Origin: Ignavibacteriae bacterium HGW-Ignavibacteriae-4
GTDB taxonomy: Bacteria > Bacteroidota > Ignavibacteria > Kapaibacteriales > UBA2268
DNA: 64,000 nucleotides
Assembly (NCBI GenBank): GCA_002839765.1
Contig: PGYR01000001.1
Coordinates: forward strand, 62,001-126,000
Reading direction: 5' to 3'
The notes under the pieces were generated by a model that searched no databases, was not told the DNA's origin, and worked only from the letters and a program-made list of their open reading frames with translations. Shown one piece after another: positions 1-64,000 of this stretch. A program made the translations under genes and the position numbers. Position 1 is the first letter of the stretch, and every line of letters starts with the position of its first letter.

Positions 1-549
1 AGGAAATTAGGAATCCGTTCTTCTTCAACTACAGAAATCATTTTAGATAATGTAGAACTTCCAAAAGAAGCAATGTTAGGTAATCTGAATGAAGGATTCA
101 AATTAGCAATGATTACTCTTGATGGTGGTCGTTTAGGTATAGCTGCTCAAGCATTAGGAATTGCACGTGCATCATTCGAAGATGCTCTTAAATATTCTAA
201 AGAAAGAGAACAATTCGGTAAACCGATTAATAGTTTTCAAGCTATACAATGGATGATTGCTGATATGAGAGTTAGATACGAAGCTTCTTGGTTACTAACT
301 TGGAGAGCTTCTAAAATGAAAGATGCAGGTGAAGTTTATTCTACATATGCTGCTATGGCTAAATTGGATTCTTCCGAAACGGCTATGTTCTGTGCTAATA
401 AAGCAATACAAGTACACGGTGGATATGGATATACTGAGGATTTTAATGTCGAGAGATATTATCGTGATGCTAAGATTACTGAGCTATACGAAGGTACAAG
501 CGAGATACAAAGACTAGTAATATCGAGACATTTTATAGTAAATAGCTAA
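1..549 (+). CDS. Acyl-CoA dehydrogenase, C-terminal part (5' end outside window)
   Basis: FAD-dependent alpha,beta-dehydrogenation of an acyl-CoA, as in beta-oxidation or butyryl-CoA metabolism. The reading frame is open from base 1, so the gene begins before the window; an internal ATG at 73 is not the start. About 182 residues of the C-terminal half are visible. They contain the family hallmarks R-E-Q-F-G-K-P (FAD/dimer contact), QVHGGYGYT and YEGTSEIQ, whose Glu (codon 490-492) is the catalytic base in short/medium-chain members. The Glu position supports a short-chain or butyryl-CoA type, but exact substrate cannot be read. A strong terminator follows directly, so this is the end of its transcript. 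Confidence 0.95.
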   Translation, partial: RKLGIRSSSTTEIILDNVELPKEAMLGNLNEGFKLAMITLDGGRLGIAAQALGIARASFEDALKYSKEREQFGKPINSFQAIQWMIADMRVRYEASWLLTWRASKMKDAGEVYSTYAAMAKLDSSETAMFCANKAIQVHGGYGYTEDFNVERYYRDAKITELYEGTSEIQRLVISRHFIVNS

Positions 550-570
550 AAAAGTTATTTTTTATTCCTA

Positions 571-604
571 AGCAGCGATTAAAGTTTAATTGCTGCTTTT
601 TTTT
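571..604 (+). terminator. Intrinsic terminator after acyl-CoA dehydrogenase
   Basis: An 11-bp stem (AGCAGCGATTA pairing with TAATTGCTGCT, one G-U pair) with a short AAGTT loop is followed by eight T residues. It lies about 20 bases after the acyl-CoA dehydrogenase stop and before the rhodanese gene. Confidence 0.9.
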
Positions 605-661
605 AACAATTGGAATAAATATATAACGTCTCTAATAATATATTAATCAATGGTGAATTAA

Positions 662-943
662 GTGGATTTATTTGAGTTATTGAAAAATGAAACAGTTCAA
701 ATAGTAGATGTAAGAACTGAAAGTGAATATCAAGATGGTCATGTTATTAATTCTAGAAACATTCCTGTAGATCAAGTACCAAATCTTATAGAAGAGTTTA
801 AAAATATGTCTAAACCCATTGTGCTTTGTTGTGCATCAGGTTCTAGAAGTGGAATGGCAACTGAGTATTTATCAAGTGCTGGCGTTACAGAGATATATAA
901 TGGTGGTAGTTGGAAAAATGTTGAACTTCAACAATTAAAATAA
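662..943 (+). CDS. Single-domain rhodanese (sulfurtransferase)
   Basis: A 93-residue single rhodanese domain, probably cytoplasmic because no signal peptide is visible. Hallmarks are IVDVRTESEY near the N terminus and the active-site loop C-C-A-S-G-S-R-S, in which Cys57 would carry the persulfide. The start is GTG; no ATG lies upstream in frame before a stop and the domain begins correctly from this GTG. The stop TAA overlaps the ATG of the next small membrane-protein gene by one base, so the two are probably translationally coupled. The rhodanese-plus-small-membrane-protein pairing recalls YgaP-type proteins, in which both parts are fused. The substrate is unknown. Confidence 0.9.
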   Translation: MDLFELLKNETVQIVDVRTESEYQDGHVINSRNIPVDQVPNLIEEFKNMSKPIVLCCASGSRSGMATEYLSSAGVTEIYNGGSWKNVELQQLK

Positions 944-1116
944 TGCGAAAATTGACAAAAATAGTAGCTTACACGATTGGATTATTTTTCTTAGTTGCAG
1001 GTATTGTAAACGAAAATATCCCAATGATTGCTATTTCAATCGGCTATTTTGTATTTTCTTATTTCAATATGGGCTGTTTAAAACAAAATTGCTCTATAGA
1101 CGACAGTAAGATTTAA
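943..1116 (+). CDS. 57-residue membrane protein, DUF2892/YgaP-tail-like
   Basis: A short gene whose ATG overlaps the stop of the rhodanese gene (TAATG). The product begins MRKLTKIVAYTIGLF and has one or two hydrophobic segments (about residues 7-22 and 27-42). It ends with a Cys-containing tail, MGCLKQNCSI. Size, the basic N terminus and coupling to a rhodanese resemble the DUF2892 membrane module found fused to rhodanese in YgaP. The family assignment rests on this resemblance only. It could anchor the neighbouring rhodanese at the membrane. The coding call is supported by the overlap and by a continuous frame filling the gap before the next gene. Confidence 0.7.
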   Translation: MRKLTKIVAYTIGLFFLVAGIVNENIPMIAISIGYFVFSYFNMGCLKQNCSIDDSKI

Positions 1117-1146
1117 CCAAATCAAGAATTTAAATTCGGAAATAAA

Positions 1147-1941
1147 ATGTTTAATTATAGAAAATTGTTGCTGCTTGCAGCATTATTACCATTCATGCTT
1201 GTTGCATGTACAAGCAATGATAAAACTGAAACAACAAATGGCCAAGTTATATCAGAAAGATTAGATGCTAAGTCATTCCAAAGTAAGCTTTCTGAATTTC
1301 CAGATGCTCAACTAGTAGATGTTCGAACTCCAGAAGAATATAATTCAGGTCATATTCAAAATTCTTTGAATCTTAATGTTTATGATTCTAATTTTGATAA
1401 AGAAATATCAAAATTGGACAAAAGTAAACCTGTATTTGTTTATTGCCGATCCGGAGGAAGAAGTTCTAGTGCTGCATCTAAATTAGTTGATATGGGATTT
1501 TCTGAAATATATGATTTACAGGGTGGTATAACTGCATGGAATGCAAATAATCTTAGTTTATCACTAGAAAGCTCTACTACAAAAAAAGGTTTAGATGGTC
1601 AGAGTAATACCGCGGAGCAAGAGGGTTCAGAAGGAATAGATGGCAATAAATATTTACAACTAATATCCAATAAAGAAAAATTAGTATTAGTAGATTTTAA
1701 TGCTGAATGGTGTGGACCATGTAAGAAATTGTCCCCAATACTAGACAAATTAGCAAAAGAATATAGCAGTAAAATAGAATTAGTCAAAATAGATGTTGAT
1801 CATAATCCTATTATAGCTAAGCAATTAAGAATAGAAGGTTTACCAACTCTAAAAATGTATAAAAATGGTAAAGAAGTATGGAGTTTTCTTGGACTTACTG
1901 ATGAAGAAAGTATCAAAGAAGTCATAAAGAGTAATTCTTAA
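1147..1941 (+). CDS. Lipoprotein with fused rhodanese and thioredoxin domains
   Basis: 264 residues. Residues 1-21 are a lipoprotein signal peptide with a lipobox ending VAC, Cys21 being the lipidated residue, so the protein should sit in the periplasm facing a membrane. A rhodanese domain (about 35-140) carries VDVRTPEEY and the active loop CRSGGRS with Cys100. A linker rich in Ser, Gly and Glu (about 140-165) leads to a thioredoxin domain (about 165-262) with W-C-G-P-C (Cys189/Cys192) and the cis-Pro motif GLPT. The canonical CGPC centre suggests a reductase or disulfide exchanger, perhaps reducing the persulfide or oxidised Cys of its own rhodanese domain; that coupling is inference. It follows the cytoplasmic rhodanese pair by 30 bases and probably shares its transcript. 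Confidence 0.92.
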   Translation: MFNYRKLLLLAALLPFMLVACTSNDKTETTNGQVISERLDAKSFQSKLSEFPDAQLVDVRTPEEYNSGHIQNSLNLNVYDSNFDKEISKLDKSKPVFVYCRSGGRSSSAASKLVDMGFSEIYDLQGGITAWNANNLSLSLESSTTKKGLDGQSNTAEQEGSEGIDGNKYLQLISNKEKLVLVDFNAEWCGPCKKLSPILDKLAKEYSSKIELVKIDVDHNPIIAKQLRIEGLPTLKMYKNGKEVWSFLGLTDEESIKEVIKSNS

Positions 1942-1954
1942 AGTATAATCCCAA

Positions 1955-2818
1955 TTATTTGAAAAGAACGTAAGAGTCTGGTAGGTTAACTATCAGCTCT
2001 TTCATCTTTTCGTCTATCAATCTTTTCTTATCGCTTATATGAATCATGCTATCTAATGTGTTATAATTCTTAAAATTAGAGAGAGAAATATTCTCAAGAT
2101 TCTCAAAATCTTTCGCAGATATTCTATTTACATATTCCTTACTTACATTTACACCGTAGCTTAAAGTTTGAAAGTTTGTAGCTTTACTTGGTTCTGTATA
2201 ATTAGTTATCACACTTCTTACCATTTCAGGTAAAGACCAAACTTCTGCTAAATTCGTTCCGACTAATGTATGATTTTCTTTGAATATATGATTCTCTGCT
2301 TCAATTTCTGATATATCCTCTAAATTCATTAACTCGATTACTCTTACGTAATCAAGTGGTTCCATCTGTATCATTATCATTCGACCAATATCATGAAGTA
2401 AACCAGATACAAATAATCCATTTCTAGTTCGACTATCATAAAAATCAAGAAATACTTTTGACAGATTACCAACTAAAAATGAGTTGTAGAAGTATTTTTC
2501 TAGAAGAGGGTAAATGTTTAGGTTTCTGCCTATAAATAGCTTAGAGTGCAAGGAAACGCTAAATACGATATCGCTGACTCTCTTTGTTCCTAAAATTTGT
2601 GTCGCTTGATTGAGATCAACAATTTGAGTTCTTGCTTGGAAAATAGGGGAATTTGCCATTTTTAAAACTTTCATTGAAATAACAGGGTCAGACTCTATTA
2701 GTCTAACAATCTCATTGACATCTACATCATCTTCCTGTAGTATCTCTAAAAGACGAGATGCAATATCAGGTAATGAAATAAAATTGTCTTTTTGCATAAA
2801 TTTATCAAATATTGTCAT
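1955..2818 (-). CDS. HDOD domain protein
   Basis: 287 residues, soluble, no signal peptide. The N-terminal half is a typical HDOD domain: SLPDIASRLLEIL, the helix DPVISMKVLKMANSPIF, and a retained GLLHDIG motif (His142-Asp143) around residue 140. HDOD domains are HD-fold modules used in signalling and stress or motility regulation; most lack full phosphodiesterase metal ligands, and here only the single HD pair is evident. The gene is the last of a three-gene minus-strand run with the putAbiC-like gene (11-base gap) and a secreted propeller gene, and meets the rhodanese-thioredoxin gene tail to tail with 13 bases between. Confidence 0.85.
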   Translation of the reverse strand: MTIFDKFMQKDNFISLPDIASRLLEILQEDDVDVNEIVRLIESDPVISMKVLKMANSPIFQARTQIVDLNQATQILGTKRVSDIVFSVSLHSKLFIGRNLNIYPLLEKYFYNSFLVGNLSKVFLDFYDSRTRNGLFVSGLLHDIGRMIMIQMEPLDYVRVIELMNLEDISEIEAENHIFKENHTLVGTNLAEVWSLPEMVRSVITNYTEPSKATNFQTLSYGVNVSKEYVNRISAKDFENLENISLSNFKNYNTLDSMIHISDKKRLIDEKMKELIVNLPDSYVLFK

Positions 2819-2829
2819 ATTAGCTCCAA

Positions 2830-3723
2830 CTAATCAATATCGTAAGTAAAATCATAATTTTCATTTTTATAAGCACTATCATTATAAAGATTAATGTTCA
2901 ATTTAATCAAATCATCTTGATACAAATCTTGCATTAATGCATATTTCTCAATAAATACTTTCAAATCTCTATTTTCCGATGTTAAGCCATGGAAAAAGAT
3001 AAGTGACATTTCATAAACACTAATTTGAGAAAATAGAATACTTAGGAAAAAGTGTTTATCTTCTTCATTAGCTCTATCTATGAATAAAAGCAAATTAATT
3101 ATATTTCTGAAATAGTGTCCTAATTCATATCTAAATTCTGTGAAGAAGCTTGTATATGAAGTCTCTATCACTCCTTTTAAACTATCTTCATCTACACCAG
3201 CATCACTCAAATGTTCTAAGTATTTGGAATAAAACCTTTTAAATACATTGTAGAATTCGCCAAATGTATTTCTACCTCTAACTTGTTGCTTTTGCATTTT
3301 ACCAGATTGCATATCTATATCATTTGATTCAAATGTTAATGTTTCAACTAGATCAATATGAAATCTTAATAAATGGAAAAATGTTTCTTCTTGTTTTTGT
3401 TTCTGAAGAGTATCATTTTGTCTTTCTAATTCTTTACTCTGGAATATCATTGCATCTGTTTGAGTTACAAGAATGCCTTTTTGCTCAGCAAGTTCTTCAC
3501 GCTGATATACTAATGCACTATAGAATAATAGTATCCCTGCTAGAGACCAAAGTGAACCTACAAATCCACCTATAAACTCTCCAAACTCTCCTAATGAAAG
3601 CTCTACATTAAAGTATTGCTCGCTATTAGCAAATGAAATTCCTAAGGATAATAGGATAATAAGTACCCCAATTACCATAAACAATACAGCAACTCTTTCA
3701 GAAATATGTCTATTTTTCAGCAA
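2830..3723 (-). CDS. putAbiC-type membrane protein (putative phage abortive infection family)
   Basis: 297 residues. Two N-terminal transmembrane helices (about 11-31 and 50-72) are joined by a segment with the family pattern GEFGEFIGGFVGSLWSLAG. A coiled coil follows (about 73-112, heptads rich in Gln, Glu and Leu), then EETFFHLLRFH and a helical cytoplasmic domain with YFRNIINLLLFID. This is the layout of the putative phage abortive infection family (putAbiC, PF16872), widespread in bacteria. Only a few relatives have been linked to phage exclusion, so a defence role is possible but unproved. It is 1 base from the upstream secreted-propeller gene and 11 bases from the HDOD gene, so all three look co-transcribed. 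Base composition is like the neighbours. Confidence 0.8.
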   Translation of the reverse strand: MLKNRHISERVAVLFMVIGVLIILLSLGISFANSEQYFNVELSLGEFGEFIGGFVGSLWSLAGILLFYSALVYQREELAEQKGILVTQTDAMIFQSKELERQNDTLQKQKQEETFFHLLRFHIDLVETLTFESNDIDMQSGKMQKQQVRGRNTFGEFYNVFKRFYSKYLEHLSDAGVDEDSLKGVIETSYTSFFTEFRYELGHYFRNIINLLLFIDRANEEDKHFFLSILFSQISVYEMSLIFFHGLTSENRDLKVFIEKYALMQDLYQDDLIKLNINLYNDSAYKNENYDFTYDID

Positions 3724-3724
3724 A

Positions 3725-4846
3725 CTATCTCAACTTAATTATTGATTTATAATTATCTAATAACAAATAATGTGCCTGATTTGAATAAGGGCTAATATCA
3801 AAACTATTAAATGGCTCTAATGATGTTGAATAAATCTTTTGACCTATATAATTATATAACTCTAACTTTATGCGTACAACCGAATTATTATACAAAAGAT
3901 TACCAATCAAGCTAATATCAGTTACTTTTTTTTTAACTGATGACTTTACTTCTTCAAAATAAAAGAGCGATGCATCAAAACCAGAAATTATTTTTTCTTC
4001 ACTTGCAGTGAAAAAACCGTGATTATCATTATCCCAACAAATTGCTTCACCTTGTGGTTCATCGTTTAAAGAATAAATATATGTATCTATTCTAACAGGA
4101 TCCCTAGAGAAAGTATTTGTTAAATGTTCTTTGTCTAATCTTTCGAAATACCAGAGATTATTATAATCTTTTATCAAAATTTTATTCCCATCTTTTGAAA
4201 TATCACCTGCTGTAACTCCTGTATAACCTTCATCAGAGTTATTTCCAAATGGAAAATCTAATATAAATTCAGCAATCATACTCTGACCATTGAAATTCAA
4301 AGGTACGTTATAAAGGCGAGCATTCTTCTCTCTTTTAGTAACTACTAATAAATTGTTACCATCAGGATCCACAAAAAAACATTCAGCATCACGTGGACCA
4401 TCTTCATATTGAAATTCAATTATTAGGATATCATTTGATTTAATTTCTACTTCTCTTGATAAGAAAGTTGATTTAGGTTCAGGTACAAAATATAAGAAAC
4501 AACTACTCCGATTGCCATCGTTGTCACCAATATCTGATAAAACTAAATATACAGTGTTGTTCAAGATGATTATTCCAATATCTTCTACATCAGAGTTGTC
4601 TTGTAATAAACTTTTTTTGAAATTAAGGATAGTTTTACTTTTACCGTTTTTGCCAAAACCATATATTTCATTTGCACTTCCATCATTAATTGCCCAAATT
4701 ATGTCGGGGTTTTCAATGCCCACTACCATACCAGAGTTTTCGTCAAGTTTTGTATATTCAATCGTACCTCTATTCTGACGTTCACTGAATTCTCTTCCAA
4801 ATAACGTAGTTGTGAATAATATAAAAATAATTATTAGATTTTTCAT
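3725..4846 (-). CDS. Secreted beta-propeller-like protein with degenerate T9SS-like tail
   Basis: 373 residues with an N-terminal Sec signal peptide (about 1-17, ending LFG). The body resembles a family of extracellular propellers with conserved N-D-G-S, DVEDIGI, SDIGDN...R, YEDGPRDAEC and LLVVTKRE elements spaced like propeller blades. Catalytic function is not evident. The C-terminal 60 residues (LELYNYIGQKIYSTSLEPFN and a terminal IIKLR) look like a shortened type A sorting domain without the usual YPNP start, so export by T9SS is plausible but uncertain. It is the first gene of the minus-strand run that continues into the putAbiC-like and HDOD genes. Confidence 0.7.
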   Translation of the reverse strand: MKNLIIIFILFTTTLFGREFSERQNRGTIEYTKLDENSGMVVGIENPDIIWAINDGSANEIYGFGKNGKSKTILNFKKSLLQDNSDVEDIGIIILNNTVYLVLSDIGDNDGNRSSCFLYFVPEPKSTFLSREVEIKSNDILIIEFQYEDGPRDAECFFVDPDGNNLLVVTKREKNARLYNVPLNFNGQSMIAEFILDFPFGNNSDEGYTGVTAGDISKDGNKILIKDYNNLWYFERLDKEHLTNTFSRDPVRIDTYIYSLNDEPQGEAICWDNDNHGFFTASEEKIISGFDASLFYFEEVKSSVKKKVTDISLIGNLLYNNSVVRIKLELYNYIGQKIYSTSLEPFNSFDISPYSNQAHYLLLDNYKSIIKLR

Positions 4847-4885
4847 AAAATTATTTGATTTCTGACATTTAGTTTCATATAAAAT

Positions 4886-4918
4886 AAAAAAAAGTAGCCC
4901 AAATGGACTACTTTTTAT
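4886..4918 (-). terminator. Intrinsic terminator of the atp operon
   Basis: Read on the minus strand, AAAAAGTAG/CTACTTTTT arms pair around an inner CC/GG pair and small loop, and the hairpin runs into eight T residues. It sits about 30 bases after the atpG stop and just upstream of the next minus-strand gene. The plus-strand T run is shorter, so the main direction is minus. Confidence 0.85.
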
Positions 4919-4945
4919 TACATTTCTAGAATTTAATAAGAATTA

Positions 4946-5836
4946 CTACTTATTTAGAGCTTCAGCTCCACCTACAATCTCTAACATCTCAGTTGTAATT
5001 GCAGCTTGTCTTTCTTTATTATATTTCAAATTTAGCTCACTTACTAAATCATTTGCGTTAGTAGTAGCATTATCCATTGCCATCATTCTTGATGCATTTT
5101 CAGCTGCATTTGATTCTAACAAAGTTCTCCAAAGTGAAATATTCAATAATTTTGGAAGTAATTCATCCATTATTTCTTTTTCATTTGGTTCAAATATATA
5201 TGAAACTCTTTTATTATTTGAATTTTCTTTTACTAAGCTCTTTTTAGGGTTTATAGGAAGTAATTGCTCCACTCTAACTTCTTGTCTGATAACGTTGATG
5301 AATTCATTATAAATTACATATACTTTATCAACTTCACCCTTAACAAACTTACTTTCGAAAGTTTTTATAATTCTCTGTGCACTAGAGAACTCTAAAGTTC
5401 CAAATATATCTTTAAAATTATCGGTAACGTCCAGATTTGTTTTACTAAACTTAGATACTGTTTTATTACCTACAGATATTAACTGAATGTTTGCTGAAGG
5501 ATAATTAATTTTAATATCTTCTTTGATAAAAGTATTTACCATTTTGAAGATATTTGCATTGAAACTACCGCAAAGTCCTTTATCAGAACCAACAATAACT
5601 AGTGCAATATTTTTAACTTCTCTTTCAGTTAATAATGGATTGTGGTAATCATCACCAATACCAGCAATCACATTACCTAGTATCTCTTGCATTTTAAGAA
5701 CATAAGGTCTAGCCGATTCTATTGCTCGCTGCCCTCTTTTTAACTTAGCAGCAGAAACCATTTTCATTGCTTGAGTTATCTTAGCAGTATTTTTAACACC
5801 ACCGATTCTTCTTTTTAACTCTCTTAAATTTGCCAT
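4946..5836 (-). CDS. atpG: ATP synthase F1 gamma subunit
   Basis: 296 residues, the central rotor shaft of F1. The N-terminal helix MANLRELKRRIGGVKNTAKI followed by TQAMKMVSAAKL and the C-terminal helix ERQAAITTEMLEIVGGAEAL are the conserved coiled-coil halves; GSDKGLCGSFN marks the central Rossmann-like domain. Length is normal. It is the last gene of the operon, followed by a terminator. In the usual order it follows atpA directly, but here hldD is inserted between them. The genes for beta and epsilon (atpD, atpC) are not in the window, consistent with the split atp arrangement of the Bacteroidota/Chlorobi group. Confidence 0.98.
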   Translation of the reverse strand: MANLRELKRRIGGVKNTAKITQAMKMVSAAKLKRGQRAIESARPYVLKMQEILGNVIAGIGDDYHNPLLTEREVKNIALVIVGSDKGLCGSFNANIFKMVNTFIKEDIKINYPSANIQLISVGNKTVSKFSKTNLDVTDNFKDIFGTLEFSSAQRIIKTFESKFVKGEVDKVYVIYNEFINVIRQEVRVEQLLPINPKKSLVKENSNNKRVSYIFEPNEKEIMDELLPKLLNISLWRTLLESNAAENASRMMAMDNATTNANDLVSELNLKYNKERQAAITTEMLEIVGGAEALNK

Positions 5837-5848
5837 AGTAATTTCAAA

Positions 5849-6811
5849 TTATAAATATTTATTTTTCTTTTTTAAATAATTCTGAACATAATCTTTTACT
5901 GAATCTTCTAAAGATGTGAAAGGTGTTTCAAATCCAGCCTCTCTGAACTTACTCATATTTGCTTGAGTGAAGTTTTGGTATTGCTTTGACAATTGAGAAG
6001 GCATTTCAATATACTCAATATGAGTATCTTTTTCCATTGCTTTGAATACATTTGTAACTAGTTTATTCCAACTATTTGCCTCGCCTGTACCCAAATTATA
6101 AATACCAGTTAACTCCTTATCGAATGCTTCCAACATAACTTCACATATATCTTTTACATAAATGAAATCACGTTTCTGATCACCATCTTTTATATTCTTA
6201 TCATTAGATTCAAATAATTTAACTTTGCCTGAACTTCGAATTTGTTGGTATGATTTGTAAACCATACTTGTCATACTCTCTTTATGATATTCATTCGGCC
6301 CAAAAACATTGAAAAACTTAAAACCAGTGAATACTGAATCAAGTCCCATTCTAACAAGCCATCTATCAAAAAGATATTTAGAAAATCCGTATCCGTTAAG
6401 AGGGGAGAGGTCATTGAATTCGTTATCATCAAATCCATTTTCTCCCATTCCATAAGTAGCGGCACTACTAGCATAGATAAACTTTACATCGTTCTCAATA
6501 GCGAAACTAGCTAAATCTTTACTAAAGTTATAATTATTATCATAAAGATAATCCATATCTTCTTCAGTAGTAGAACTACAAGCGCCAAGATGAAATATTG
6601 CTTCTATTAAATTTGATTCTTCAATCTCATTAATGAAATTAATAAAATCATACTTAGGAATATAATCAATAAAGTTTTTTCCAACTAAGTTCTTCCATTT
6701 ATCTGATGTATCCAAATTGTCAACAATGAGAATATCATCTCTACCACGGTCGTTCAAGTATTTAAGTAGGCAGGATCCAATGAATCCTGCACCACCTGTA
6801 ATAACTATCAT
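5849..6811 (-). CDS. hldD: ADP-L-glycero-D-manno-heptose 6-epimerase
   Basis: 320 residues, extended short-chain dehydrogenase fold. It makes the ADP-L-glycero-heptose used for the LPS inner core. Seen: the NAD(P)-binding motif TGGAGFIGS (residues 5-13), the family signature HLGACSSTTE (74-83), YASSAATYG with the catalytic Ser region (113-121) and the Tyr-x3-Lys pair (Tyr141, Lys145), plus DQKRDFIYVKD further on. These fit HldD/RfaD rather than general UDP-glucose epimerases. Position is odd: it starts 2 bases after the atpA stop and ends 12 bases before the atpG start, so it must be transcribed with the ATP synthase. Confidence 0.92.
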   Translation of the reverse strand: MIVITGGAGFIGSCLLKYLNDRGRDDILIVDNLDTSDKWKNLVGKNFIDYIPKYDFINFINEIEESNLIEAIFHLGACSSTTEEDMDYLYDNNYNFSKDLASFAIENDVKFIYASSAATYGMGENGFDDNEFNDLSPLNGYGFSKYLFDRWLVRMGLDSVFTGFKFFNVFGPNEYHKESMTSMVYKSYQQIRSSGKVKLFESNDKNIKDGDQKRDFIYVKDICEVMLEAFDKELTGIYNLGTGEANSWNKLVTNVFKAMEKDTHIEYIEMPSQLSKQYQNFTQANMSKFREAGFETPFTSLEDSVKDYVQNYLKKKNKYL

Positions 6812-6813
6812 TT

Positions 6814-8367
6814 TTAGTTTATTGTTCTTTTGAAAGATTCAATAAACTTAGCAATTAAGCTATCTAATTCAGATTTAATATCATCAGTTAGAGCTTTTTC
6901 TTTTCTTATTTTTAATAGGAAGTCCGAGTGTTGAGTTTCTAGTAAATCTAAGAACTCATTCTCATATCTTTTCAAATAATCTAAAGGAATATCATCTAAC
7001 ATACCTGAAGTAGCTGAATAAATCAATGCTATTTGTTTGTCAATTGGTAAAGGCTTATACTGACCTTGTTTCATTATCTCAGTTAGTACCGCACCTCTTC
7101 TCAATTGTTGTTGAGTTGATTTATCTAAATCAGAACCAAACTTAGCAAAAGCTTCTAGTGCTCTAAATTGTGCTAATTCTAGTTTCAATGGACCAGATAC
7201 TTTCTTCATCGCTTTAATCTGTGCTGCACCACCCACACGAGATACAGAGATACCAATGTTTAAAGCAGGTCTAACACCAGCATTAAATAAATTTGGCTCT
7301 AAATATATCTGACCATCTGTAATAGAGATTACGTTAGTTGGAATATAAGCAGATACGTCACCAGCTTGAGTTTCGATTACAGGAAGTGCTGTTAGTGATC
7401 CACTGCCTTCAGCATCAGATAGCTTTGCAGCTCTTTCTAATAATCTTGAGTGAAGATAAAATACATCACCTGGATAAGCCTCACGTCCCGGAGGTCTTCT
7501 TAGTAGTAATGATACTTGTCTATAAGCAGCAGCTTGTTTTGACAAATCATCATAGATAATTAGAGCATGTTTACCATTATCTCTGAAAAACTCACCCATT
7601 GATGCACCACAATAAGGAGCAATAAATTGAAGTGGAGCAGGATCAGAAGCATTAGCAGCAACTATAATAGTATATTCCATTGCGCCATTTTTCTCTAAAA
7701 TTGCAACTACGTTTGCAACAGTTGAGCCTTTTTGACCAATAGCAACATAAATACAGAAAACAGGATCTATTCCAAGTTCTTTGGCTTCTTCTGAATGTGT
7801 GTATTTTTGATTAATAATAGTATCAATGGCAACAGCTGTCTTACCCGTTTGTCTATCACCGATTATAAGCTCTCTTTGACCTCTACCAATTGGAATCAAT
7901 GCATCAATTGCTTTGATACCAGTTTGTAATGGTTCAGTTACTGGTTGTCTTTTCATAACACCAGGTGCTTTTCTTTCAATTGGGAAGTTTTGAGCTGTTT
8001 TGATAGCTCCTTTACCATCAATTGCAACACCAAGAGGATTTACAACTCTACCAAGTAATTCATTACCAACAGGAACTGAGGCAATTTTTTTAGTTCTTTT
8101 TACAGAATCACCCTCTTTAACTAACCTGTCATCACCAAATAAAACAACACCGACATTATCTTCTTCTAAGTTCAAAACCATACCCATTACGCCATTTGGA
8201 AACTCTACTAGTTCCGATGCCATAACGTGATTTAGACCATACACACGAGCAACACCGTCACCAACTTGTAACACTGTTCCTGTTTCGTATAGATCCGCTT
8301 CGTTTTCGAACCCTGATAATTGGCGGCGTAATATCGCTGATATTTCTTCTGGTTTTACGTTTGCCAT
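6814..8367 (-). CDS. atpA: ATP synthase F1 alpha subunit
   Basis: 517 residues, normal length. The regulatory nucleotide-binding subunit of F1. The Walker A motif GDRQTGKT is at residues 170-177. The N-terminal beta barrel contains [12 protein letters not shown], and the conserved stretch [16 protein letters not shown] supplies the arginine finger that completes the catalytic site on beta. The C-terminal helical domain follows. Located between atpH (37-base gap) and hldD (2-base gap). Confidence 0.99.
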
Positions 8368-8404
8368 TTAATTAACCTTAAAATTTAATTTTTGAATTTC
8401 TTTA

Positions 8405-8941
8405 CTATCCAGCTAGTGCTATTCTTAGCTTATCTAGTTGGTTTTGAACACTTGCATCAAATACCCAATCACTGATCTTGATTTTCAAACCACCTTTAAG
8501 TGATGGATCTACTTTATACTCTGATAGAATAGTCTTTTTCGTCCATTCAGTTAATTTAGATATGATTTGTAACTTAGCATCTTCGTCCAATTCTACTGCA
8601 GAAGATATTATAACAGGTAATCTGTTATTAGCTTCATTGTAGATAAGCTCAAATTCAAATGCTATATCATCTAACAAATTTTCTCTAGACTTTTCAGTTA
8701 GCAGCTTTATAAAATTATAAGTTGTCTCTGATATACTATCACCGAATATTTCCTTAAAAATATCATATTTTTTCTTACTAGAAACAACTGGACTCTCTAC
8801 TAGATTGCTAAGTTCTTTAGAATCAGCAATAGTTTTCAAAATCAAAGTAAAATCTGAAAGAATAGTGTCTTGTAAGTTTCTATCTTTAGCTAAACTATAT
8901 ATTGCTTTTGCATATCTAGAAGATACTTTTTTCTCATTCAT
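8405..8941 (-). CDS. atpH: ATP synthase F1 delta subunit
   Basis: 178 residues, normal length for the bacterial delta (OSCP) subunit that ties the top of F1 to the b stalk. N-terminal helical bundle begins KVSSRYAKAIYSLAKDRN, and the C-terminal domain holds the conserved DPSLKGGLKIKISDWVFDAS stretch with the Gly-Gly turn typical of the family. It lies 14 bases after atpF and is followed by atpA. Confidence 0.95.
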   Translation of the reverse strand: MNEKKVSSRYAKAIYSLAKDRNLQDTILSDFTLILKTIADSKELSNLVESPVVSSKKKYDIFKEIFGDSISETTYNFIKLLTEKSRENLLDDIAFEFELIYNEANNRLPVIISSAVELDEDAKLQIISKLTEWTKKTILSEYKVDPSLKGGLKIKISDWVFDASVQNQLDKLRIALAG

Positions 8942-8955
8942 AGTTTTATAATATA

Positions 8956-9450
8956 TTAGTTCTTAGGTAATTTTTCTATTTGATCTTTAGCCAGCTTTAA
9001 ATGGCTGTCTTTGTCTAACTTAATTTCCAATATCTTTTCAGTAGCAGTAACAACTAAATCAGCAACTTCATTTCTTAGCTCACTAATAGCATCATTTTTG
9101 CTTCTTTCTATTTCTCTCTTGGCTTCTTCGATTTTTTGTTGTTTACTCATTTCAGCTTCTTCATTTGCTTTTTGAATATTCTGTTCAGCCAAATTTCTAG
9201 CTGAAGTTAATATTTTAGAAACTTCTTTTTGAGTATTATCTAACTTCTGTTGGCTTTCTGCCAATAATATCTGAGCTTTTTCATTCAAAGCATTTGCTTC
9301 ATCTATTGCATTCTGGATACCTTCTTCTCTACTTTGAAGAGATTTCTTCATAGCGGGGAAAGCAAACTTAGAAAGAATAAATAGCAAAATACTGAAGTTA
9401 ATTACAGACCAGAACAGTAGTCCTGGATTTACGTTCATTATATCTTGCAT
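8956..9450 (-). CDS. atpF: ATP synthase F0 b subunit
   Basis: 164 residues. One N-terminal membrane helix (about 8-29, LLFWSVINFSILLFILSKFA) followed by a long charged, Ala/Glu/Lys/Gln-rich helix that forms the peripheral stalk dimer. Only one b-type gene is present, so a homodimer is expected. It is preceded by a perfect hairpin with a T run lying between atpE and this gene, which should lower read-through relative to atpE. Confidence 0.95.
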   Translation of the reverse strand: MQDIMNVNPGLLFWSVINFSILLFILSKFAFPAMKKSLQSREEGIQNAIDEANALNEKAQILLAESQQKLDNTQKEVSKILTSARNLAEQNIQKANEEAEMSKQQKIEEAKREIERSKNDAISELRNEVADLVVTATEKILEIKLDKDSHLKLAKDQIEKLPKN

Positions 9451-9480
9451 CTAAATACCATAGTTATATTTTATTCTTTT

Positions 9481-9511
9481 AAAAAAAGGAACTCCCAATA
9501 TTGGGAGTTCC
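9481..9511 (-). terminator. Perfect hairpin plus T run between atpE and atpF
   Basis: A 24-base perfect inverted repeat (positions 9488-9511; arms GGAACTCCCAAT/ATTGGGAGTTCC) is followed on the minus strand by seven T residues (9481-9487). It has the form of a strong intrinsic terminator, yet stands inside the operon 10 bases after the atpE stop and about 30 bases before the atpF start. It probably terminates a fraction of transcripts or protects the 3' end of an atpB-atpE message. Confidence 0.85.
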
Positions 9512-9521
9512 AAAATTACAA

Positions 9522-9740
9522 TTACAATGCCATCAACAAACAAATAACCAAAGCGAAAAATGCAACACCCTCAATAAGTGCCGCTGCAATAATCATAGTT
9601 GTTCTAAGATCGCCTGCTGCTTCAGGTTGACGACCAGCAGCTTCTAAAGCTGATGCTGCTAAACGACCAATACCTAATCCTGCACCAAGAACAGATATAC
9701 CTGCACCTAATCCTGCACCGAATAATCCTAATCCTTCCAT
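9522..9740 (-). CDS. atpE: ATP synthase F0 c subunit
   Basis: 72 residues, two transmembrane helices joined by the polar loop GRQPEAAGDL. The ion-binding carboxylate is Glu57 in ALIEGVAFF. The residue after the Glu is Gly, not Ser or Thr, and helix 1 (GAGISVLGAGLGIGRLAAS) has no Gln at the Na+ ligand position, so the ring should be H+-coupled; this is inference from known Na+-binding c subunits. Helix 1 is glycine-rich as needed for tight ring packing. A terminator-like hairpin directly after the gene may help raise c-subunit output above that of single-copy subunits. Confidence 0.97.
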   Translation of the reverse strand: MEGLGLFGAGLGAGISVLGAGLGIGRLAASALEAAGRQPEAAGDLRTTMIIAAALIEGVAFFALVICLLMAL

Positions 9741-9798
9741 TTAATGACCTCTAATATATATTTGAATGAAAAATAATAATTGTTTCTAATTAATAATC

Positions 9799-10806
9799 TT
9801 AATGTGCGTGTTCATGACTATGTTCACCAATAGCTAATCCAACGAATATAGCAGTTAACATAGTGAATATATATGCTTGTAAGAACGCAACAAGCAATTC
9901 AAGTAAATTAATAAACGTAGCAAACCCTACTATTGGTACAGCAACAAAATATGATTGAAATAAGAATAGTAAACCCATTAATGAAAACAATACTGTGTGA
10001 CCTGCTACCATATTTGCAAAAAGTCGTATTGTTAACGAAAAAGGTTTAATAAACATAGAAGCAATTTCAATTGGTATCATAAGAATACCTAACCACCAAG
10101 GTGCCCCACCTAATAAGTGATGAAACCATGCCTTAATTCCAGACTCTTTTATTGCAGTATAGTTTATAACAAAAAAAGCAGTAATAGCTAATGCTGCTGT
10201 TACACCAATAGTTCCAGTTGCTGTGTGTCCACCTGGTAATAATCCAATTAAATTTAATACAAGAATAAACATAAATAGAACTAAGAAATAAGGAAGTAAT
10301 CTAACACCAGCATTACCTGCTATATTAGGTTGAACGACATCATCTCTTATGAATACAACTATTGATTCTAGCAAATTATGTATTCCACTAGGAGCTTTTT
10401 CACCAGATTTCTTTGCTTTCTTAGACGCTGTGAAAAATAGAACTAATAATAATATCATTGCCATCCATTGGAAAGCAACCATATTAGTAATAGATAAGTT
10501 TAAATCTGGTGCTTCATGATTAGATGCGCGTACTATGTGATGGTGCACCATAACATAGTCTCCTGAATCTTCCATACTTGAGCGGTTACCATAGAAATGG
10601 AATTGACCTTTATCATAAAGTATAACAGGAAGTATATCTGCATGCCAAATTCCATAACTAAACTCTTCATGATCACCTAAATCATTTAAAATTTGTGTTA
10701 CAGGACTCGCTTCTTTGTGAACTGTTTCTTCCATTTCATGTTTTAATGAATCAACTTCGGTAGTCAATTCATGTTTTAAAGTTTCTGTATTTTCAATTGC
10801 TGACAT
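9799..10806 (-). CDS. atpB: ATP synthase F0 a subunit
   Basis: 335 residues, longer than the roughly 270 of E. coli because of a 100-residue polar N-terminal region rich in His, Glu and Lys, as in other Bacteroidota-group a subunits. The essential stator Arg261 lies in FSLTIRLFANMVAGH within the penultimate helix region. Several transmembrane segments run from about residue 108 onward. The protein ends with a His-rich tail GEHSHEHAH. It lies between the small AtpI-position gene and atpE. Confidence 0.97.
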   Translation of the reverse strand: MSAIENTETLKHELTTEVDSLKHEMEETVHKEASPVTQILNDLGDHEEFSYGIWHADILPVILYDKGQFHFYGNRSSMEDSGDYVMVHHHIVRASNHEAPDLNLSITNMVAFQWMAMILLLVLFFTASKKAKKSGEKAPSGIHNLLESIVVFIRDDVVQPNIAGNAGVRLLPYFLVLFMFILVLNLIGLLPGGHTATGTIGVTAALAITAFFVINYTAIKESGIKAWFHHLLGGAPWWLGILMIPIEIASMFIKPFSLTIRLFANMVAGHTVLFSLMGLLFLFQSYFVAVPIVGFATFINLLELLVAFLQAYIFTMLTAIFVGLAIGEHSHEHAH

Positions 10807-10844
10807 TTAATTTGCTCAGTTGTTATTTTTTAGTTGCAAAACTA

Positions 10845-11126
10845 CTAAAACTTTTTTGTTTTATTGAGATATAAAACCTCGATAAACAAAAAAAATAAAT
10901 AAGAAATTATAAAACTAAGTAATAGAGGTATTTTATCCATTTCTATTAAAAATAATAAAATCAATAGTAATATGAAAAGTAAACTGAATTTGATAATAAC
11001 AGATGTCCAATAGAACATATTAAAATCTGACCAATCCTTTTTTCTTAAACTATACTTAATAGTAAATATTGAATAAAAAAAACCTAATAAACTAAGTACA
11101 ATTCCAAATATTATAGAGGTTAACAT
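10845..11126 (-). CDS. Small membrane protein in the AtpI/UncI position
   Basis: 93 residues with three to four hydrophobic segments (about 3-22, 38-62 and 67-88) and a lysine-rich tail. Sequence similarity to a named family is not obvious to me. Its place between the AtpZ-type gene (5-base gap) and atpB is where ATP synthase subunit I genes sit, and its size and topology match that group (assembly factor for the c ring, or Mg2+ handling). Function is assigned from position only. Confidence 0.72.
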   Translation of the reverse strand: MLTSIIFGIVLSLLGFFYSIFTIKYSLRKKDWSDFNMFYWTSVIIKFSLLFILLLILLFLIEMDKIPLLLSFIISYLFFLFIEVLYLNKTKKF

Positions 11127-11131
11127 TTATT

Positions 11132-11359
11132 TTATGGTTTTTTCTTTCTTAAAACTACCTTAAAGAACTTATAAAATGCTACTACAATTCCGAATAAAGA
11201 TAGTATTAAGATCCACATTGGAGAAGTATCGTACTTACCATCTAACCAATAACCTAATAAAGCAAATAGACTTACTGTAACAGCAAAATCAAGACCTAAT
11301 GTCATATAAGGTGACAGCTCTTGGATTATCTTAGCTCTATTTTGCTTATCTTTATTCAT
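11132..11359 (-). CDS. AtpZ/AtpI-family ATP synthase accessory protein
   Basis: 75 residues, two transmembrane helices (about 17-38 and 48-68) linked by GYWLDGKYDTSPMW. The LGYWLDGKY...P...ILSLFGIVVAFYKFFKVV pattern is that of the AtpZ/AtpI family (PF09527), small hairpin proteins encoded at the head of many atp operons and linked with c-ring assembly or Mg2+/Ca2+ transport. It is the first gene of this operon; a good promoter lies 34-64 bases upstream. Confidence 0.88.
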   Translation of the reverse strand: MNKDKQNRAKIIQELSPYMTLGLDFAVTVSLFALLGYWLDGKYDTSPMWILILSLFGIVVAFYKFFKVVLRKKKP

Positions 11360-11392
11360 AATAAGAACTTATAAATGCATTTTAAATAGCTT

Positions 11393-11423
11393 CAAAATTA
11401 GCTACTTTTATATCAAGTTCAAA
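11393..11423 (-). promoter_or_regulatory. Bacteroidota-type promoter of the atp operon
   Basis: On the minus strand, TTTG (11423-11420), 19 bases, then TAATTTTG (11400-11393) match the Bacteroidota -33/-7 consensus TTTG-N19-TAnnTTTG exactly. Initiation about 7 bases on would leave a leader of roughly 25-30 bases before the first atp gene at 11359. Confidence 0.7.
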
Positions 11424-11461
11424 ATAAATAGCTAAATAAATTATAAACATATACTATTACT

Positions 11462-12775
11462 TTATAAGCCATATTTATTAAGATAATTCAATATCTTATC
11501 AGTATATATGTTTTTTACTGATCCATACCATTTTTCAGGTGGTACAATCAACAAAGTACCGTAAGAAGGTGCATCAATAACATCAGTATTAGTTGTTGCT
11601 ATTTGTGATTCTTCTTCAGGTCTATAAGAATTGTCAATGTCATGAACTATGAATGTGCAAGGCACTTCGTAATACTTTTTTTCATCTATTGTTGTCAAAC
11701 CAATTAGAGATATTGGTAATTTAACTCTTATATTATATCCATTTTCAGTTAATGTTGACGATGCATTGATAGTTTGGCTAGCTTCTTTGACTTCTGCTTT
11801 ATCTTTGTCTGAAGTTCTTAACTGTACATAAGGCATCTTTTCAAAGAAATCACCTGGATATATAGCAATATTGAAGTAGCCATCTAATTTATCTTCAGAT
11901 AATTCAATTTTTCTATTTAGAAAATAATACACTTTATCTGTTTCTAAAGGTTTACTGTCAATCCAGATATCTACATAGTCACCAACGCAATCGTCGCAAT
12001 CTGGACTAACAACTTTATCATCTACTATATCAATAGAAAAGTAAACAAACTCACTGTCATATGAAGAACTTATTTTGAATGAAGCATCTTCTGCTCCCTT
12101 CCAATCAAAAGCACCTTTACTAACATATTTAACTTCATTATTATATATCTTATTTGAATAACCGTCATATATAATTTTTCCTCGAGGGTAAGAGGGTAGA
12201 GTTACAAAATCAATTTTATAATCTATATCACCAGATGAAGTTTTCATATATTTTTCATTATTCCTCAAAGTGACATAATTTCTATAGCTTTCCTTGGTGA
12301 ATTTCCCGTCTTTTTCAGTATTAAACTCATCTACTTTAATGAGATTTCCATTTTGAAAAGAATATCCCCAAATGGTCCAATTGAATTGCTTATGCTTTTG
12401 AGTTATATAACATATATTATCTCTAACTACTACTCCTATTTCAAGCGGTATTTCAAAGAATTCATATTTGAAACTCGCGACTTCCTTCAAATATCCCTCT
12501 ATATCAGCATACATAAATGCTCTTATGATTTTTCCTTTGTCACTTTTGTAACGAACAGAAAAAGCTACATCATAATAACCATCGCCAGTGAAATCTCCTA
12601 CATCCCAACCCCAAATTTGATATCCACCTTCAGGTGGTAATGCACTTTCCAAATCGGCAATTAGTTTATTGTCAAAATATTTTCGAATTTTATTTGCGAA
12701 TTGGTCAAATGTCATTCCTTGACTATAAGTAAGAATAGGCGAAAGGAAAATTAATACTAAAATGATTCTTTTCAT
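11462..12775 (-). CDS. Secreted protein with CBM9/DOMON-like domain
   Basis: 437 residues with a Sec signal peptide (about 1-18, ending TYSQ). The N-terminal half includes an FG-GAP/VCBS-like element, GWDVGDFTGDGYYDVAFSVR, resembling a calcium-binding loop. From about residue 215 the sequence reads like a carbohydrate-binding family 9 or DOMON-type sandwich (FDWKGAEDASFKISSSYDSE, VYFSIDIVDDKV, YVDIWIDSKPL). Two Cys pairs near CDDCVG could form a disulfide. There is no T9SS tail, so it probably stays periplasmic or is surface-anchored otherwise. It lies 25 bases downstream of the adenosine-kinase-like gene and may be co-transcribed with it and ddl. Confidence 0.75.
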   Translation of the reverse strand: MKRIILVLIFLSPILTYSQGMTFDQFANKIRKYFDNKLIADLESALPPEGGYQIWGWDVGDFTGDGYYDVAFSVRYKSDKGKIIRAFMYADIEGYLKEVASFKYEFFEIPLEIGVVVRDNICYITQKHKQFNWTIWGYSFQNGNLIKVDEFNTEKDGKFTKESYRNYVTLRNNEKYMKTSSGDIDYKIDFVTLPSYPRGKIIYDGYSNKIYNNEVKYVSKGAFDWKGAEDASFKISSSYDSEFVYFSIDIVDDKVVSPDCDDCVGDYVDIWIDSKPLETDKVYYFLNRKIELSEDKLDGYFNIAIYPGDFFEKMPYVQLRTSDKDKAEVKEASQTINASSTLTENGYNIRVKLPISLIGLTTIDEKKYYEVPCTFIVHDIDNSYRPEEESQIATTNTDVIDAPSYGTLLIVPPEKWYGSVKNIYTDKILNYLNKYGL

Positions 12776-12800
12776 GCTGTTTTTTTGAGATAGATTAATT

Positions 12801-13790
12801 TTATGAATAAATTTTTGAATATAATTTTGTGTGGCTTGATTTTAATCTTGCACCGTGCTGACTGACTACTTTACTTGCAGCCAGAGAAGCCAAATTACCA
12901 GCTTTTTCAATCGAACCGCCATATACTAAGCCATAGAAGAAACCACCAGCATACATGTCTCCAGCCCCAGTACTATCTACAGGTTTCGCTTTGTAAGATG
13001 GTATCTCGTATTGTTCCCCTTCCCAAGATATAATCGAACCATTAGCACTTTTAGTAAATGCAATATTTTTGAATGATTTTTCAAGTGAGCTTAAAGCTTT
13101 CTCTGGATTATTAGCTCCAGTAAATGCCATACCTTCAGTTTCATTACAGAAAATCAAATCAGATAATAAAGCTATTTCATTCAGTCTGTCTTTGAATAAA
13201 TCAATTATGAATTTATCTGAAAAAGTTAATGCTATTTTGGTATCATATTTCTTAGCTACATGACAAGCATGTAATACTGCTTCGTATCCAATATCATCAG
13301 TTAATTTGTAACCTTCTATATATAACCATTCTGATCTTTTAATAAGATCATCAGATACGAAATCCTTTTTGTAATTCTGAGTTGCACCTAATGAAGTTAA
13401 CATTGTGCGTTCTGAATCAGGTGTAATGAGGACTAGACATCTACCAGTATGATCATCATCATCAATAGGAGCGTCTAAGATAATTCCCAAGTCCTGAAAT
13501 TCATCGACATAGAAAACACCATCTTCATCTTCACCAATCATTGTCTTATAAGCTGCCTTACCACCGAAACTAGAAAAAGCAATTATAGTGTTCGCCGCAG
13601 AACCTCCACTCGAAACGTACTTAGTTCTATTACCCATCATTTTTAGAACAGTCTCTTGCACATCATCAACAACTAAAGTCATTGTACCTTTTTCTAATCC
13701 TAAATCGATAATCTCTTTGTCAGTAACTTCGAATTGCATATCGACTAATGCATTACCTATTCCACATAGTTTTATATCTTTGTTCATCAT
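12801..13790 (-). CDS. PfkB-family sugar/nucleoside kinase, adenosine-kinase-like
   Basis: 329 residues, ribokinase fold. Substrate-side features GIGNALVDMQFEV and SSGGSAANT (61-68) and the anion-hole/catalytic motif DSTGAGDMYAGG with catalytic Asp278 are clear. The GNALVD and GGSAANTI signatures are those of the bacterial adenosine-kinase-like PfkB group, so nucleoside phosphorylation is the best guess, but ribokinase-type substrates cannot be excluded. Two consecutive ATG codons begin the gene; either can serve. It starts one base from the ddl stop, so the two are in one transcript. Confidence 0.85.
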   Translation of the reverse strand: MMNKDIKLCGIGNALVDMQFEVTDKEIIDLGLEKGTMTLVVDDVQETVLKMMGNRTKYVSSGGSAANTIIAFSSFGGKAAYKTMIGEDEDGVFYVDEFQDLGIILDAPIDDDDHTGRCLVLITPDSERTMLTSLGATQNYKKDFVSDDLIKRSEWLYIEGYKLTDDIGYEAVLHACHVAKKYDTKIALTFSDKFIIDLFKDRLNEIALLSDLIFCNETEGMAFTGANNPEKALSSLEKSFKNIAFTKSANGSIISWEGEQYEIPSYKAKPVDSTGAGDMYAGGFFYGLVYGGSIEKAGNLASLAASKVVSQHGARLKSSHTKLYSKIYS

Positions 13791-13791
13791 T

Positions 13792-14829
13792 TTATTTTCC
13801 TCTTTTAAAGCTTTCTATTCCAAGCTTAATTAATTTTTCACACAAATCATCAAATTCTATTCCAGTGCTTTTAGCAGCCATAGGGAAGAGTGACAATTCT
13901 GTGAACCCAGGTATCGTGTTAACTTCTAGACAGAAAATCTGACCTTCAGGCGTAACTCTCAAATCTACACGGCAATAATCACTTATACCGCAAGCAGCGG
14001 CTGCATCCAATGAAATACTTTGTGAAAATGCAAATACATGATCTTCTAGTTCCGCTGGGCAAATATACTCTGTTTTCCCTTTCGTATATTTATGAATGAA
14101 ATCATAATATCCCTCATCGGGTTTAATTTCAATCACTGGAAGTGCTTCGTGGTCTAATATTGCAACAGTTATCTCTTTACCTGGTATATAAGTCTCTAAT
14201 AATATCTCGTGCGAGAATTCTGAAGCTAATTTGATCGCTTCTGAAAGATCATCTAGATTACCATCTTGAATAACTGTAACACCTACAGCCGAACCTTGAT
14301 TGATTGGTTTTACTACGATTGCTCTTCCTAGTTCACGTCTAATAGACTCGAGCAAATCCAAATCACCTATACTATCCTTATCTACAACAGACCAAGGTGG
14401 GGTAGGAACACCAGCTTGAGCAAATAGCATTTTACTAGTCATTTTATCCATTGATAGGGAAGAGGATTTGACTCCAGAGCCAGTATAAGGTATTCCTCTT
14501 AATTCAAGAAGTGATTGTACCAGTCCATCTTCGCCATTTTCACCATGGAGTAATAAAAATACACAATCAACACCATCAAATATATCGGAATTAATACAGT
14601 TGATTAATTCACGTCTGTCATATTTACTTAGCTCTTCTATGCCAATAGGGGAGTTACTGATTTCTAAAGAATTGATATCGAATACACCTTTAACTCCTTG
14701 GGCAGGATCAACGGCAATTACTTCATGTCCTTTTCTGATTAGTGCATTATATATTGCTTTACCACCAAAAAGTGAGATGTTTCTTTCGGGAGAGATGCCC
14801 CCCATAACTACTGCTATTTTCATTTTCAA
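13792..14829 (-). CDS. ddl: D-alanine--D-alanine ligase
   Basis: 345 residues, normal length, ATP-grasp. It joins two D-Ala for peptidoglycan precursors in the cytoplasm. The N terminus MKMKIAVVMGGISPERNISL, the substrate loop IPYTGSGVKSSSLSMDK, the ATP-grasp lysine region VVKPINQGSAVGV and the Mg2+/second-D-Ala motif EVNTIPGFTELSLFP are all present. First gene of a minus-strand run with the adenosine-kinase-like gene and the CBM9-like gene. A -7 box TAATTTTG lies about 35 bases upstream. Confidence 0.97.
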   Translation of the reverse strand: MKMKIAVVMGGISPERNISLFGGKAIYNALIRKGHEVIAVDPAQGVKGVFDINSLEISNSPIGIEELSKYDRRELINCINSDIFDGVDCVFLLLHGENGEDGLVQSLLELRGIPYTGSGVKSSSLSMDKMTSKMLFAQAGVPTPPWSVVDKDSIGDLDLLESIRRELGRAIVVKPINQGSAVGVTVIQDGNLDDLSEAIKLASEFSHEILLETYIPGKEITVAILDHEALPVIEIKPDEGYYDFIHKYTKGKTEYICPAELEDHVFAFSQSISLDAAAACGISDYCRVDLRVTPEGQIFCLEVNTIPGFTELSLFPMAAKSTGIEFDDLCEKLIKLGIESFKRGK

Positions 14830-14861
14830 CTATATTAAATTAATTATATAACTTTAGATTA

Positions 14862-14869
14862 CAAAATTA
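14862..14869 (-). promoter_or_regulatory. Candidate -7 box upstream of ddl
   Basis: TAATTTTG on the minus strand fits the TAnnTTTG element and is identical to the atp promoter -7 box. No clear TTTG stands 18-19 bases upstream, so support is partial. Confidence 0.4.
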
Positions 14870-14935
14870 GTAAAGCTAATGACCATTTCTATAATTAGTT
14901 GAAAATTTATGTGATTGTAGTTGGACTTTGATGAG

Positions 14936-16189
14936 TTATTCTTTCACAAATTTGTTAGTGATTTTCTGATTGTTGGTTAGTATCAGCTCTAGTATATAGG
15001 TGCCTGTTGGATAAGATTTGAGATTTATATTCATTTGACCCGAATAGTTATCCTTTCTATTTTCTACTATATTGCCTTTTATATCACTGATAGCATAGCC
15101 GATAGCTTGCTTGCCTTGTAGGTCAATAGTAAGTTGATTGCTAGCTGGGTTAGGGTATATGTTAACTAGGTCATTTTCGTTCGTTTCTACACTCGTTGTT
15201 GTTTCGTTGAACTTGATTAGTCCTTCACTAGTACCAATCCATATATTGTTTTTAGAGTCAATGGCTAATGATAGTAAAGTTAGTAATTCATTTCCTGAAA
15301 TATTAAATGCATTATCAATACTGTACTCTATCCAATCTGTACCATTATATTTGTAAAGACTAATTGGAGTTGAACCATTAAATTTAGCTGTAATAGTCCA
15401 AACATTATTATTCTTATCAACCTTAGAGTCTTTCAAAAATATATTTTCTTTTCCTAATGGGGAATTTTTGTTATCAAAGTAAATCCAATTTCTGTCTTGT
15501 ATATTGTAATTTAGTAAAACACATTCTAGTCCAGTTCCAAGCCAAATATTATTATTCATATCCAATGAAATTGAATTAATACCAATTCGAGGGTTTTCTT
15601 TGAATAAACTGTCAAGAGAATCTAACTTAGATCCATCATAACTATATAATGCACTTGTATAACCGTCTATAGCAAACCATAAATTTTCATTTATATCAAT
15701 CAATAATTCAGTTGGATAATTTGGTCCACCGACTTGACCATTATATATCTCTTTTACTTTATCACCTTCTTTAGCATAAACATTAACTTGATTTACAAAA
15801 TAAAGAACACCATTCTCATCGAATACAAATTTATCGCATTTTATGTTTTCTTCTACAATTTCAAAATTCATAACATTCTCTTTGAATTCGAATATATGAT
15901 TACTTGAAACATATACTGAACTATCTTTCCCAATACTAATATGAGTAAACCCATAAGTCAAATTTGAATTACTTTGATTAAATTCGTGCCAACTATCTTG
16001 ACTTTGATTATACATAAAAATAGAATTCTTGGTATGAATCCAGAGATTATCATTCGAATCAACTACCAAATTGTCAATATAATCTACAGGTAAGTTTGAA
16101 TTTTCTGTTGTAAATATTTCCCAAGATTGAGCATAAGTAGTTGTTAGAGTTGAAATTGATATTATTAATATAATTAATAACTTTTTCAT
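14936..16189 (-). CDS. Secreted propeller protein with T9SS type A sorting domain
   Basis: 417 residues. Signal peptide about 1-20, ending TYAQ. The body holds repeats with the two-component-regulator-propeller pattern D-x-N-x-N-x-W-I/F (VDSNDNLWIHT, IDINENLWFAI, LDMNNNIWLGT, VDKNNNVWTI, IDSKNNIWIGT), about one per 45-60 residues, predicting a beta propeller. The final 75 residues start VNIYPNPASNQLTI and contain YPTGTYIL, a standard T9SS type A sorting domain, so the protein should be secreted across the outer membrane and cleaved or anchored. No enzyme motif is visible. Separate from ddl by about 105 bases. Confidence 0.9.
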   Translation of the reverse strand: MKKLLIILIISISTLTTTYAQSWEIFTTENSNLPVDYIDNLVVDSNDNLWIHTKNSIFMYNQSQDSWHEFNQSNSNLTYGFTHISIGKDSSVYVSSNHIFEFKENVMNFEIVEENIKCDKFVFDENGVLYFVNQVNVYAKEGDKVKEIYNGQVGGPNYPTELLIDINENLWFAIDGYTSALYSYDGSKLDSLDSLFKENPRIGINSISLDMNNNIWLGTGLECVLLNYNIQDRNWIYFDNKNSPLGKENIFLKDSKVDKNNNVWTITAKFNGSTPISLYKYNGTDWIEYSIDNAFNISGNELLTLLSLAIDSKNNIWIGTSEGLIKFNETTTSVETNENDLVNIYPNPASNQLTIDLQGKQAIGYAISDIKGNIVENRKDNYSGQMNINLKSYPTGTYILELILTNNQKITNKFVKE

Positions 16190-16328
16190 TGATACACCTG
16201 TAAAGTTTAATCAAATAGCTTAATACAAAAATAATTAATAATTCATAGAATAAATATTCAAAACTAAGATTTAGAAACTTGTTTAAACAATGTGCAAAAT
16301 TCAATGCTATTTTTAAATAATAATTTAG

Positions 16329-16336
16329 TAATTTTG
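16329..16336 (+). promoter_or_regulatory. Candidate -7 box for carAB
   Basis: TAATTTTG matches TAnnTTTG. A TTTG is not seen at the proper upstream distance. Initiation about 7 bases downstream (near 16343) would place the start just before the structured leader of carA. Confidence 0.45.
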
Positions 16337-16343
16337 ATTTTAA

Positions 16344-16421
16344 TGAATGCACCAAGGAAATATTTCCTATTACCCGAATGATATCCAACCTAATAAGTGG
16401 ATGCCTTTCGGGTTTTTTTTT
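16344..16421 (+). promoter_or_regulatory. Structured carAB leader ending in an intrinsic terminator (attenuator candidate)
   Basis: The leader holds a small palindrome AGGAAATATTTCCT (16355-16368). It is followed by an outer stem ACCCGAA (16372-16378) with TTCGGGT (16407-16413), an inner stem ATCCA/TGGAT inside the loop, and nine T residues (16413-16421), 21 bases before the carA start. No plus-strand gene lies upstream that this terminator could serve, since the preceding gene runs the other way. It therefore probably controls carAB by termination and antitermination. The sensing signal is not identifiable: I see no leader peptide rich in Arg codons and no convincing PyrR site. Confidence 0.7.
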
Positions 16422-16442
16422 AAAAACTAAAAGCGTAACTAG

Positions 16443-17555
16443 ATGAAAAACAATAAAAAAGCATTGATAATGTTAGAAAATGGCTACTACGAATATGGTA
16501 GAGCATTTGCTAGTGAAGGTACAAATTTCTCGGAGTTTGTTTTCAATACTTCTATGACTGGCTACGAAGAAATATTAACTGACCCATCTTATAAAGGTCA
16601 GACTGTACTTTTTACGAACCCTTTGATCGGTAACTACGGAATAACAAATGAAGATTTCCAATCTGAAAAAATTCAAGCTGAGGGAATTTTAATACGTGAG
16701 TACTCAAGAATAGCTAGTAATCACCGTTCAAAAATAGACTTGGCTTCATATCTCGAAAAAACTAATACTTTTGGGATAGATAGAATAGATACAAGAGCAT
16801 TTACTAAAGTAATCAGACAATTTGGAGCAATGAAAGGCGGGATAACTACAGAAGTACTTGACCCAGTTGAGTTTCTAAAACAAGTAAAAGCATCACCATC
16901 AATTTCAGATGTTGATTTATACAAACAAGTTATTTCTGATAAAGTACAAGTATTTGAAGGAAATTCTTCAGTTAAAGAAAAAATAATAGCAGTTGATTTT
17001 GGAATCAAACGTAATATAATAAAAGACTTACAGTTTAAATTTAATAAAATATATCTAGTACCCTTTGATGATAATTTTGAAGCTAATATTGCTAATTTAG
17101 ACTATGATGGAGTTTTCCTATCAAATGGACCGGGTGACCCGAGAATAGTAAAAGGAATAGATAAATTTATTAAACAATTTGCTGAGAATAATATTCCTTT
17201 AATAGCAATATGCTTCGGTCATCAATTAATAGGTCAGGCCTTCGGGCTGAAAACGATTAAGTTACCTTTTGGTCACCACGGTGGCAATCACCCAGTAAAG
17301 TATTTCGACAATGGCAGAGTATATATAACTGCTCAAAACCATAATTATGCAATATCTAACGAGAGTCTTGACACCAGCAAGGATTGGGAAATGACATGGG
17401 TAAATCTATACGATCATACAGTTGAAGGAATGAAACATAAACACTTACCAATTAACTGTATTCAATTCCACCCAGAAGCATCGCCTGGACCAAGAGAAGC
17501 AAACGAAAAAGTATTTGAAGATTTTTATAAAACAGTAGCAAAACAGGATAAATAA
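16443..17555 (+). CDS. carA: Carbamoyl-phosphate synthase, small (glutaminase) subunit
   Basis: 370 residues, normal length. It releases ammonia from glutamine for carbamoyl phosphate, feeding pyrimidine and arginine synthesis. The N-terminal CarA domain ([33 protein letters not shown]) is followed by a class I glutamine amidotransferase domain. The triad is visible: Cys257 in AICFGHQ (Phe replaces the common Leu after Cys), His343 and Glu345 in FHPEASPGP. The ATG follows a structured leader with a terminator. Its TAA overlaps the carB ATG by one base. Confidence 0.98.
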
Positions 17556-20500
17556 TGCCGTTAAGACAAGACATCAAAAGAATATTAGTAATAGGTGCAG
17601 GCCCTATTGTAATAGGACAAGCTGGAGAATTTGATTATTCTGGTTCACAAGCTGTAAAAGCTCTGAAAAAATTAGGCTACTATGTGGTAGTTATAAACAG
17701 TAATCCTGCAACTGTAATGACAGACCCCGAGATAGCTAATAAAACTTATATAGAACCAATTACCAATGGAATAATAGAACAGATAATCCAAAGAGATAAA
17801 ATCGACGCGATACTACCTACGGTTGGTGGTCAGACAGCGTTAAATGCAGCTCTTGACTTAGAGAAAGAGGGTATATTAAAGAAATATAATATTGAGCTAT
17901 TAGGCGTAAATATAAAATCTATAAATATAGCCGAGGGAAGACGAGAGTTTAAACAAGCTATGGATGAGATAGGTTTGCTTTCACCTGAAGGTGAAATTAT
18001 AAACACTTATGAAGATGCTATTGCTTTCGCAGAACACCTAGATTTTCCTATCATCGTTCGACCTTCATACACTTTAGGTGGAACAGGAGGCGGTGTCGCA
18101 GAGAATATGGAAGATTTTAAAAGAATAGCGAGACAAGGGCTTGATTTATCACCAATAAGTGAGATTCTTGTTGAACGTTCTTTAATCGGTTGGAAAGAAT
18201 ACGAATTTGAAGTTATGCGAGATATAGCTGATAACGTAGTTATAGTAGCATCAGTAGAGAATTTCGACCCAATGGGTGTACACACTGGTGATAGTATAAC
18301 AGTTGCCCCAGCTCAAACTCTGACAGATGAAGAATATCAGACTTTACGTGATTATTCAATTGCCATTATTAGAAAAGTAGGAGTTGCGACTGGTGGATCT
18401 AATATACAGTTCGGGGTTAATCCAGCGAATGGTGAAGTACGAGTAATTGAAATGAATCCACGAGTTTCTCGTAGTTCAGCATTAGTTTCTAAAGCAACTG
18501 GTTATCCAATAGCAAAAATTGCTGCTCAGTTAGCAGTTGGTCTTACTTTGGATGAGATTAACAATGAGATTACTAAAACAACTCCAGTGTCGTTCGAACC
18601 ATCATTAGATTACATAATTGTAAAAATCCCTAGATGGGATTTTGAAAAGTTTAAAGTACCATCGAATCTAACTACACAGATGAAATCTGTGGGTGAAGTT
18701 ATGTCGATTGGTTCTAACTTCAGGGAAGCTTTCCAGAAAGCATTCCGTTCTTTAGAGATAGGAGTTGATGGACTTGATTACAAAGGTTTAGATAAATTCG
18801 ATGACGAGTATTTAATAAATAAGCTGGTTGTCCCTACTCCAATGAGACCATTCTTCATTAAAGAAGCATTCAAAAGGGGGATGAGTTTAGAAGAAATACA
18901 AAAACACACTAATATAGACCCTTGGTTCTTAGATAATATACTTGAAATAGTAGAAGTTGAGAAAGAAATATCAGAGAATACATTTGAAAATTTAGATGCA
19001 GATACGTTAAGAAGTTATAAACTACATGGCTTCTCAGATTCTCAAATAGGCAGATTATTAAATAAAGATACTGAAGTAATTAGAGCTAAACGAAAGGAAT
19101 TAAAGGTATTACCTACATATAAAAAAGTAGATACATGCGCAGCCGAATTTGAAGCACATACTCCTTATTATTACTCAACATACATGAAAGAAAATGAGAG
19201 TTTTTCAGCAGATAGAAAGAAAATCATAGTATTAGGTGGAGGACCATTCAGAATTGGTCAGGGAATTGAATTTGATTATTGTGCTTCTCAAGCATCTATG
19301 ATATTGAAGGATATGGGCATAGAAACTATTATGATTAATTGTAATCCTGAAACGGTTTCTACCGATTATGATACTTCTGATAAATTATATTTTGAGCCAG
19401 TCTTTTTAGAAGATGTGATGAATATAATCGATCTAGAAAAACCAGATGGAGTGATACTACAGTTAGGTGGGCAAACCCCATTAAAGCTTTCTAAGGCACT
19501 TGAGGATGCAGGAGTCAAGATACTTGGTACAAGCCAAAGTAACATTGATAGGGCAGAGGATAGAGGCCGTTTTATTGAAATGTTAGACGAACTACAAATA
19601 GCATATCCGGCTGGTGGAACAGCTAACTCAATAGAGGAAGCTACAAAAATTGCTCTTAATATTGGCTTCCCTGTAATTGTTAGACCATCGTATGTTCTCG
19701 GTGGAAGAGGTATGGCAGTAGTATATGATGAGGTTGATTTGCAACATTTCATAATAGAAGCTGCAAAAGTCAACGAAGATCACCCAGTTTTAATAGATAA
19801 ATTCTTAGAACATGCTTTCGAAGTGGATGTCGATGCATTAGGTGATGGTAAATCGGGTGTGATTGCAGGTATTATGCAACATATAGAAGAAGCTGGAGTA
19901 CACTCTGGTGATAGTTCTTCTGTTTTACCTACTTACTTAGTTGAACCACATATTGTTGATAAGATAAGATTCGCAACATATAAAATCATTGAAAAATTAG
20001 AAATAATTGGATTCATTAATATCCAATTTGCAGTTTATAGAGATAATGTATTCGTTATCGAGGTAAATCCTAGAGCATCTAGAACAGTTCCATTCGTATC
20101 AAAATCAAATGGTATAGCACTTACTAAAGTTGCTGTTAAACTTATGTTAGGTGAAAAAATCAGCGATATTAAAATGCCAAACCCTGGATTTATGGGACAC
20201 TACACGGTAAAATGTCCGGTGTTTTCTTTCAGTAAATTCCCAGGTGTAGATACTGTACTTGGACCTGAGATGCGTTCAACAGGTGAAGTTATGGGAATAA
20301 GTGAATTCTTTGGAGAGGCTTATGTCAAATCTCAACTAGCGGCTGGCAATCATTTACCTAAATCTGGAAATGTCTTTATCTCTGTTAATGATTTTGATAA
20401 ACAAGAAGTATTACCAGTAGCTAGAAGATTAATCGAATTAGGTTATGAACTTTGGGCTACATTAGGTACTCATTCTGCTTTGCAAGTTGCTGGAATAAAA

Positions 20501-20761
20501 TCAAATCTGATACCGAAAATTGGTGCTGGTAACCCGAATGTAGTAGAGAAGATCCAAAGTGGTGATATAAACTTAATTATAAATACTCCTTTAGGACGTA
20601 AAGCTTATCAAGATGATTTATCTATTAGAGAAGCAGCTCTTCAGAAGAAAATACTATGTATTACAACTATCCCTGCAGCCAAGGCAGCAGTTGATGGAAT
20701 GGATTGGTTACAAAAAAACCAGATAACTATTTTTGGTCCCATTTTAAATCGTACTTGGTAA
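17555..20761 (+). CDS. carB: Carbamoyl-phosphate synthase, large subunit
   Basis: 1068 residues, close to the usual 1073. Two homologous halves are visible, each with a Rossmann-like start ([20 protein letters not shown] near 13-33; [20 protein letters not shown] in the second half) and an ATP-grasp domain ([23 protein letters not shown]). The first half phosphorylates bicarbonate and the second carbamate. The C-terminal MGS-like domain ([16 protein letters not shown] onward) is the allosteric region in E. coli. Translation is coupled to carA by the TAATG overlap. Confidence 0.99.
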
Positions 20762-20789
20762 AGGCAAAACCATTTATTAAATTGGTAAA

Positions 20790-21281
20790 ATGAAAAATAC
20801 TGAATCAAATGGTTTAATTTTAATTGTAGATGATAATGTCATGAATACTCAACAAATCAAAGATATGTTGGATATTCATGGCTTTCATTCTATTACTGCC
20901 GAATCGGCATCTGAAGGACTGGAAATTGTCAGAACTATCAAGCCTGAACTAATATTACTTGATATAGTAATGCCAGAAATTAATGGTTTCTCATTTTGTG
21001 AAACGGTTAAGAGCAACCAACAATATAGCGACATTCCTATTATATTTATGACTGCTCAAACTAAGTCTGACACAATAGATAGAGCTTATAAAGCTGGTGC
21101 AAATGACTTTATCAAAAAACCAGTTAAACCCAATGAACTTGCTTCAAGAATAAAAATTCAAATGCGAAATGCCATTGAAGAAAAGCTCAGAAAACAAGAG
21201 ATAGATGATATGCGAAAGCAATTAATCACTCTTAGAGAAGAGTTACACAAAGCAAAGAATGGGAACAATCCTGAAAAATAA
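20790..21281 (+). CDS. Stand-alone response regulator receiver protein
   Basis: 163 residues. Residues 8-125 are a CheY-like receiver domain: the acidic pair in VDDN (Asp14/Asp15), phospho-acceptor Asp58 in LLLDIVMPEINGF, Thr88 in FMTAQT and Lys110-Pro111. The remaining 38 residues form a charged amphipathic helix, possibly a coiled coil, without a DNA-binding or enzyme domain. It may dimerise or pass the signal to a partner. It starts 28 bases after carB and its stop abuts the GNAT start with no gap. No kinase gene is adjacent. Confidence 0.92.
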   Translation: MKNTESNGLILIVDDNVMNTQQIKDMLDIHGFHSITAESASEGLEIVRTIKPELILLDIVMPEINGFSFCETVKSNQQYSDIPIIFMTAQTKSDTIDRAYKAGANDFIKKPVKPNELASRIKIQMRNAIEEKLRKQEIDDMRKQLITLREELHKAKNGNNPEK

Positions 21282-21785
21282 ATGATTATCAAAGCTAATA
21301 AGCATCATTTACCTCAAATACTTGATTTGAATTCTAAGATAATTGAGTATATGACTTCCCGAGGATTCTCACATTGGAGTGAACGTTATCCCACAGAAGC
21401 TATTTATAGAAGAGATATTATACGTAATTCACAATATGTATATCTAATTGACGATATTGTGAGAGGTATTGTATCTTATGATATCCAACATCATGAATAT
21501 TTTGATACTATTGATTGGAACTCTAAAAATAAATCCGCCTATTTTGTCCATAGACTTGCTGTTGACCCAAAGTTCCAAGGTCTTGGAATCGCTAATAAAT
21601 TAATGGAATTCTCTGAGATTAATGCAAAGAATGACGGAATAGACTCTATTCGTCTAGGTGCGTTCAAAGGATACAGTGAGGTAGTAGGATTTTATAAAAA
21701 ACGAGGGTACGAGGTTAAAGGAGAGATTCTATTCGATGTTAGTGATACTTCATTCTATGGGATGGAAAAATCTCTCAGACATTAA
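21282..21785 (+). CDS. GNAT-family N-acetyltransferase
   Basis: 167 residues, single GNAT domain. Acetyl-CoA binding motif A is RLAVDPKFQGLGIANKLMEF (Q/R-x-x-G-x-G/A form), followed by a motif B region with FYKKRGYEVKGE. The N-terminal half (RGFSHWSERYPTEAIYRRDI) resembles acetyltransferases related to RimI-like enzymes of unknown substrate. The ATG begins immediately after the receiver-protein stop, so the two are translationally linked. Its end overlaps the convergent recO by 11 bases. Confidence 0.88.
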   Translation: MIIKANKHHLPQILDLNSKIIEYMTSRGFSHWSERYPTEAIYRRDIIRNSQYVYLIDDIVRGIVSYDIQHHEYFDTIDWNSKNKSAYFVHRLAVDPKFQGLGIANKLMEFSEINAKNDGIDSIRLGAFKGYSEVVGFYKKRGYEVKGEILFDVSDTSFYGMEKSLRH

Positions 21786-22515
21786 TTAAACTAAATGAAT
21801 TATAACTAAATCTACTTTCGTTGTGAAAAGAGAAATAGTTTTCTAAAAAGTACACTATTCTCTTTAAATTATTTATATTTATTTCAGCTTCTATATTTCC
21901 ACTTGCAATATCTTTTATTATTTTCAATTCTTCTATTTTGAATTTTAATCTTCTTTCAGCTCTTATATAATTGTCCAAATAGATTTTACAATTACTAATA
22001 TCAAGAAATACTTCGTTGTCATCTGAATAGTCTATAATACTACTATTATCCCATTTGAGGTGTATTGCGTGGCCAATGGAGCTAGCTAACTCAATTTGCG
22101 AGTAAATGAACATAGAAGGGTTGAAAATGTTCTCTGAGCAGCTTATATCAATTAATCGCTCAACCGTCAAATAAAACAGTTCATCAGGATTATCATCTTT
22201 TTCCAATTTGAATATTGATTCGCTCATCATCAAACAAAGAATTTTATCAACAAAGGGTAATTTGTCTATAAAACTCTTCCTTATTAGCTCTGCGTTAGTT
22301 AAATTGTGCATCTCTCTGTTGGACTTTTTATAATACTTTAGTTCAACTTCAGAGCATAGTTCTAATGATGATCCAAATTTGCTTTTTGCTCTCAAAGCAC
22401 CTTTAGCAACTAATGTTTGTTTGCCATATTCTTTACTATATGCGTAAATAATTTTACTTGACTCTAAGTAATTAATAGTGCGTAGGATAATAGCATTTGT
22501 GGAAACATTCATCAA
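21775..22515 (-). CDS. recO: DNA repair protein RecO
   Basis: 246 residues, normal length. RecO loads RecA onto SSB-coated DNA with RecR. The N-terminal OB-fold begins with AIILRTINYLESSKIIYAYSKEYGKQTLVAKGALRAKSKFG (the V-A-K-G-A-R-x2-S-x-F pattern typical of the family), followed by LELCSEVELKYYKK. The helical C-terminal domain has no zinc-binding Cys cluster, as in many Bacteroidota RecO proteins. It overlaps the GNAT gene tail to tail. Confidence 0.88.
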   Translation of the reverse strand: MMNVSTNAIILRTINYLESSKIIYAYSKEYGKQTLVAKGALRAKSKFGSSLELCSEVELKYYKKSNREMHNLTNAELIRKSFIDKLPFVDKILCLMMSESIFKLEKDDNPDELFYLTVERLIDISCSENIFNPSMFIYSQIELASSIGHAIHLKWDNSSIIDYSDDNEVFLDISNCKIYLDNYIRAERRLKFKIEELKIIKDIASGNIEAEININNLKRIVYFLENYFSFHNESRFSYNSFSLINV

Positions 22516-22543
22516 TAAAATATAAAAATAATTTAAAAATTGT

Positions 22544-22574
22544 TTTGCAAGTTAACGAAAAGTCCTTAAGTTTG
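22544..22574 (+). promoter_or_regulatory. Bacteroidota-type promoter of tRNA-Asn
   Basis: TTTG (22544-22547), exactly 19 bases, then TAAGTTTG (22567-22574) match TTTG-N19-TAnnTTTG. The tRNA begins 14 bases downstream of the -7 box, fitting a very short 5' leader. Confidence 0.75.
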
Positions 22575-22587
22575 TAACTGAAATTAT

Positions 22588-22661
22588 TCCTGAATAGCTC
22601 AGCTGGTTAGAGCATCTGACTGTTAATCAGAGGGTCCGGGGTTCAAGTCCCTGTTCAGGAG
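22588..22661 (+). tRNA. tRNA-Asn (anticodon GTT)
   Basis: A full cloverleaf: acceptor arms TCCTGAA/TTCAGGA, D arm GCTC...GAGC, anticodon stem TCTGA/TCAGA with loop CTGTTAA (anticodon GTT at 22622-22624), T arm CGGGG-TTCAAGT-CCCTG, and discriminator G. The CCA end is not encoded in full (GCA then AT), so CCA must be added. The gene stands alone between recO and ppk1, with its own promoter and terminator. Its Q34-type anticodon makes it a target for the queuosine pathway whose last enzyme, queG, is also in this window. Confidence 0.97.
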
Positions 22662-22673
22662 CAATTAACAAGA

Positions 22674-22707
22674 AAGCCGATTACATTTGATTGTAGTCGG
22701 CTTTTTT
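22674..22707 (+). terminator. Intrinsic terminator of tRNA-Asn
   Basis: A 12-bp stem (AAGCCGATTACA with TGTAGTCGGCTT, one G-U pair) is followed by six T residues, 13 bases after the tRNA 3' end. Confidence 0.9.
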
Positions 22708-22783
22708 CGTTTTTGATTTATTCCTAGTCATAGATTATACATAACTCTAAAATTATTTAAGAGTTAAAACATGATAAGTACTA

Positions 22784-24871
22784 CTACTTCTTTTCACTCA
22801 CAATTTGGTTAAAGTAATAGTCTTGAGCTGAGAATGGGGGATTGCCGTCACTAGGAGAAAGGGCTTCATAGCTCCCATTTCGCTTTAGTTTCCAAGATTT
22901 TGTATTGTCAGCCCAGTAAATATCCAATATTTCTTGGAGCTTTTCTTTAATATTGGTTTGGTAAACAGGAACGACTGTCTCGACTCTTTTGTTCAAATTG
23001 CGTGTCATCCAATCAGCACTACCAAAATAGTACTCTGGATTATCGCCATTTTGAAAATAGAAGATTCTGCTGTGTTCTAGGAAACGACCGATAATACTTC
23101 GGACTTCGATATTCTCGCTTAGCCCCGGAACTCCTGGCATAAGACAACAAACGCCGCGAACTAATAGCTTGATTTGGACACCTGCTTGGGATGCTTTATA
23201 TAAAGCTTGGATGATTTTGCGATGAGCAATCTGATTCATCTTTGCAAAGATCAAACCTGGCTTTTCGGGTGTAGAGAGTTTCATTTCGCGTTCTATTTTT
23301 TCTAATAAATCGTCCTCTAATGAGTTTGGAGCAACGAGTAAGCTCTCCCATTTGTTGTAATTACTGTATCCAGTCAAGTAATTGAACAAATTAACAGCGT
23401 CGCTTTGGTATTCAACTTTAGAAGTGAACATTGCAACATCCGTATATAATTTAGCAGTGTTCTGATTGTAATTTCCTGATGAGAAATGAAGGTAAGTCTT
23501 CAGTTTATCGGATTCATTTCGAATAACCATAGCAACTTTACAGTGGGTTTTAAGTCCTATAATGCCGTAAACACAATGAACTCCGGCTTGCTCGAGTTCT
23601 CTAGCCCAGATAATATTGTTAGCTTCATCGAACCTTGCCTTTAATTCCACGAAAGCTGTTACTTCTTTGCCATTTTCAGCGGCTTTCTTAAGGGATTGTA
23701 CAATATTTGAGTTTCCACCAGTTCTATAAAGTGTGATTTTGATAGCAACAACATCAGGATCAGTAGCTGCTTCGGCAATAAATCGTGAAGTAGTATTAGT
23801 AAATGAATCAAAAGGGTGATGCACAAATATATCTTTTTTCTTAAGAATCTCGAAGAATGAAGATTCTGATTGTAAATCTGCAGGAGTGTTACCTATAAAA
23901 GTTGGATCTTTTATCTGATGTAAAGCAAGTTTATCTAAGAAAAAGAAGTCTGGTAAATTAAGAGGCCTATTTGAGATATAGACATCATCTTTATGCAAAT
24001 CAAGAGTTTTACGAAGCATTTCTACTAAGTAACTAGGCATATTCCCACTTGCTTCTAGTCTTACAGCTGCGCGTCCCCAACGGCGAGACTTTACTAATTC
24101 TTCTATCTCAATTAGTAAATCTTCTGCTTCATCTTCTGCAATTTCTATATCTGCATCTCTAGTTACACGAAAACAATTAGCAGTTGATATTTTCATTCCC
24201 GGGAATAATACATGCGCGAATTTGATTATTATATTTTCTATTAAAATAAACTGGTTACCCTCTTTATGTGAGAGTTTAATAAACCTAGGTAATATATTAG
24301 GAATCTGTAAGAAAGCTAACCTACTATGCTTTTTATCTTGTACTTTTTCTCTTAGTACAAATGCAATGTTCAAAGTTCTATTAATTAATCTAGGAAACGG
24401 ATGAGCTGAATCAATTGTTAATGGTGTTAATATTGGTAATATTCTCTCTATAAAGTATTTCTCTATAAACTGATCATCTTCAGAAGTTAGTTCATTGGTC
24501 TCAAATAATTTGAAATTATATTCTCTGAGCTTTGGTAATAAATCATTTAGTAGTATATCTTCTTGTTCCTTGTATAATGGTACAAGTGCTTTCCTAATAG
24601 CTTTTAATTGCTCCAGCGGAGTTTTACCATCATAGGAAAGTCTATCATTAATTCCAGCAGACAATTGACTTTTTAACCCAGCTACTCGAATCATAAAAAA
24701 TTCATCTAGGTTAGAGCTAAATATTGTACAGAATTTAATTCGTTCTAATAGTGGATGAGACTCTAATCTAGCTTCGTTTAGAACTCTTCTATTGAATTCA
24801 ATCAGACTAAGTTCTCTATTGAAATAATACTTAGTGTTAGTTATATCTTTTATCTTTTGTGGTTTTGTCAT
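22784..24871 (-). CDS. ppk1: Polyphosphate kinase 1
   Basis: 695 residues, typical for PPK1. It reversibly transfers the gamma phosphate of ATP to polyphosphate. Domain order is N (YFNRELSLIEFNRRVLNEA), head, and two PLD-like catalytic C domains. The autophosphorylated histidine is His443 in GLKTHCKVAMV. HFSSGNYNQNTAKLYTD and the second conserved His in FLEHSRIFYF follow, and YFGSADWMTRNLNKRVE is the C2 signature. No exopolyphosphatase (ppx) gene is adjacent. It is divergently placed from the carotenoid operon with about 165 bases between. Confidence 0.97.
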   Translation of the reverse strand: MTKPQKIKDITNTKYYFNRELSLIEFNRRVLNEARLESHPLLERIKFCTIFSSNLDEFFMIRVAGLKSQLSAGINDRLSYDGKTPLEQLKAIRKALVPLYKEQEDILLNDLLPKLREYNFKLFETNELTSEDDQFIEKYFIERILPILTPLTIDSAHPFPRLINRTLNIAFVLREKVQDKKHSRLAFLQIPNILPRFIKLSHKEGNQFILIENIIIKFAHVLFPGMKISTANCFRVTRDADIEIAEDEAEDLLIEIEELVKSRRWGRAAVRLEASGNMPSYLVEMLRKTLDLHKDDVYISNRPLNLPDFFFLDKLALHQIKDPTFIGNTPADLQSESSFFEILKKKDIFVHHPFDSFTNTTSRFIAEAATDPDVVAIKITLYRTGGNSNIVQSLKKAAENGKEVTAFVELKARFDEANNIIWARELEQAGVHCVYGIIGLKTHCKVAMVIRNESDKLKTYLHFSSGNYNQNTAKLYTDVAMFTSKVEYQSDAVNLFNYLTGYSNYNKWESLLVAPNSLEDDLLEKIEREMKLSTPEKPGLIFAKMNQIAHRKIIQALYKASQAGVQIKLLVRGVCCLMPGVPGLSENIEVRSIIGRFLEHSRIFYFQNGDNPEYYFGSADWMTRNLNKRVETVVPVYQTNIKEKLQEILDIYWADNTKSWKLKRNGSYEALSPSDGNPPFSAQDYYFNQIVSEKK

Positions 24872-24969
24872 TGTAATGATTTGTTTTGAATTGGTTTTAT
24901 GTTTACTATATTACGAATTAAAAATGAATTATGTGTTAACTATACAGAAAACTTAATACTAATTCAGAA

Positions 24970-25003
24970 TTTGACACAATTTATAGACCATTTTGTAGTT
25001 TAT
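24970..25003 (+). promoter_or_regulatory. Weak promoter candidate for the crt operon
   Basis: A TTTGACA (24970-24976) stands 22 bases before TAGTTTAT (24996-25003), an imperfect match to TTTG-N19-TAnnTTTG. It is the best element in the 165-base divergent gap and would leave a leader of about 25-30 bases before the proposed crtI start. Confidence 0.35.
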
Positions 25004-25036
25004 AGGTAAGAAATTTAAAATAACTTAAAGAAAATC

Positions 25037-26506
25037 ATTAAAAAGAAAATAATAGTAATTGGAGCTGGTATATCAGGCTTATCAGCAGCATCATATCTAG
25101 CTCAATTTGGATATGACGTAACTCTATTAGAAAAAAATAACTATACTGGGGGTAGAATCAGACTTCACAAAGAAGATGGATTTACTTTTGATATGGGACC
25201 TAGTTGGTATTGGATGCCTGATATATTTGAAAAATTTTATAATGATTTTGGCCATACAACTTCAGATTTCTATAAGTTGAAAAGAATTGACCCATCATAC
25301 AAGATATTTTGGGATGATAATACAAGTACCAATGTCCCAGCAAATTATAATGAATTAAAGTCATTATTCGAATCAATCGAAAAGGGGAGTGGTGATAAAC
25401 TTGAAAAATATCTAGATGATGCAAAAATAAAATATGAAGTAGGTATGGGTGAATTTGTAGAAAGACCTTCACTTAGTATCACTGAATATCTTGATCCAAA
25501 ATTAATAGTTAATAGCTTTAAATTGGATTTACTTAGCTCCATATCTACATCAATAGGTAAAAAGTTTAAGAATCAGAAATTAAGACAATTACTCGAATTT
25601 CCAGTGTTATTCTTAGGGGCAAAGCCCACTAATACTCCGGCATTGTATAGTATGATGAATTATGCTGATATAAAATTAGGTACTTGGTATCCAATGGGTG
25701 GAATGTATGAGATTGCTAAGGCATTTACAAGTATTGCAGAAAAGCAAGGAGTTAAAATAGTACTGAATCAACCTGTTGAAAAGGTTATAATAAGGAATGG
25801 AGAAATATCAGAGGTCAAAACAAATAAAGATAAATACGAAGTTGATGCAGTAATTAATACAGCTGATTATCATCATTTTGAGCAAGTATTACTAGGTGAC
25901 AACTACAGTAAGTATAATGAAAGGTATTGGGAAAGCAGGGTCTTTGCTCCAACATGTTTGTTATTCTATTTAGGGATAAATAAAACGATAAAAGGAATAG
26001 AACACCACAATCTTTTCTTCGATACTGATTTTGATCAACATTCTGAAGATATATATGATACACATAAATGGCCGAAAGAGCCATTGTTCTATCTTTCTGC
26101 AACTTCAAAAACAGACGAGACAGCTCCTTTAGATTGTGAAAATTTATTTATTTTAATTCCACTTTCAACAGAGATAGAAGAAACTGAAGTAATTATAGAA
26201 AATTATTATGAAATGGTTATAGATAGAATTGAAAAAAGGATTGGACAAAATATTAAAGAGAATATTATTTATAAAAAAGTATTTTCAAGAAAGGATTTCA
26301 TAAGTGATTATAATTCATATAAGGGGAACGCTTACGGATTAGCAAATACTTTACTTCAAACTGGTTTTTTAAAACCTAAAATGAAAAATGATAACATACG
26401 TAACTTATATTATGCAGGTCAGCTAACAGTTCCTGGGCCAGGTTTACCACCTTCTATTTTGTCTGGAAAAATAGCAGCTCAATTATTACATAAAGAGGAT
26501 CAATGA
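25037..26506 (+). CDS. crtI: Phytoene desaturase CrtI (apparent ATT start)
   Basis: About 489 residues. FAD-dependent desaturation of phytoene to lycopene. The first ATG in frame (25193) would begin at residue 53 and cut off the FAD fold. The frame stays open upstream to a stop at 25016-25018 and encodes KKKIIVIGAGISGLSAASYL, whose G9-x-G11-x2-G14 dinucleotide motif belongs at the N terminus of the family. Between that stop and 25193 the frame holds no ATG, GTG, TTG or CTG. ATT at 25037 is the best placed start (ATC at 25034 is also possible). The DMGPSWYW element and the C-terminal signature GQLTVPGPGLPPSILSGKIAA confirm CrtI. Its last four bases overlap crtB (ATGA). Confidence 0.9.
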   Translation: MKKKIIVIGAGISGLSAASYLAQFGYDVTLLEKNNYTGGRIRLHKEDGFTFDMGPSWYWMPDIFEKFYNDFGHTTSDFYKLKRIDPSYKIFWDDNTSTNVPANYNELKSLFESIEKGSGDKLEKYLDDAKIKYEVGMGEFVERPSLSITEYLDPKLIVNSFKLDLLSSISTSIGKKFKNQKLRQLLEFPVLFLGAKPTNTPALYSMMNYADIKLGTWYPMGGMYEIAKAFTSIAEKQGVKIVLNQPVEKVIIRNGEISEVKTNKDKYEVDAVINTADYHHFEQVLLGDNYSKYNERYWESRVFAPTCLLFYLGINKTIKGIEHHNLFFDTDFDQHSEDIYDTHKWPKEPLFYLSATSKTDETAPLDCENLFILIPLSTEIEETEVIIENYYEMVIDRIEKRIGQNIKENIIYKKVFSRKDFISDYNSYKGNAYGLANTLLQTGFLKPKMKNDNIRNLYYAGQLTVPGPGLPPSILSGKIAAQLLHKEDQ

Positions 26507-27339
26507 AAGATATTTATACAGAGGTTTGTCTAAAAGCAAGTAAAATAGTTACTACAAAGTATTCTACTTCATTTTCAATTGGAATTATGCTTTTGGATAA
26601 GAAAATAAGAGACCATATTTATTCAATATATGGTTTTGTTCGTTTGGCAGACGAAATAGTAGATACTTTTCATGAGCATGAACAAGAATACTTATTGAAT
26701 AAGTTTGAAGCAGATACTTATGAAGCTATAGAGCATAGAATTAGTATGAATCCTGTTTTGCATAGTTTCCAACGTACTGTACATGAATATAATTTAGATA
26801 TAAATCACATCGATGCTTTTTTAGAAAGTATGAGAATGGACTTGAAAAAAATTAATTATGATAAAGATAACTTTGAAAAATACATATATGGTTCTGCTCA
26901 AGTTGTAGGGCTCATGTGTTTACAAGTATATGTCGAAGGAAATAAAAAGCTATATGAGGCACTTCTACCACATGCTATCAGTTTAGGTTCAGCTTTTCAA
27001 AAAGTTAATTTCATACGTGATTTAAAAGATGATATTAATGATTTAGGAAGATCTTACTTCCCTAATATTGAGTTAAATAATCTAAACGATGCCTCAAAAA
27101 AGATAATTGAAGCAGATATAGAAGCTGATTTTGATTATGCATTGATAGGGATTTCAAAACTTCCGAAAAATTCTAAATATGGGGTTTATACTGCATATTT
27201 ATATTATTTAGTTCTATTAAGAAAAATAAAGTCTTCTCCTATTAAAAAGCTTATGAAGAAAAGAGTTCGAGTATCAAATTTTCATAAATTGCTTTTATTA
27301 CCTAAAGCTAAATTTAACATATCAATAAATAGATTATAA
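26503..27339 (+). CDS. crtB: Phytoene synthase
   Basis: 278 residues, normal length. It condenses two geranylgeranyl-PP to phytoene. Both Asp-rich Mg2+/diphosphate motifs are present: RLADEIVDTFHE (Asp50-Asp54) and NFIRDLKDDINDLGRSYFP (from Asp173). YGSAQVVGLMCLQVY lies between them. The start overlaps the crtI stop by four bases and the stop is one base before crtZ, giving a compact crtI-crtB-crtZ operon. Confidence 0.96.
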   Translation: MKDIYTEVCLKASKIVTTKYSTSFSIGIMLLDKKIRDHIYSIYGFVRLADEIVDTFHEHEQEYLLNKFEADTYEAIEHRISMNPVLHSFQRTVHEYNLDINHIDAFLESMRMDLKKINYDKDNFEKYIYGSAQVVGLMCLQVYVEGNKKLYEALLPHAISLGSAFQKVNFIRDLKDDINDLGRSYFPNIELNNLNDASKKIIEADIEADFDYALIGISKLPKNSKYGVYTAYLYYLVLLRKIKSSPIKKLMKKRVRVSNFHKLLLLPKAKFNISINRL

Positions 27340-27340
27340 C

Positions 27341-27784
27341 ATGGAAATATTTATTTCTTTATCGCTAGTAGTTGCAACATTCCTTTTCATGGAATTTGTA
27401 GCATGGTTTACTCATAAATATATTATGCATGGTTTCTTATGGGTTTTACATAAAGATCATCACCAAAAGGAACATGGCTTTTTTGAGAAAAATGACGTTT
27501 TCTTTATTATATTCGCTATACCAAGCATTACTTTATTTGCTTTAGGAGCGGAATACACTTCCTATGTATTATTCTCAATCGGATTGGGGATTCTTGTCTA
27601 TGGCATTGCTTATTTTTTAGTTCACGAAGTCTTTATTCACAAAAGATTGAAGTGGTTTAAGAGTACCAATAGCCGTTATCTATCAGTTCTTAGAAAAGCT
27701 CATTATTCACATCACAAGCATTTGGGAAAAGAAGATGGTGAGTCATTTGGAATGTTAATTGTCAATTCAAAGTATTTTAAATAA
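27341..27784 (+). CDS. crtZ: Beta-carotene hydroxylase
   Basis: 147 residues, membrane-embedded di-iron hydroxylase of the fatty-acid-hydroxylase type. The histidine clusters are H25-K-Y-I-M-H30, H37-K-D-H-H with a following H45, H-E-V-F-I-H and H-Y-S-H-H-K-H, as in CrtZ, plus four hydrophobic segments. It would turn beta-carotene into zeaxanthin. The needed lycopene cyclase is not in this operon or window. A strong terminator follows immediately. Confidence 0.93.
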   Translation: MEIFISLSLVVATFLFMEFVAWFTHKYIMHGFLWVLHKDHHQKEHGFFEKNDVFFIIFAIPSITLFALGAEYTSYVLFSIGLGILVYGIAYFLVHEVFIHKRLKWFKSTNSRYLSVLRKAHYSHHKHLGKEDGESFGMLIVNSKYFK

Positions 27785-27818
27785 AAAAAAAGCTGTTCAT
27801 TTTGTGAACAGCTTTTTT
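27785..27818. terminator. Bidirectional terminator between crtZ and the 102-residue gene
   Basis: A perfect AAAAAGCTGTTCA/TGAACAGCTTTTT stem with a TTTTG loop. It is flanked by T runs in both directions (six T on the plus strand, eight or more on the minus strand), serving crtZ and the convergent small gene. Confidence 0.92.
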
Positions 27819-27835
27819 AAATTTTCTATCTATCT

Positions 27836-28144
27836 TTATTTTTTATTCTTAAGTCGCTTAGTTGTATCATTAGGATCTCTTCTAATATCATCATCCCAAG
27901 GATTATTTAAAGATTCATCTGTATGGTCAACTGGTTCTTTATCCCAGTATGCAGGTAATCCAACACCATTAGCTTCAGGATCGTATGTATTATAAAAATC
28001 CATAGCTTGAGATAAATTATTGTTTGCTACATATTCAACTGATGTACGATTGTTTAGTCCAATGTCATATATATTGTCCATTGTATAATAGTTGCCAGGC
28101 ATAATTAATGCAAGATACCAAACGATTGCTAATAAAATTTCCAT
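27836..28144 (-). CDS. Small hypothetical protein with hydrophobic N terminus
   Basis: 102 residues. The first 20 residues (MEILLAIVWYLALIMPGNYY) form a hydrophobic helix that could be a signal anchor. The rest is polar and rich in Asn, Asp, Pro and Tyr, with DDDIRRDPND and a lysine-rich end, suggesting a flexible exposed tail. No family is recognised. It is supported as a gene by lying alone between a bidirectional terminator and a 200-base upstream gap, with no better frame in the region. It could be a small secreted or membrane-tethered protein of narrow distribution. Confidence 0.6.
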   Translation of the reverse strand: MEILLAIVWYLALIMPGNYYTMDNIYDIGLNNRTSVEYVANNNLSQAMDFYNTYDPEANGVGLPAYWDKEPVDHTDESLNNPWDDDIRRDPNDTTKRLKNKK

Positions 28145-28285
28145 CTAAATCACCTATAAATTATAATTATTAATATTTTTCTTGTTAATTTTAATTTAAT
28201 AGCAACGATATTTATGCCAAAAAAAAATAATAATTATTGAATTAACAAGTAACTTTATATATATTAAAGAAATGAGAAAGGAAAT

Positions 28286-28336
28286 ATGGAAAATTTAAAA
28301 AAATTTATTTATGATTCAAAGATTAAACAAAAGTAA
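28286..28336 (+). CDS. Possible 16-residue leader peptide before the histidine kinase
   Basis: ATG at 28286, preceded by a purine-rich AGAAAGGA at a good ribosome-binding distance, opens a 16-codon frame (MENLKKFIYDSKIKQK) ending TAA seven bases before the kinase ATG. The kinase start itself lacks a comparable site, so the short frame might deliver ribosomes to it. Chance cannot be excluded in such AT-rich DNA. Confidence 0.3.
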   Translation: MENLKKFIYDSKIKQK

Positions 28337-28343
28337 TAAATAG

Positions 28344-30785
28344 ATGTTTGGAATGGACAATATTAACCACATAAAATTAACAAAAATTTATTTTCTGCTA
28401 ATTCCTTTTTTTATAATACTATTAAATGGAAAATTATCTTCTTCAATTCCCTCTGATTCTATTGATTATTATGAACAAAACATAAATAAATTCCCAACAA
28501 ATCTGAAAATAGATATTCTCACAGACTTATCGCAATATTACAGCAAAATTGATACCAAAAAAGCTACTAATTTCTTATATCAAGTATTGAATTATTCAGT
28601 TCAATCGAAAGATACTTTAAAAATTATAAAGTCTGAGTTCAGGATTGGTTTTATATTTCAATTAAATTTATCTACAATACAACATTCTATAGATAGTGCT
28701 AGAACACATTATTTCAATGCATTGATAAACTTAGATGGTAAAGAGAATCTTGACTATAGATTCAAAACATATCTTCAGCTTGGCGATTTATATAGAGATG
28801 TAAACCCCCAATCTGCTCAAGTTTATTATGAAAAGGCCCTGAAAATTGCTGAAGATATTAATTATGATTATGATTATTTACTTTTTCTTTCACAAAGGAT
28901 TGCATTTCTTAATCTAAAACTAAATAGATATCAGAAAGTAATACTGCATAGTTTAAAAGTAGTAGAATTATATAGTATTATGAATTTGGAAAAGGAAAAA
29001 ATATCATATCTCAATTATATTGGTAATTCATATTTTCAAATGGGAAAGTACGAGAAAGCACTTAATTATTATTTTCAAGAGTTAGAACTCAGAAGAAAGT
29101 ATAATATTAACCCATTGAATGATGATTTTCTAGATCAATTAGCAAAAGTATATACAGCGATGGGGCAATTTGATAAGGCCCTTGATTATCATCGAAGAGC
29201 GTTAAGTATTTTTGAGAACCAAAAGAATTTAGATAGTAAATCTAAAAAATCAATAATAGCTCAGTACTATTTGAAAATTGGTTTAGTTTACTATATGAAA
29301 AACAATTATAATAAATCTCTTGATTATTATAACCAAGCATTAGATTTGATAGGTAATGCAAATGATGAAGCAAGTTTAAAAGGAAAGTCTATAATATATA
29401 ATAACATGGCGTTAAACTATAAGTCATTAGGTTCAGTTGAGAAATCCTTAGATATTATTAAGAAAAGTGAGGCTATAATCAACAAAATCGGTCTCGATAA
29501 TTATGAATTCTATACTCTTACATCCTTTTCTGAGATATACTCTAAATTAAATAAGTTCGAAGAAGCTGAAAAATATCTATTAAAAGCTATAGAAATAGCA
29601 AAAAAGGAAGAGAATTCAAATGATGAGAAGAATTCTATCTACTTATTATATGAACTCTATAAAAAGTTCAATAGATTTGAGTCTGCATTAAACACGTATC
29701 AAAACTTTAAAAACATGTCTGATTCACTTATCAACTTAGAAATGACAGACAAATTGGTTGAGTTCCAAACTGTATATGAGATGGAAAAAAGAAATCAAGA
29801 AAATGAAGCACTAAAAACAGCAAATAGATTACAACGAGAAAAAGCTGAGTTAGAAAGACAATCTTTCATTCTAACTTCATTATTTTCATTATTAGTAATT
29901 GTAGTTCTAATGGTATTATTCTATTTCAGAAAGAGAGCTACTAATGTATTAGTTGTGAGTAATATTACAATCGAGGGGCAAAATGCAAGGTTGCTCGAAT
30001 TAAATGAAAACTTGCGTAAGAGTGAATCAACTCTCCGGCACTCAAATACAACAAAAGATAAATTTATATCTATTATTGCACACGATTTGAAGAACCCTAT
30101 GCATTCGATTGGATTTAGTGCTGATCTGATGCTTAATTATTTCGATAATCTAAACGATGATAAAAAGAAAGATCACCTTAAAGGAATTTACAAAACTTCA
30201 AATCATGCATATGATTTATTAGAGAATTTGCTTCATTGGGCTATGGCTCAGAGTAAATCAATGAACTATGAACCAGATGATATAAATGTTGGTGAAATCA
30301 TAAAAGATGTTGTTGATTTAAGTTTTGGTTCTGCTGAAAATAAGAATGTTGGTATTATAAATAATATTAATACACCTTATAAAGTGTATGCTGATAGGAA
30401 CATGATTGAAACAGTTGTAAGAAATCTATTATCCAATTCAATTAAATTCAGCAACGAGAACGGAACCATAGAACTTTCTTTTTATATAGTTAATGAATAT
30501 GCCATAATAGAAATAAAAGATAATGGTATCGGAATACCAGAGAAGTCTTTAGAAAAGTTATTTAAAATTGAAGAACAGATATCAACTCCTGGAACTATGA
30601 AGGAATCGGGAACTGGTTTGGGTTTATTACTTTGTAAAGAGTTTGTAAATATAAACAGGGGAGATATATGGGTAGAAAGTATCTATGGTCAAGGTGCTAC
30701 ATTTAAGTTCACAGTTCCAATGAATAAAAATGCTAAATTTGTAAGTAAAGAAGAAATTCAACAGACATTAAAAGGATTAAATTAG
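28344..30785 (+). CDS. TPR-containing sensor histidine kinase
   Basis: 813 residues. An N-terminal hydrophobic segment (about 14-32) is a signal or first membrane helix. A long periplasmic array of TPR repeats follows (about 50-470; e.g. SYFQMGKYEKALNYYFQEL, VYTAMGQFDKALDYHRRAL, VYYMKNNYNKSLDYYNQAL). Then come a coiled coil, one transmembrane helix (about 511-530), HisKA with His580 in IIAHDLKNPMHS, and a HATPase with the N box NLLSNSIKFS, G1 DNGIGIP and G2 GTGLGLLLCKEF. The layout is common for Bacteroidota kinases sensing through periplasmic TPRs. No response regulator gene is adjacent. Its TAG overlaps the GTG start of the YfcC-type carrier by one base. Confidence 0.95.
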   Translation: MFGMDNINHIKLTKIYFLLIPFFIILLNGKLSSSIPSDSIDYYEQNINKFPTNLKIDILTDLSQYYSKIDTKKATNFLYQVLNYSVQSKDTLKIIKSEFRIGFIFQLNLSTIQHSIDSARTHYFNALINLDGKENLDYRFKTYLQLGDLYRDVNPQSAQVYYEKALKIAEDINYDYDYLLFLSQRIAFLNLKLNRYQKVILHSLKVVELYSIMNLEKEKISYLNYIGNSYFQMGKYEKALNYYFQELELRRKYNINPLNDDFLDQLAKVYTAMGQFDKALDYHRRALSIFENQKNLDSKSKKSIIAQYYLKIGLVYYMKNNYNKSLDYYNQALDLIGNANDEASLKGKSIIYNNMALNYKSLGSVEKSLDIIKKSEAIINKIGLDNYEFYTLTSFSEIYSKLNKFEEAEKYLLKAIEIAKKEENSNDEKNSIYLLYELYKKFNRFESALNTYQNFKNMSDSLINLEMTDKLVEFQTVYEMEKRNQENEALKTANRLQREKAELERQSFILTSLFSLLVIVVLMVLFYFRKRATNVLVVSNITIEGQNARLLELNENLRKSESTLRHSNTTKDKFISIIAHDLKNPMHSIGFSADLMLNYFDNLNDDKKKDHLKGIYKTSNHAYDLLENLLHWAMAQSKSMNYEPDDINVGEIIKDVVDLSFGSAENKNVGIINNINTPYKVYADRNMIETVVRNLLSNSIKFSNENGTIELSFYIVNEYAIIEIKDNGIGIPEKSLEKLFKIEEQISTPGTMKESGTGLGLLLCKEFVNINRGDIWVESIYGQGATFKFTVPMNKNAKFVSKEEIQQTLKGLN

Positions 30786-32188
30786 TGAAAGTAAAAAAGT
30801 TTCCACATTCATTATTATTAGTTTCAATTGTACTTGTATCGTTAGTTATTATGACATGGATAATACCTGCAGGTAAATACGATACAAAGACAATAGAAGT
30901 AAGTGGTATGACTAAAAATGTAGTTATTCCTGATTCTTATAGAGAAGTTGAACCAAACCATCAAGGTTTAGAACTATTTTTAGCACCACTTGAAGGTTTT
31001 GTTTCAGCCGCAGATATCATTGCATTCGTATTCCTAGTAGGTGGTGCATTTTCGATTATAAATAGAACTGGTGCCATTAATGCAGGTTTATATCAAGTAA
31101 TAGAAATGACTAAAAAGAAAGAAGCACTAAGGCATTTGGTAATACCGATATTGATGTTATTATTTTCTATTGGTGGAGCCACATTTGGAATGGCAGAGGA
31201 AGTACTCGTATTTTTGATGGTGACAATACCTTTAGCTATTGCACTAGGTTATGACCCCATTGTAGGGATTGCTATACCTTTTATAGGTGCAGGAGTAGGT
31301 TTTGCAGGAGCATTTATGAACCCATTCACTGTTGGGATTGCTCAGGGTATAGCCGGTATAGATCCTTTATTTAGTGGAATAATCTATAGATTAATAGTAT
31401 GGTTTACTATGACATCACTCGCAATAATTTTCGTTTATCGTTATGCTGAAAAAGTTAGAAAAGACCCTAGTAAATCGGCTGTTGGTAAAATAGAATACGG
31501 AGATAAACTAAAAGGTTTGACTCAAGAAGAAATGGTATTTAATTTGAAAAGAAAAATAATAATACTTGGCTTAATCTTTTCTTTGGGTGTACTAATATAT
31601 GGTGTTACTAATTACAGTTGGTATATTGCTGAAATAAGTGGTTTATTCGTGGCTTTAGGATTATTTTCAGCAATAATCTATAGATTGAATCCAGATGAAA
31701 TAATTGCTTCATTTTTAGATGGTGCTAAAGATATGATAGTTCCAGCTATACTTATAGGACTAGCTAAAGGAGCACTTATAATAGCTGAAAATGGTATGAT
31801 TATCGATACGATGCTATTCAATATAGCTAATCTTGCAGAAGGTTTGCCTAAAGTAATTAGTGTTGAAATTATGTTCTTAATGCAGAGTGCATTGAATTTT
31901 ATTGTACCCTCTGGTTCAGGACAAGCTGCTTTAACAATGCCGATTATGGCACCTTTATCTGATGTATTAGGTATTTCTAGACAGACATCTGTATTAGCTT
32001 ACCAATTTGGTGACGGAATTACAAATTTCATAATTCCTACCTCAGGCGTTACAATGGGGATATTAGAAATAGCGAAAGTACCTTATAACACTTGGTTAAA
32101 ATGGATACTTCCGCTAATGGTAATTTTATTCTTATTCGCTTTTGTTATGCTTGCAATAGCCACATCTTTTGATGTTTGGTCATTATAA
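30785..32188 (+). CDS. YfcC/DcuC-family membrane carrier
   Basis: 467 residues with about 11-12 transmembrane helices. The N terminus KFPHSLLLVSIVLVSLVIMTWIIPAGKYD, the GGATFGMAEEVLVF loop and NFIVPSGSGQAALTMPIMAP are signatures of the YfcC branch of the DcuC/ArsB-like carriers (PF03606). Members are annotated as putative basic amino acid or C4-dicarboxylate carriers; the substrate is not known. The start is GTG, overlapping the kinase stop (TAGTG), so the two are translationally coupled and the kinase may regulate or sense the same solute. It ends 12 bases from the convergent BNR-repeat gene. Confidence 0.9.
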   Translation: MKVKKFPHSLLLVSIVLVSLVIMTWIIPAGKYDTKTIEVSGMTKNVVIPDSYREVEPNHQGLELFLAPLEGFVSAADIIAFVFLVGGAFSIINRTGAINAGLYQVIEMTKKKEALRHLVIPILMLLFSIGGATFGMAEEVLVFLMVTIPLAIALGYDPIVGIAIPFIGAGVGFAGAFMNPFTVGIAQGIAGIDPLFSGIIYRLIVWFTMTSLAIIFVYRYAEKVRKDPSKSAVGKIEYGDKLKGLTQEEMVFNLKRKIIILGLIFSLGVLIYGVTNYSWYIAEISGLFVALGLFSAIIYRLNPDEIIASFLDGAKDMIVPAILIGLAKGALIIAENGMIIDTMLFNIANLAEGLPKVISVEIMFLMQSALNFIVPSGSGQAALTMPIMAPLSDVLGISRQTSVLAYQFGDGITNFIIPTSGVTMGILEIAKVPYNTWLKWILPLMVILFLFAFVMLAIATSFDVWSL

Positions 32189-32200
32189 AAAAACTGAAAC

Positions 32201-35200
32201 TTATTTCAATTTAGGCACTCTCCCTGGTAACCATGGAGAATACTTACTTTCCAAATCTTTAGTTATCATTTGAATCGTATTATCTATATTATTCATTTCT
32301 GTTTCAATATTCTTAAATTCATCCCTAATAATTGCGATAGTCTTTAATTGTGTTTTAGTTGGTGATGAACTTGAGTACCAGAAGCTATAAAGTAAATTAC
32401 CTAACCTATCATTTAGACCTGGTACAAAGGCACTAGATCTTTTCTGTAATGATGAATTTCCATTAAGTACTTTCTTAATTTCATAAATTCTATCTTCAGT
32501 ATTTTTGATTTTTTCTAAGTTTCTCAAATCTGAATTAACGTAATTTATTATTGTATTATGTAGCAAGTTAAGCTGTGAAGATGCTTCTTCAAGATACTTA
32601 TCTGCTCCTATGAGTACTCTTCTAATTTCAAATGCGTTCTTTTGCATTTCTACCAAATCATTATTATTCTCTGCAGGTAGTGATCTGTTATCAATGGTTT
32701 TTGCTGTGAATTTAACCGGACTAACTAATTCTGTTATTAATCCATTATGAACTTTATGTAGTTCTACTGTGTAGTCTCCAGGTAGTACAGGCATTCCTGA
32801 ATATTTTTCTGAAGTACTGTTAGTAGCAAGAGGTGCTGTATCAGCATATCTAAGATTCCATGTTAATCTGTTAATTCCTTTCGTCATTGATTTTTTTAAT
32901 CTTCTTACTACATTGCCACTCATATCTTTGAATGTGAAGAGTAAATATGGTGACTCTTCAATATCTTCTTTCTCAAGTTGATCAAAACTAGGATAATTAT
33001 AATTTTCCTTTTTATCCTTATCATCTTTTAATCTTTTAGATTTTAAAGTCTCATATCCTTCTTTCAAATAATATGTAATATTAACTCCAAATTCTGGATT
33101 TTCAGCTCTATAATAGGTCTTGCCTAAGCTGTTTCTACCTTTTGAACGGTCTTCAATAAACATTAAGGCATCTTTAACTTTGAATATATGAGCTTCTTTC
33201 TCTAGTATCTCTTTATTAACTTCACGAATAGGTGAATAGTTATCAAGAATATAAAACCCTCTGCCAAAACTCGCTATTGCTAAATCATTTTCTCTTCTTT
33301 GTACGTCAATTTCTCTTATACTTATAGTTGGTAATCCATTAGAGAATTTGACCCAGTTTTTTCCGTTATCTTTTGTAAAATAAACTCCGAATTCTGTACC
33401 AATAAATAATAGATCCTTGTCTATATGATCTTGAACAATAGAATGAACTGGTAGATTCTCTGGTAGATTACCAGATATACTAGTCCAGCTACTTCCCATA
33501 TCTTTACTCATTATTATATAAGGTTTGAAATCTCCATTTTTTCTATTATCGAAAGTAGCATAAACTACATTTTCATTATGAAGCGATGCAGTTATATCTG
33601 ATACATAAGTGGTCTCTGGAATTGATGTAAAAGTTGCAACTTTGTTCCAACTTTTACCATCATCTTTAGAAACTTGGATTAATCCATCATCTGTACCTAT
33701 GTAAAGCAGACCTTTTTCCAATGGAGATTCGTCAAGTGAAACTATATTTCCATAAACCGAAGTAGATTGATTCTTTGCAACTGCTTCTGGTGGCCAAACC
33801 TTACCCATTACTTTAAGTTTATTTCTATCTATTTTTCTAGTCATATCTTCACTAATCTTTGTCCAAGAATCACCTCTATCAGTAGATTTAAATAATTTAT
33901 TAGCTGCAAAGTAAAGCGTTTTATGATCGTGAGGACTAATTATAACTGGAGAATTCCAATTCCATTTAAGTATTTCATCTTTTTCAGGTTCTGGTTGAAT
34001 ACCTGTGAATTCACCACTTTTTTTATCATAACGGACTAAAAAACCGTATTGTGGTTGAGAATATACAATATTAGGGTCTTTGGGGTCAATAACTGTTTTA
34101 AAACCATCTCCACCAATTGTAAATATCCAATCTTCATTCTTTATTCCATTATCAGATAATGTTCTAGAAGGGCCACCTAAAGTATTATTATCTTGTGTTC
34201 CTCCATATACATTATAGAACGGATAATCATTATCGACAGAAACCCTATAGAATTGTGTAATTGGTAAGTTTTCAAAAAATCTCCAATTATTAGCACCATC
34301 ATAAGTTTCGTATAAACCACCATCACAACCAATAAACATATTTTCAGGATTATCAGGATTAATCCAAATTGCATGATCATCTACATGTTTTTCACTCAAA
34401 GGCAAAGTACTAAAGGTCTTTCCGCCATCGTAAGTAACTTGAGTATAAGTGCTAAGTGAGTAAACGATATCCTTATTATGAGGATGAGTCACGATATTTT
34501 GATAATACTGAGGGCTCCCAGAAACATGGTCGCTTTGTTTTGACCATGAAGCACCTCTATCTGTTGATTTGAAGAAACCACCATTACTTTCTGTTGCTTC
34601 TATTATTGAATATACATAATCAGGGTCAACATTTGAAATAGCTAAACCTATTCTACCAATATCTCCTGTTGGTAAACCTTTTGTTAATTTCTCCCAAGTC
34701 TTTCCACCATCTACTGTTTTATATAATGCACCTTCGGGACCACCATTTATTAATGTCCAAACATGTCTTCTTCTTTGATATGCTGAAGCATAGAGTACTT
34801 TTGAATCTCTTGGATCCATTACTATATCTGAAACACCCGTATTTTCAGAAATTTCTAATGATTTCTCCCAAGTCTTTCCACCATCAGTAGTTTTATACAA
34901 ACCTCTATCACCACCTTCTTTCCATAAAGGACCTTGTGCAGCAACCCAAACTATATTTGAATTATTAGGGTCTATTATTATTTTACCAATGTGTTCAGAG
35001 TTTTTTAAACCAACATTTTTCCAACTTTGACCACCATCTTCAGACTTATATACACCATCGCCATAGGAAACACTTCTTTGTGAATTTTTCTCACCTGAAC
35101 CAACCCAAACTATATTTGAATTATTAGGGTCTATTGAGATACATCCTATTGAATAAGAATTTTCATTATCGAATATTGGTGAGAAAGTAGTACCATGATT

Positions 35201-35440
35201 TGTCGTTTTCCAAACTCCACCTGACGCAACTGCAACGTAAAATTCATCAAAATTGTTTTTATTAAATGCTAAATCTATAACTCTACCAGAGGCTATTGCT
35301 GGTCCTATTGATCTAAATTTTAATCCAGAATAAGTTGATGAATTATTAATATCTTCAATTTTCTCCTTTTCTGCTGAAACCAAAATGAGATGTAAATTTA
35401 CAAATGTTAATAAAAAAATGGAAAATAATAGTCTTTTCAT
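32201..35440 (-). CDS. Giant secreted BNR/sortilin-like beta-propeller protein
   Basis: 1079 residues. Signal peptide about 1-23. From residue 40 to about 750 there are at least nine Asp-box/BNR repeats of the type S/T-x-D-x-G-x-S/T-W (SEDGGQSWKNVG, TTDGGKTWEKS, TVDGGKTWEKL, STDRGASWSKQ, STDRGDSWTKI, SKDDGKSWNKV and others). They predict one or two large propellers, as in VPS10/sortilin and xyloglucanase-like folds. The C-terminal third is a beta domain (MSGNVVRRLKKSMTKGINRLTWNLRY) then a helical tail. No T9SS sorting domain and no sialidase catalytic Arg triad is evident. Proteins of this layout are common in Bacteroidota and are often annotated as glycosyl hydrolases without proof. Two exact DNA repeats lie within blade-coding regions. 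Confidence 0.9.
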   Translation of the reverse strand: MKRLLFSIFLLTFVNLHLILVSAEKEKIEDINNSSTYSGLKFRSIGPAIASGRVIDLAFNKNNFDEFYVAVASGGVWKTTNHGTTFSPIFDNENSYSIGCISIDPNNSNIVWVGSGEKNSQRSVSYGDGVYKSEDGGQSWKNVGLKNSEHIGKIIIDPNNSNIVWVAAQGPLWKEGGDRGLYKTTDGGKTWEKSLEISENTGVSDIVMDPRDSKVLYASAYQRRRHVWTLINGGPEGALYKTVDGGKTWEKLTKGLPTGDIGRIGLAISNVDPDYVYSIIEATESNGGFFKSTDRGASWSKQSDHVSGSPQYYQNIVTHPHNKDIVYSLSTYTQVTYDGGKTFSTLPLSEKHVDDHAIWINPDNPENMFIGCDGGLYETYDGANNWRFFENLPITQFYRVSVDNDYPFYNVYGGTQDNNTLGGPSRTLSDNGIKNEDWIFTIGGDGFKTVIDPKDPNIVYSQPQYGFLVRYDKKSGEFTGIQPEPEKDEILKWNWNSPVIISPHDHKTLYFAANKLFKSTDRGDSWTKISEDMTRKIDRNKLKVMGKVWPPEAVAKNQSTSVYGNIVSLDESPLEKGLLYIGTDDGLIQVSKDDGKSWNKVATFTSIPETTYVSDITASLHNENVVYATFDNRKNGDFKPYIIMSKDMGSSWTSISGNLPENLPVHSIVQDHIDKDLLFIGTEFGVYFTKDNGKNWVKFSNGLPTISIREIDVQRRENDLAIASFGRGFYILDNYSPIREVNKEILEKEAHIFKVKDALMFIEDRSKGRNSLGKTYYRAENPEFGVNITYYLKEGYETLKSKRLKDDKDKKENYNYPSFDQLEKEDIEESPYLLFTFKDMSGNVVRRLKKSMTKGINRLTWNLRYADTAPLATNSTSEKYSGMPVLPGDYTVELHKVHNGLITELVSPVKFTAKTIDNRSLPAENNNDLVEMQKNAFEIRRVLIGADKYLEEASSQLNLLHNTIINYVNSDLRNLEKIKNTEDRIYEIKKVLNGNSSLQKRSSAFVPGLNDRLGNLLYSFWYSSSSPTKTQLKTIAIIRDEFKNIETEMNNIDNTIQMITKDLESKYSPWLPGRVPKLK
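34687..34711 (-). repeat. 25-bp direct repeat, copy 1, in BNR gene
   Basis: Identical to 34861-34885. It encodes the Asp-box segment (D-G-G-K-T-W-E-K) of neighbouring propeller blades. Confidence 0.9.
34861..34885 (-). repeat. 25-bp direct repeat, copy 2, in BNR gene
   Basis: Identical to 34687-34711, 174 bases apart, i.e. 58 codons, about one blade unit. Confidence 0.9.
34942..34976 (-). repeat. 35-bp direct repeat, copy 1, in BNR gene
   Basis: Identical to 35101-35135. It encodes IDPNNSNIVWV at the start of a propeller blade. Confidence 0.92.
35101..35135 (-). repeat. 35-bp direct repeat, copy 2, in BNR gene
   Basis: Identical to 34942-34976, offset 159 bases (53 codons), so in frame. 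Flanking bases differ at once on both sides, which suggests gene conversion or a recent unit duplication. Confidence 0.92.
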
Positions 35441-35483
35441 TTAGAATTCCTTTGGTATTTGATAATTACTTTATATTTTGGAA

Positions 35484-35513
35484 CAAAAATAACACTAAAA
35501 AAAGTTAAACAAA
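35484..35513 (-). promoter_or_regulatory. Bacteroidota-type promoter of the BNR gene
   Basis: On the minus strand TTTG (35513-35510), 18 bases, then TATTTTTG (35491-35484) fit the TTTG-N18/19-TAnnTTTG pattern. The gene start is 44 bases downstream of the -7 box. Confidence 0.6.
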
Positions 35514-35565
35514 AATGTAACGAATTTTAGTTTCGTTGTTTATTACAATATAAAAAGAGGAATAT

Positions 35566-37539
35566 TTGTATAAACTTTTACTCATTCTATTAACACCATT
35601 AATATTAATATCATCTGAGACTGACAAACCTTTGAGGTTAGGGGTCTTATTAGGTGGTAATTATATTCAAAATGAAACAATGCTCCCTATAGTAAATGGT
35701 GACACTTGCTGTGGAGAATTTAATGATGGTTATGCAGCTAGTTTTTACACTGGACTGTCACTTAATTATGAGTTTTTACCTAAGTTTATATCTGCAGATA
35801 TTAGATTTCTTTTTGATTCGAGACCTGCTAATTTGACTGTTAACACTAACGATTATGAAGTATTTAATTCGTTAACACAAGATTATGAAAAAGCTACGGT
35901 ACAAAACGATTTAGAAGCTACTTTAAATTACTTCGTTTTTGATTTAGGATTCAAAATTAGACCTGTTTCCAATATACCAATTGCTTTGAGAGTTGGATAT
36001 GATTTTTCTGATGCTTCAATTACAAAGAAATATACTCAAACTAGACATATAATAGATCCCTCTGGTGTACAAATAAATGGAAATTCTATAGAAACAGTGT
36101 CTGAAGGAGATTTTAATAATCTTACAGTTTCTCAAGGTTTATCAGGTTCACTCATTGGTGATATTGACTTAACTGAGACTATTACTCTATCACCTGAGTT
36201 GAGTTATAGATACCCAATTAATTCATCAATGAAAGATATTGATTGGTTTACAACTTTATTCAGAGCAGGAGCTACTATTTCAGTTAGATTAAATTCTCCA
36301 ACTAAAGAATTAGTAAAAGAAATTCAACAAGACACTATCAAACAAATTGAAGCACCTTTGATAACTGAAAAAATTGAAGAACCAGCTGAAATAAATTCTA
36401 TAAATAATATAGGTATAGATAATTTAAAAATAACTCAAACTGTAGTTACACAGACTTATCCAATATTACCATATATTTTCTTCGATAGTACATCGTATCA
36501 ATTGTCTAATAAGTATTATTATAAAGGTGATACAAAGAATTTCTCAGAGCAGCTATTAGAGAAAAATTCATTGAGGATATATGAAAGATTAATTGATATA
36601 ATAGGGCATAGACTGAAAGTATCTGATGGTGGTTTAACTATTAAGGGTTTCACTGATGGTAGAGAACTAACTTCAATTAATGATAGAAAAACTCTAGCAT
36701 ATAATAGGGCAAATACAGTAAAAGAGTATCTAATAAGTAAATGGGGTATTAGTCCACAAAAACTAATGATAGAAACTGAAGATATTCCTGACCAACCTAC
36801 TAGTTCTAGCTATTTAGAAGGATTGGCTGAGAACAGAAGGGTAGAGCTGTTACCTGATGATATTAGCCTTCTCAAACCTATAGTTCATTCTCAGTTTATG
36901 GAATATGCTACTGATAAGAATAAATTGAATGTAGATTTGGATACAAAATCTGATGCAATTAAAGATTACACAATAATTATAGAAGACAATAATAATCAGT
37001 TATATACAGAGTCTAAACAATCTGCTATCCCAAATAATTACACTATTAATCTTGATAATAAATTAACAAGTAAAATAGCAGAGTCAGATATTGATAATCT
37101 TCAATTAGAATTACTAGTTACTAAACACGATGGAAGAATTGAAACCAAAAAAATTCCTTTTAATGTAGAGAAAGAGAATAATGATTTTGAATTAGGTAGA
37201 TTAAATCTAATAGTTTTTGATTTTGATAAATCTGTTATAAGTGATGCAAACAGAAACATGATCGATAAGTTTATAATAAATAATATTTCTAATGATTCAC
37301 AGATTGACATAATTGGCTCTACTGATTTTCTCGGTGAAAGATTATATAATAAAGATCTTTCCCAAAAAAGAGCAGATAATGTTGCATTATATATCAATAC
37401 TTTATTACCTGATGTGAAGTTCAATAAAGTGATGGGTATAGGTTCTGAGAATCCAAAATTTGATAATTCTACACCAGAAGGTAGATTCTATTGTAGAACA
37501 GTATTAATAGAAGTTAAAACACCAATTAAAATAAATTAA
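35566..37539 (+). CDS. Outer-membrane protein with two OmpA-like domains
   Basis: 657 residues, start TTG preceded by AAAAAGAGG. Signal peptide about 1-17 (YKLLLILLTPLILISS). The N-terminal part (about 20-255) looks like a beta barrel with alternating residues and a Cys-Cys pair (DTCCGEF). Two OmpA-like peptidoglycan-binding regions follow: one around 300-430 (LPYIFFDSTSYQLSNKYY, IKGFTDGRE, LAENRRVELLPDD) and one around 540-655 (IVFDFDKSVISDANRN, IDIIGSTDFLGERLYNKDLS, RADNVALYI). It probably links the outer membrane to the wall or serves as a porin/anchor. The FFDxxS opening of the first domain recalls Ignavibacteria/Kapabacteria proteins. It heads a run continuing with menA. Confidence 0.88.
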   Translation: MYKLLLILLTPLILISSETDKPLRLGVLLGGNYIQNETMLPIVNGDTCCGEFNDGYAASFYTGLSLNYEFLPKFISADIRFLFDSRPANLTVNTNDYEVFNSLTQDYEKATVQNDLEATLNYFVFDLGFKIRPVSNIPIALRVGYDFSDASITKKYTQTRHIIDPSGVQINGNSIETVSEGDFNNLTVSQGLSGSLIGDIDLTETITLSPELSYRYPINSSMKDIDWFTTLFRAGATISVRLNSPTKELVKEIQQDTIKQIEAPLITEKIEEPAEINSINNIGIDNLKITQTVVTQTYPILPYIFFDSTSYQLSNKYYYKGDTKNFSEQLLEKNSLRIYERLIDIIGHRLKVSDGGLTIKGFTDGRELTSINDRKTLAYNRANTVKEYLISKWGISPQKLMIETEDIPDQPTSSSYLEGLAENRRVELLPDDISLLKPIVHSQFMEYATDKNKLNVDLDTKSDAIKDYTIIIEDNNNQLYTESKQSAIPNNYTINLDNKLTSKIAESDIDNLQLELLVTKHDGRIETKKIPFNVEKENNDFELGRLNLIVFDFDKSVISDANRNMIDKFIINNISNDSQIDIIGSTDFLGERLYNKDLSQKRADNVALYINTLLPDVKFNKVMGIGSENPKFDNSTPEGRFYCRTVLIEVKTPIKIN

Positions 37540-37550
37540 GGAGAGTTAAT

Positions 37551-38471
37551 ATGACAACAGTTCAAAGTAGATCGAAAGCTTCATTAATGATGCAAGCTGT
37601 AAGACCTTTTTCCTTTTCTGCCTCTGTAGTTCCTGTATTAGTAGGTGCAATGTTTGCATTAGCTTATTTCGAAGGAGAAATACTTTGGTATCTTTTCCCT
37701 GTAATACTGATAGCAAGTATTTTACTACACGCAGGTACAAATTTAGTAAGCGAGTATTTCGACCTTAAAAAGGGAGTTGATAAAAAAGAAACATTCGGCT
37801 CTAGTAAGGTTTTGGTCGAAGAATTACTTTCGCCTAAAACTGTACTAAGAGCAGGTTATATTTCATTTGCTTTAGGATTTCTTTTGGGTATGATTTTGGT
37901 TTATGTGCATGGTTTGCCAATTTTATATTTAGGACTAATAGGCATAGCAGGAGGTATATTTTATACTGGAAAACCAATTGGATATAAATATATAGCAATG
38001 GGTGATATACTAGTTTTCTTTCTAATGGGACCATTTATGGTTGTTGGTACTTTCTTTTCATTAACAGGAGTTTTCGATTGGAATGTAGCAATTGTATCAT
38101 TACCGATCGGTTTTTTAGTTACGGCTATCTTGAATGCTAATAATATAAGAGATATAAAACACGATACAGAAGCAAAAGTAAAAACATTTGCAACAATATT
38201 AGGAATTAATGCAGCCAAAAAGGAATATTATTTTTTAGTTTTTGGAGCTTATTTAAGTGTTATTATTATGGTGTTAACAGGACTACTTCATTTTTGGACT
38301 TTACTAATAATAATTTCATTACCCGTTGCATTAAAAAATATTAAAGACATATCAATTGCTGAGGTTAATAACCCAGAGGCAGTTGCAATGATGGACATTA
38401 GAACAGCACAATTACACATGCAGTTCGGTTTACTACTTACAATTGGGTTAGTATTAACAGCAATTTTATAA
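37551..38471 (+). CDS. menA: UbiA-family prenyltransferase, MenA type
   Basis: 306 residues with eight or nine transmembrane helices. It prenylates 1,4-dihydroxy-2-naphthoate in menaquinone synthesis. The two Asp-rich Mg2+/diphosphate motifs are visible: N64-LVSEYFD-LKKGVD (Asp71, Asp77) and NANNIRDIKHDTEAKVKT. The latter (N-x2-R-D-x3-D) is characteristic of MenA. Start ATG follows AAGGAGAG. It lies 11 bases after the OmpA-like gene and 22 before the DUF1800 gene. Other men genes are absent from the window. Confidence 0.9.
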   Translation: MTTVQSRSKASLMMQAVRPFSFSASVVPVLVGAMFALAYFEGEILWYLFPVILIASILLHAGTNLVSEYFDLKKGVDKKETFGSSKVLVEELLSPKTVLRAGYISFALGFLLGMILVYVHGLPILYLGLIGIAGGIFYTGKPIGYKYIAMGDILVFFLMGPFMVVGTFFSLTGVFDWNVAIVSLPIGFLVTAILNANNIRDIKHDTEAKVKTFATILGINAAKKEYYFLVFGAYLSVIIMVLTGLLHFWTLLIIISLPVALKNIKDISIAEVNNPEAVAMMDIRTAQLHMQFGLLLTIGLVLTAIL

Positions 38472-38493
38472 TAATGATACTTATGAGTCGGTT

Positions 38494-40116
38494 ATGAAAA
38501 AGATTATATTAAATGAGTTAGATGAAACAATTATGTTGAGTCCAGATATGGAAAGATATAATCAACTAAGTCAAGTTACTCTGACATTAGATGAAGAGGA
38601 AGGAAACTTAACAGAAGATAAAGCAAAGCATTTACTAAGGCGAATTACTTTTGGCCCTACGCCTAATGAAGTTAATCTAATTAAAGACAGACCGATATCT
38701 GAAGTTGTCGATGAATTATTAGGTGACGGTTTAGATTATCTTCCTCAGAATTCTAATAGATTACCTGACGGCTCTGAAACTTTAAATTGGATAAATACTG
38801 TTGAAGAAGATCCATCTAAAGTATATGTAACTATTAGAAGTACAATCGAGGCAATACATCAAACAAGATATGCACAATTTGTAGATTGGTGGATTAATTT
38901 AATGTCAACTGATATTATTACTGATAATAATAAGATAGTTACAGAAAGATTAACTTTCTTCTGGCATACACACTGGTGTATTGAGTTTTCTTATGATACT
39001 CAAGGGTATATTCCACCTCCTATTATTTATAGAAGTAATCAATCTATTCGGAAACACAGATTAGGTAATTTTAAGAAGTTTGTTGAAGAGATGACCTTAG
39101 ATGGTGCCTACCTCCTTTATCAAAGTCTAAACCTGAGTTCTGGAAAGAATCCAAATGAGAACTATGCTAGAGAAATGATGGAATTATTTACCATGGGAAT
39201 TGGTAATTATAGTGAAGGAGATATCAGAGAAGCTGCAAGAGCATTAACAGGATGGAGAGTATCAGCTCATAGACAAGATCCTAAGCCTTTTGAATTTTTC
39301 GATACTTATTTTTCTGCTAAAGATCATGATTTGGATTCAAAACAAATTATGGGTGAAACAATTGCAGCTAGAGCAGAAGAAGATAATACATTGGATAAAG
39401 TGAGAGAAGGTGAAGTATATGGGTTAATAGATATATTGTTTAGGAGAAGACCTGAACCTATTGCTAGGTTTATCTGCACAAAAATATATAGTCATTTCGT
39501 TTATAGTAATCCAAGTAAATACGATCAGTTATTTATAAATGAATTAGCAACTGAGTTTATAGCTAATAACTTTGAACTGTTACCTGTCTTCAGAAAGCTA
39601 TTCAAAAGCAAACATTTCTACGAGAAAGCCAACATTGGTGTTCAAATAAAACAACCTGTTGAACTAATTACAAATTTGGAAAAATTACTTAAAGTAAATT
39701 ATACAAATTCATCTGCAGCTTTGGATGATTTGGAGCAAGTTATATATGACCCTCCAAACGTAAGTGGTTGGAGTGGATATAGAAGTTGGATATCAACTAA
39801 AACATATCCTCGAAGAGTTAATCATTTAAAGAATTTGATAGGTAATAAAACAAATGCAGCTTGGATGATTTTTTTATCAGAATTTCCAAGTCCTTCAAAT
39901 TTTGATATAGTATTCAAAGAATTAATTGAATATACGTTGCCGAAGACTGTTACTCCAGAAAGAATAACTATTCTAAAAAATAGAATAGAAGGTATATCTA
40001 ATGTAAATACTAATAATTGGACTCAAGCTTATAATAGTAGTAGTGATGATATTGGTAAATTTTTAAACACATTTTTTCAAGAGCTTATAAGAGTTCCTGA
40101 TATACATTTATCATAA
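38494..40116 (+). CDS. DUF1800-family protein
   Basis: 540 residues. The family signature is clear: AKHLLRRITFGPTPNEV near residue 50, RLTFFWHTHWC, ENYAREMMELFTMGIGNYSEGDIREAARALTGWR, then FLDNTF-like and VSGWSGYRSWIS elements near the end. The biochemical function of DUF1800 is unknown. No signal peptide is seen; the first 40 residues are acidic and hydrophilic (ELDETIMLSPDMERYNQL). It is paired with a DUF1501 gene 9 bases downstream, the pairing usually seen in Bacteroidota, Planctomycetota and others, so the two products probably work together. Export, if any, may depend on the Tat-targeted partner. Confidence 0.93.
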   Translation: MKKIILNELDETIMLSPDMERYNQLSQVTLTLDEEEGNLTEDKAKHLLRRITFGPTPNEVNLIKDRPISEVVDELLGDGLDYLPQNSNRLPDGSETLNWINTVEEDPSKVYVTIRSTIEAIHQTRYAQFVDWWINLMSTDIITDNNKIVTERLTFFWHTHWCIEFSYDTQGYIPPPIIYRSNQSIRKHRLGNFKKFVEEMTLDGAYLLYQSLNLSSGKNPNENYAREMMELFTMGIGNYSEGDIREAARALTGWRVSAHRQDPKPFEFFDTYFSAKDHDLDSKQIMGETIAARAEEDNTLDKVREGEVYGLIDILFRRRPEPIARFICTKIYSHFVYSNPSKYDQLFINELATEFIANNFELLPVFRKLFKSKHFYEKANIGVQIKQPVELITNLEKLLKVNYTNSSAALDDLEQVIYDPPNVSGWSGYRSWISTKTYPRRVNHLKNLIGNKTNAAWMIFLSEFPSPSNFDIVFKELIEYTLPKTVTPERITILKNRIEGISNVNTNNWTQAYNSSSDDIGKFLNTFFQELIRVPDIHLS

Positions 40117-40125
40117 GGTGATGAA

Positions 40126-41718
40126 ATGAAAAGAAGAGATTTTATAGCTACAACGATAGCAACTGGTTCTGCTCTTAGTTTACACCCTTATATATCAAAA
40201 GCAAGTCCAGTTAGAAATTCAAAAGTACAGTCTGCTGATGATTTTTTGGAAGATGACAGTATAATGATTATTATTGATTTATTTGGGGGTAATGATGGAT
40301 TGAATACTGTAATCCCCATTCAACAAGATGAATACTATAATCTTAGACCTAATATTGCACTAAAAGAAGAAGATGCAATTAGATTCCAGAGTTCAGATTT
40401 ATATCTGCATCCGGCACTTGTAACTAATGTAGACAATGATGGTTTTCTAGGTTTATTACAGAATAGAAATCTTGCAATAGTTGAAAATGTAGGTTATGAA
40501 AATTATACAATGTCACATTTTAGATCATCTGATATTTGGTCAAGTGGAATTGTTAATACAGACCCTAGTATTAAACTACTTGATGGTTGGCTCGGAAGAT
40601 ATTTTGCATCGAAATTAGATAATTATCCATTTGAGATTCCAGAACATCCATTAGGTATTTCAATTGGTGGTGAAGTTCCACTAGAGTTCAGAAGTGAGAA
40701 AGGTCACATGGGGATAGCTCTAACTGATCCTAATAGTTTCTATAATCTAGGTAAAGGACTAACTCCTTTTGAGAATAAGCTTCAAGGTGATACTAATTTT
40801 GAAAAGGAATTTAACTTTATTCATACTATTGCAGAGCAATCTGAGATTTATTCACAAGAAGTAAAACTGGCTTTTGATAAAGGAATAAATGCAGTAAAAT
40901 ACCCCACATCTGGTTTAGCCTCGAAAATGGGATTAATTTCTAAATTAATCTCTGGTGGATTAAAAACTAAAGTTTATCATCTTAGATTAAGTAGTTTTGA
41001 TTCTCATGTTCAACAAATGAATGAACCACTTTCAGGTCAACACCCAATATTACTAAACCAACTAGCTTCTGCAATTTCTTTATTTATGAAAGATGCAACT
41101 ATACAAGGATTTTCTAAACGAGTAGCCGGCCTAACTACCTCTGAGTTTGGACGAAGAGCTTATGATAATGGTAGTAGAGGCTCAGATCATGGTTCTAGTA
41201 ATGTTATGTTTATGTTTGCACATGATGATAGTATTAACTTTGGTAGAGCAGGTGACCCTCCAAAACTTTCTGATTTAGATAATAATGGTAACCCTAGGTT
41301 CCAATTCGATTTCAGAAGACTTTATACTGATTTTTTAGAAACTTGGTTTGGTGCTTCTGAATCAGATACAGAGGATATATTTGGTGAACCAATTTTACCT
41401 ATGGGTATTTTAAAACCAAGAGTAAAAACAGGAGTTCAAGATTATGTATATTCTAATGGACGACCAGGTATAGAACTTTATCCTAATCCTGTTTTTCAGT
41501 CAAGTGTATGCAACATTAGATTTGATTTGAAACAATCTGTTCAAGGTGATATAAAAGTTTATGCTACCGATGGTCGGCTTGTAAAACACATATATAATGG
41601 AATGCTTTACAATGGCCCTAATAAATTTGAATTTAGTGGCCTAAGAACTGGACATTATATGGTTACTTTAACTATTGAAAATAAAAGGTATAGCGCACCT
41701 CTAAATATATTGAAATGA
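40126..41718 (+). CDS. DUF1501-family protein with Tat signal and T9SS type A tail
   Basis: 530 residues. A twin-arginine signal, M-K-R-R-D-F-I-A followed by a weakly hydrophobic stretch (to about residue 27), opens the protein. The DUF1501 body has IIIDLFGGNDGLNTVIPI, MSHFRSSDIWSSG, SSFDSHVQQ and TTSEFGRRAYDNGSRGSDHGSSNVMF, the alkaline-phosphatase-superfamily-like metal-site motifs of the family. The last 80 residues begin IELYPNPVFQSS and end LRTGHYMVTLTIE...NILK, a T9SS type A sorting domain. It thus appears to be folded in the cytoplasm, exported by Tat, then passed across the outer membrane by T9SS. Its stop overlaps the start of the next gene by four bases. Confidence 0.93.
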   Translation: MKRRDFIATTIATGSALSLHPYISKASPVRNSKVQSADDFLEDDSIMIIIDLFGGNDGLNTVIPIQQDEYYNLRPNIALKEEDAIRFQSSDLYLHPALVTNVDNDGFLGLLQNRNLAIVENVGYENYTMSHFRSSDIWSSGIVNTDPSIKLLDGWLGRYFASKLDNYPFEIPEHPLGISIGGEVPLEFRSEKGHMGIALTDPNSFYNLGKGLTPFENKLQGDTNFEKEFNFIHTIAEQSEIYSQEVKLAFDKGINAVKYPTSGLASKMGLISKLISGGLKTKVYHLRLSSFDSHVQQMNEPLSGQHPILLNQLASAISLFMKDATIQGFSKRVAGLTTSEFGRRAYDNGSRGSDHGSSNVMFMFAHDDSINFGRAGDPPKLSDLDNNGNPRFQFDFRRLYTDFLETWFGASESDTEDIFGEPILPMGILKPRVKTGVQDYVYSNGRPGIELYPNPVFQSSVCNIRFDLKQSVQGDIKVYATDGRLVKHIYNGMLYNGPNKFEFSGLRTGHYMVTLTIENKRYSAPLNILK

Positions 41719-44700
41719 TAAAAAAAACTCACATATTCGCTGTAATTATATTATTTGTATTGCCTTACTTGCTTAATGCACAGGCTTGTAATCAGTGGCC
41801 TTTAACAAGATGTATTGGTAATGGCCTTGACTTCATTAATAATAAAGGACAATCCGCACACTTCATGAATTTGAATAATAACGCCACGTTAAATAGTCTT
41901 TCAAACGCAATGACTGTTGAAATGTGGATTAAACCAAATCTTGAAATAGGGAAGAGAAATTACTTTGCGGGTAAGTGGGGACCAACTGTTGATAAATCAG
42001 ATGTATGGCAACTTTACTATGACCCAAGTAATAGGATAGTATTTGAAATTAGTCACCCAACTAGTGAACTTAAAGATGTAGACAATACAATTGCTCAATC
42101 GAATCCTGTGACTATAAATGGAGAATGGCATCATTTAGCAGCAGTATTCGATGGAACACTTAACAAAGCATTAATATATTTAGATGGAGTTTTATTAGCA
42201 GAAGCTACGAATCCTACATATCCAATTAGTACTTTGAAAAAGAACAGTAATGATACCCAGTTTGGTAGAGCAAATGAGCTTACTAATAATAATAGCTATC
42301 GCACTTTCCGTGGTATTATGGATGAGATTAAAATATGGAATAGAGCTCTTCCGATGTCAGAAATTATTTGTGAGAAAGACAAAAGGAGAAATGGTAACGA
42401 AGCTGGACTAATTGCATATTTTAGATGTAATGAAGACCCAGGAAAATATTCTCCTTGTGATGCTACAACTAATAATACGGCAAATTTGCTTTCTGGATTA
42501 ACCTTTACACTTTCAAAGAATGACAGACCTGAATATCGTCCTTTCATTGTTTCAGAACCTGTTCTAAAAGATACAATTAGATGTACAACTAGAAAAAAAT
42601 ACTCCATTACTGTTACTGATACGTCACTGTGTGGTTCAAGGGCGTATATATGGATAACACCTGAATTTAGACAATATTTTGATTATTCTGGTAGTTATTT
42701 GACATTACCTCCCAATACTCCTGTCACATACGAATTTTATGTAGATAGCGATTTTATTGGTACTATTAAACCTCAAATTAGACTTATTAGGGATGATGTC
42801 TGCGGTTACGATTTATTAGCTGGAAATAAAAGACAATGGTCAATAACAAGAGAAACTGAGTTAAAATATAATGCTGATACACTCGGTTTTGGTATTTTGA
42901 AGGCTTTTTGTATTGAGGAGCCTTATAAAGATATTAATCTAAAAGTAACTAATAACACAGCTTCTTTTGGTGCTCAAAAGTCAGTTACTATTACAGGAGG
43001 TAATTTTAATTTACCTCAATATTACTCAATAGTTTCTCCTACATTCCCTGTTACTTTATCGCCAGGTGAAAGTACAAATATAGTAGTTAGATTCAAATCT
43101 GGAAGTGTAGCTAATATTTTCTATGATACACTAAGAATACAATCTACTGACCAATGTGCCGGTGCAGGAATAATTCCGTTAACTGGTGCTGTAGAGAATA
43201 TAATTAGTTTGGTGAAATTTGGAACAAAAGACGAGCAACTTGATTCAATAGATTTCGGAACTATTTGTAAAGACTTTCCATCAGATGAAACCTTATTTTA
43301 TTGGGAGAACCTGTCTAGTCAAAACATAATAATAACTGATGTAGAAGTACCCAACCAATTTGAATTTGTTAGATTTAATAAATCTCAACCTCAAACATTA
43401 GAACCAAAGAAAAGCTATCAAGTCAAACTAATTCGATTTTTGCCAAAGATAGCAGGCACTTTTATAGACACAGTATTTATAGTAGTCAAAGCAGGCGGAT
43501 GTACTCTTAGAAAACCAATTATTGTTAAAGGTAAATCTATTCATCCTGATTTGACTTTTACAGTAGATACTGTTGATTATGGGAATATTTTTGTTGGACA
43601 AGAATTAGAGAAAAATATAAAAATTAGAAATAATGGATTAGATGAATTTACTGTAAGCTTTAGTATTAGTAGGGGAGAAGCCTTTTATTTCCCTGGGGGT
43701 AGATTTGCAACAATTCCTCCAAATGAAGAAAGAGAAGTCAGAGTTAGGTTTAGACCAATTACTGATTCATTATACTATGACAAGCTTTGTTTCCAAGAAA
43801 CTCCACAAACTGGTTGCTATGCCTCAGGATGTATAACGTTGAAAGGAAGAGGAATAATAGATAAATTTAGATTTAATCCTGAAGTTATGAAGATTGAGAA
43901 TGTTATTGCATGTCAAGATTCGATAAATGAAGTTTATATAGTCAATGAATCTCCAGTAACATTGAACTTGAGAAATTTTTATTTGAATGATCCTTCTACA
44001 AGATTTGATATTATTGAACCTGTTGGTGATACAACTAGTTTGAAGTCATATAGTACAAATTTAGCTTCTGGAGATAGTTTAAAATTCAAGTTTAGATATA
44101 CACCAAATGATTTGATAAAGGATAGAGCTGACAAGGCATATTTAGAATTTTCTGATCAAGATAATGAAGAATGGTTTGCATTTTTACAAGCCAGTTCTAC
44201 TCTACCCAAATTATTTATGCAAGATAATAACGCGTTTGGTACTGTAGAAGTTGGTGAAAGACCAACTCAGAAAATTATTCTAGAGAATATTTCTTCAATA
44301 CCGGTGCATCTAGATAGCCTTCTTATTGGGGCAAATTTTAATATATTATATCCGCCAAATATAGTTAATAGAACTTTAGAACCAAGAGACACGATTCAAA
44401 TAACAATTGAGTTCGTACCAACTTCTGATATTAATTATTCTACCAAGTTAATTTCATATAGCAGTAAACCTTGTATTGTACAAAATGAGGTTTCATTTAC
44501 CGGGAAAGGTAAAATAATACCAATTGAGATAGTATCAACTCTTGTTACTTTCGGATTTGTGAAATCGTGTGAATGTGAAACATCAGAGATTACTTTAGCT
44601 AATAATTCTAGAGTTAATGATGCTGTTATTGATAATATATGGATAGATGGAGTAGGTATAATTGGGACAGCATATCCTGAGTATTTCTCTTGGACATCGG

Positions 44701-46805
44701 ATATTGCAGTAAATGGTAAAGAAATGCCATTCAATATTCCTCCATTAACTAAAGATACACTTAGAGTTACATATTGTCCTAGTTCCCCATCGATTAGAGA
44801 TAGTCTTAACCATTCTGCATTGATGCATATAGATGCACATGGAATTAGTGCAGATGGTCAAACAGAAATATGGAGATTACAAAAACCTTATGATAGATTT
44901 TTGGCAGGTCGTCAAACTCTTATATATGAACCAGATCCATTATTTTCACAATTTCCTCCTACATTAGTAGCAACAACTTCTCCTGTACCACAATTTATAC
45001 GGATAACAATTCCAGAAATAGATTATAATCCTGATAGAGAAACTATAGTTATAGATTCAATTACTTTTGAACCTGATGATAATGTATTTTTTGCTCAAGA
45101 TACTTTAACCAAAACTGATAAGAATATAATTTATTCTGCAAATCAAGATACATTAATAATTCAAGTAGATTTCAAACCTAGAATATCTAGAGATTATGTA
45201 GGTAAGATGAAAATACATTTCGCTCAACCATGTAATGGAATAGATACTACTGTTGTTGTAGCAGGAACTGGATTGGCTTTTCCTGCACCTATGCCGTTTG
45301 AGTTTACACCTAATGATTTGATAACGAGCTATGAAGTAATAAGTTGTGATACTTTATTGCTACCTGTTTATGCTTTCCAACTAATGAATTTTGATATTAT
45401 AGATATTGATTGTCAGATATTCTATGATACTACGCTATTTGAGTATATAGGTAATGAAAGTGCATATTTAGGAAATACATATCCTGATACTTCTATTTGT
45501 GCTAGATATAGTGCAAAGTTGAGTATGAATAAGACTGATAGTTCATCAGTTTATGTTAGTTTAGATAATTTCTGTTCAATCGATTCTTTGACTCCATTAT
45601 TTATTGCTAAATTTACTCCTAAATTGAACCAAACAATTACCACATCATTTGTATTAGATAGTTTTAGTTTTAATTCAAAAGGTATAATACCGTATAGATT
45701 AATTCCAAATGGACCTAAAATAGATGTTACAATTCTAAAATCAGAAGTAAATGTATTGAATGATATTGCTTATGATACGGTTTATGTTCTAGATTGTAAG
45801 ATAGATACCTTTATGGTTCAGAATACAGGAGATGTACCATTTGTATTATCACAAATAGTTAAATTACCTCTTGATGTAAGTATTATTAGTATTAATCCAC
45901 CTTTAACTGATACTCTATTCCCAGCAGCTATTGCAGAAGTAATTCTTGAATTTTGTCCGAGACAAATTGGTGAATACAGTTCAATGTCAAATTCAGAGAT
46001 ATTTGATCCTTGCTATATGGTAGATAGTAATCTTATAACTGGATATGGATTTGCACCTCCTTATGAAGTTCTTGCTGATGTTAGCACCAACTTCTCAATA
46101 ATTGATACAGTTTACGGAAGTATAGGAGATACTGTATTAATTCCGCTATTTATTGATAAAGATATAATGGCTAACTATAAAGGTATTGATCATTGGATGA
46201 TAGATATGCATTTTGATTTGAATATTACCTATGATCCATATTCAATGAAGTATTTAGATGTGTATTCGATTATACCAAATAAACCTGCAATAGCAAATTT
46301 AGTCAATCATGGTAATCTAAAAGTTGAATTTACAGATGTAGATACTTTAAGAGCTTCGCAGATAGCAGAAATGAAAATGCTAGTTACAATACCCTTAGAT
46401 ACTACAACACTATTTGATATAACGGTTGAAAATTTTGGATCTGAATACATCTATTTCTTAGATTTATTCAATTCTGTTCAAAACAATCTATTTAATACTG
46501 GTAAGTCTTGTAGAATATCGCATATTGTGAGGCGCGAATCAACTCTTTTAAAACAAAACTATCCTAATCCATGGTCGAATGAATCAACTATACCTTTGAA
46601 ACTAGAGACTGAGTCAAGCCCAGTATTAAAATTATATGATGCTACTGGAAAACTAGTGAGATTGCTATTAGATGGCAAAAAGTCATTTGAAATAGGTGAT
46701 TATAATATTCTAATCTATTCAAATGACTTAATACCAGGTATTTATTATTATACTTTAGAAATTGAAAAACTAAAACAAACTAAGCAAATGGTTATTATTA
46801 AATAA
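41715..46805 (+). CDS. Giant LamG and choice-of-anchor/Hydin-repeat T9SS surface protein
   Basis: 1696 residues. Signal peptide about 1-22 ending LNAQ. A LamG/concanavalin-like domain spans about 40-235 (MTVEMWIKPN, GEWHHLAAVFDG, FRGIMDEIKIWNRAL). From about 380 to 1180 come successive Ig-like modules of the ASPM-SPD2-Hydin/choice-of-anchor D type (pattern D-F/Y-G-x-I...V...I.N...F.V, e.g. VDYGNIFVGQELEKNIKIRN, FGTVEVGERPTQKIILEN). Cohesin-like segments follow near 1220-1350 and 1480-1600. The tail QNYPNPWSNESTIPLKL...IPGIYYYTL is a T9SS type A sorting domain. It is probably a cell-surface adhesin or binding protein. The start overlaps DUF1501 (ATGA), implying the products are made together. 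Confidence 0.93.
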   Translation: MIKKTHIFAVIILFVLPYLLNAQACNQWPLTRCIGNGLDFINNKGQSAHFMNLNNNATLNSLSNAMTVEMWIKPNLEIGKRNYFAGKWGPTVDKSDVWQLYYDPSNRIVFEISHPTSELKDVDNTIAQSNPVTINGEWHHLAAVFDGTLNKALIYLDGVLLAEATNPTYPISTLKKNSNDTQFGRANELTNNNSYRTFRGIMDEIKIWNRALPMSEIICEKDKRRNGNEAGLIAYFRCNEDPGKYSPCDATTNNTANLLSGLTFTLSKNDRPEYRPFIVSEPVLKDTIRCTTRKKYSITVTDTSLCGSRAYIWITPEFRQYFDYSGSYLTLPPNTPVTYEFYVDSDFIGTIKPQIRLIRDDVCGYDLLAGNKRQWSITRETELKYNADTLGFGILKAFCIEEPYKDINLKVTNNTASFGAQKSVTITGGNFNLPQYYSIVSPTFPVTLSPGESTNIVVRFKSGSVANIFYDTLRIQSTDQCAGAGIIPLTGAVENIISLVKFGTKDEQLDSIDFGTICKDFPSDETLFYWENLSSQNIIITDVEVPNQFEFVRFNKSQPQTLEPKKSYQVKLIRFLPKIAGTFIDTVFIVVKAGGCTLRKPIIVKGKSIHPDLTFTVDTVDYGNIFVGQELEKNIKIRNNGLDEFTVSFSISRGEAFYFPGGRFATIPPNEEREVRVRFRPITDSLYYDKLCFQETPQTGCYASGCITLKGRGIIDKFRFNPEVMKIENVIACQDSINEVYIVNESPVTLNLRNFYLNDPSTRFDIIEPVGDTTSLKSYSTNLASGDSLKFKFRYTPNDLIKDRADKAYLEFSDQDNEEWFAFLQASSTLPKLFMQDNNAFGTVEVGERPTQKIILENISSIPVHLDSLLIGANFNILYPPNIVNRTLEPRDTIQITIEFVPTSDINYSTKLISYSSKPCIVQNEVSFTGKGKIIPIEIVSTLVTFGFVKSCECETSEITLANNSRVNDAVIDNIWIDGVGIIGTAYPEYFSWTSDIAVNGKEMPFNIPPLTKDTLRVTYCPSSPSIRDSLNHSALMHIDAHGISADGQTEIWRLQKPYDRFLAGRQTLIYEPDPLFSQFPPTLVATTSPVPQFIRITIPEIDYNPDRETIVIDSITFEPDDNVFFAQDTLTKTDKNIIYSANQDTLIIQVDFKPRISRDYVGKMKIHFAQPCNGIDTTVVVAGTGLAFPAPMPFEFTPNDLITSYEVISCDTLLLPVYAFQLMNFDIIDIDCQIFYDTTLFEYIGNESAYLGNTYPDTSICARYSAKLSMNKTDSSSVYVSLDNFCSIDSLTPLFIAKFTPKLNQTITTSFVLDSFSFNSKGIIPYRLIPNGPKIDVTILKSEVNVLNDIAYDTVYVLDCKIDTFMVQNTGDVPFVLSQIVKLPLDVSIISINPPLTDTLFPAAIAEVILEFCPRQIGEYSSMSNSEIFDPCYMVDSNLITGYGFAPPYEVLADVSTNFSIIDTVYGSIGDTVLIPLFIDKDIMANYKGIDHWMIDMHFDLNITYDPYSMKYLDVYSIIPNKPAIANLVNHGNLKVEFTDVDTLRASQIAEMKMLVTIPLDTTTLFDITVENFGSEYIYFLDLFNSVQNNLFNTGKSCRISHIVRRESTLLKQNYPNPWSNESTIPLKLETESSPVLKLYDATGKLVRLLLDGKKSFEIGDYNILIYSNDLIPGIYYYTLEIEKLKQTKQMVIIK

Positions 46806-46806
46806 G

Positions 46807-48258
46807 TTATAATTCTTTAATAATGTTTTTTAATAATAACCAACATTTTTCAACTGATTGTATATCAATTTTTTCAGAAGGTGTATGTACTTCTTTTAGC
46901 GTTGGACCGAAAGAGAGCATTTCCATACTTGGGTATTTCTCTCCTATAAGTCCACATTCTAATCCAGCATGAATAAGTTCAATTACAGGTTCGTCGTTGA
47001 ATGTTTCTTTATATATACGGACTGCTTTGTCAACTAATTCAGAATTCTTTTTGGGTTCCCAAGCTGGGTAACCTGAAGTTCTTGATATATTGAACCCACC
47101 TAATTCGAATACAGAATTCACTATACCAGATATCCAAAATTTCTCTGATTCTACTATACTACGTTGACTTGTAAGTATTTCTATTTTATTTTCTTTAGTT
47201 TTAATACTTGCTAAATTAGTTGAAGTTTGAACTAGAGTCGGTAATTCTGGAGTATATCTTTGAGCACCATGAGGTAAAGCATTAATCACATTTAACAAAT
47301 CTTCTTGAGTACCAATTGATATCATTTTATCAATGAAGTCAATACTATTGATACTCAATTCGATTTTTGGTTCTTTATAAGCCCATTCATTTTTTAAAAT
47401 ACTTTGATATGAGCTCACCATTGCTTCTAATTTCAATATTTGTTCACTTGGTAGTGAGAAGGTAATATATGCCTCTCTAGGTATAGCATTGTGCTTATCA
47501 CCACTATCAAATGAATGAAGTCTAATGTTGAATCTTTCTTTAAGGTGTAAAACGAAGCGAACCAAAATTTTAGCTGCATTACCTCGCTCATCATCTATTT
47601 CTATTCCTGAGTGTCCACCTAAAAGCCCTTTTAGAGATAATTCATAAGATCTATATTGCTTCGGAGTATCTTCTAATACTATATCTAAACTACCAAGAGT
47701 TTTAAGTCCACCAGCACATCCAATTGTAAAGTGTCCAAAATCTTCAGTATCTAAGTTAATTAAAATCTTTGATTCTAATAAATCAGTTCCGAGTTCGGCG
47801 GCTCCAGTTAATCCTGTCTCTTCATCTAGTGTACAAAGCAATTCAAACTTTGGATGCTCCAAGTCTTTTGAAGCAAGTACAGCCATACCCATGGCCAAAC
47901 CAAGGCCATTGTCAGCTCCAAGTGTAGTTCCTTTTGCTTTTACCCAACCATCTTCTATATAAGTCTGGATTGCATCATTATCAAAATCAAATTCGACGCC
48001 TCTATTTTTTTCAGTTACCATATCAACATGAGCTTGAATACAAAACGTGGGTTTCTCTTCATAACCTTTTGTAGCAGGTTTAGTTATAACTAAATTACCG
48101 AGTTTATCTTTTGTTATTGGTAGATTTAAACTTTTGGCAAAGTCTTCAATATACTTTACTATTTTATCTTCCTTCTTTGAAGGTCTTGGATGCTTAGTAA
48201 TCTCATGAAAGATTTCCCATACAATTCTTGGTTCCAGTTTATCTATTGTTGTTATCAT
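46807..48258 (-). CDS. pepD: Aminoacyl-histidine dipeptidase (M20 family)
   Basis: 483 residues, typical length for PepD/carnosinase-like cytosolic dipeptidases. Di-zinc ligand motifs: His77 and Asp79 in IQAHVDMV, Asp116 in LGADNGLG, Glu146/Glu147 in TLDEETGLTGA. The sequence GGHSGIEIDDERGNA lies in the lid domain, and HAGLECGL near the end holds further ligands. It meets the giant LamG gene tail to tail with a single base between, and is the last gene of a run with tsaD, cinA, an SDR and a nitroreductase. Confidence 0.96.
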   Translation of the reverse strand: MITTIDKLEPRIVWEIFHEITKHPRPSKKEDKIVKYIEDFAKSLNLPITKDKLGNLVITKPATKGYEEKPTFCIQAHVDMVTEKNRGVEFDFDNDAIQTYIEDGWVKAKGTTLGADNGLGLAMGMAVLASKDLEHPKFELLCTLDEETGLTGAAELGTDLLESKILINLDTEDFGHFTIGCAGGLKTLGSLDIVLEDTPKQYRSYELSLKGLLGGHSGIEIDDERGNAAKILVRFVLHLKERFNIRLHSFDSGDKHNAIPREAYITFSLPSEQILKLEAMVSSYQSILKNEWAYKEPKIELSINSIDFIDKMISIGTQEDLLNVINALPHGAQRYTPELPTLVQTSTNLASIKTKENKIEILTSQRSIVESEKFWISGIVNSVFELGGFNISRTSGYPAWEPKKNSELVDKAVRIYKETFNDEPVIELIHAGLECGLIGEKYPSMEMLSFGPTLKEVHTPSEKIDIQSVEKCWLLLKNIIKEL

Positions 48259-48273
48259 ATTATTCCCTTTTGA

Positions 48274-49281
48274 TTATTTTGATCTCATTGGTCTTGAACT
48301 AACTCTAAATGTTAGATTATTAAATTTGTTATCAGAATGTTCAATTTTTTTATTAGCTAAGAAGCCTATCATAGCCGCATTATCTATGCAATATTCCATT
48401 TTAGGTAGCACTATTTTATATCCTTTATCTTCCAATTTTAAGAAAGAATTTCTAAGAAGTGAATTTGCTGAAACACCTCCACCTATAACTATATTTTTTA
48501 CTTTATATTTTTTTGCTGCTTTATATGTTTTATGTTTCAAAACATCAACAATTGCTGATTGAACTGATGCGGCTAAGTTTTGTTTATCTTTTTCTTTTAA
48601 AGGAAATTCGAAATTCTTTTGGATAAAATATCTTACAGATGTTTTCAGACCGCTAAAACTAAAATCAAAGTCATCTGTATTAATCATCGATCTTGGGAAA
48701 TCATACTCAGTCGGATTTCCTTCTTTTGCCAGTTTATCTATTACAGGTCCACCAGGGTATCCGAGCCCCATGAGTTTTGCAATCTTATCAAAAGCTTCTC
48801 CAGCAGCATCATCTTTAGTCATACCGATTGTTTCAAAATTAGTGTAGGATTTGACTAAGAATAATGATGTATGACCACCGCTTACTACAAGTGAAATAAA
48901 AGGAAATTCAAGTGTTTCATCTTCTAAGCATCCAGAGTAGATGTGCCCTTCAATATGATTAACAGGAATCAAAGGTAGATTATATTTCAAACTAAGTCCT
49001 TTGGCAAAAGATGACCCTACTATTAAAGAACCCATTAGTCCAGGTTCCGACGTAACTGCAATCGCATCAACACTTTTTATATCAATATCTGCAATCTTCA
49101 AACTAGAGAGAGTAAGACTTGAAATGTTATTTATATGAGCTCTAGAAGCCAATTCTGGTACAATTCCACCATAATCTGTATGAATTGGTTGAGATGAAAT
49201 AACATTACTCAAAACATTATTTTTATTAATTACTGCAATGGATGTATCATCGCAGGAGCTTTCTATTGCTAATATGTTCAT
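48274..49281 (-). CDS. tsaD: tRNA N6-threonylcarbamoyladenosine transferase subunit
   Basis: 335 residues, normal length. It transfers the threonylcarbamoyl group to A37 of ANN-decoding tRNAs. ASKHA fold with ILAIESSCDDTSIAV at the N terminus, the metal-binding HIEGH motif (His109, His113 in VNHIEGH), SGGHTSLF and KLMGLGYPGGP. The final DNAAMIGFLA region closes the site. It lies 15 bases upstream of pepD and 8 bases after cinA. tRNA-Asn encoded in this window is a predicted t6A substrate. Confidence 0.98.
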   Translation of the reverse strand: MNILAIESSCDDTSIAVINKNNVLSNVISSQPIHTDYGGIVPELASRAHINNISSLTLSSLKIADIDIKSVDAIAVTSEPGLMGSLIVGSSFAKGLSLKYNLPLIPVNHIEGHIYSGCLEDETLEFPFISLVVSGGHTSLFLVKSYTNFETIGMTKDDAAGEAFDKIAKLMGLGYPGGPVIDKLAKEGNPTEYDFPRSMINTDDFDFSFSGLKTSVRYFIQKNFEFPLKEKDKQNLAASVQSAIVDVLKHKTYKAAKKYKVKNIVIGGGVSANSLLRNSFLKLEDKGYKIVLPKMEYCIDNAAMIGFLANKKIEHSDNKFNNLTFRVSSRPMRSK

Positions 49282-49289
49282 TTCTAGTA

Positions 49290-50540
49290 TTATATGTTAT
49301 ATTTTAATTTTCTATAAAGCATTGAAAGTGCCGTATACTTACTTAATTCTCTATTTGCTTCTCTATTTTTCAAAAATACGAATTTTGTAGCTTTTGTTTC
49401 TTTTGAATCTGAAACTCCAATCCAAACAGTACCGATCGGTTTTTCATCAGTTCCACCGTTTGGACCAGCTATTCCCGTTATTGAAATAGCGAAATCAGTT
49501 TGCATTTTTAATCTACAATTATAAGCAAGTTCGATTGCAGTTTCCTCGCTTACTGCACCAAACTCAGCCAAAGTAGATTCCTTTACATTTAATAACTCTT
49601 TCTTTGCTTTATTACTATATACGATAAAACCCCCTTCTAGGATTTTCGAACTTCCAGATAATTCTGTCAAAAGGCTACCTAACCCACCACCTGTACAAGA
49701 TTCAGCTACTGAAATAGTCCAATTATTTTTTAGAAAATATTCTTGAAACGCTTCTAAAATAGGTTTTCCTTCCTCGATAATATGAGTTTCTAAATGTTTA
49801 TAAATCATATTCTCAATATCATAGATTAAGTTGCTGTTTGCTTCAAGCTCAGAGTTTAATACTCCAAGTCTTAATCTAACACCAGAATAAGAGGGTAGGT
49901 ATGCAAACTTAATCGATTCATTTTCATCATCTAGATAAGATATTCTTTTAGCTATCTCAGATTCGACTATACCTGTTGTATAAATAGTTTTATATACAAA
50001 GTAATCTTCATTTTGATTGCTTTTATAATCATTTATTATGTTGATTATATTATCTTCAAAAATTGATTTCATTTCACGAGGAACACCTGGTAAATTGAAA
50101 TAAAGTTTATCATTTAGAAAGGTATATATCCCAGGAGCTGTTCCAACAGAATTAATTAAAGCCGAAGAACAAGAGGGGAGAAGCGCTTGTTCGAAGTGAA
50201 GTTCAGTAATTGCTTTACCTCTTCTTGAAAAGTACTCAACTAAATGTTTTCTAGTAAAAGTATCTTCTGTAAAATCTACACCAAAATAAGTAGCAACCGC
50301 TTTTTTAGTAATATCATCTTTGGTCGGGCCTAATCCACCAGTTGTTATGATAATATTATTTATCTCAGCAAGTTGTAAAATAGAGTTGATAATAGAATCT
50401 TTATTATCAGAAATTATAATAGACGAATTAACAGTTATACCTAATGCCGTCAGTTCTTTTCCTAACCAAGCAGAATTGGTATTAATAGTTTCCCCGATTA
50501 ATAATTCATCACCAATTGCTATTATTGCAGCTTTAATCAT
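49290..50540 (-). CDS. cinA: CinA: nicotinamide-nucleotide amidase / competence-damage protein
   Basis: 416 residues with both classic domains. The N-terminal MoaB/MogA-like domain (about 1-170) has IAIGDELLIGETINTNSAWL and TTGGLGPTKDD. The C-terminal PncC amidase domain (about 255-416) has VAESCTGGGLGSLLTELSGSS and GIAGPNGGTDEKPIGTVWIG. Two-domain CinA proteins hydrolyse ADP-ribose and deamidate NMN in pyridine nucleotide recycling. It begins 3 bases from the SDR stop and ends 8 bases before tsaD. Confidence 0.96.
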   Translation of the reverse strand: MIKAAIIAIGDELLIGETINTNSAWLGKELTALGITVNSSIIISDNKDSIINSILQLAEINNIIITTGGLGPTKDDITKKAVATYFGVDFTEDTFTRKHLVEYFSRRGKAITELHFEQALLPSCSSALINSVGTAPGIYTFLNDKLYFNLPGVPREMKSIFEDNIINIINDYKSNQNEDYFVYKTIYTTGIVESEIAKRISYLDDENESIKFAYLPSYSGVRLRLGVLNSELEANSNLIYDIENMIYKHLETHIIEEGKPILEAFQEYFLKNNWTISVAESCTGGGLGSLLTELSGSSKILEGGFIVYSNKAKKELLNVKESTLAEFGAVSEETAIELAYNCRLKMQTDFAISITGIAGPNGGTDEKPIGTVWIGVSDSKETKATKFVFLKNREANRELSKYTALSMLYRKLKYNI

Positions 50541-50543
50541 CTA

Positions 50544-51281
50544 TTATGGACCTTCTGTTGGGTGTATTAATATTTCAGTCACATTAACATGTTTAGGCTG
50601 TGATATTGCATAATGAATTGCTTCAGCAATGTCAGTAGCTTCGAGAAATGTAACCGTCTCCATTCTTTTAGCAAAATTCTGTCTTATCTCTTCGTTAGGA
50701 ATATGACTTTGAAGTTCTGTTTTCGTGGCTCCAGGTTCTATTGCAGTTACTTTAATATTATACTTGGCACTCAACTCTTGTCTAAGTCCCTCAGTAATAG
50801 CATTAACACCGAACTTAGTAGCACAATAAACTGCAGCAGTAGGGAAGACTCTTCTTCCTGCAACTGATGATACGTTTATTATATGTCCTGAATTCTGTTC
50901 TTTCATTATAGGAGCAACTTCATTTATACCATAAAGCAAGCCTTTCAAGTTTACATCAATCATTCGGTCCCAATCTTCAACTCGACCTTCTTCTATGAAT
51001 GATAATGGCATTATCCCAGCATTATTTATCAATACATCAACTCTTCCAAATTCTTGTATAGTATTTTTTACTAATGAAACCACATCATCTCTTTTTGTAA
51101 CGTCTGTAGTATGTATTAAAACTGTATTATTATCTGTTTCTAAACTTCTTTTAAGGTCAACAAGTTTGTCTTCTCTACGGGCCGCTAAAACTATGGTATG
51201 TCCTTCTTTAGCTAATCTTCTAGCTGTTGCTTCACCTATACCGCTTGAAGCGCCTGTGATTATTATTACTTTCTTATCCAT
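50544..51281 (-). CDS. Short-chain dehydrogenase/reductase (classical)
   Basis: 245 residues. Cofactor motif TGASSGIG (9-16), NNAG (86-89), the catalytic Ser in NVSSVAG (about 138-139) and Tyr152-x3-Lys156 in YCATK. The arginine-rich AARREDK after strand 2 favours NADP(H). The general pattern is like YdfG-type 3-hydroxy acid/serine dehydrogenases, but substrate cannot be assigned. It is placed between the nitroreductase and cinA genes with gaps of 12 and 3 bases. Confidence 0.92.
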   Translation of the reverse strand: MDKKVIIITGASSGIGEATARRLAKEGHTIVLAARREDKLVDLKRSLETDNNTVLIHTTDVTKRDDVVSLVKNTIQEFGRVDVLINNAGIMPLSFIEEGRVEDWDRMIDVNLKGLLYGINEVAPIMKEQNSGHIINVSSVAGRRVFPTAAVYCATKFGVNAITEGLRQELSAKYNIKVTAIEPGATKTELQSHIPNEEIRQNFAKRMETVTFLEATDIAEAIHYAISQPKHVNVTEILIHPTEGP

Positions 51282-51293
51282 TGCTTCTCTCTA

Positions 51294-51890
51294 TTATTTA
51301 TATATTGGGTTTTTCCATTTGGAATCGAAAAAGTTATCCTGTAAAGGTTTTCTTTTTCTTTCTGATAATTCCATCTTAATATACTTCTCATCAACTAATG
51401 ATAAGTCATCAGACTTATATCCTATTGCAATCATTGCCATTGGTTTGTATGATGGCGGTATATCAAAACTTATTTTTAATTTATTAACGTCAAATCCTGC
51501 CATCTGATGAGCAAATAATCCTAATGAAGTGGCTTGTAAGCATATATTTTCGCTTGCAGAACCAGTATCATATTCAGCCCAATTATTAAAATTCCCATCG
51601 TCGAATTTAGTATCTGCTAACGCAACTAGTAGAATGGGACAATTCTTTACCCAATTTTGATTACCAATATCTAAAGTATCAAAAGCTCTATTAAAATCAA
51701 CAGAATTTGAAGATTTATTCCAAATAATATACTTGTAGGGTTGTTGATTAGAACATGATGGTGCCCATCTTGCTGCTTCACAAATGCTAAGGATTTGTTG
51801 ATTAGTCACTTGTTTATTTGGATTGAATATTCTAGGACTCCATCTTTTTGCAATCAATGAATTGATTTTATAGTACTTTTGATTATTCAT
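51294..51890 (-). CDS. Nitroreductase-family FMN oxidoreductase
   Basis: 198 residues, single-domain nitroreductase. KRWSPRIFNPNKQV with the FMN-phosphate contact Arg-Ser-Arg-like stretch (here R-W-S-P-R) and the helix ICEAARWAPSCSNQQPYKYI are characteristic; ASENICLQATSLGLFAHQMAGF and MAMIAIGYKS complete the FMN site. Such enzymes reduce nitroaromatics, quinones or related substrates with NAD(P)H; the physiological substrate is not inferable. First gene of the nitroreductase-SDR-cinA-tsaD-pepD run. Confidence 0.92.
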   Translation of the reverse strand: MNNQKYYKINSLIAKRWSPRIFNPNKQVTNQQILSICEAARWAPSCSNQQPYKYIIWNKSSNSVDFNRAFDTLDIGNQNWVKNCPILLVALADTKFDDGNFNNWAEYDTGSASENICLQATSLGLFAHQMAGFDVNKLKISFDIPPSYKPMAMIAIGYKSDDLSLVDEKYIKMELSERKRKPLQDNFFDSKWKNPIYK

Positions 51891-51907
51891 ATAAATTAAA
51901 ATATTAA

Positions 51908-51938
51908 TTAAAAAAGGGAAGTATTACTACTTCCCTTT
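51908..51938 (-). terminator. Intrinsic terminator after the SBBP-repeat T9SS gene
   Basis: On the minus strand a perfect AAAGGGAAGTA/TACTTCCCTTT stem with a four-base loop is followed by a run of six T residues. It lies about 32 bases after the stop at 51970 and ahead of the nitroreductase gene. Confidence 0.88.
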
Positions 51939-51969
51939 GACTTATATAATTCTATGTTATTTTATAAAG

Positions 51970-54900
51970 TTAATTATACTTTATTAACTTCTCACGATAA
52001 ATCTTATTACCTTTATTAATAACTATCCAGTACACACCATTACTGTATTTATTTAAATCTATTTTAGTATTAGAATTTTCAATGGATTGTTCTAATATAT
52101 TTCCAATATTATCATATATTTCATAAGTATAATCTGATATACTCATAAATTCTATGCTATAAATATTAGTGCTTGATTCATATATACTAGCAATTTCAGT
52201 TATACTAATCGAAACAGAACCAATTATATTCTCTATAACAACATCTGATTCATTAGTAGAATCTATTCCACATTTACCTTGAATCATACATCTATATTTT
52301 CCTGCATCATTAAGAGAAAGGTTACTTAAAGTGAGAGTTTTCTTATTTTGAGAAGGTAAGTTTTTACCATCTTTTTGCCAAATATACATCAATTCAACAC
52401 CCTCAGAACTGGTAGTCAATTCAAGAGTTTCACCCTTATTCTTTGTTACCTTATCAGTTATAGTACCAGCTTTGGTATTTGGTGATACATAAACACTCAA
52501 TGTAGTTTTAGATTCCTCAGCGGGAGGGCAATCATTTTTAATTGATACTTTATATTTACCTGAATTATTAACGGTAGCATTGTTTATTGTAAATTCATTA
52601 GTAGTTGTTTTTCCGATTTCTTTATTGTCTTTAAACCAAGTGTACTCAACATTTACACCATTTGCAGCCGCTTTTAGAGTTATATTTTCACCTATACAAA
52701 TCGTATCTGGTGATACTAATTGAAAATTTGTAAGAGTTGCTTTTTCATTTACTTCATAATCAATTAAATTCTGAGCGAATATTCCTGAATTATGAGTTAC
52801 TCTAATTCGAACATTCTTTTTACCTGATAACTCAGTAGGTACTTTCCAAACAAAAGATTCAGCTTTTATGCTTGAAGCTAAAGTTGTAAAAGTCTCATGA
52901 TTTGCATCAAAAGAATAACTAATATCATAACCATCTTCGGCTACAACATTTTCACCAGCCCAGCTAATTTGTACTTCGGTTCCTACACAAAGGCTTTGAT
53001 TGTTTTTAGGAGATAGTAGATTTAATGAACCTGTTGCATTTCTAATTAATACAATATCATTATCTTTAGATAGTTTAGTTTGATATGCATTTGATGATAC
53101 AAAAAAGTCAGTTGAATTAGTATAACCCGCAATTAAATAGCTATTATACTTATCAAAATCGAAGGAAACGGGATACTCATCATTATTTCCACCAAAAATT
53201 TTTGCATTATTAACTTCTCCAATTGTCATATCAATTTCTGTATAAATAATATTATATTTTGCTTTAAGTTCAGATAAATTAATTTCTGGAAACCTACCAT
53301 CAGAAGCTAAAACAACAGAAAATGCATTCAACGTAGGATGTTTTTTCATATCTGCCATCACTTCATTTCCTTGAGAAGCAATTAATTTAGAGTAATTTCG
53401 AGTTTGAGTTTTAGTTCCGAAATTTTCTTCAAGTTTATTATAAACTGTAATAAATAAATCAGAGTTTCCTTGTATAACAGAATTACCAGTAGATACTGGG
53501 AAATTCACACCTTTAGTATTATTATAAGTTTCTCCGAGAATATAAATATTTTCATTTGGATCCTTATATATGCCTCTACCTATGTCATCTCCATCACCAC
53601 CCAAGAAACCTGAAATTATGAAGCTTTGTGCATTTTTAGTCAGAATTATTTCAAATGCATCCTTTCCACCATTTGAAGTTTCATCATAAGGTCCTCCATA
53701 TCCAAATTTCTTGATTGGATAAATGGGAAAATCATTAGCACTTCCTTTTGATGAAGTTGTCCAACCTGTCATATATATATCTTCATTGTTGGGGTCTATA
53801 TAGATATCAGTAGGCACATCATCTAAAAATCCACCTATATAACAAGCCATAGATATAGCTTCTCTGCTTGGTAACATTGTGAACATTAATATATCAATTC
53901 CATCTTTTCTGTTACTATTTGGTGGACCTGCTATTGTCTGTATATTATTTGAAGTTGTATGAGCAGCAAATAAGAAATAATTATTTCTATCTTTACTAAC
54001 TTCAACTACCACATCATCTCCATTACCACCAAAATAAGTAGACTTTAATAATTTACTACCATCAAGACTTAATGATGTTACAAATATATCCTTCCCACCG
54101 CTATGCTTTGACATTATAGGACTTAATATAGGAAAGTCTGGGGATTCAGTTACTCCTGTTACAAGTATATATTCATTTGTGAATTCCACATCGATAGCTT
54201 CATCATATTCTAAAGAACCTAAATAAGTTGTGAATTCAGGTATATATTCGGCATTAACCACTTTTATTTTAGTAACAAATGCGTCAGTTCTATCACCATA
54301 TTCAACATCATAAGAACCTGAAGTTGTTCTAAAGTCTATTGAAGTTGTACTTCCAACTAATAATATATTATTTTCATCTATGTATCTAACTCTATTGGGT
54401 TTATCATCTCCAGATGATCCAAAATATGAAGAATAAATTATAGGATCGATTATTAATTCTTTAGATGTATCATATTCACCTACTTTGAAACTAATTTTGT
54501 TATTATTTAGAACAAATTTACATTCGACTTGTTTTTGATTTCCATCAATCATTTGATAGGCGAAAAGATTTGAGTTTTCAACTACAACACTTGGAGTAAT
54601 TAATTCTATAATTTCATTATTTAATTTAATATTAGTAATACCTTCAAATTGCAATTCTATTTGGTCTGTACTAGCATGTGGTTCTATTATGAAATCATAT
54701 CTTGGATTATTATTATCAATATAATAAACAAAATCAATACCTTCATAAACATTTTCAGCAATTAATTTTTTATATGTATTAACATCAGAAACCCACTTAG
54801 AATGGTCATTCCCCAAAAAATAGTTATATTTTTCATTTAATTCATCTATTGGTGAGAAATGAAAAGATTTAGAATTAATTAGATTCAGTTTTAGAACATC

Positions 54901-55113
54901 CCCTTTAATTCTATTATTTTCTTTCTGGAAAAAATCAAAGTAAATGCCCGAATTTGTCACACTCGTTATAAGACCATTTCGTTCTGTAACAAATTTAATT
55001 TCTTCATTCCATTGTCCTTTATTCTCTACGAATTTCATTTCAACAGATAATAATGAGTCATATGAATAAATTGATACAATGATCAATACTAGTAATATAT
55101 ATATTTTTTTCAT
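51970..55113 (-). CDS. SBBP-repeat/Ig-like T9SS secreted protein
   Basis: 1047 residues. Signal peptide about 1-25. The N-terminal domain with FVENKGQWNEEIKFVTERNG belongs to the ENKGQW family often placed before SBBP repeats. From about 225 to 680 are SBBP-type blades (SSYFGSSGDDKPN, STYFGGNGDDVVVE, ACYIGGFLDDVPTDIYID, SGFLGGDGDDIGRGIYKD), a beta propeller. An Ig-like region and two further Ig modules with paired Cys follow (about 700-965; NNSGKYKVSIKNDCPP, LNDAGKYRCMIQGKCG). The end has a T9SS type A-like domain (YTYEIYDNIGNILEQSI, NGVYWIVINKGNKIYREKLIKY). Large surface or released protein, function unknown. Confidence 0.9.
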   Translation of the reverse strand: MKKIYILLVLIIVSIYSYDSLLSVEMKFVENKGQWNEEIKFVTERNGLITSVTNSGIYFDFFQKENNRIKGDVLKLNLINSKSFHFSPIDELNEKYNYFLGNDHSKWVSDVNTYKKLIAENVYEGIDFVYYIDNNNPRYDFIIEPHASTDQIELQFEGITNIKLNNEIIELITPSVVVENSNLFAYQMIDGNQKQVECKFVLNNNKISFKVGEYDTSKELIIDPIIYSSYFGSSGDDKPNRVRYIDENNILLVGSTTSIDFRTTSGSYDVEYGDRTDAFVTKIKVVNAEYIPEFTTYLGSLEYDEAIDVEFTNEYILVTGVTESPDFPILSPIMSKHSGGKDIFVTSLSLDGSKLLKSTYFGGNGDDVVVEVSKDRNNYFLFAAHTTSNNIQTIAGPPNSNRKDGIDILMFTMLPSREAISMACYIGGFLDDVPTDIYIDPNNEDIYMTGWTTSSKGSANDFPIYPIKKFGYGGPYDETSNGGKDAFEIILTKNAQSFIISGFLGGDGDDIGRGIYKDPNENIYILGETYNNTKGVNFPVSTGNSVIQGNSDLFITVYNKLEENFGTKTQTRNYSKLIASQGNEVMADMKKHPTLNAFSVVLASDGRFPEINLSELKAKYNIIYTEIDMTIGEVNNAKIFGGNNDEYPVSFDFDKYNSYLIAGYTNSTDFFVSSNAYQTKLSKDNDIVLIRNATGSLNLLSPKNNQSLCVGTEVQISWAGENVVAEDGYDISYSFDANHETFTTLASSIKAESFVWKVPTELSGKKNVRIRVTHNSGIFAQNLIDYEVNEKATLTNFQLVSPDTICIGENITLKAAANGVNVEYTWFKDNKEIGKTTTNEFTINNATVNNSGKYKVSIKNDCPPAEESKTTLSVYVSPNTKAGTITDKVTKNKGETLELTTSSEGVELMYIWQKDGKNLPSQNKKTLTLSNLSLNDAGKYRCMIQGKCGIDSTNESDVVIENIIGSVSISITEIASIYESSTNIYSIEFMSISDYTYEIYDNIGNILEQSIENSNTKIDLNKYSNGVYWIVINKGNKIYREKLIKYN

Positions 55114-55195
55114 GATATTTGTACTTTATTAGTTAATAATAATAAACAATTTAATAAATATTTATGTAAAGAATATTATTTTTTATAATATTATT

Positions 55196-56290
55196 CTATA
55201 ATAAAAGTGACGCTTCTAGTATTTTAATAACATTTATCATATCTTCTGGAAGTTCGGAAGTGAACAACATCTTTTCATTAGTAATAGGATGTATAAACTG
55301 AAGGTCTTTAGCATGTAGTAGTTGTCTTTGTGAACGTGAAATTACATATTTAGCCAGATTATTAAGCTCACCATTAACACCTTTATAATTATTTATATTC
55401 CCTCCATAGTCTTCATCTCCAATTATTGGGTGTTTATTGTGTGTAAGATGTACTCTTATTTGGTGGGTTCTACCTGTCTCTAACTTTAATTCTATTAATG
55501 AAGCAATAGAATATCTTTTTAAAACTTTGAAATTGGTTTTTGCATATTTTCCAGACTTCGTGGAAACCGCAAATTTTTTCCTGTCGATAGGGGAGCGATC
55601 TATATTGCCTATTATAGAGCCTTCATCCTCGAGTCTTGTACCCCAAGCAATTGCATTATAAGTTCTAGATACTGTTCTATCAGCAAATTGAGCTTGGAGC
55701 AAGCTTAAAACTTCTGTTGTCTTAGCAACAACAAGAAGACCACTTGTATTTTTATCTAATCTATGAACAATTCCAGGTCTAACTTCGTCTGAGGCAAAAA
55801 CTTTACCTGGATCGTTTATTACTCCGTCGTCTGCATTTACATCATTAAAATCAATTTCAATTTCATCAGTTATACCTAAATGAAACAAGACAGCATTAAC
55901 TAAAGTATCGTATCTATTACCTACCCCTGGGTGAACAACCATACCAGCTGGTTTATTAACAACAAGGAGATAATTATCTTCAAAAACAATATCTAATGGA
56001 ATTTCTTGAGGGACTAATTTGACGGGAGGTCTTCTTAACATAATACATTCTATAATATCATCGCCAGTAATTTTATAACTAGCTTTCTTTATAATATTTC
56101 CGTTGACCTTTACCATTCCTTCGTCAAGTGATTTTCTTACTCTGGTACGGCTAGCATTTTTTATCAAGGTTGAAAGGTATGTATCAATTCTCTCAGGAAC
56201 TTTTCCAGATGGTACATTAAGAACAAGAATATCTTCTTCATAATCGGGGTAATGATTAAAATAATCTTTATTTTCTTCTTTATTACTCAT
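55196..56290 (-). CDS. rluD: RluD-family 23S rRNA pseudouridine synthase
   Basis: 364 residues. An S4 RNA-binding domain (about 32-80, RIDTYLSTLIKNASRTRVRK) precedes the RluA/RluD catalytic domain. The catalytic Asp179 lies in GIVHRLDKNTSGLLVVAKT; GRTHQIRVHLTHNKHPIIGDEDYGG is the second signature. An acidic insertion of about 25-30 residues (roughly 142-170) between FHLG and RPGIVHRLD makes the protein longer than E. coli RluD. The start overlaps the lspA stop by eight bases. Confidence 0.93.
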   Translation of the reverse strand: MSNKEENKDYFNHYPDYEEDILVLNVPSGKVPERIDTYLSTLIKNASRTRVRKSLDEGMVKVNGNIIKKASYKITGDDIIECIMLRRPPVKLVPQEIPLDIVFEDNYLLVVNKPAGMVVHPGVGNRYDTLVNAVLFHLGITDEIEIDFNDVNADDGVINDPGKVFASDEVRPGIVHRLDKNTSGLLVVAKTTEVLSLLQAQFADRTVSRTYNAIAWGTRLEDEGSIIGNIDRSPIDRKKFAVSTKSGKYAKTNFKVLKRYSIASLIELKLETGRTHQIRVHLTHNKHPIIGDEDYGGNINNYKGVNGELNNLAKYVISRSQRQLLHAKDLQFIHPITNEKMLFTSELPEDMINVIKILEASLLL

Positions 56291-56885
56291 CTATTCGATT
56301 CAATTCTTCATCATTTTTCTTTCCTCTTAACTCACTAAAAGTAGGAATATGACTATTATAAAACAATAGGAGAACAATACCAACAGATACACATGAATCG
56401 GCAACATTGAAAACTGGAAAATAATCATAATATTTACCGAATATATTAATATCAGGAATATCAATTAATATAAAATCAACTACTTTACCATAGAATATTG
56501 GGGCATAATTATACAGTACGCCATAGAATACTCTATCAATCATATTGCCTGTAGCACCAGCAAATATTAGCATCACTGAAATTTTATATCCGATTGGTTT
56601 ATCACCAATTTTTCTAATATAAAGTATCAATAAAATAGAAGCAATTATAGAAAATATACTTAAGAAAATCTTTCCAGCACCAAATTCAATACTGAAAGCC
56701 ATACCCGGGTTTTCCACAAAAGTCAGTTGGATCGCCCTGCCAACAACTTCCACTTTCTCCCCATAGCCAAACCCATCTATACTAATGCCAAGAAAACTAA
56801 ATCCCTTAATTAGGAATTTAGTTACTTGATCTAATGTGATTAACAAGAAGGAAGCTATAAATAATAGAGTAGTTTGCTTTTTCAT
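56283..56885 (-). CDS. lspA: Lipoprotein signal peptidase (signal peptidase II)
   Basis: 200 residues, four transmembrane helices. It cleaves lipoprotein signal peptides at the lipidated Cys. Conserved elements: LDQVTKFL near residue 18, FVENPGMAFS, and the catalytic aspartates Asp117 in GNMIDRVFYG and Asp163 in FPVFNVADSCVSVG. It is the expected processing enzyme for the rhodanese-thioredoxin lipoprotein at 1147. Located 19 bases after the traR-family gene and overlapping rluD. Confidence 0.96.
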   Translation of the reverse strand: MKKQTTLLFIASFLLITLDQVTKFLIKGFSFLGISIDGFGYGEKVEVVGRAIQLTFVENPGMAFSIEFGAGKIFLSIFSIIASILLILYIRKIGDKPIGYKISVMLIFAGATGNMIDRVFYGVLYNYAPIFYGKVVDFILIDIPDINIFGKYYDYFPVFNVADSCVSVGIVLLLFYNSHIPTFSELRGKKNDEELNRIDE

Positions 56886-56904
56886 TATAATAGGTAAGTT
56901 ACAA

Positions 56905-57426
56905 CTAGACTTTCCTTGCCTCTATTTTATCTATACCATCTATTGGGCATTCTTTTCTAATTTTAAAAGATGCAGAAAGTGTTGTAATTGGTACTGCAAG
57001 CAATCTTTGTTTAGCAATCAATATACCACAAACTCTACAAACGCCATAAGTTTTTTCATTTATTCTACTTAAAGCATCTTCTAACTTTTTAATATATTCA
57101 TTTATTCTATGAATCTGAGCATAAGTTTTTTCTTTCTCTTGTGCTTCATTTCCTTGATCTCCCATGTGCATAGAGTAAATCATACTTTCTTCAGCACTAT
57201 CGGATTCATTCAAATCATCAATTCTATCTTTTAACATAGATAATTCATCAAGAGCTTCATCTCTAGCATCTACTATTACTGCTTTGAATTCTTCTAAATC
57301 TTCATCAGAATAGCGAACATTTGGGTCTCTTGGTGCAGGATTAGATTCGTTATAATTTGCATAATCGTAATCTTTACTAACTTTTGCTTTTGTTTCTGTT
57401 TTCTTTGCCATATTTATATTCTCCAA
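56905..57426 (-). CDS. TraR/DksA-family protein with half zinc finger
   Basis: 173 residues. A coiled-coil region (about 43-125, EEFKAVIVDARDEALDELSM onward) precedes the finger TYGVCRVCGILIAKQRLLAVP. Only the first Cys pair of the C4 finger is intact (Cys130, Cys133). The second pair, expected after AVP, is replaced by ITTLSASFKIRKE with one displaced Cys160, as is usual for Bacteroidota-type members that often lack zinc. DksA relatives bind the RNA polymerase secondary channel; the usual acidic tip residues may be in DSAEES or DRIDDLNE. The order ileS-traR-lspA is a recurrent arrangement in this group. Confidence 0.88.
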   Translation of the reverse strand: MENINMAKKTETKAKVSKDYDYANYNESNPAPRDPNVRYSDEDLEEFKAVIVDARDEALDELSMLKDRIDDLNESDSAEESMIYSMHMGDQGNEAQEKEKTYAQIHRINEYIKKLEDALSRINEKTYGVCRVCGILIAKQRLLAVPITTLSASFKIRKECPIDGIDKIEARKV

Positions 57427-57506
57427 TGAGCAAAATCATTCTTACCAAATAATAAAAGGCAATTATAAACCTTTACTACTTAAAATGCAAAATAATTTAC
57501 TCACAT

Positions 57507-60500
57507 TTATATTTTTTCTATTATTATCTTTAGTTTTAAATCATCTATTTCAATTTCTACACCTTCCATAATTACTTCATTGGAAGTGATTTCATCGGCT
57601 AAAGTTTCTGTTTTAATATAATCAAGCATATTAGAGATAGCATTATCAAATTCAGTATTGATAATCGTAGTAATTTTGATTCTATCTGTAACTTCGAAAC
57701 CTGAGTCTTTTCTAATGTTTTGTATTCTACTTACAAATTCTCTTGCAATACCTTCATTCTTTAATTCGGGAGTAATAGTAGTATCCAATGCAACGGTTAT
57801 ATTCTTTTCATTTGCTACTAGCCAGCCTTCTATATCTTCATTATAGACTTCGACGTCATTATCATCTAGTATAAATTCATTTCCGTCAATGTTTAATGTG
57901 ATACTACCTTCATTGAGTAATTGAGCGATTTCCTTATCACCGAATTTCTTAACTTCCTGAGCCACCATATTTGTCTGCTTACCGTATTTTGCACCTATAT
58001 TTCTGAAATCAGGGCGTACGTTTCTCTTAATAATATCCGAATCGTTATCTGTCATATACTCAATTTCTTTTATATTTAGTTCCTCTTTAATGATACTAGC
58101 CATCTGCTCTATATTTCTTCTAAATTGAGGTGTTAGAACAGGTATCAATATTTTTTGAAGAGGTTGACGAGTTTTAATCTGAGATTTTTCACGCAACGAT
58201 CTAGCCAAATACACAATTCTTTGAGCTACATCCATTCTTTCTTCAAGTACTGTGTCGATTGCATCTTCATTTACATCCATAAAATCAGTCAAATGAATAG
58301 ATAATGGCTCACTATCTTTTTTCAATCTTTGATATAAATCTTCACTCAAGAATGGTGCTGCAGAAGCAGTAAGCTGTAGTATTCTTACAAAAACTCTACG
58401 TAGAGTTTGGTAAGCCGAAAGCTTATCATTATCATTCTCGCCTTTCCAGAATCTTCTTCTATTACGACGGATATACCAATTTGAAAGCTCGTTAATTGTA
58501 AATTCTTGGATTAATCTATGTGCTTTAGTTAGTTCATATTCATCCATTAATCTAATATATTCCTTTGCAATTGTATTTGCTCTAGAAATAATCCATTTAT
58601 CAATTTCAGGACGTTCATTCATTGGAACTTCTTCTCTATTAACATCAAATTTATCGATATTTGCATATAGAGAAAAGAAATTATAAGTCTGTGTTAATGA
58701 TCTGAAAAAATCTGCAATGACTACTCTTGAAATCCCTTCAGAATCAAATTTAGTAGTATTCCATGGTGGATTGTTTACAAATAAATACCATCTGACAGCA
58801 TCAGCTCCTAAACTATTCATTATCTCAAATGGATCTATTGTATTGCCTAATCTCTTAGACATCTTCACACCATTCTTGTCTAGAATCAGTTCATTTACTA
58901 CTATATTCTTATAAGCTGGTTTATCAAATATAGCAGTTGCTATATTATGTAATGTATAAAACCAACCCCTTGTTTGGTCAATTCCTTCTGCAATGAAATC
59001 AGCAGGGAATGATTTATCAAAAAGTTCCTTATTTTCAAATGGATAATGCATTTGAGCAAATGGCATAGAACCAGAATCAAACCATGCATCAATTACTTCA
59101 TGAGTTCTTCGGTATTTATTACCATTTTTCTCGAAAACAACACTATCAACAAAAGGTCTATGCAAATCTATCTCTTGACCACAGTCATTTATTGAAATTA
59201 GAGTTCCGTCTTCCTTTTCAAATTTCCCTTTCTTTAAATCTTCTATTGAGCCTACAGCAATTATATCTGTTTCATCATTTTCGTTAATCCAAAGTGGAAG
59301 TGGAGTACCCCAAAATCTATCTCTAGATAGAGACCAATCTTTGACTTCTTCTAACCAATTACCAAATCGTCCTTCACCTATTTCTTTGGGTTGCCAGTTG
59401 ATTTCTTTATTTAAGGCTATCATTCGTTCCTTGTATGCTGGAGATTTGATAAACCAACTCTCACGAGCATAGTACATAATAGGATTACCAGTTCGCCAGC
59501 AATGTGGGTAATTATGCAGATAATCTTTCTGTGAACGATAAATTTTTCCAGCAATTTTGAGGGCAATTACTACATCAGTTTCTACACCAACTTCTTTTCT
59601 ATCTTCATACTCAAAATCCTTGATTGCTCTTCCTGCAAATGGGCCTAACTCTTCAGTCAAATGTCCACTAGCAGTTACTGGCTGAACAAAGGGTAAGTTA
59701 TATTCTAATGATAATCTATAATCATCTTCACCAAATGCAGGCGCTAGATGGACAATACCAGATCCGTCTTCAGTGGAAACAAAATCTCCTTCAATTATAG
59801 AAAGAGCATTTGGATGCTCATCTTCTTTCAAATCTAAATAAGGAAATATTTGTTCGTATTTAGTGCCTATTAAATCACTTCCTTTGAAAGTGTCTAAGAT
59901 CTCATATTCACCGTCAAGAGTTTCTAATCTATCTTTCGCAAGTACTATATTCTCAACAGCAGTACCTTCTTTAAGCTTTCTAGTGTTTTTAACTAATACA
60001 TAGTCAATATTAACACCAACAGCCAAAGCCACATTGGAGAATAAAGTCCATGGAGTAGTAGTCCAAACTAAAAGTTCTGCTCCTTCTGTACTTTTTATCT
60101 TAGCATTTGTAACTTTTAATTTGATATAACAATTGAAATCTTTAACTTCTTTATATCCAAGTGATAACTCATGCGAGCTAAGAGGTGTCTCGATAGTAGG
60201 GGATTGAGGTACTACTTTGAATCCTTTAAAGATAAGCTCTTTATCAAATAATTGCTTCAAAGCCCACCAAACAGATTCTATGTAATTGTTAGTACAAGTA
60301 ATATATGCTGTATCTAAATCAACCCAATAACCCATTCTTCTGGTTAGAGTTCTCCAACCTTCATCCATTTCTATATTTTTATAAACTAAATCTTTACAAG
60401 CTGCGTTGAATTTTCCTATACCAATAGTTTCAACTTCAGATTTATTGGTAATACCCAATTCTTTTTCTGCTTGTATTTCAACTGGCAATCCATGTGTATC

Positions 60501-60755
60501 CCATCCAGCCTGTCTTCTGACAAAATACCCTTGCATAGTTTTGTATCTACAAATAGTATCTTTGATAGTTCTTGCCATCATATGGTGAATACCTGGTTTA
60601 CCATTTACTGTAGGTGGACCTTCGTAAAAAGTAAAGCTCTTACTTTCTGCTCTTAAATCTAAGGATTTTTCAAATATTTGATTCTCTTCCCAAAACTTTA
60701 GAACGCTTTCTTCTAATTCAGGATAAGAGATATTGTTTGGCAATTCTTTGAACAT
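57507..60755 (-). CDS. ileS: Isoleucyl-tRNA synthetase, eukaryote-like IleRS2 with GxHH signature
   Basis: 1082 residues counted from ATG at 60755 (MFKELPNNISYPELEESV). The same frame is open a further 97 codons upstream, but that stretch overlaps the divergent Rieske gene and is not conserved-looking, so the later ATG is chosen. The class I active site has KMSKRLGN (KMSKS motif). The HIGH motif reads G-I-H-H (Gly55, His57, His58; 60582-60593) instead of H-x-G-H. An editing domain (VWTTTPWTLFSNVAL) is present and no C-terminal zinc-binding Cys cluster, as in the IleRS2 type. It charges tRNA-Ile in translation. Confidence 0.97.
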   Translation of the reverse strand: MFKELPNNISYPELEESVLKFWEENQIFEKSLDLRAESKSFTFYEGPPTVNGKPGIHHMMARTIKDTICRYKTMQGYFVRRQAGWDTHGLPVEIQAEKELGITNKSEVETIGIGKFNAACKDLVYKNIEMDEGWRTLTRRMGYWVDLDTAYITCTNNYIESVWWALKQLFDKELIFKGFKVVPQSPTIETPLSSHELSLGYKEVKDFNCYIKLKVTNAKIKSTEGAELLVWTTTPWTLFSNVALAVGVNIDYVLVKNTRKLKEGTAVENIVLAKDRLETLDGEYEILDTFKGSDLIGTKYEQIFPYLDLKEDEHPNALSIIEGDFVSTEDGSGIVHLAPAFGEDDYRLSLEYNLPFVQPVTASGHLTEELGPFAGRAIKDFEYEDRKEVGVETDVVIALKIAGKIYRSQKDYLHNYPHCWRTGNPIMYYARESWFIKSPAYKERMIALNKEINWQPKEIGEGRFGNWLEEVKDWSLSRDRFWGTPLPLWINENDETDIIAVGSIEDLKKGKFEKEDGTLISINDCGQEIDLHRPFVDSVVFEKNGNKYRRTHEVIDAWFDSGSMPFAQMHYPFENKELFDKSFPADFIAEGIDQTRGWFYTLHNIATAIFDKPAYKNIVVNELILDKNGVKMSKRLGNTIDPFEIMNSLGADAVRWYLFVNNPPWNTTKFDSEGISRVVIADFFRSLTQTYNFFSLYANIDKFDVNREEVPMNERPEIDKWIISRANTIAKEYIRLMDEYELTKAHRLIQEFTINELSNWYIRRNRRRFWKGENDNDKLSAYQTLRRVFVRILQLTASAAPFLSEDLYQRLKKDSEPLSIHLTDFMDVNEDAIDTVLEERMDVAQRIVYLARSLREKSQIKTRQPLQKILIPVLTPQFRRNIEQMASIIKEELNIKEIEYMTDNDSDIIKRNVRPDFRNIGAKYGKQTNMVAQEVKKFGDKEIAQLLNEGSITLNIDGNEFILDDNDVEVYNEDIEGWLVANEKNITVALDTTITPELKNEGIAREFVSRIQNIRKDSGFEVTDRIKITTIINTEFDNAISNMLDYIKTETLADEITSNEVIMEGVEIEIDDLKLKIIIEKI

Positions 60756-60788
60756 ATTTTTTATGTAATATTTTTTTTGAATAACTTG

Positions 60789-60796
60789 CAAAACTA
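60789..60796 (-). promoter_or_regulatory. Candidate -7 box upstream of ileS
   Basis: TAGTTTTG on the minus strand fits TAnnTTTG and stands 34 bases before the ileS ATG. No TTTG is found at the -33 distance, so support is weak. It also supports the shorter ileS start, because it would be inside the longer frame. Confidence 0.35.
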
Positions 60797-60834
60797 TATA
60801 ATAATAGTAAAATAATCTAAAAATTGGGATAAGT

Positions 60835-61209
60835 ATGAAATCATTGACCATTGACGGAAAACTCTTTGTTTCAGTTTGTAGTACTGATTCATTAATTCCT
60901 GAAAAAGGAAAAAAGATTAAATTTGATGATGATATTGATATGGAAGTATCTATATTTAAAATAGATAATGAGTATTTTTGTGTTTCTAATATTTGCCCAC
61001 ACAAGCACCAACCAGTTATATATAAGGGTATAGTGAAAGATTGCACGGTAACATGTCCTGCTCATGGATGGACTTATGATTTGAAAACAGGAGAGAATAC
61101 TAATAAGCATCAAGGGATAAAACAATTGAAAAAATATGAGATATTTGAGAAAGATGGTGATATCTACATTGAAAAACCTAAATTAGAAATTCCTAAATGG
61201 CGACAGTAA
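60835..61209 (+). CDS. Rieske-type [2Fe-2S] ferredoxin
   Basis: 124 residues, soluble. The two cluster-binding motifs are C54-P-H56 in NICPHKHQPV and C74-P-A-H77 in TCPAHGWTYDLKTG. These match the small NirD/dioxygenase-ferredoxin type: they lack the extra disulfide Cys of respiratory Rieske proteins. It probably donates electrons to an unidentified oxygenase or reductase. QueG starts only one base after its stop, but a functional link to queuosine synthesis is not established; the neighbour could simply be in the same operon. Confidence 0.93.
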   Translation: MKSLTIDGKLFVSVCSTDSLIPEKGKKIKFDDDIDMEVSIFKIDNEYFCVSNICPHKHQPVIYKGIVKDCTVTCPAHGWTYDLKTGENTNKHQGIKQLKKYEIFEKDGDIYIEKPKLEIPKWRQ

Positions 61210-61210
61210 A

Positions 61211-62146
61211 TTGATTTCACAAATTGAAAAAGATGATATTATTAAGCTATGTGAAGGTGAAAACTTCTCACAAATTAACATAGCAAAGTACGAAATACTT
61301 ACATCTGAAATCGAAAAGTATAATGAATGGCTAGCAAAAGGGTACAATGCAGATATGGATTGGATGAAAAACTATCTTGACAAAAGACAAGATGTCAGGC
61401 TAATCCAAGAAAACACAAAGTCCATTATTGTTCTTGCTTATAACTATAATCAAACGACAAAGCACGAATATGGTATTAATAAAATTTCTCGATATGCTTG
61501 GGGAGATGATTACCACAATTATATTCCCAAAAAGTTAAAGAGAATATGTAAAGAATTAAAAACTACTTACCCCAATGAAGAGTTCAAATATTACATAGAT
61601 ACTGGTGCTATACTTGAAAAGCAATGGGGTGTTAAATCAGGACTTGGTTGGCAAGGAAAAAATAGTCTTCTATTAAATAAAAAGTTGGGTTCTTACTTTT
61701 TTATAGCAATTATTTTCTCAACTTTGGAAATAGAAAGTGATGAATTAGTAAAAGATTATTGTGGGAAATGCACAAAATGTATCGATGCTTGCCCAACGGA
61801 TGCCATAATAGCAGATAAGATAATTGATTCAACTAAGTGTATATCATATTGGACTATAGAATCTAAATCTGAGAAATTCCCGAGTGAGATTTCAGATAAT
61901 CTTGAAGGCTGGGCATTTGGTTGTGATATATGTCAGGAAGTCTGTCCTTGGAATAATCATAGAGTTCCAATTCAAATAGAAGACTTCGTAAATCCAAGAT
62001 TTGGAGAAACCATTTTAGATAAAAAAACTATCTTCAATTACACTGAAGATGAGTTCAAGGAAAGATACATAAAAAGCCCATTGAAAAGACCCAAACACAA
62101 CGGTATCAAAAGGAACATCCTCGAATTAGAAAAGAACTCTAAATAG
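61211..62146 (+). CDS. queG: Epoxyqueuosine reductase
   Basis: 311 residues. It reduces epoxyqueuosine to queuosine in tRNA, using cobalamin and two [4Fe-4S] clusters. Seen: the N-terminal B12-binding/DUF1730-like part with ADMDWMKNYLDKR and GAILEKQWGVKSGLGWQGKNSLLLN (typical of QueG), and the cluster motifs CGKCTKCIDACPTDAI and CDICQEVCPWN. The start codon is TTG, one base after the Rieske stop; no ATG fits. HEAT-like C-terminal repeats seen in some QueG proteins are absent, so it is the shorter form. tRNA-Asn(GTT) in this window is a natural target. Confidence 0.95.
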   Translation: MISQIEKDDIIKLCEGENFSQINIAKYEILTSEIEKYNEWLAKGYNADMDWMKNYLDKRQDVRLIQENTKSIIVLAYNYNQTTKHEYGINKISRYAWGDDYHNYIPKKLKRICKELKTTYPNEEFKYYIDTGAILEKQWGVKSGLGWQGKNSLLLNKKLGSYFFIAIIFSTLEIESDELVKDYCGKCTKCIDACPTDAIIADKIIDSTKCISYWTIESKSEKFPSEISDNLEGWAFGCDICQEVCPWNNHRVPIQIEDFVNPRFGETILDKKTIFNYTEDEFKERYIKSPLKRPKHNGIKRNILELEKNSK

Positions 62147-62214
62147 TATATTAATAAAAAGTATTTAAAATCGTCAATTAGAAAAATAAAATTTAAGAAA
62201 AGGAGAAATAAGAT

Positions 62215-63159
62215 TTGTCAACACATCATCAAGTAATAATAATAGGTTCAGGACCAGCTGGATTAACAGCAGCTCTTTACGCATCGCGTGCTAACTTAGA
62301 AGTAGTGGTTTTTGAAGGTATGCAGCCCGGTGGTCAATTAACAATCACAACTGAAGTAGAAAACTATCCCGGATTTGTAAATGGGATACAAGGTCCAGAA
62401 ATGATGGATATACTTAGAAAACAGGCACAGCGATTTGAAGCTAAATCAATTTTTGAAACAGTCAAAAAAGTAGATTTTTCAGAAAGACCATTTAAAATGA
62501 CAACGGAAAAGGGCGATTATACTGCTGATGCAGTTATTATCTCGACAGGAGCAACAGCGAAATTATTAAACATACCTAGTGAACAAACTTACTGGGGATC
62601 TGGAATCTCTGCTTGTGCGACGTGCGACGGCTTCTTTTTCAATGGTGAAAAAAACCTTTTCATAATTGGTGGGGGAGATACAGCTATGGAAGAAGCACTT
62701 TTCCTAACTAAATATGGGCAGAAAGTAACTGTAGTTAATAGAAGTGAGAATTACAGAGCTTCTAAGATAATGCTAGAAAGAGCTAAAAATCATCCAAAAA
62801 TTGAATTCATAGAAAACGTAGTCGTTGATGAGTACATCGGTGAGACTACTAACGGTATTAAAAAGCTTACTGGGCTTAATCTGAAAGATGTAAACACTGG
62901 CGAAGTTACATTTCACGAAGGTGGTGGGGCTTTCATCGCGATAGGACACACTCCGAATACCGATATATTTGAAAATATTATAGATATGAACGAAGTCGGA
63001 TATATAGAAACGAAAGGAAAATCAACTTACACTAATATCGAAGGTGTATTTGCTTGTGGCGATGCCCAAGATAATGTTTACCGCCAAGCCGTTACTGCTG
63101 CTGGTACTGGTTGTATGGCCGCTATCGATGCCGAAAGATGGCTTGCTGAGCAAGAATAG
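62215..63159 (+). CDS. trxB: Thioredoxin-disulfide reductase
   Basis: 314 residues, low-Mr TrxR. It passes electrons from NADPH through FAD to thioredoxin. Motifs: FAD site IIGSGPAGLTAALYASRA, redox centre C134-A-T-C137-D in SACATCDGFFF, NADP site GGGDTAMEEALFLT, and the C-terminal FAD loop GVFACGDAQDNVYRQAVTAAGTG. The start is TTG, 9 bases after AAGGAG. Conserved residues begin straight after it. It is a plausible partner of the thioredoxin domain of the lipoprotein at 1147 only if electrons cross the membrane. A strong terminator follows. Confidence 0.98.
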   Translation: MSTHHQVIIIGSGPAGLTAALYASRANLEVVVFEGMQPGGQLTITTEVENYPGFVNGIQGPEMMDILRKQAQRFEAKSIFETVKKVDFSERPFKMTTEKGDYTADAVIISTGATAKLLNIPSEQTYWGSGISACATCDGFFFNGEKNLFIIGGGDTAMEEALFLTKYGQKVTVVNRSENYRASKIMLERAKNHPKIEFIENVVVDEYIGETTNGIKKLTGLNLKDVNTGEVTFHEGGGAFIAIGHTPNTDIFENIIDMNEVGYIETKGKSTYTNIEGVFACGDAQDNVYRQAVTAAGTGCMAAIDAERWLAEQE

Positions 63160-63185
63160 TCTTTCAAATAGAATAAAAACAATAT

Positions 63186-63221
63186 AGCCAATCATTTTAC
63201 GAGTGATTGGCTTTTTTTTTT
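63186..63221 (+). terminator. Intrinsic terminator of trxB
   Basis: A perfect AGCCAATCA/TGATTGGCT stem with a nine-base loop runs into ten T residues, about 26 bases after the trxB stop. Confidence 0.93.
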
Positions 63222-63224
63222 AAT

Positions 63225-64000
63225 TCAAATTGTCTCTAGCTCTAGTTTCTTATTATTGAAGTACCTTTCCTTAAAATCAGGTTTGATTTTATCCAAATCT
63301 AATAGTACCACACAGTCTATTGAGTTGTTAAATGATTCATCGATTCCAAAGCCCAGGAACTTGACTCCGCCGTACTCACATAAATCTGTGTATTTTCGTA
63401 GTAATACTGGAACTGAGTAACCCAATTCACTCAATGACTTTTTCAGATTGATGAAATCCTCTTTGTAGTCGGCTCCATTCAATGTTGATAATACGGTTCT
63501 ATATGATAACTTTGGTATTTCGTACGGGTATTTAGCTTTCAAGTAGCTATTGACACCCTCTGAATACCACTTTTGATAGTAAAATACTATCAAGTTTTTC
63601 GCTAGCTCTGAGTAGGAATCGCTCAGACTTACCGCGCCGAACATATACTTTATATGGGGTCTCTCTATCACATAAGCGCCTATTCCCTGCCATAGATAAT
63701 CCAAAGCATTCGTTCGCCAGTACTTCTGTTGTATAAAGCTTCTGCCCAGTTCCAATGTATTTTCTAAGACTTTCTCAAACTCGGGGCTGAATTCGTATAG
63801 CTGATGATTATAAACGCTCTCATAGCCATGATTTGCTATTATCTCGGAGAGGTCTCCCAACCTATAAGATCCGATTATCTCTATATTATCATTGTTCCAA
63901 AGTATCAAATGATCGCATATCTTATCATAGTTATCCTTATCCGACTTATTCCCAGTTCCTTCGCCCACTTTCCTATAAGTTAACTCCCTCAATCTAGAGA
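63225..64000 (-). CDS. GNAT-type acyltransferase (OlsB/hemolysin-like), 5' end outside window
   Basis: Minus-strand frame, open through the window edge. The visible N-terminal stretch SRLRELTYRKVGEGTG and HLILWNNDNIEIIGSYRLG match the ornithine/lyso-lipid N-acyltransferase family (PF13444, OlsB and related hemolysin-like proteins, which transfer acyl groups from acyl-ACP). The TTG at 63990-63992 codes for an internal Leu rather than the start, because conserved residues continue before it. About 258 residues are seen, ending LELETI. In Bacteroidota such proteins may carry an additional lysophospholipid acyltransferase domain N-terminally; that part would lie beyond the window. No closer substrate call is possible. 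Confidence 0.85.
   Translation of the reverse strand, partial: SRLRELTYRKVGEGTGNKSDKDNYDKICDHLILWNNDNIEIIGSYRLGDLSEIIANHGYESVYNHQLYEFSPEFEKVLENTLELGRSFIQQKYWRTNALDYLWQGIGAYVIERPHIKYMFGAVSLSDSYSELAKNLIVFYYQKWYSEGVNSYLKAKYPYEIPKLSYRTVLSTLNGADYKEDFINLKKSLSELGYSVPVLLRKYTDLCEYGGVKFLGFGIDESFNNSIDCVVLLDLDKIKPDFKERYFNNKKLELETI

Follow-up and report, generated by a model that had tools for sequence, protein, structure and literature searches.

A short reading frame entering a terminator hairpin upstream of carAB in Ignavibacteriota: a candidate attenuator

The carAB locus and its leader

The window analysed here, a 64-kb stretch (64,000 nt) of a 3.36-Mb assembly, carries carA at 16443-17555 (TIGR01368, 414.6 bits against a cut-off of 307.35) and carB at 17555-20761 (TIGR01369, 1477 bits against 1027; both NCBIfam) on the plus strand. 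The gene upstream of carA (14936-16189) lies on the minus strand and is thus divergent, with a TAnnTTTG box of its own 36 nt before its start. On the carAB side, a -7 promoter box, TAATTTTG, is located at 16329-16336 on the plus strand. TAnnTTTG is a real signal in this genome's window: 13 boxes occur in the 120-nt stretches upstream of the 46 gene models, as compared to a mean of 3.8 and a maximum of 10 in 200 shuffles. The accessible text of a Flavobacterium study places the box at -12 to -5 (PMC9723704), and by this rule transcription of carAB would start near 16341-16342, directly before an ATG at 16343. The leader would then measure about 100 nt, a length proposed in an earlier sequence-only reading of this DNA, which holds if the start indeed lies 5-6 nt after the box. 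On the minus strand elsewhere in the window (approximately 9470-9520), a TAATTTTG box is directly followed by the perfect hairpin GGAACTCCCAATATTGGGAGTTCC and a T7 run, ahead of the gene at 8956-9450.

Folding of the carA leader reveals a terminator hairpin at 16372-16413 on the plus strand, with the base ACCCGAA/TTCGGGT and the inner stem TATCCA/TGGATG, followed by a run of nine T (16413-16421). The stretch 16369-16423 folds with -16.2 kcal/mol (z -3.55; as good in 1 of 200 shuffles), and for 16342-16442 the z value is -3.29. A simple terminator scan of the window did not list this terminator; an interrupted stem and a 10-nt loop are the probable reasons. Terminator-like sites within 150 nt upstream were found for only 4 of the 46 gene models, and carA is the sole one of these four genes with a divergent upstream neighbour. 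Since that neighbour lies on the minus strand, the carA-leader terminator does not mark the end of any other known gene. A palindrome at 16354-16367, AGGAAATATTTCCT, folds into an early 5-bp hairpin of about -3 kcal/mol. The sequence-only reading had thus correctly recognised the box, the palindrome, the nine-T terminator at 16372-16421 and the orientation of the upstream gene; the early hairpin it described is present, but on its own it is not significant, as 7% of shuffles of the leader from genome G000 place a similar perfect hairpin beside the terminator.

That reading had overlooked a short open reading frame (ORF) of 12 codons at 16343-16381 on the plus strand, which contains the palindrome and encodes MNAPRKYFLLPE (ATG AAT GCA CCA AGG AAA TAT TTC CTA TTA CCC GAA TGA). 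Its ATG lies 6 nt after the -7 box, and the start codon would therefore occupy about +1 to +3 of the predicted transcript. At its base, the terminator's 5' arm is made up of the last two sense codons, CCC GAA, with the stop codon next to them inside the arm. An ATG at exactly this spacing, open into the stem, is found in 1.0% of shuffles for G000 and in 0.34% for G019, a genome of another genus, while the rates are 13% and 2.8%, respectively, if the ATG, likewise open into the stem, may lie at any of the initial ten positions; the leaders of the two genomes being homologous, their rates do not multiply freely.

Neither the best nor the near-best folds of the leader contain an antiterminator, and a pairing of the CCTATTA segment with TAATAAGTGG, drawn by eye, was discarded because it is absent from the 12 best suboptimal folds. 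With no competing antiterminator fold, expression of carAB requires some other means of covering the stem and keeping its 5' arm single-stranded, most simply a translating ribosome. A ribosome at the stop codon of an ORF that ends in the 5' arm would, given its usual footprint size, cover the arm.

Conservation and distribution of the leader

Four genomes of the genus (g1) were searched, and three of them (G000, G002 and G003) carry carA; two congeneric records are Ignavibacteriota MAGs. The remaining genome, G001, gave no carA match, and the best E value of a leader search in it was 0.085. Across the three genomes with carA, 77 of the 79 columns of the leader (16343-16421) are identical, including loops and unpaired stretches, although equal agreement (77) is attained by the best 79-nt stretches within the coding sequence of carA. 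The ORF is identical in 39 of 39 nt, the T9 run is also present in G002 and G003, and the -7 box reads TAGTTTTG in G002. Identity to G000 at fourfold-degenerate carA sites is 0.563 for G003 and 0.468 for G002, and under these rates the agreement of the leaders has P values of about 1e-18 and 4e-23. In the stretch beside the divergent gene, 34 of 101 columns agree. Both differences within the leader respect the fold, one being a loop deletion and the other a C-to-T substitution that converts a C-G pair of the inner stem into T-G in the G002 terminator. The other long frame, from the ATG at 16347, is not kept, with lengths of 27, 32 and 13 codons. As the three congeneric ORFs are identical, constraint on coding is indistinguishable from constraint on the RNA. 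The carA gene of G003 (L003, from 1501) has one in-frame TAA near codon 78, where its relatives are open, reflecting either an assembly error or a broken gene.

In G019, which belongs to genus g17 and whose carA is 69% identical, the leader keeps the box (TATTTTTG), the 6-nt spacing, the ATG, a 13-bp hairpin with the base CCCGAA/TTCGGG and a T8 run. An ORF encoding MNLKKSIKLSFLKEPEVNL lies at the same place and, with another sequence, again enters the stem in frame, such that both lineages have CCC GAA in frame and a stop codon in the 5' arm or loop. In sequence, this hairpin departs from that of g1 in its upper stem and loop, and the peptides encoded by the two ORFs differ almost wholly. By reading, the G019 leader contains a U6 tract and the g1 leader no such run. 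We rejected the early hairpin as a conserved element, since the 5-bp hairpin that can be drawn for G019 reaches only -0.4 to -1.2 kcal/mol, falls outside the best fold of that leader and arises in 28% of shuffles. The sequence-only reading had made conservation of both hairpins in relatives the touchstone of its proposal; the terminator is kept across the genera, the early hairpin only within the genus.

The box and the terminator alone would account for the fold and the T9 run if the element were an unregulated, partial terminator that only sets the level of carAB or produces a short RNA of about 80 nt. We regard this as improbable because conservation runs through the ORF and the hairpin loops, whereas the terminators preceding pyrB in the same genomes, at a comparable spot, drift in their loops and spacers (by reading). 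The invariance of loops and unpaired stretches would be explained if the leader RNA were read by a protein or small molecule, with a factor that binds the palindrome hairpin, the internal loop or the loop TAATAAG setting the terminator and the ORF being incidental. The chance rate of 13% for the ORF in G000 fits this explanation, as does the observation that the RNA alone gives no antiterminator. On the other hand, only about 30 nt are available ahead of the terminator, the loop, upper stem and early hairpin all differ in G019, and no PyrR was found among the phosphoribosyltransferases described below. Rfam likewise gives only a tRNA at the gathering cut-off in the 64-kb window, the best match of the leader itself being SdsR_RyeB (E 0.63, 17.6 of 38 bits), below that cut-off. 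Such an RNA sensor is unlikely, though by no means far-fetched.

The full conservation of the peptide within the genus and the position of the stop codon inside the 5' arm would also be compatible with nascent-peptide arrest, in which MNAPRKYFLLPE in the exit tunnel, together with a metabolite, would stall the ribosome at CCC GAA UGA and open the terminator. Arrest peptides elsewhere act by such stalling. A faint FL-x-PE likeness extends to G019, where Phe and Leu are encoded by different codons (TTC CTA and TTT TTA in the two leaders). Apart from this likeness, however, the peptides differ between the genera, the genus offers no synonymous changes that would reveal selection at the peptide level, and 12 residues are very short for spanning the exit tunnel. 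We consider arrest decidedly improbable. Taken more broadly, the carAB leader might contain a sequence-specific sensor that acts through the terminator stem, be it an arrest peptide of very few residues or a new, small RNA element binding a ligand related to pyrimidines or carbamoyl phosphate; this arrangement, too, is rather unlikely. The fungal arginine attenuator peptide sits on CPA1, which is homologous to carA, and the peptide version, if true, would be its bacterial counterpart.

To describe the distribution of the element, 54 genomes of the family were searched, of which 25 have carA at an E value of 1e-60 or better and 24 of these a readable upstream stretch. The element is present at 4 of the 24 readable loci, three belonging to g1 and one to g17, and a weakly supported branch of the carA tree (69/81) separates these four rows from all others. 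A scan for the arrangement box-terminator-carA covered 121 carA loci, 30 and 11 from two carA searches and 80 from class members of other orders (80 of the 83 with a carA match, with G107, G121 and G153 left out; genomes of the same order that gave no carA locus in the search fall outside this set). The literal arrangement occurs at 7 of the 121 loci (L002-L005, L042, L093 and L134), but at L093 and L134 the box reads by eye as lying inside the upstream gene, and the 80 further class members contain no convincing case of the element. L045 was dropped from the count because its contig leaves only 6 nt. Also uncounted are L037 and L044, which have terminators near carA and no TAnnTTTG box, and L007, with a terminator at -92 that is below the scan filter.

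The 200 nt before carA at L042 (G024) contain a box, a 17-codon ORF and a T9 terminator 43 nt before carA, with the stop codon of the ORF in the 5' arm; the upstream gene points the same way as carA. This locus possibly represents a separate, independent attenuator. Terminators close to carA at L091, L093, L099, L110 and L136, all from class relatives, were interpreted as the end of the upstream gene; with their ends 6-36 nt from carA, hardly any space remains for a promoter. L118 and L121 (G120 and G189, of the same genus) have a terminator-like hairpin about 70 nt upstream of carA and share the identical stretch GATGCAGATCACATGC, while their stems differ. In the literature we searched, which lay largely outside subscription papers, no attenuator of carAB is described for Ignavibacteriota or Bacteroidota.

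Regulators, known systems and the likely signal

Four phosphoribosyltransferase hits (PF00156) were obtained in G000, two scored by NCBIfam as Apt and PyrE and the other two appearing Prs-like and ComF-like by eye. No PyrR is among them and Rfam gave no PyrR-type RNA match, on which grounds PyrR control was rejected; the gene-level result supports the earlier statement that no PyrR-like site is seen. ArgR control was rejected as well, since PF01316 was found in 0 of 4 genomes and in 9 of 14 controls. UTP-dependent reiterative initiation at the TTTT before the ATG was discarded because the T run precedes the likely start.

That the leader peptide is not Arg-rich, as the sequence-only reading had stated, is borne out by the ORFs: neither G000 nor G019 has a cluster of Arg codons, and the G019 ORF lacks Arg codons altogether. 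Arginine control of the trp type, with ribosomes stalling at Arg codons, could rely on a single codon in g1, the rare AGG (2.7 per 1000) at position 5. This appears extremely improbable, given the G019 ORF and the missing antiterminator, and a stall at AGG would presumably allow the terminator stem to form, the opposite of what end-product control demands. Carbamoyltransferases (PF02729) number two in G000 and G003 and one in G002 and G019; those of G000 are pyrB and an N-acetylornithine carbamoyltransferase (NCBIfam), and the single one of G019 is ATCase-like by eye. As the same leader occurs in G002, where no second carbamoyltransferase was hit, pyrimidine control is likelier than arginine control, although the second enzyme may be missing from G019 and G002 simply through incompleteness (completeness 94% and 100%).

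Terminator-based control of pyrimidine operons is known from the PyrR-controlled pyr attenuators, which the carA leader resembles in being terminator-based and from which it differs in having no Rfam match and no PyrR gene. Unlike a trp-type attenuator, it shows neither a run of control codons nor an alternative fold. A closer likeness is found in the pyrBI attenuator of E. coli, where a short ORF overlaps an intrinsic terminator, there is no antiterminator, and a U-rich pause tract is present, with low UTP leading to read-through. Both leaders have a short ORF overlapping the terminator, no antiterminator fold and an operon of the pyrimidine pathway. They differ in that the pyrBI ORF runs past the stem whereas the 12-codon ORF ends within it, that the gene here is carA, and that a U-rich pause tract, by reading, is not seen in the g1 leader, although G019 has the U6 run.

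In Pseudomonas aeruginosa, the available part of PMC4997734 reports a leader peptide from the carA promoter region and ascribes pyrimidine control of carAB to attenuation, and the title of Kwon et al. (1994), as cited there, states that no untranslated region exists. The operon is the same, and the distance of 6 nt between -7 box and ATG in g1 and G019 would place a candidate leader-peptide gene at the 5' end of the transcript; the differences are the phylum and that in P. aeruginosa arginine also acts transcriptionally, whereas no ArgR was found here. The carAB operon of E. coli, with promoters P1 and P2, shares the genes and the two end-product pathways, but according to the text available of PMC6245113 it is controlled by ArgR at P2 and by several factors together with UTP-dependent reiterative initiation at P1, and attenuation is said there to be absent at P2 and at the arginine genes. 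The carA motif SRC-12-1 of Betaproteobacteria, mostly Polynucleobacter, is likewise a structured leader immediately before carA with a proposed cis-regulatory role; it consists of one extended imperfect hairpin, a possible riboswitch, and is set apart by its description, which in the portion of PMC8632094 at hand mentions neither a terminator nor an ORF.

Ribosome coupling as a possible mode of action

The arrangement of box, terminator and carA, strongly conserved in all 3 carA-bearing genomes of the genus and repeated in the same order in a second genus, gives good support to the earlier proposal of a carAB attenuator, and the leader is a real and lineage-restricted one, probably functional. 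The suggestion of a new attenuator or cis-RNA class fares less well, as the overlapping short ORF provides a known mechanism; the layout is rare but of a known kind, ribosome-coupled attenuation. Our preferred reading, held tentatively and at slightly less than an even chance, is such a ribosome-coupled transcription attenuator of the pyrBI or Pseudomonas carAB sort, acting on a nearly leaderless transcript and probably under pyrimidine control. Transcription would start 5-6 nt after the -7 box, so that at most 1-2 nt of the transcript precede the AUG, and ribosomes would load on the nearly leaderless 12-codon ORF. A ribosome following closely behind RNA polymerase would arrive at CCC GAA UGA within the terminator's 5' arm and permit read-through into carA, whereas with a polymerase running ahead the hairpin would form and transcription would stop at the T9 run. 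The natural signal would be pyrimidine supply, with low UTP slowing the polymerase and coupling it to the ribosome as in pyrBI. Through this leader, carbamoyl phosphate synthesis would thus probably be gated by ribosomes.

Several observations speak against ribosome-coupled attenuation. The less strict of the chance rates for the ORF in G000 is 13%, the g1 leader has no counterpart of the pyrBI pause tract, and no comparable leader was found in the stretches viewed before pyrB, pyrD, pyrE and pyrF of these genomes (the starts of pyrD and pyrF being uncertain). Furthermore, occlusion by a ribosome needs no particular leader sequence, yet the ORF is invariant within the genus, and the peptides are almost wholly different between the genera. 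This conservation beyond the need of simple occlusion keeps a sequence-specific sensor, RNA or peptide, in play. The element is known from 4 genomes, and leaderless mRNAs are rare in mapped Bacteroidota, making up only 3.7-5.5% of transcripts in the accessible parts of two studies (PMC7366714, PMC9723704). If ribosome-coupled attenuation is nevertheless correct, carAB would be controlled by a leader ORF on a transcript that is nearly leaderless, as a parallel to Pseudomonas in another phylum, and in genomes where no arginine repressor and no PyrR were found. The leader would then offer a small system for testing how transcription and translation are coupled outside the Proteobacteria.

Further upstream, a block at 16289-16315 on the plus strand is about as conserved as the leader, with 25 of 27 columns identical in the three genomes. 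G000, G002 and G003 each contain a single copy of its 24-nt core, which is absent from G001 and G019 when up to 3 mismatches are allowed. From its position and conservation, this 27-nt block is a possible operator for some factor or a possible -33 region.
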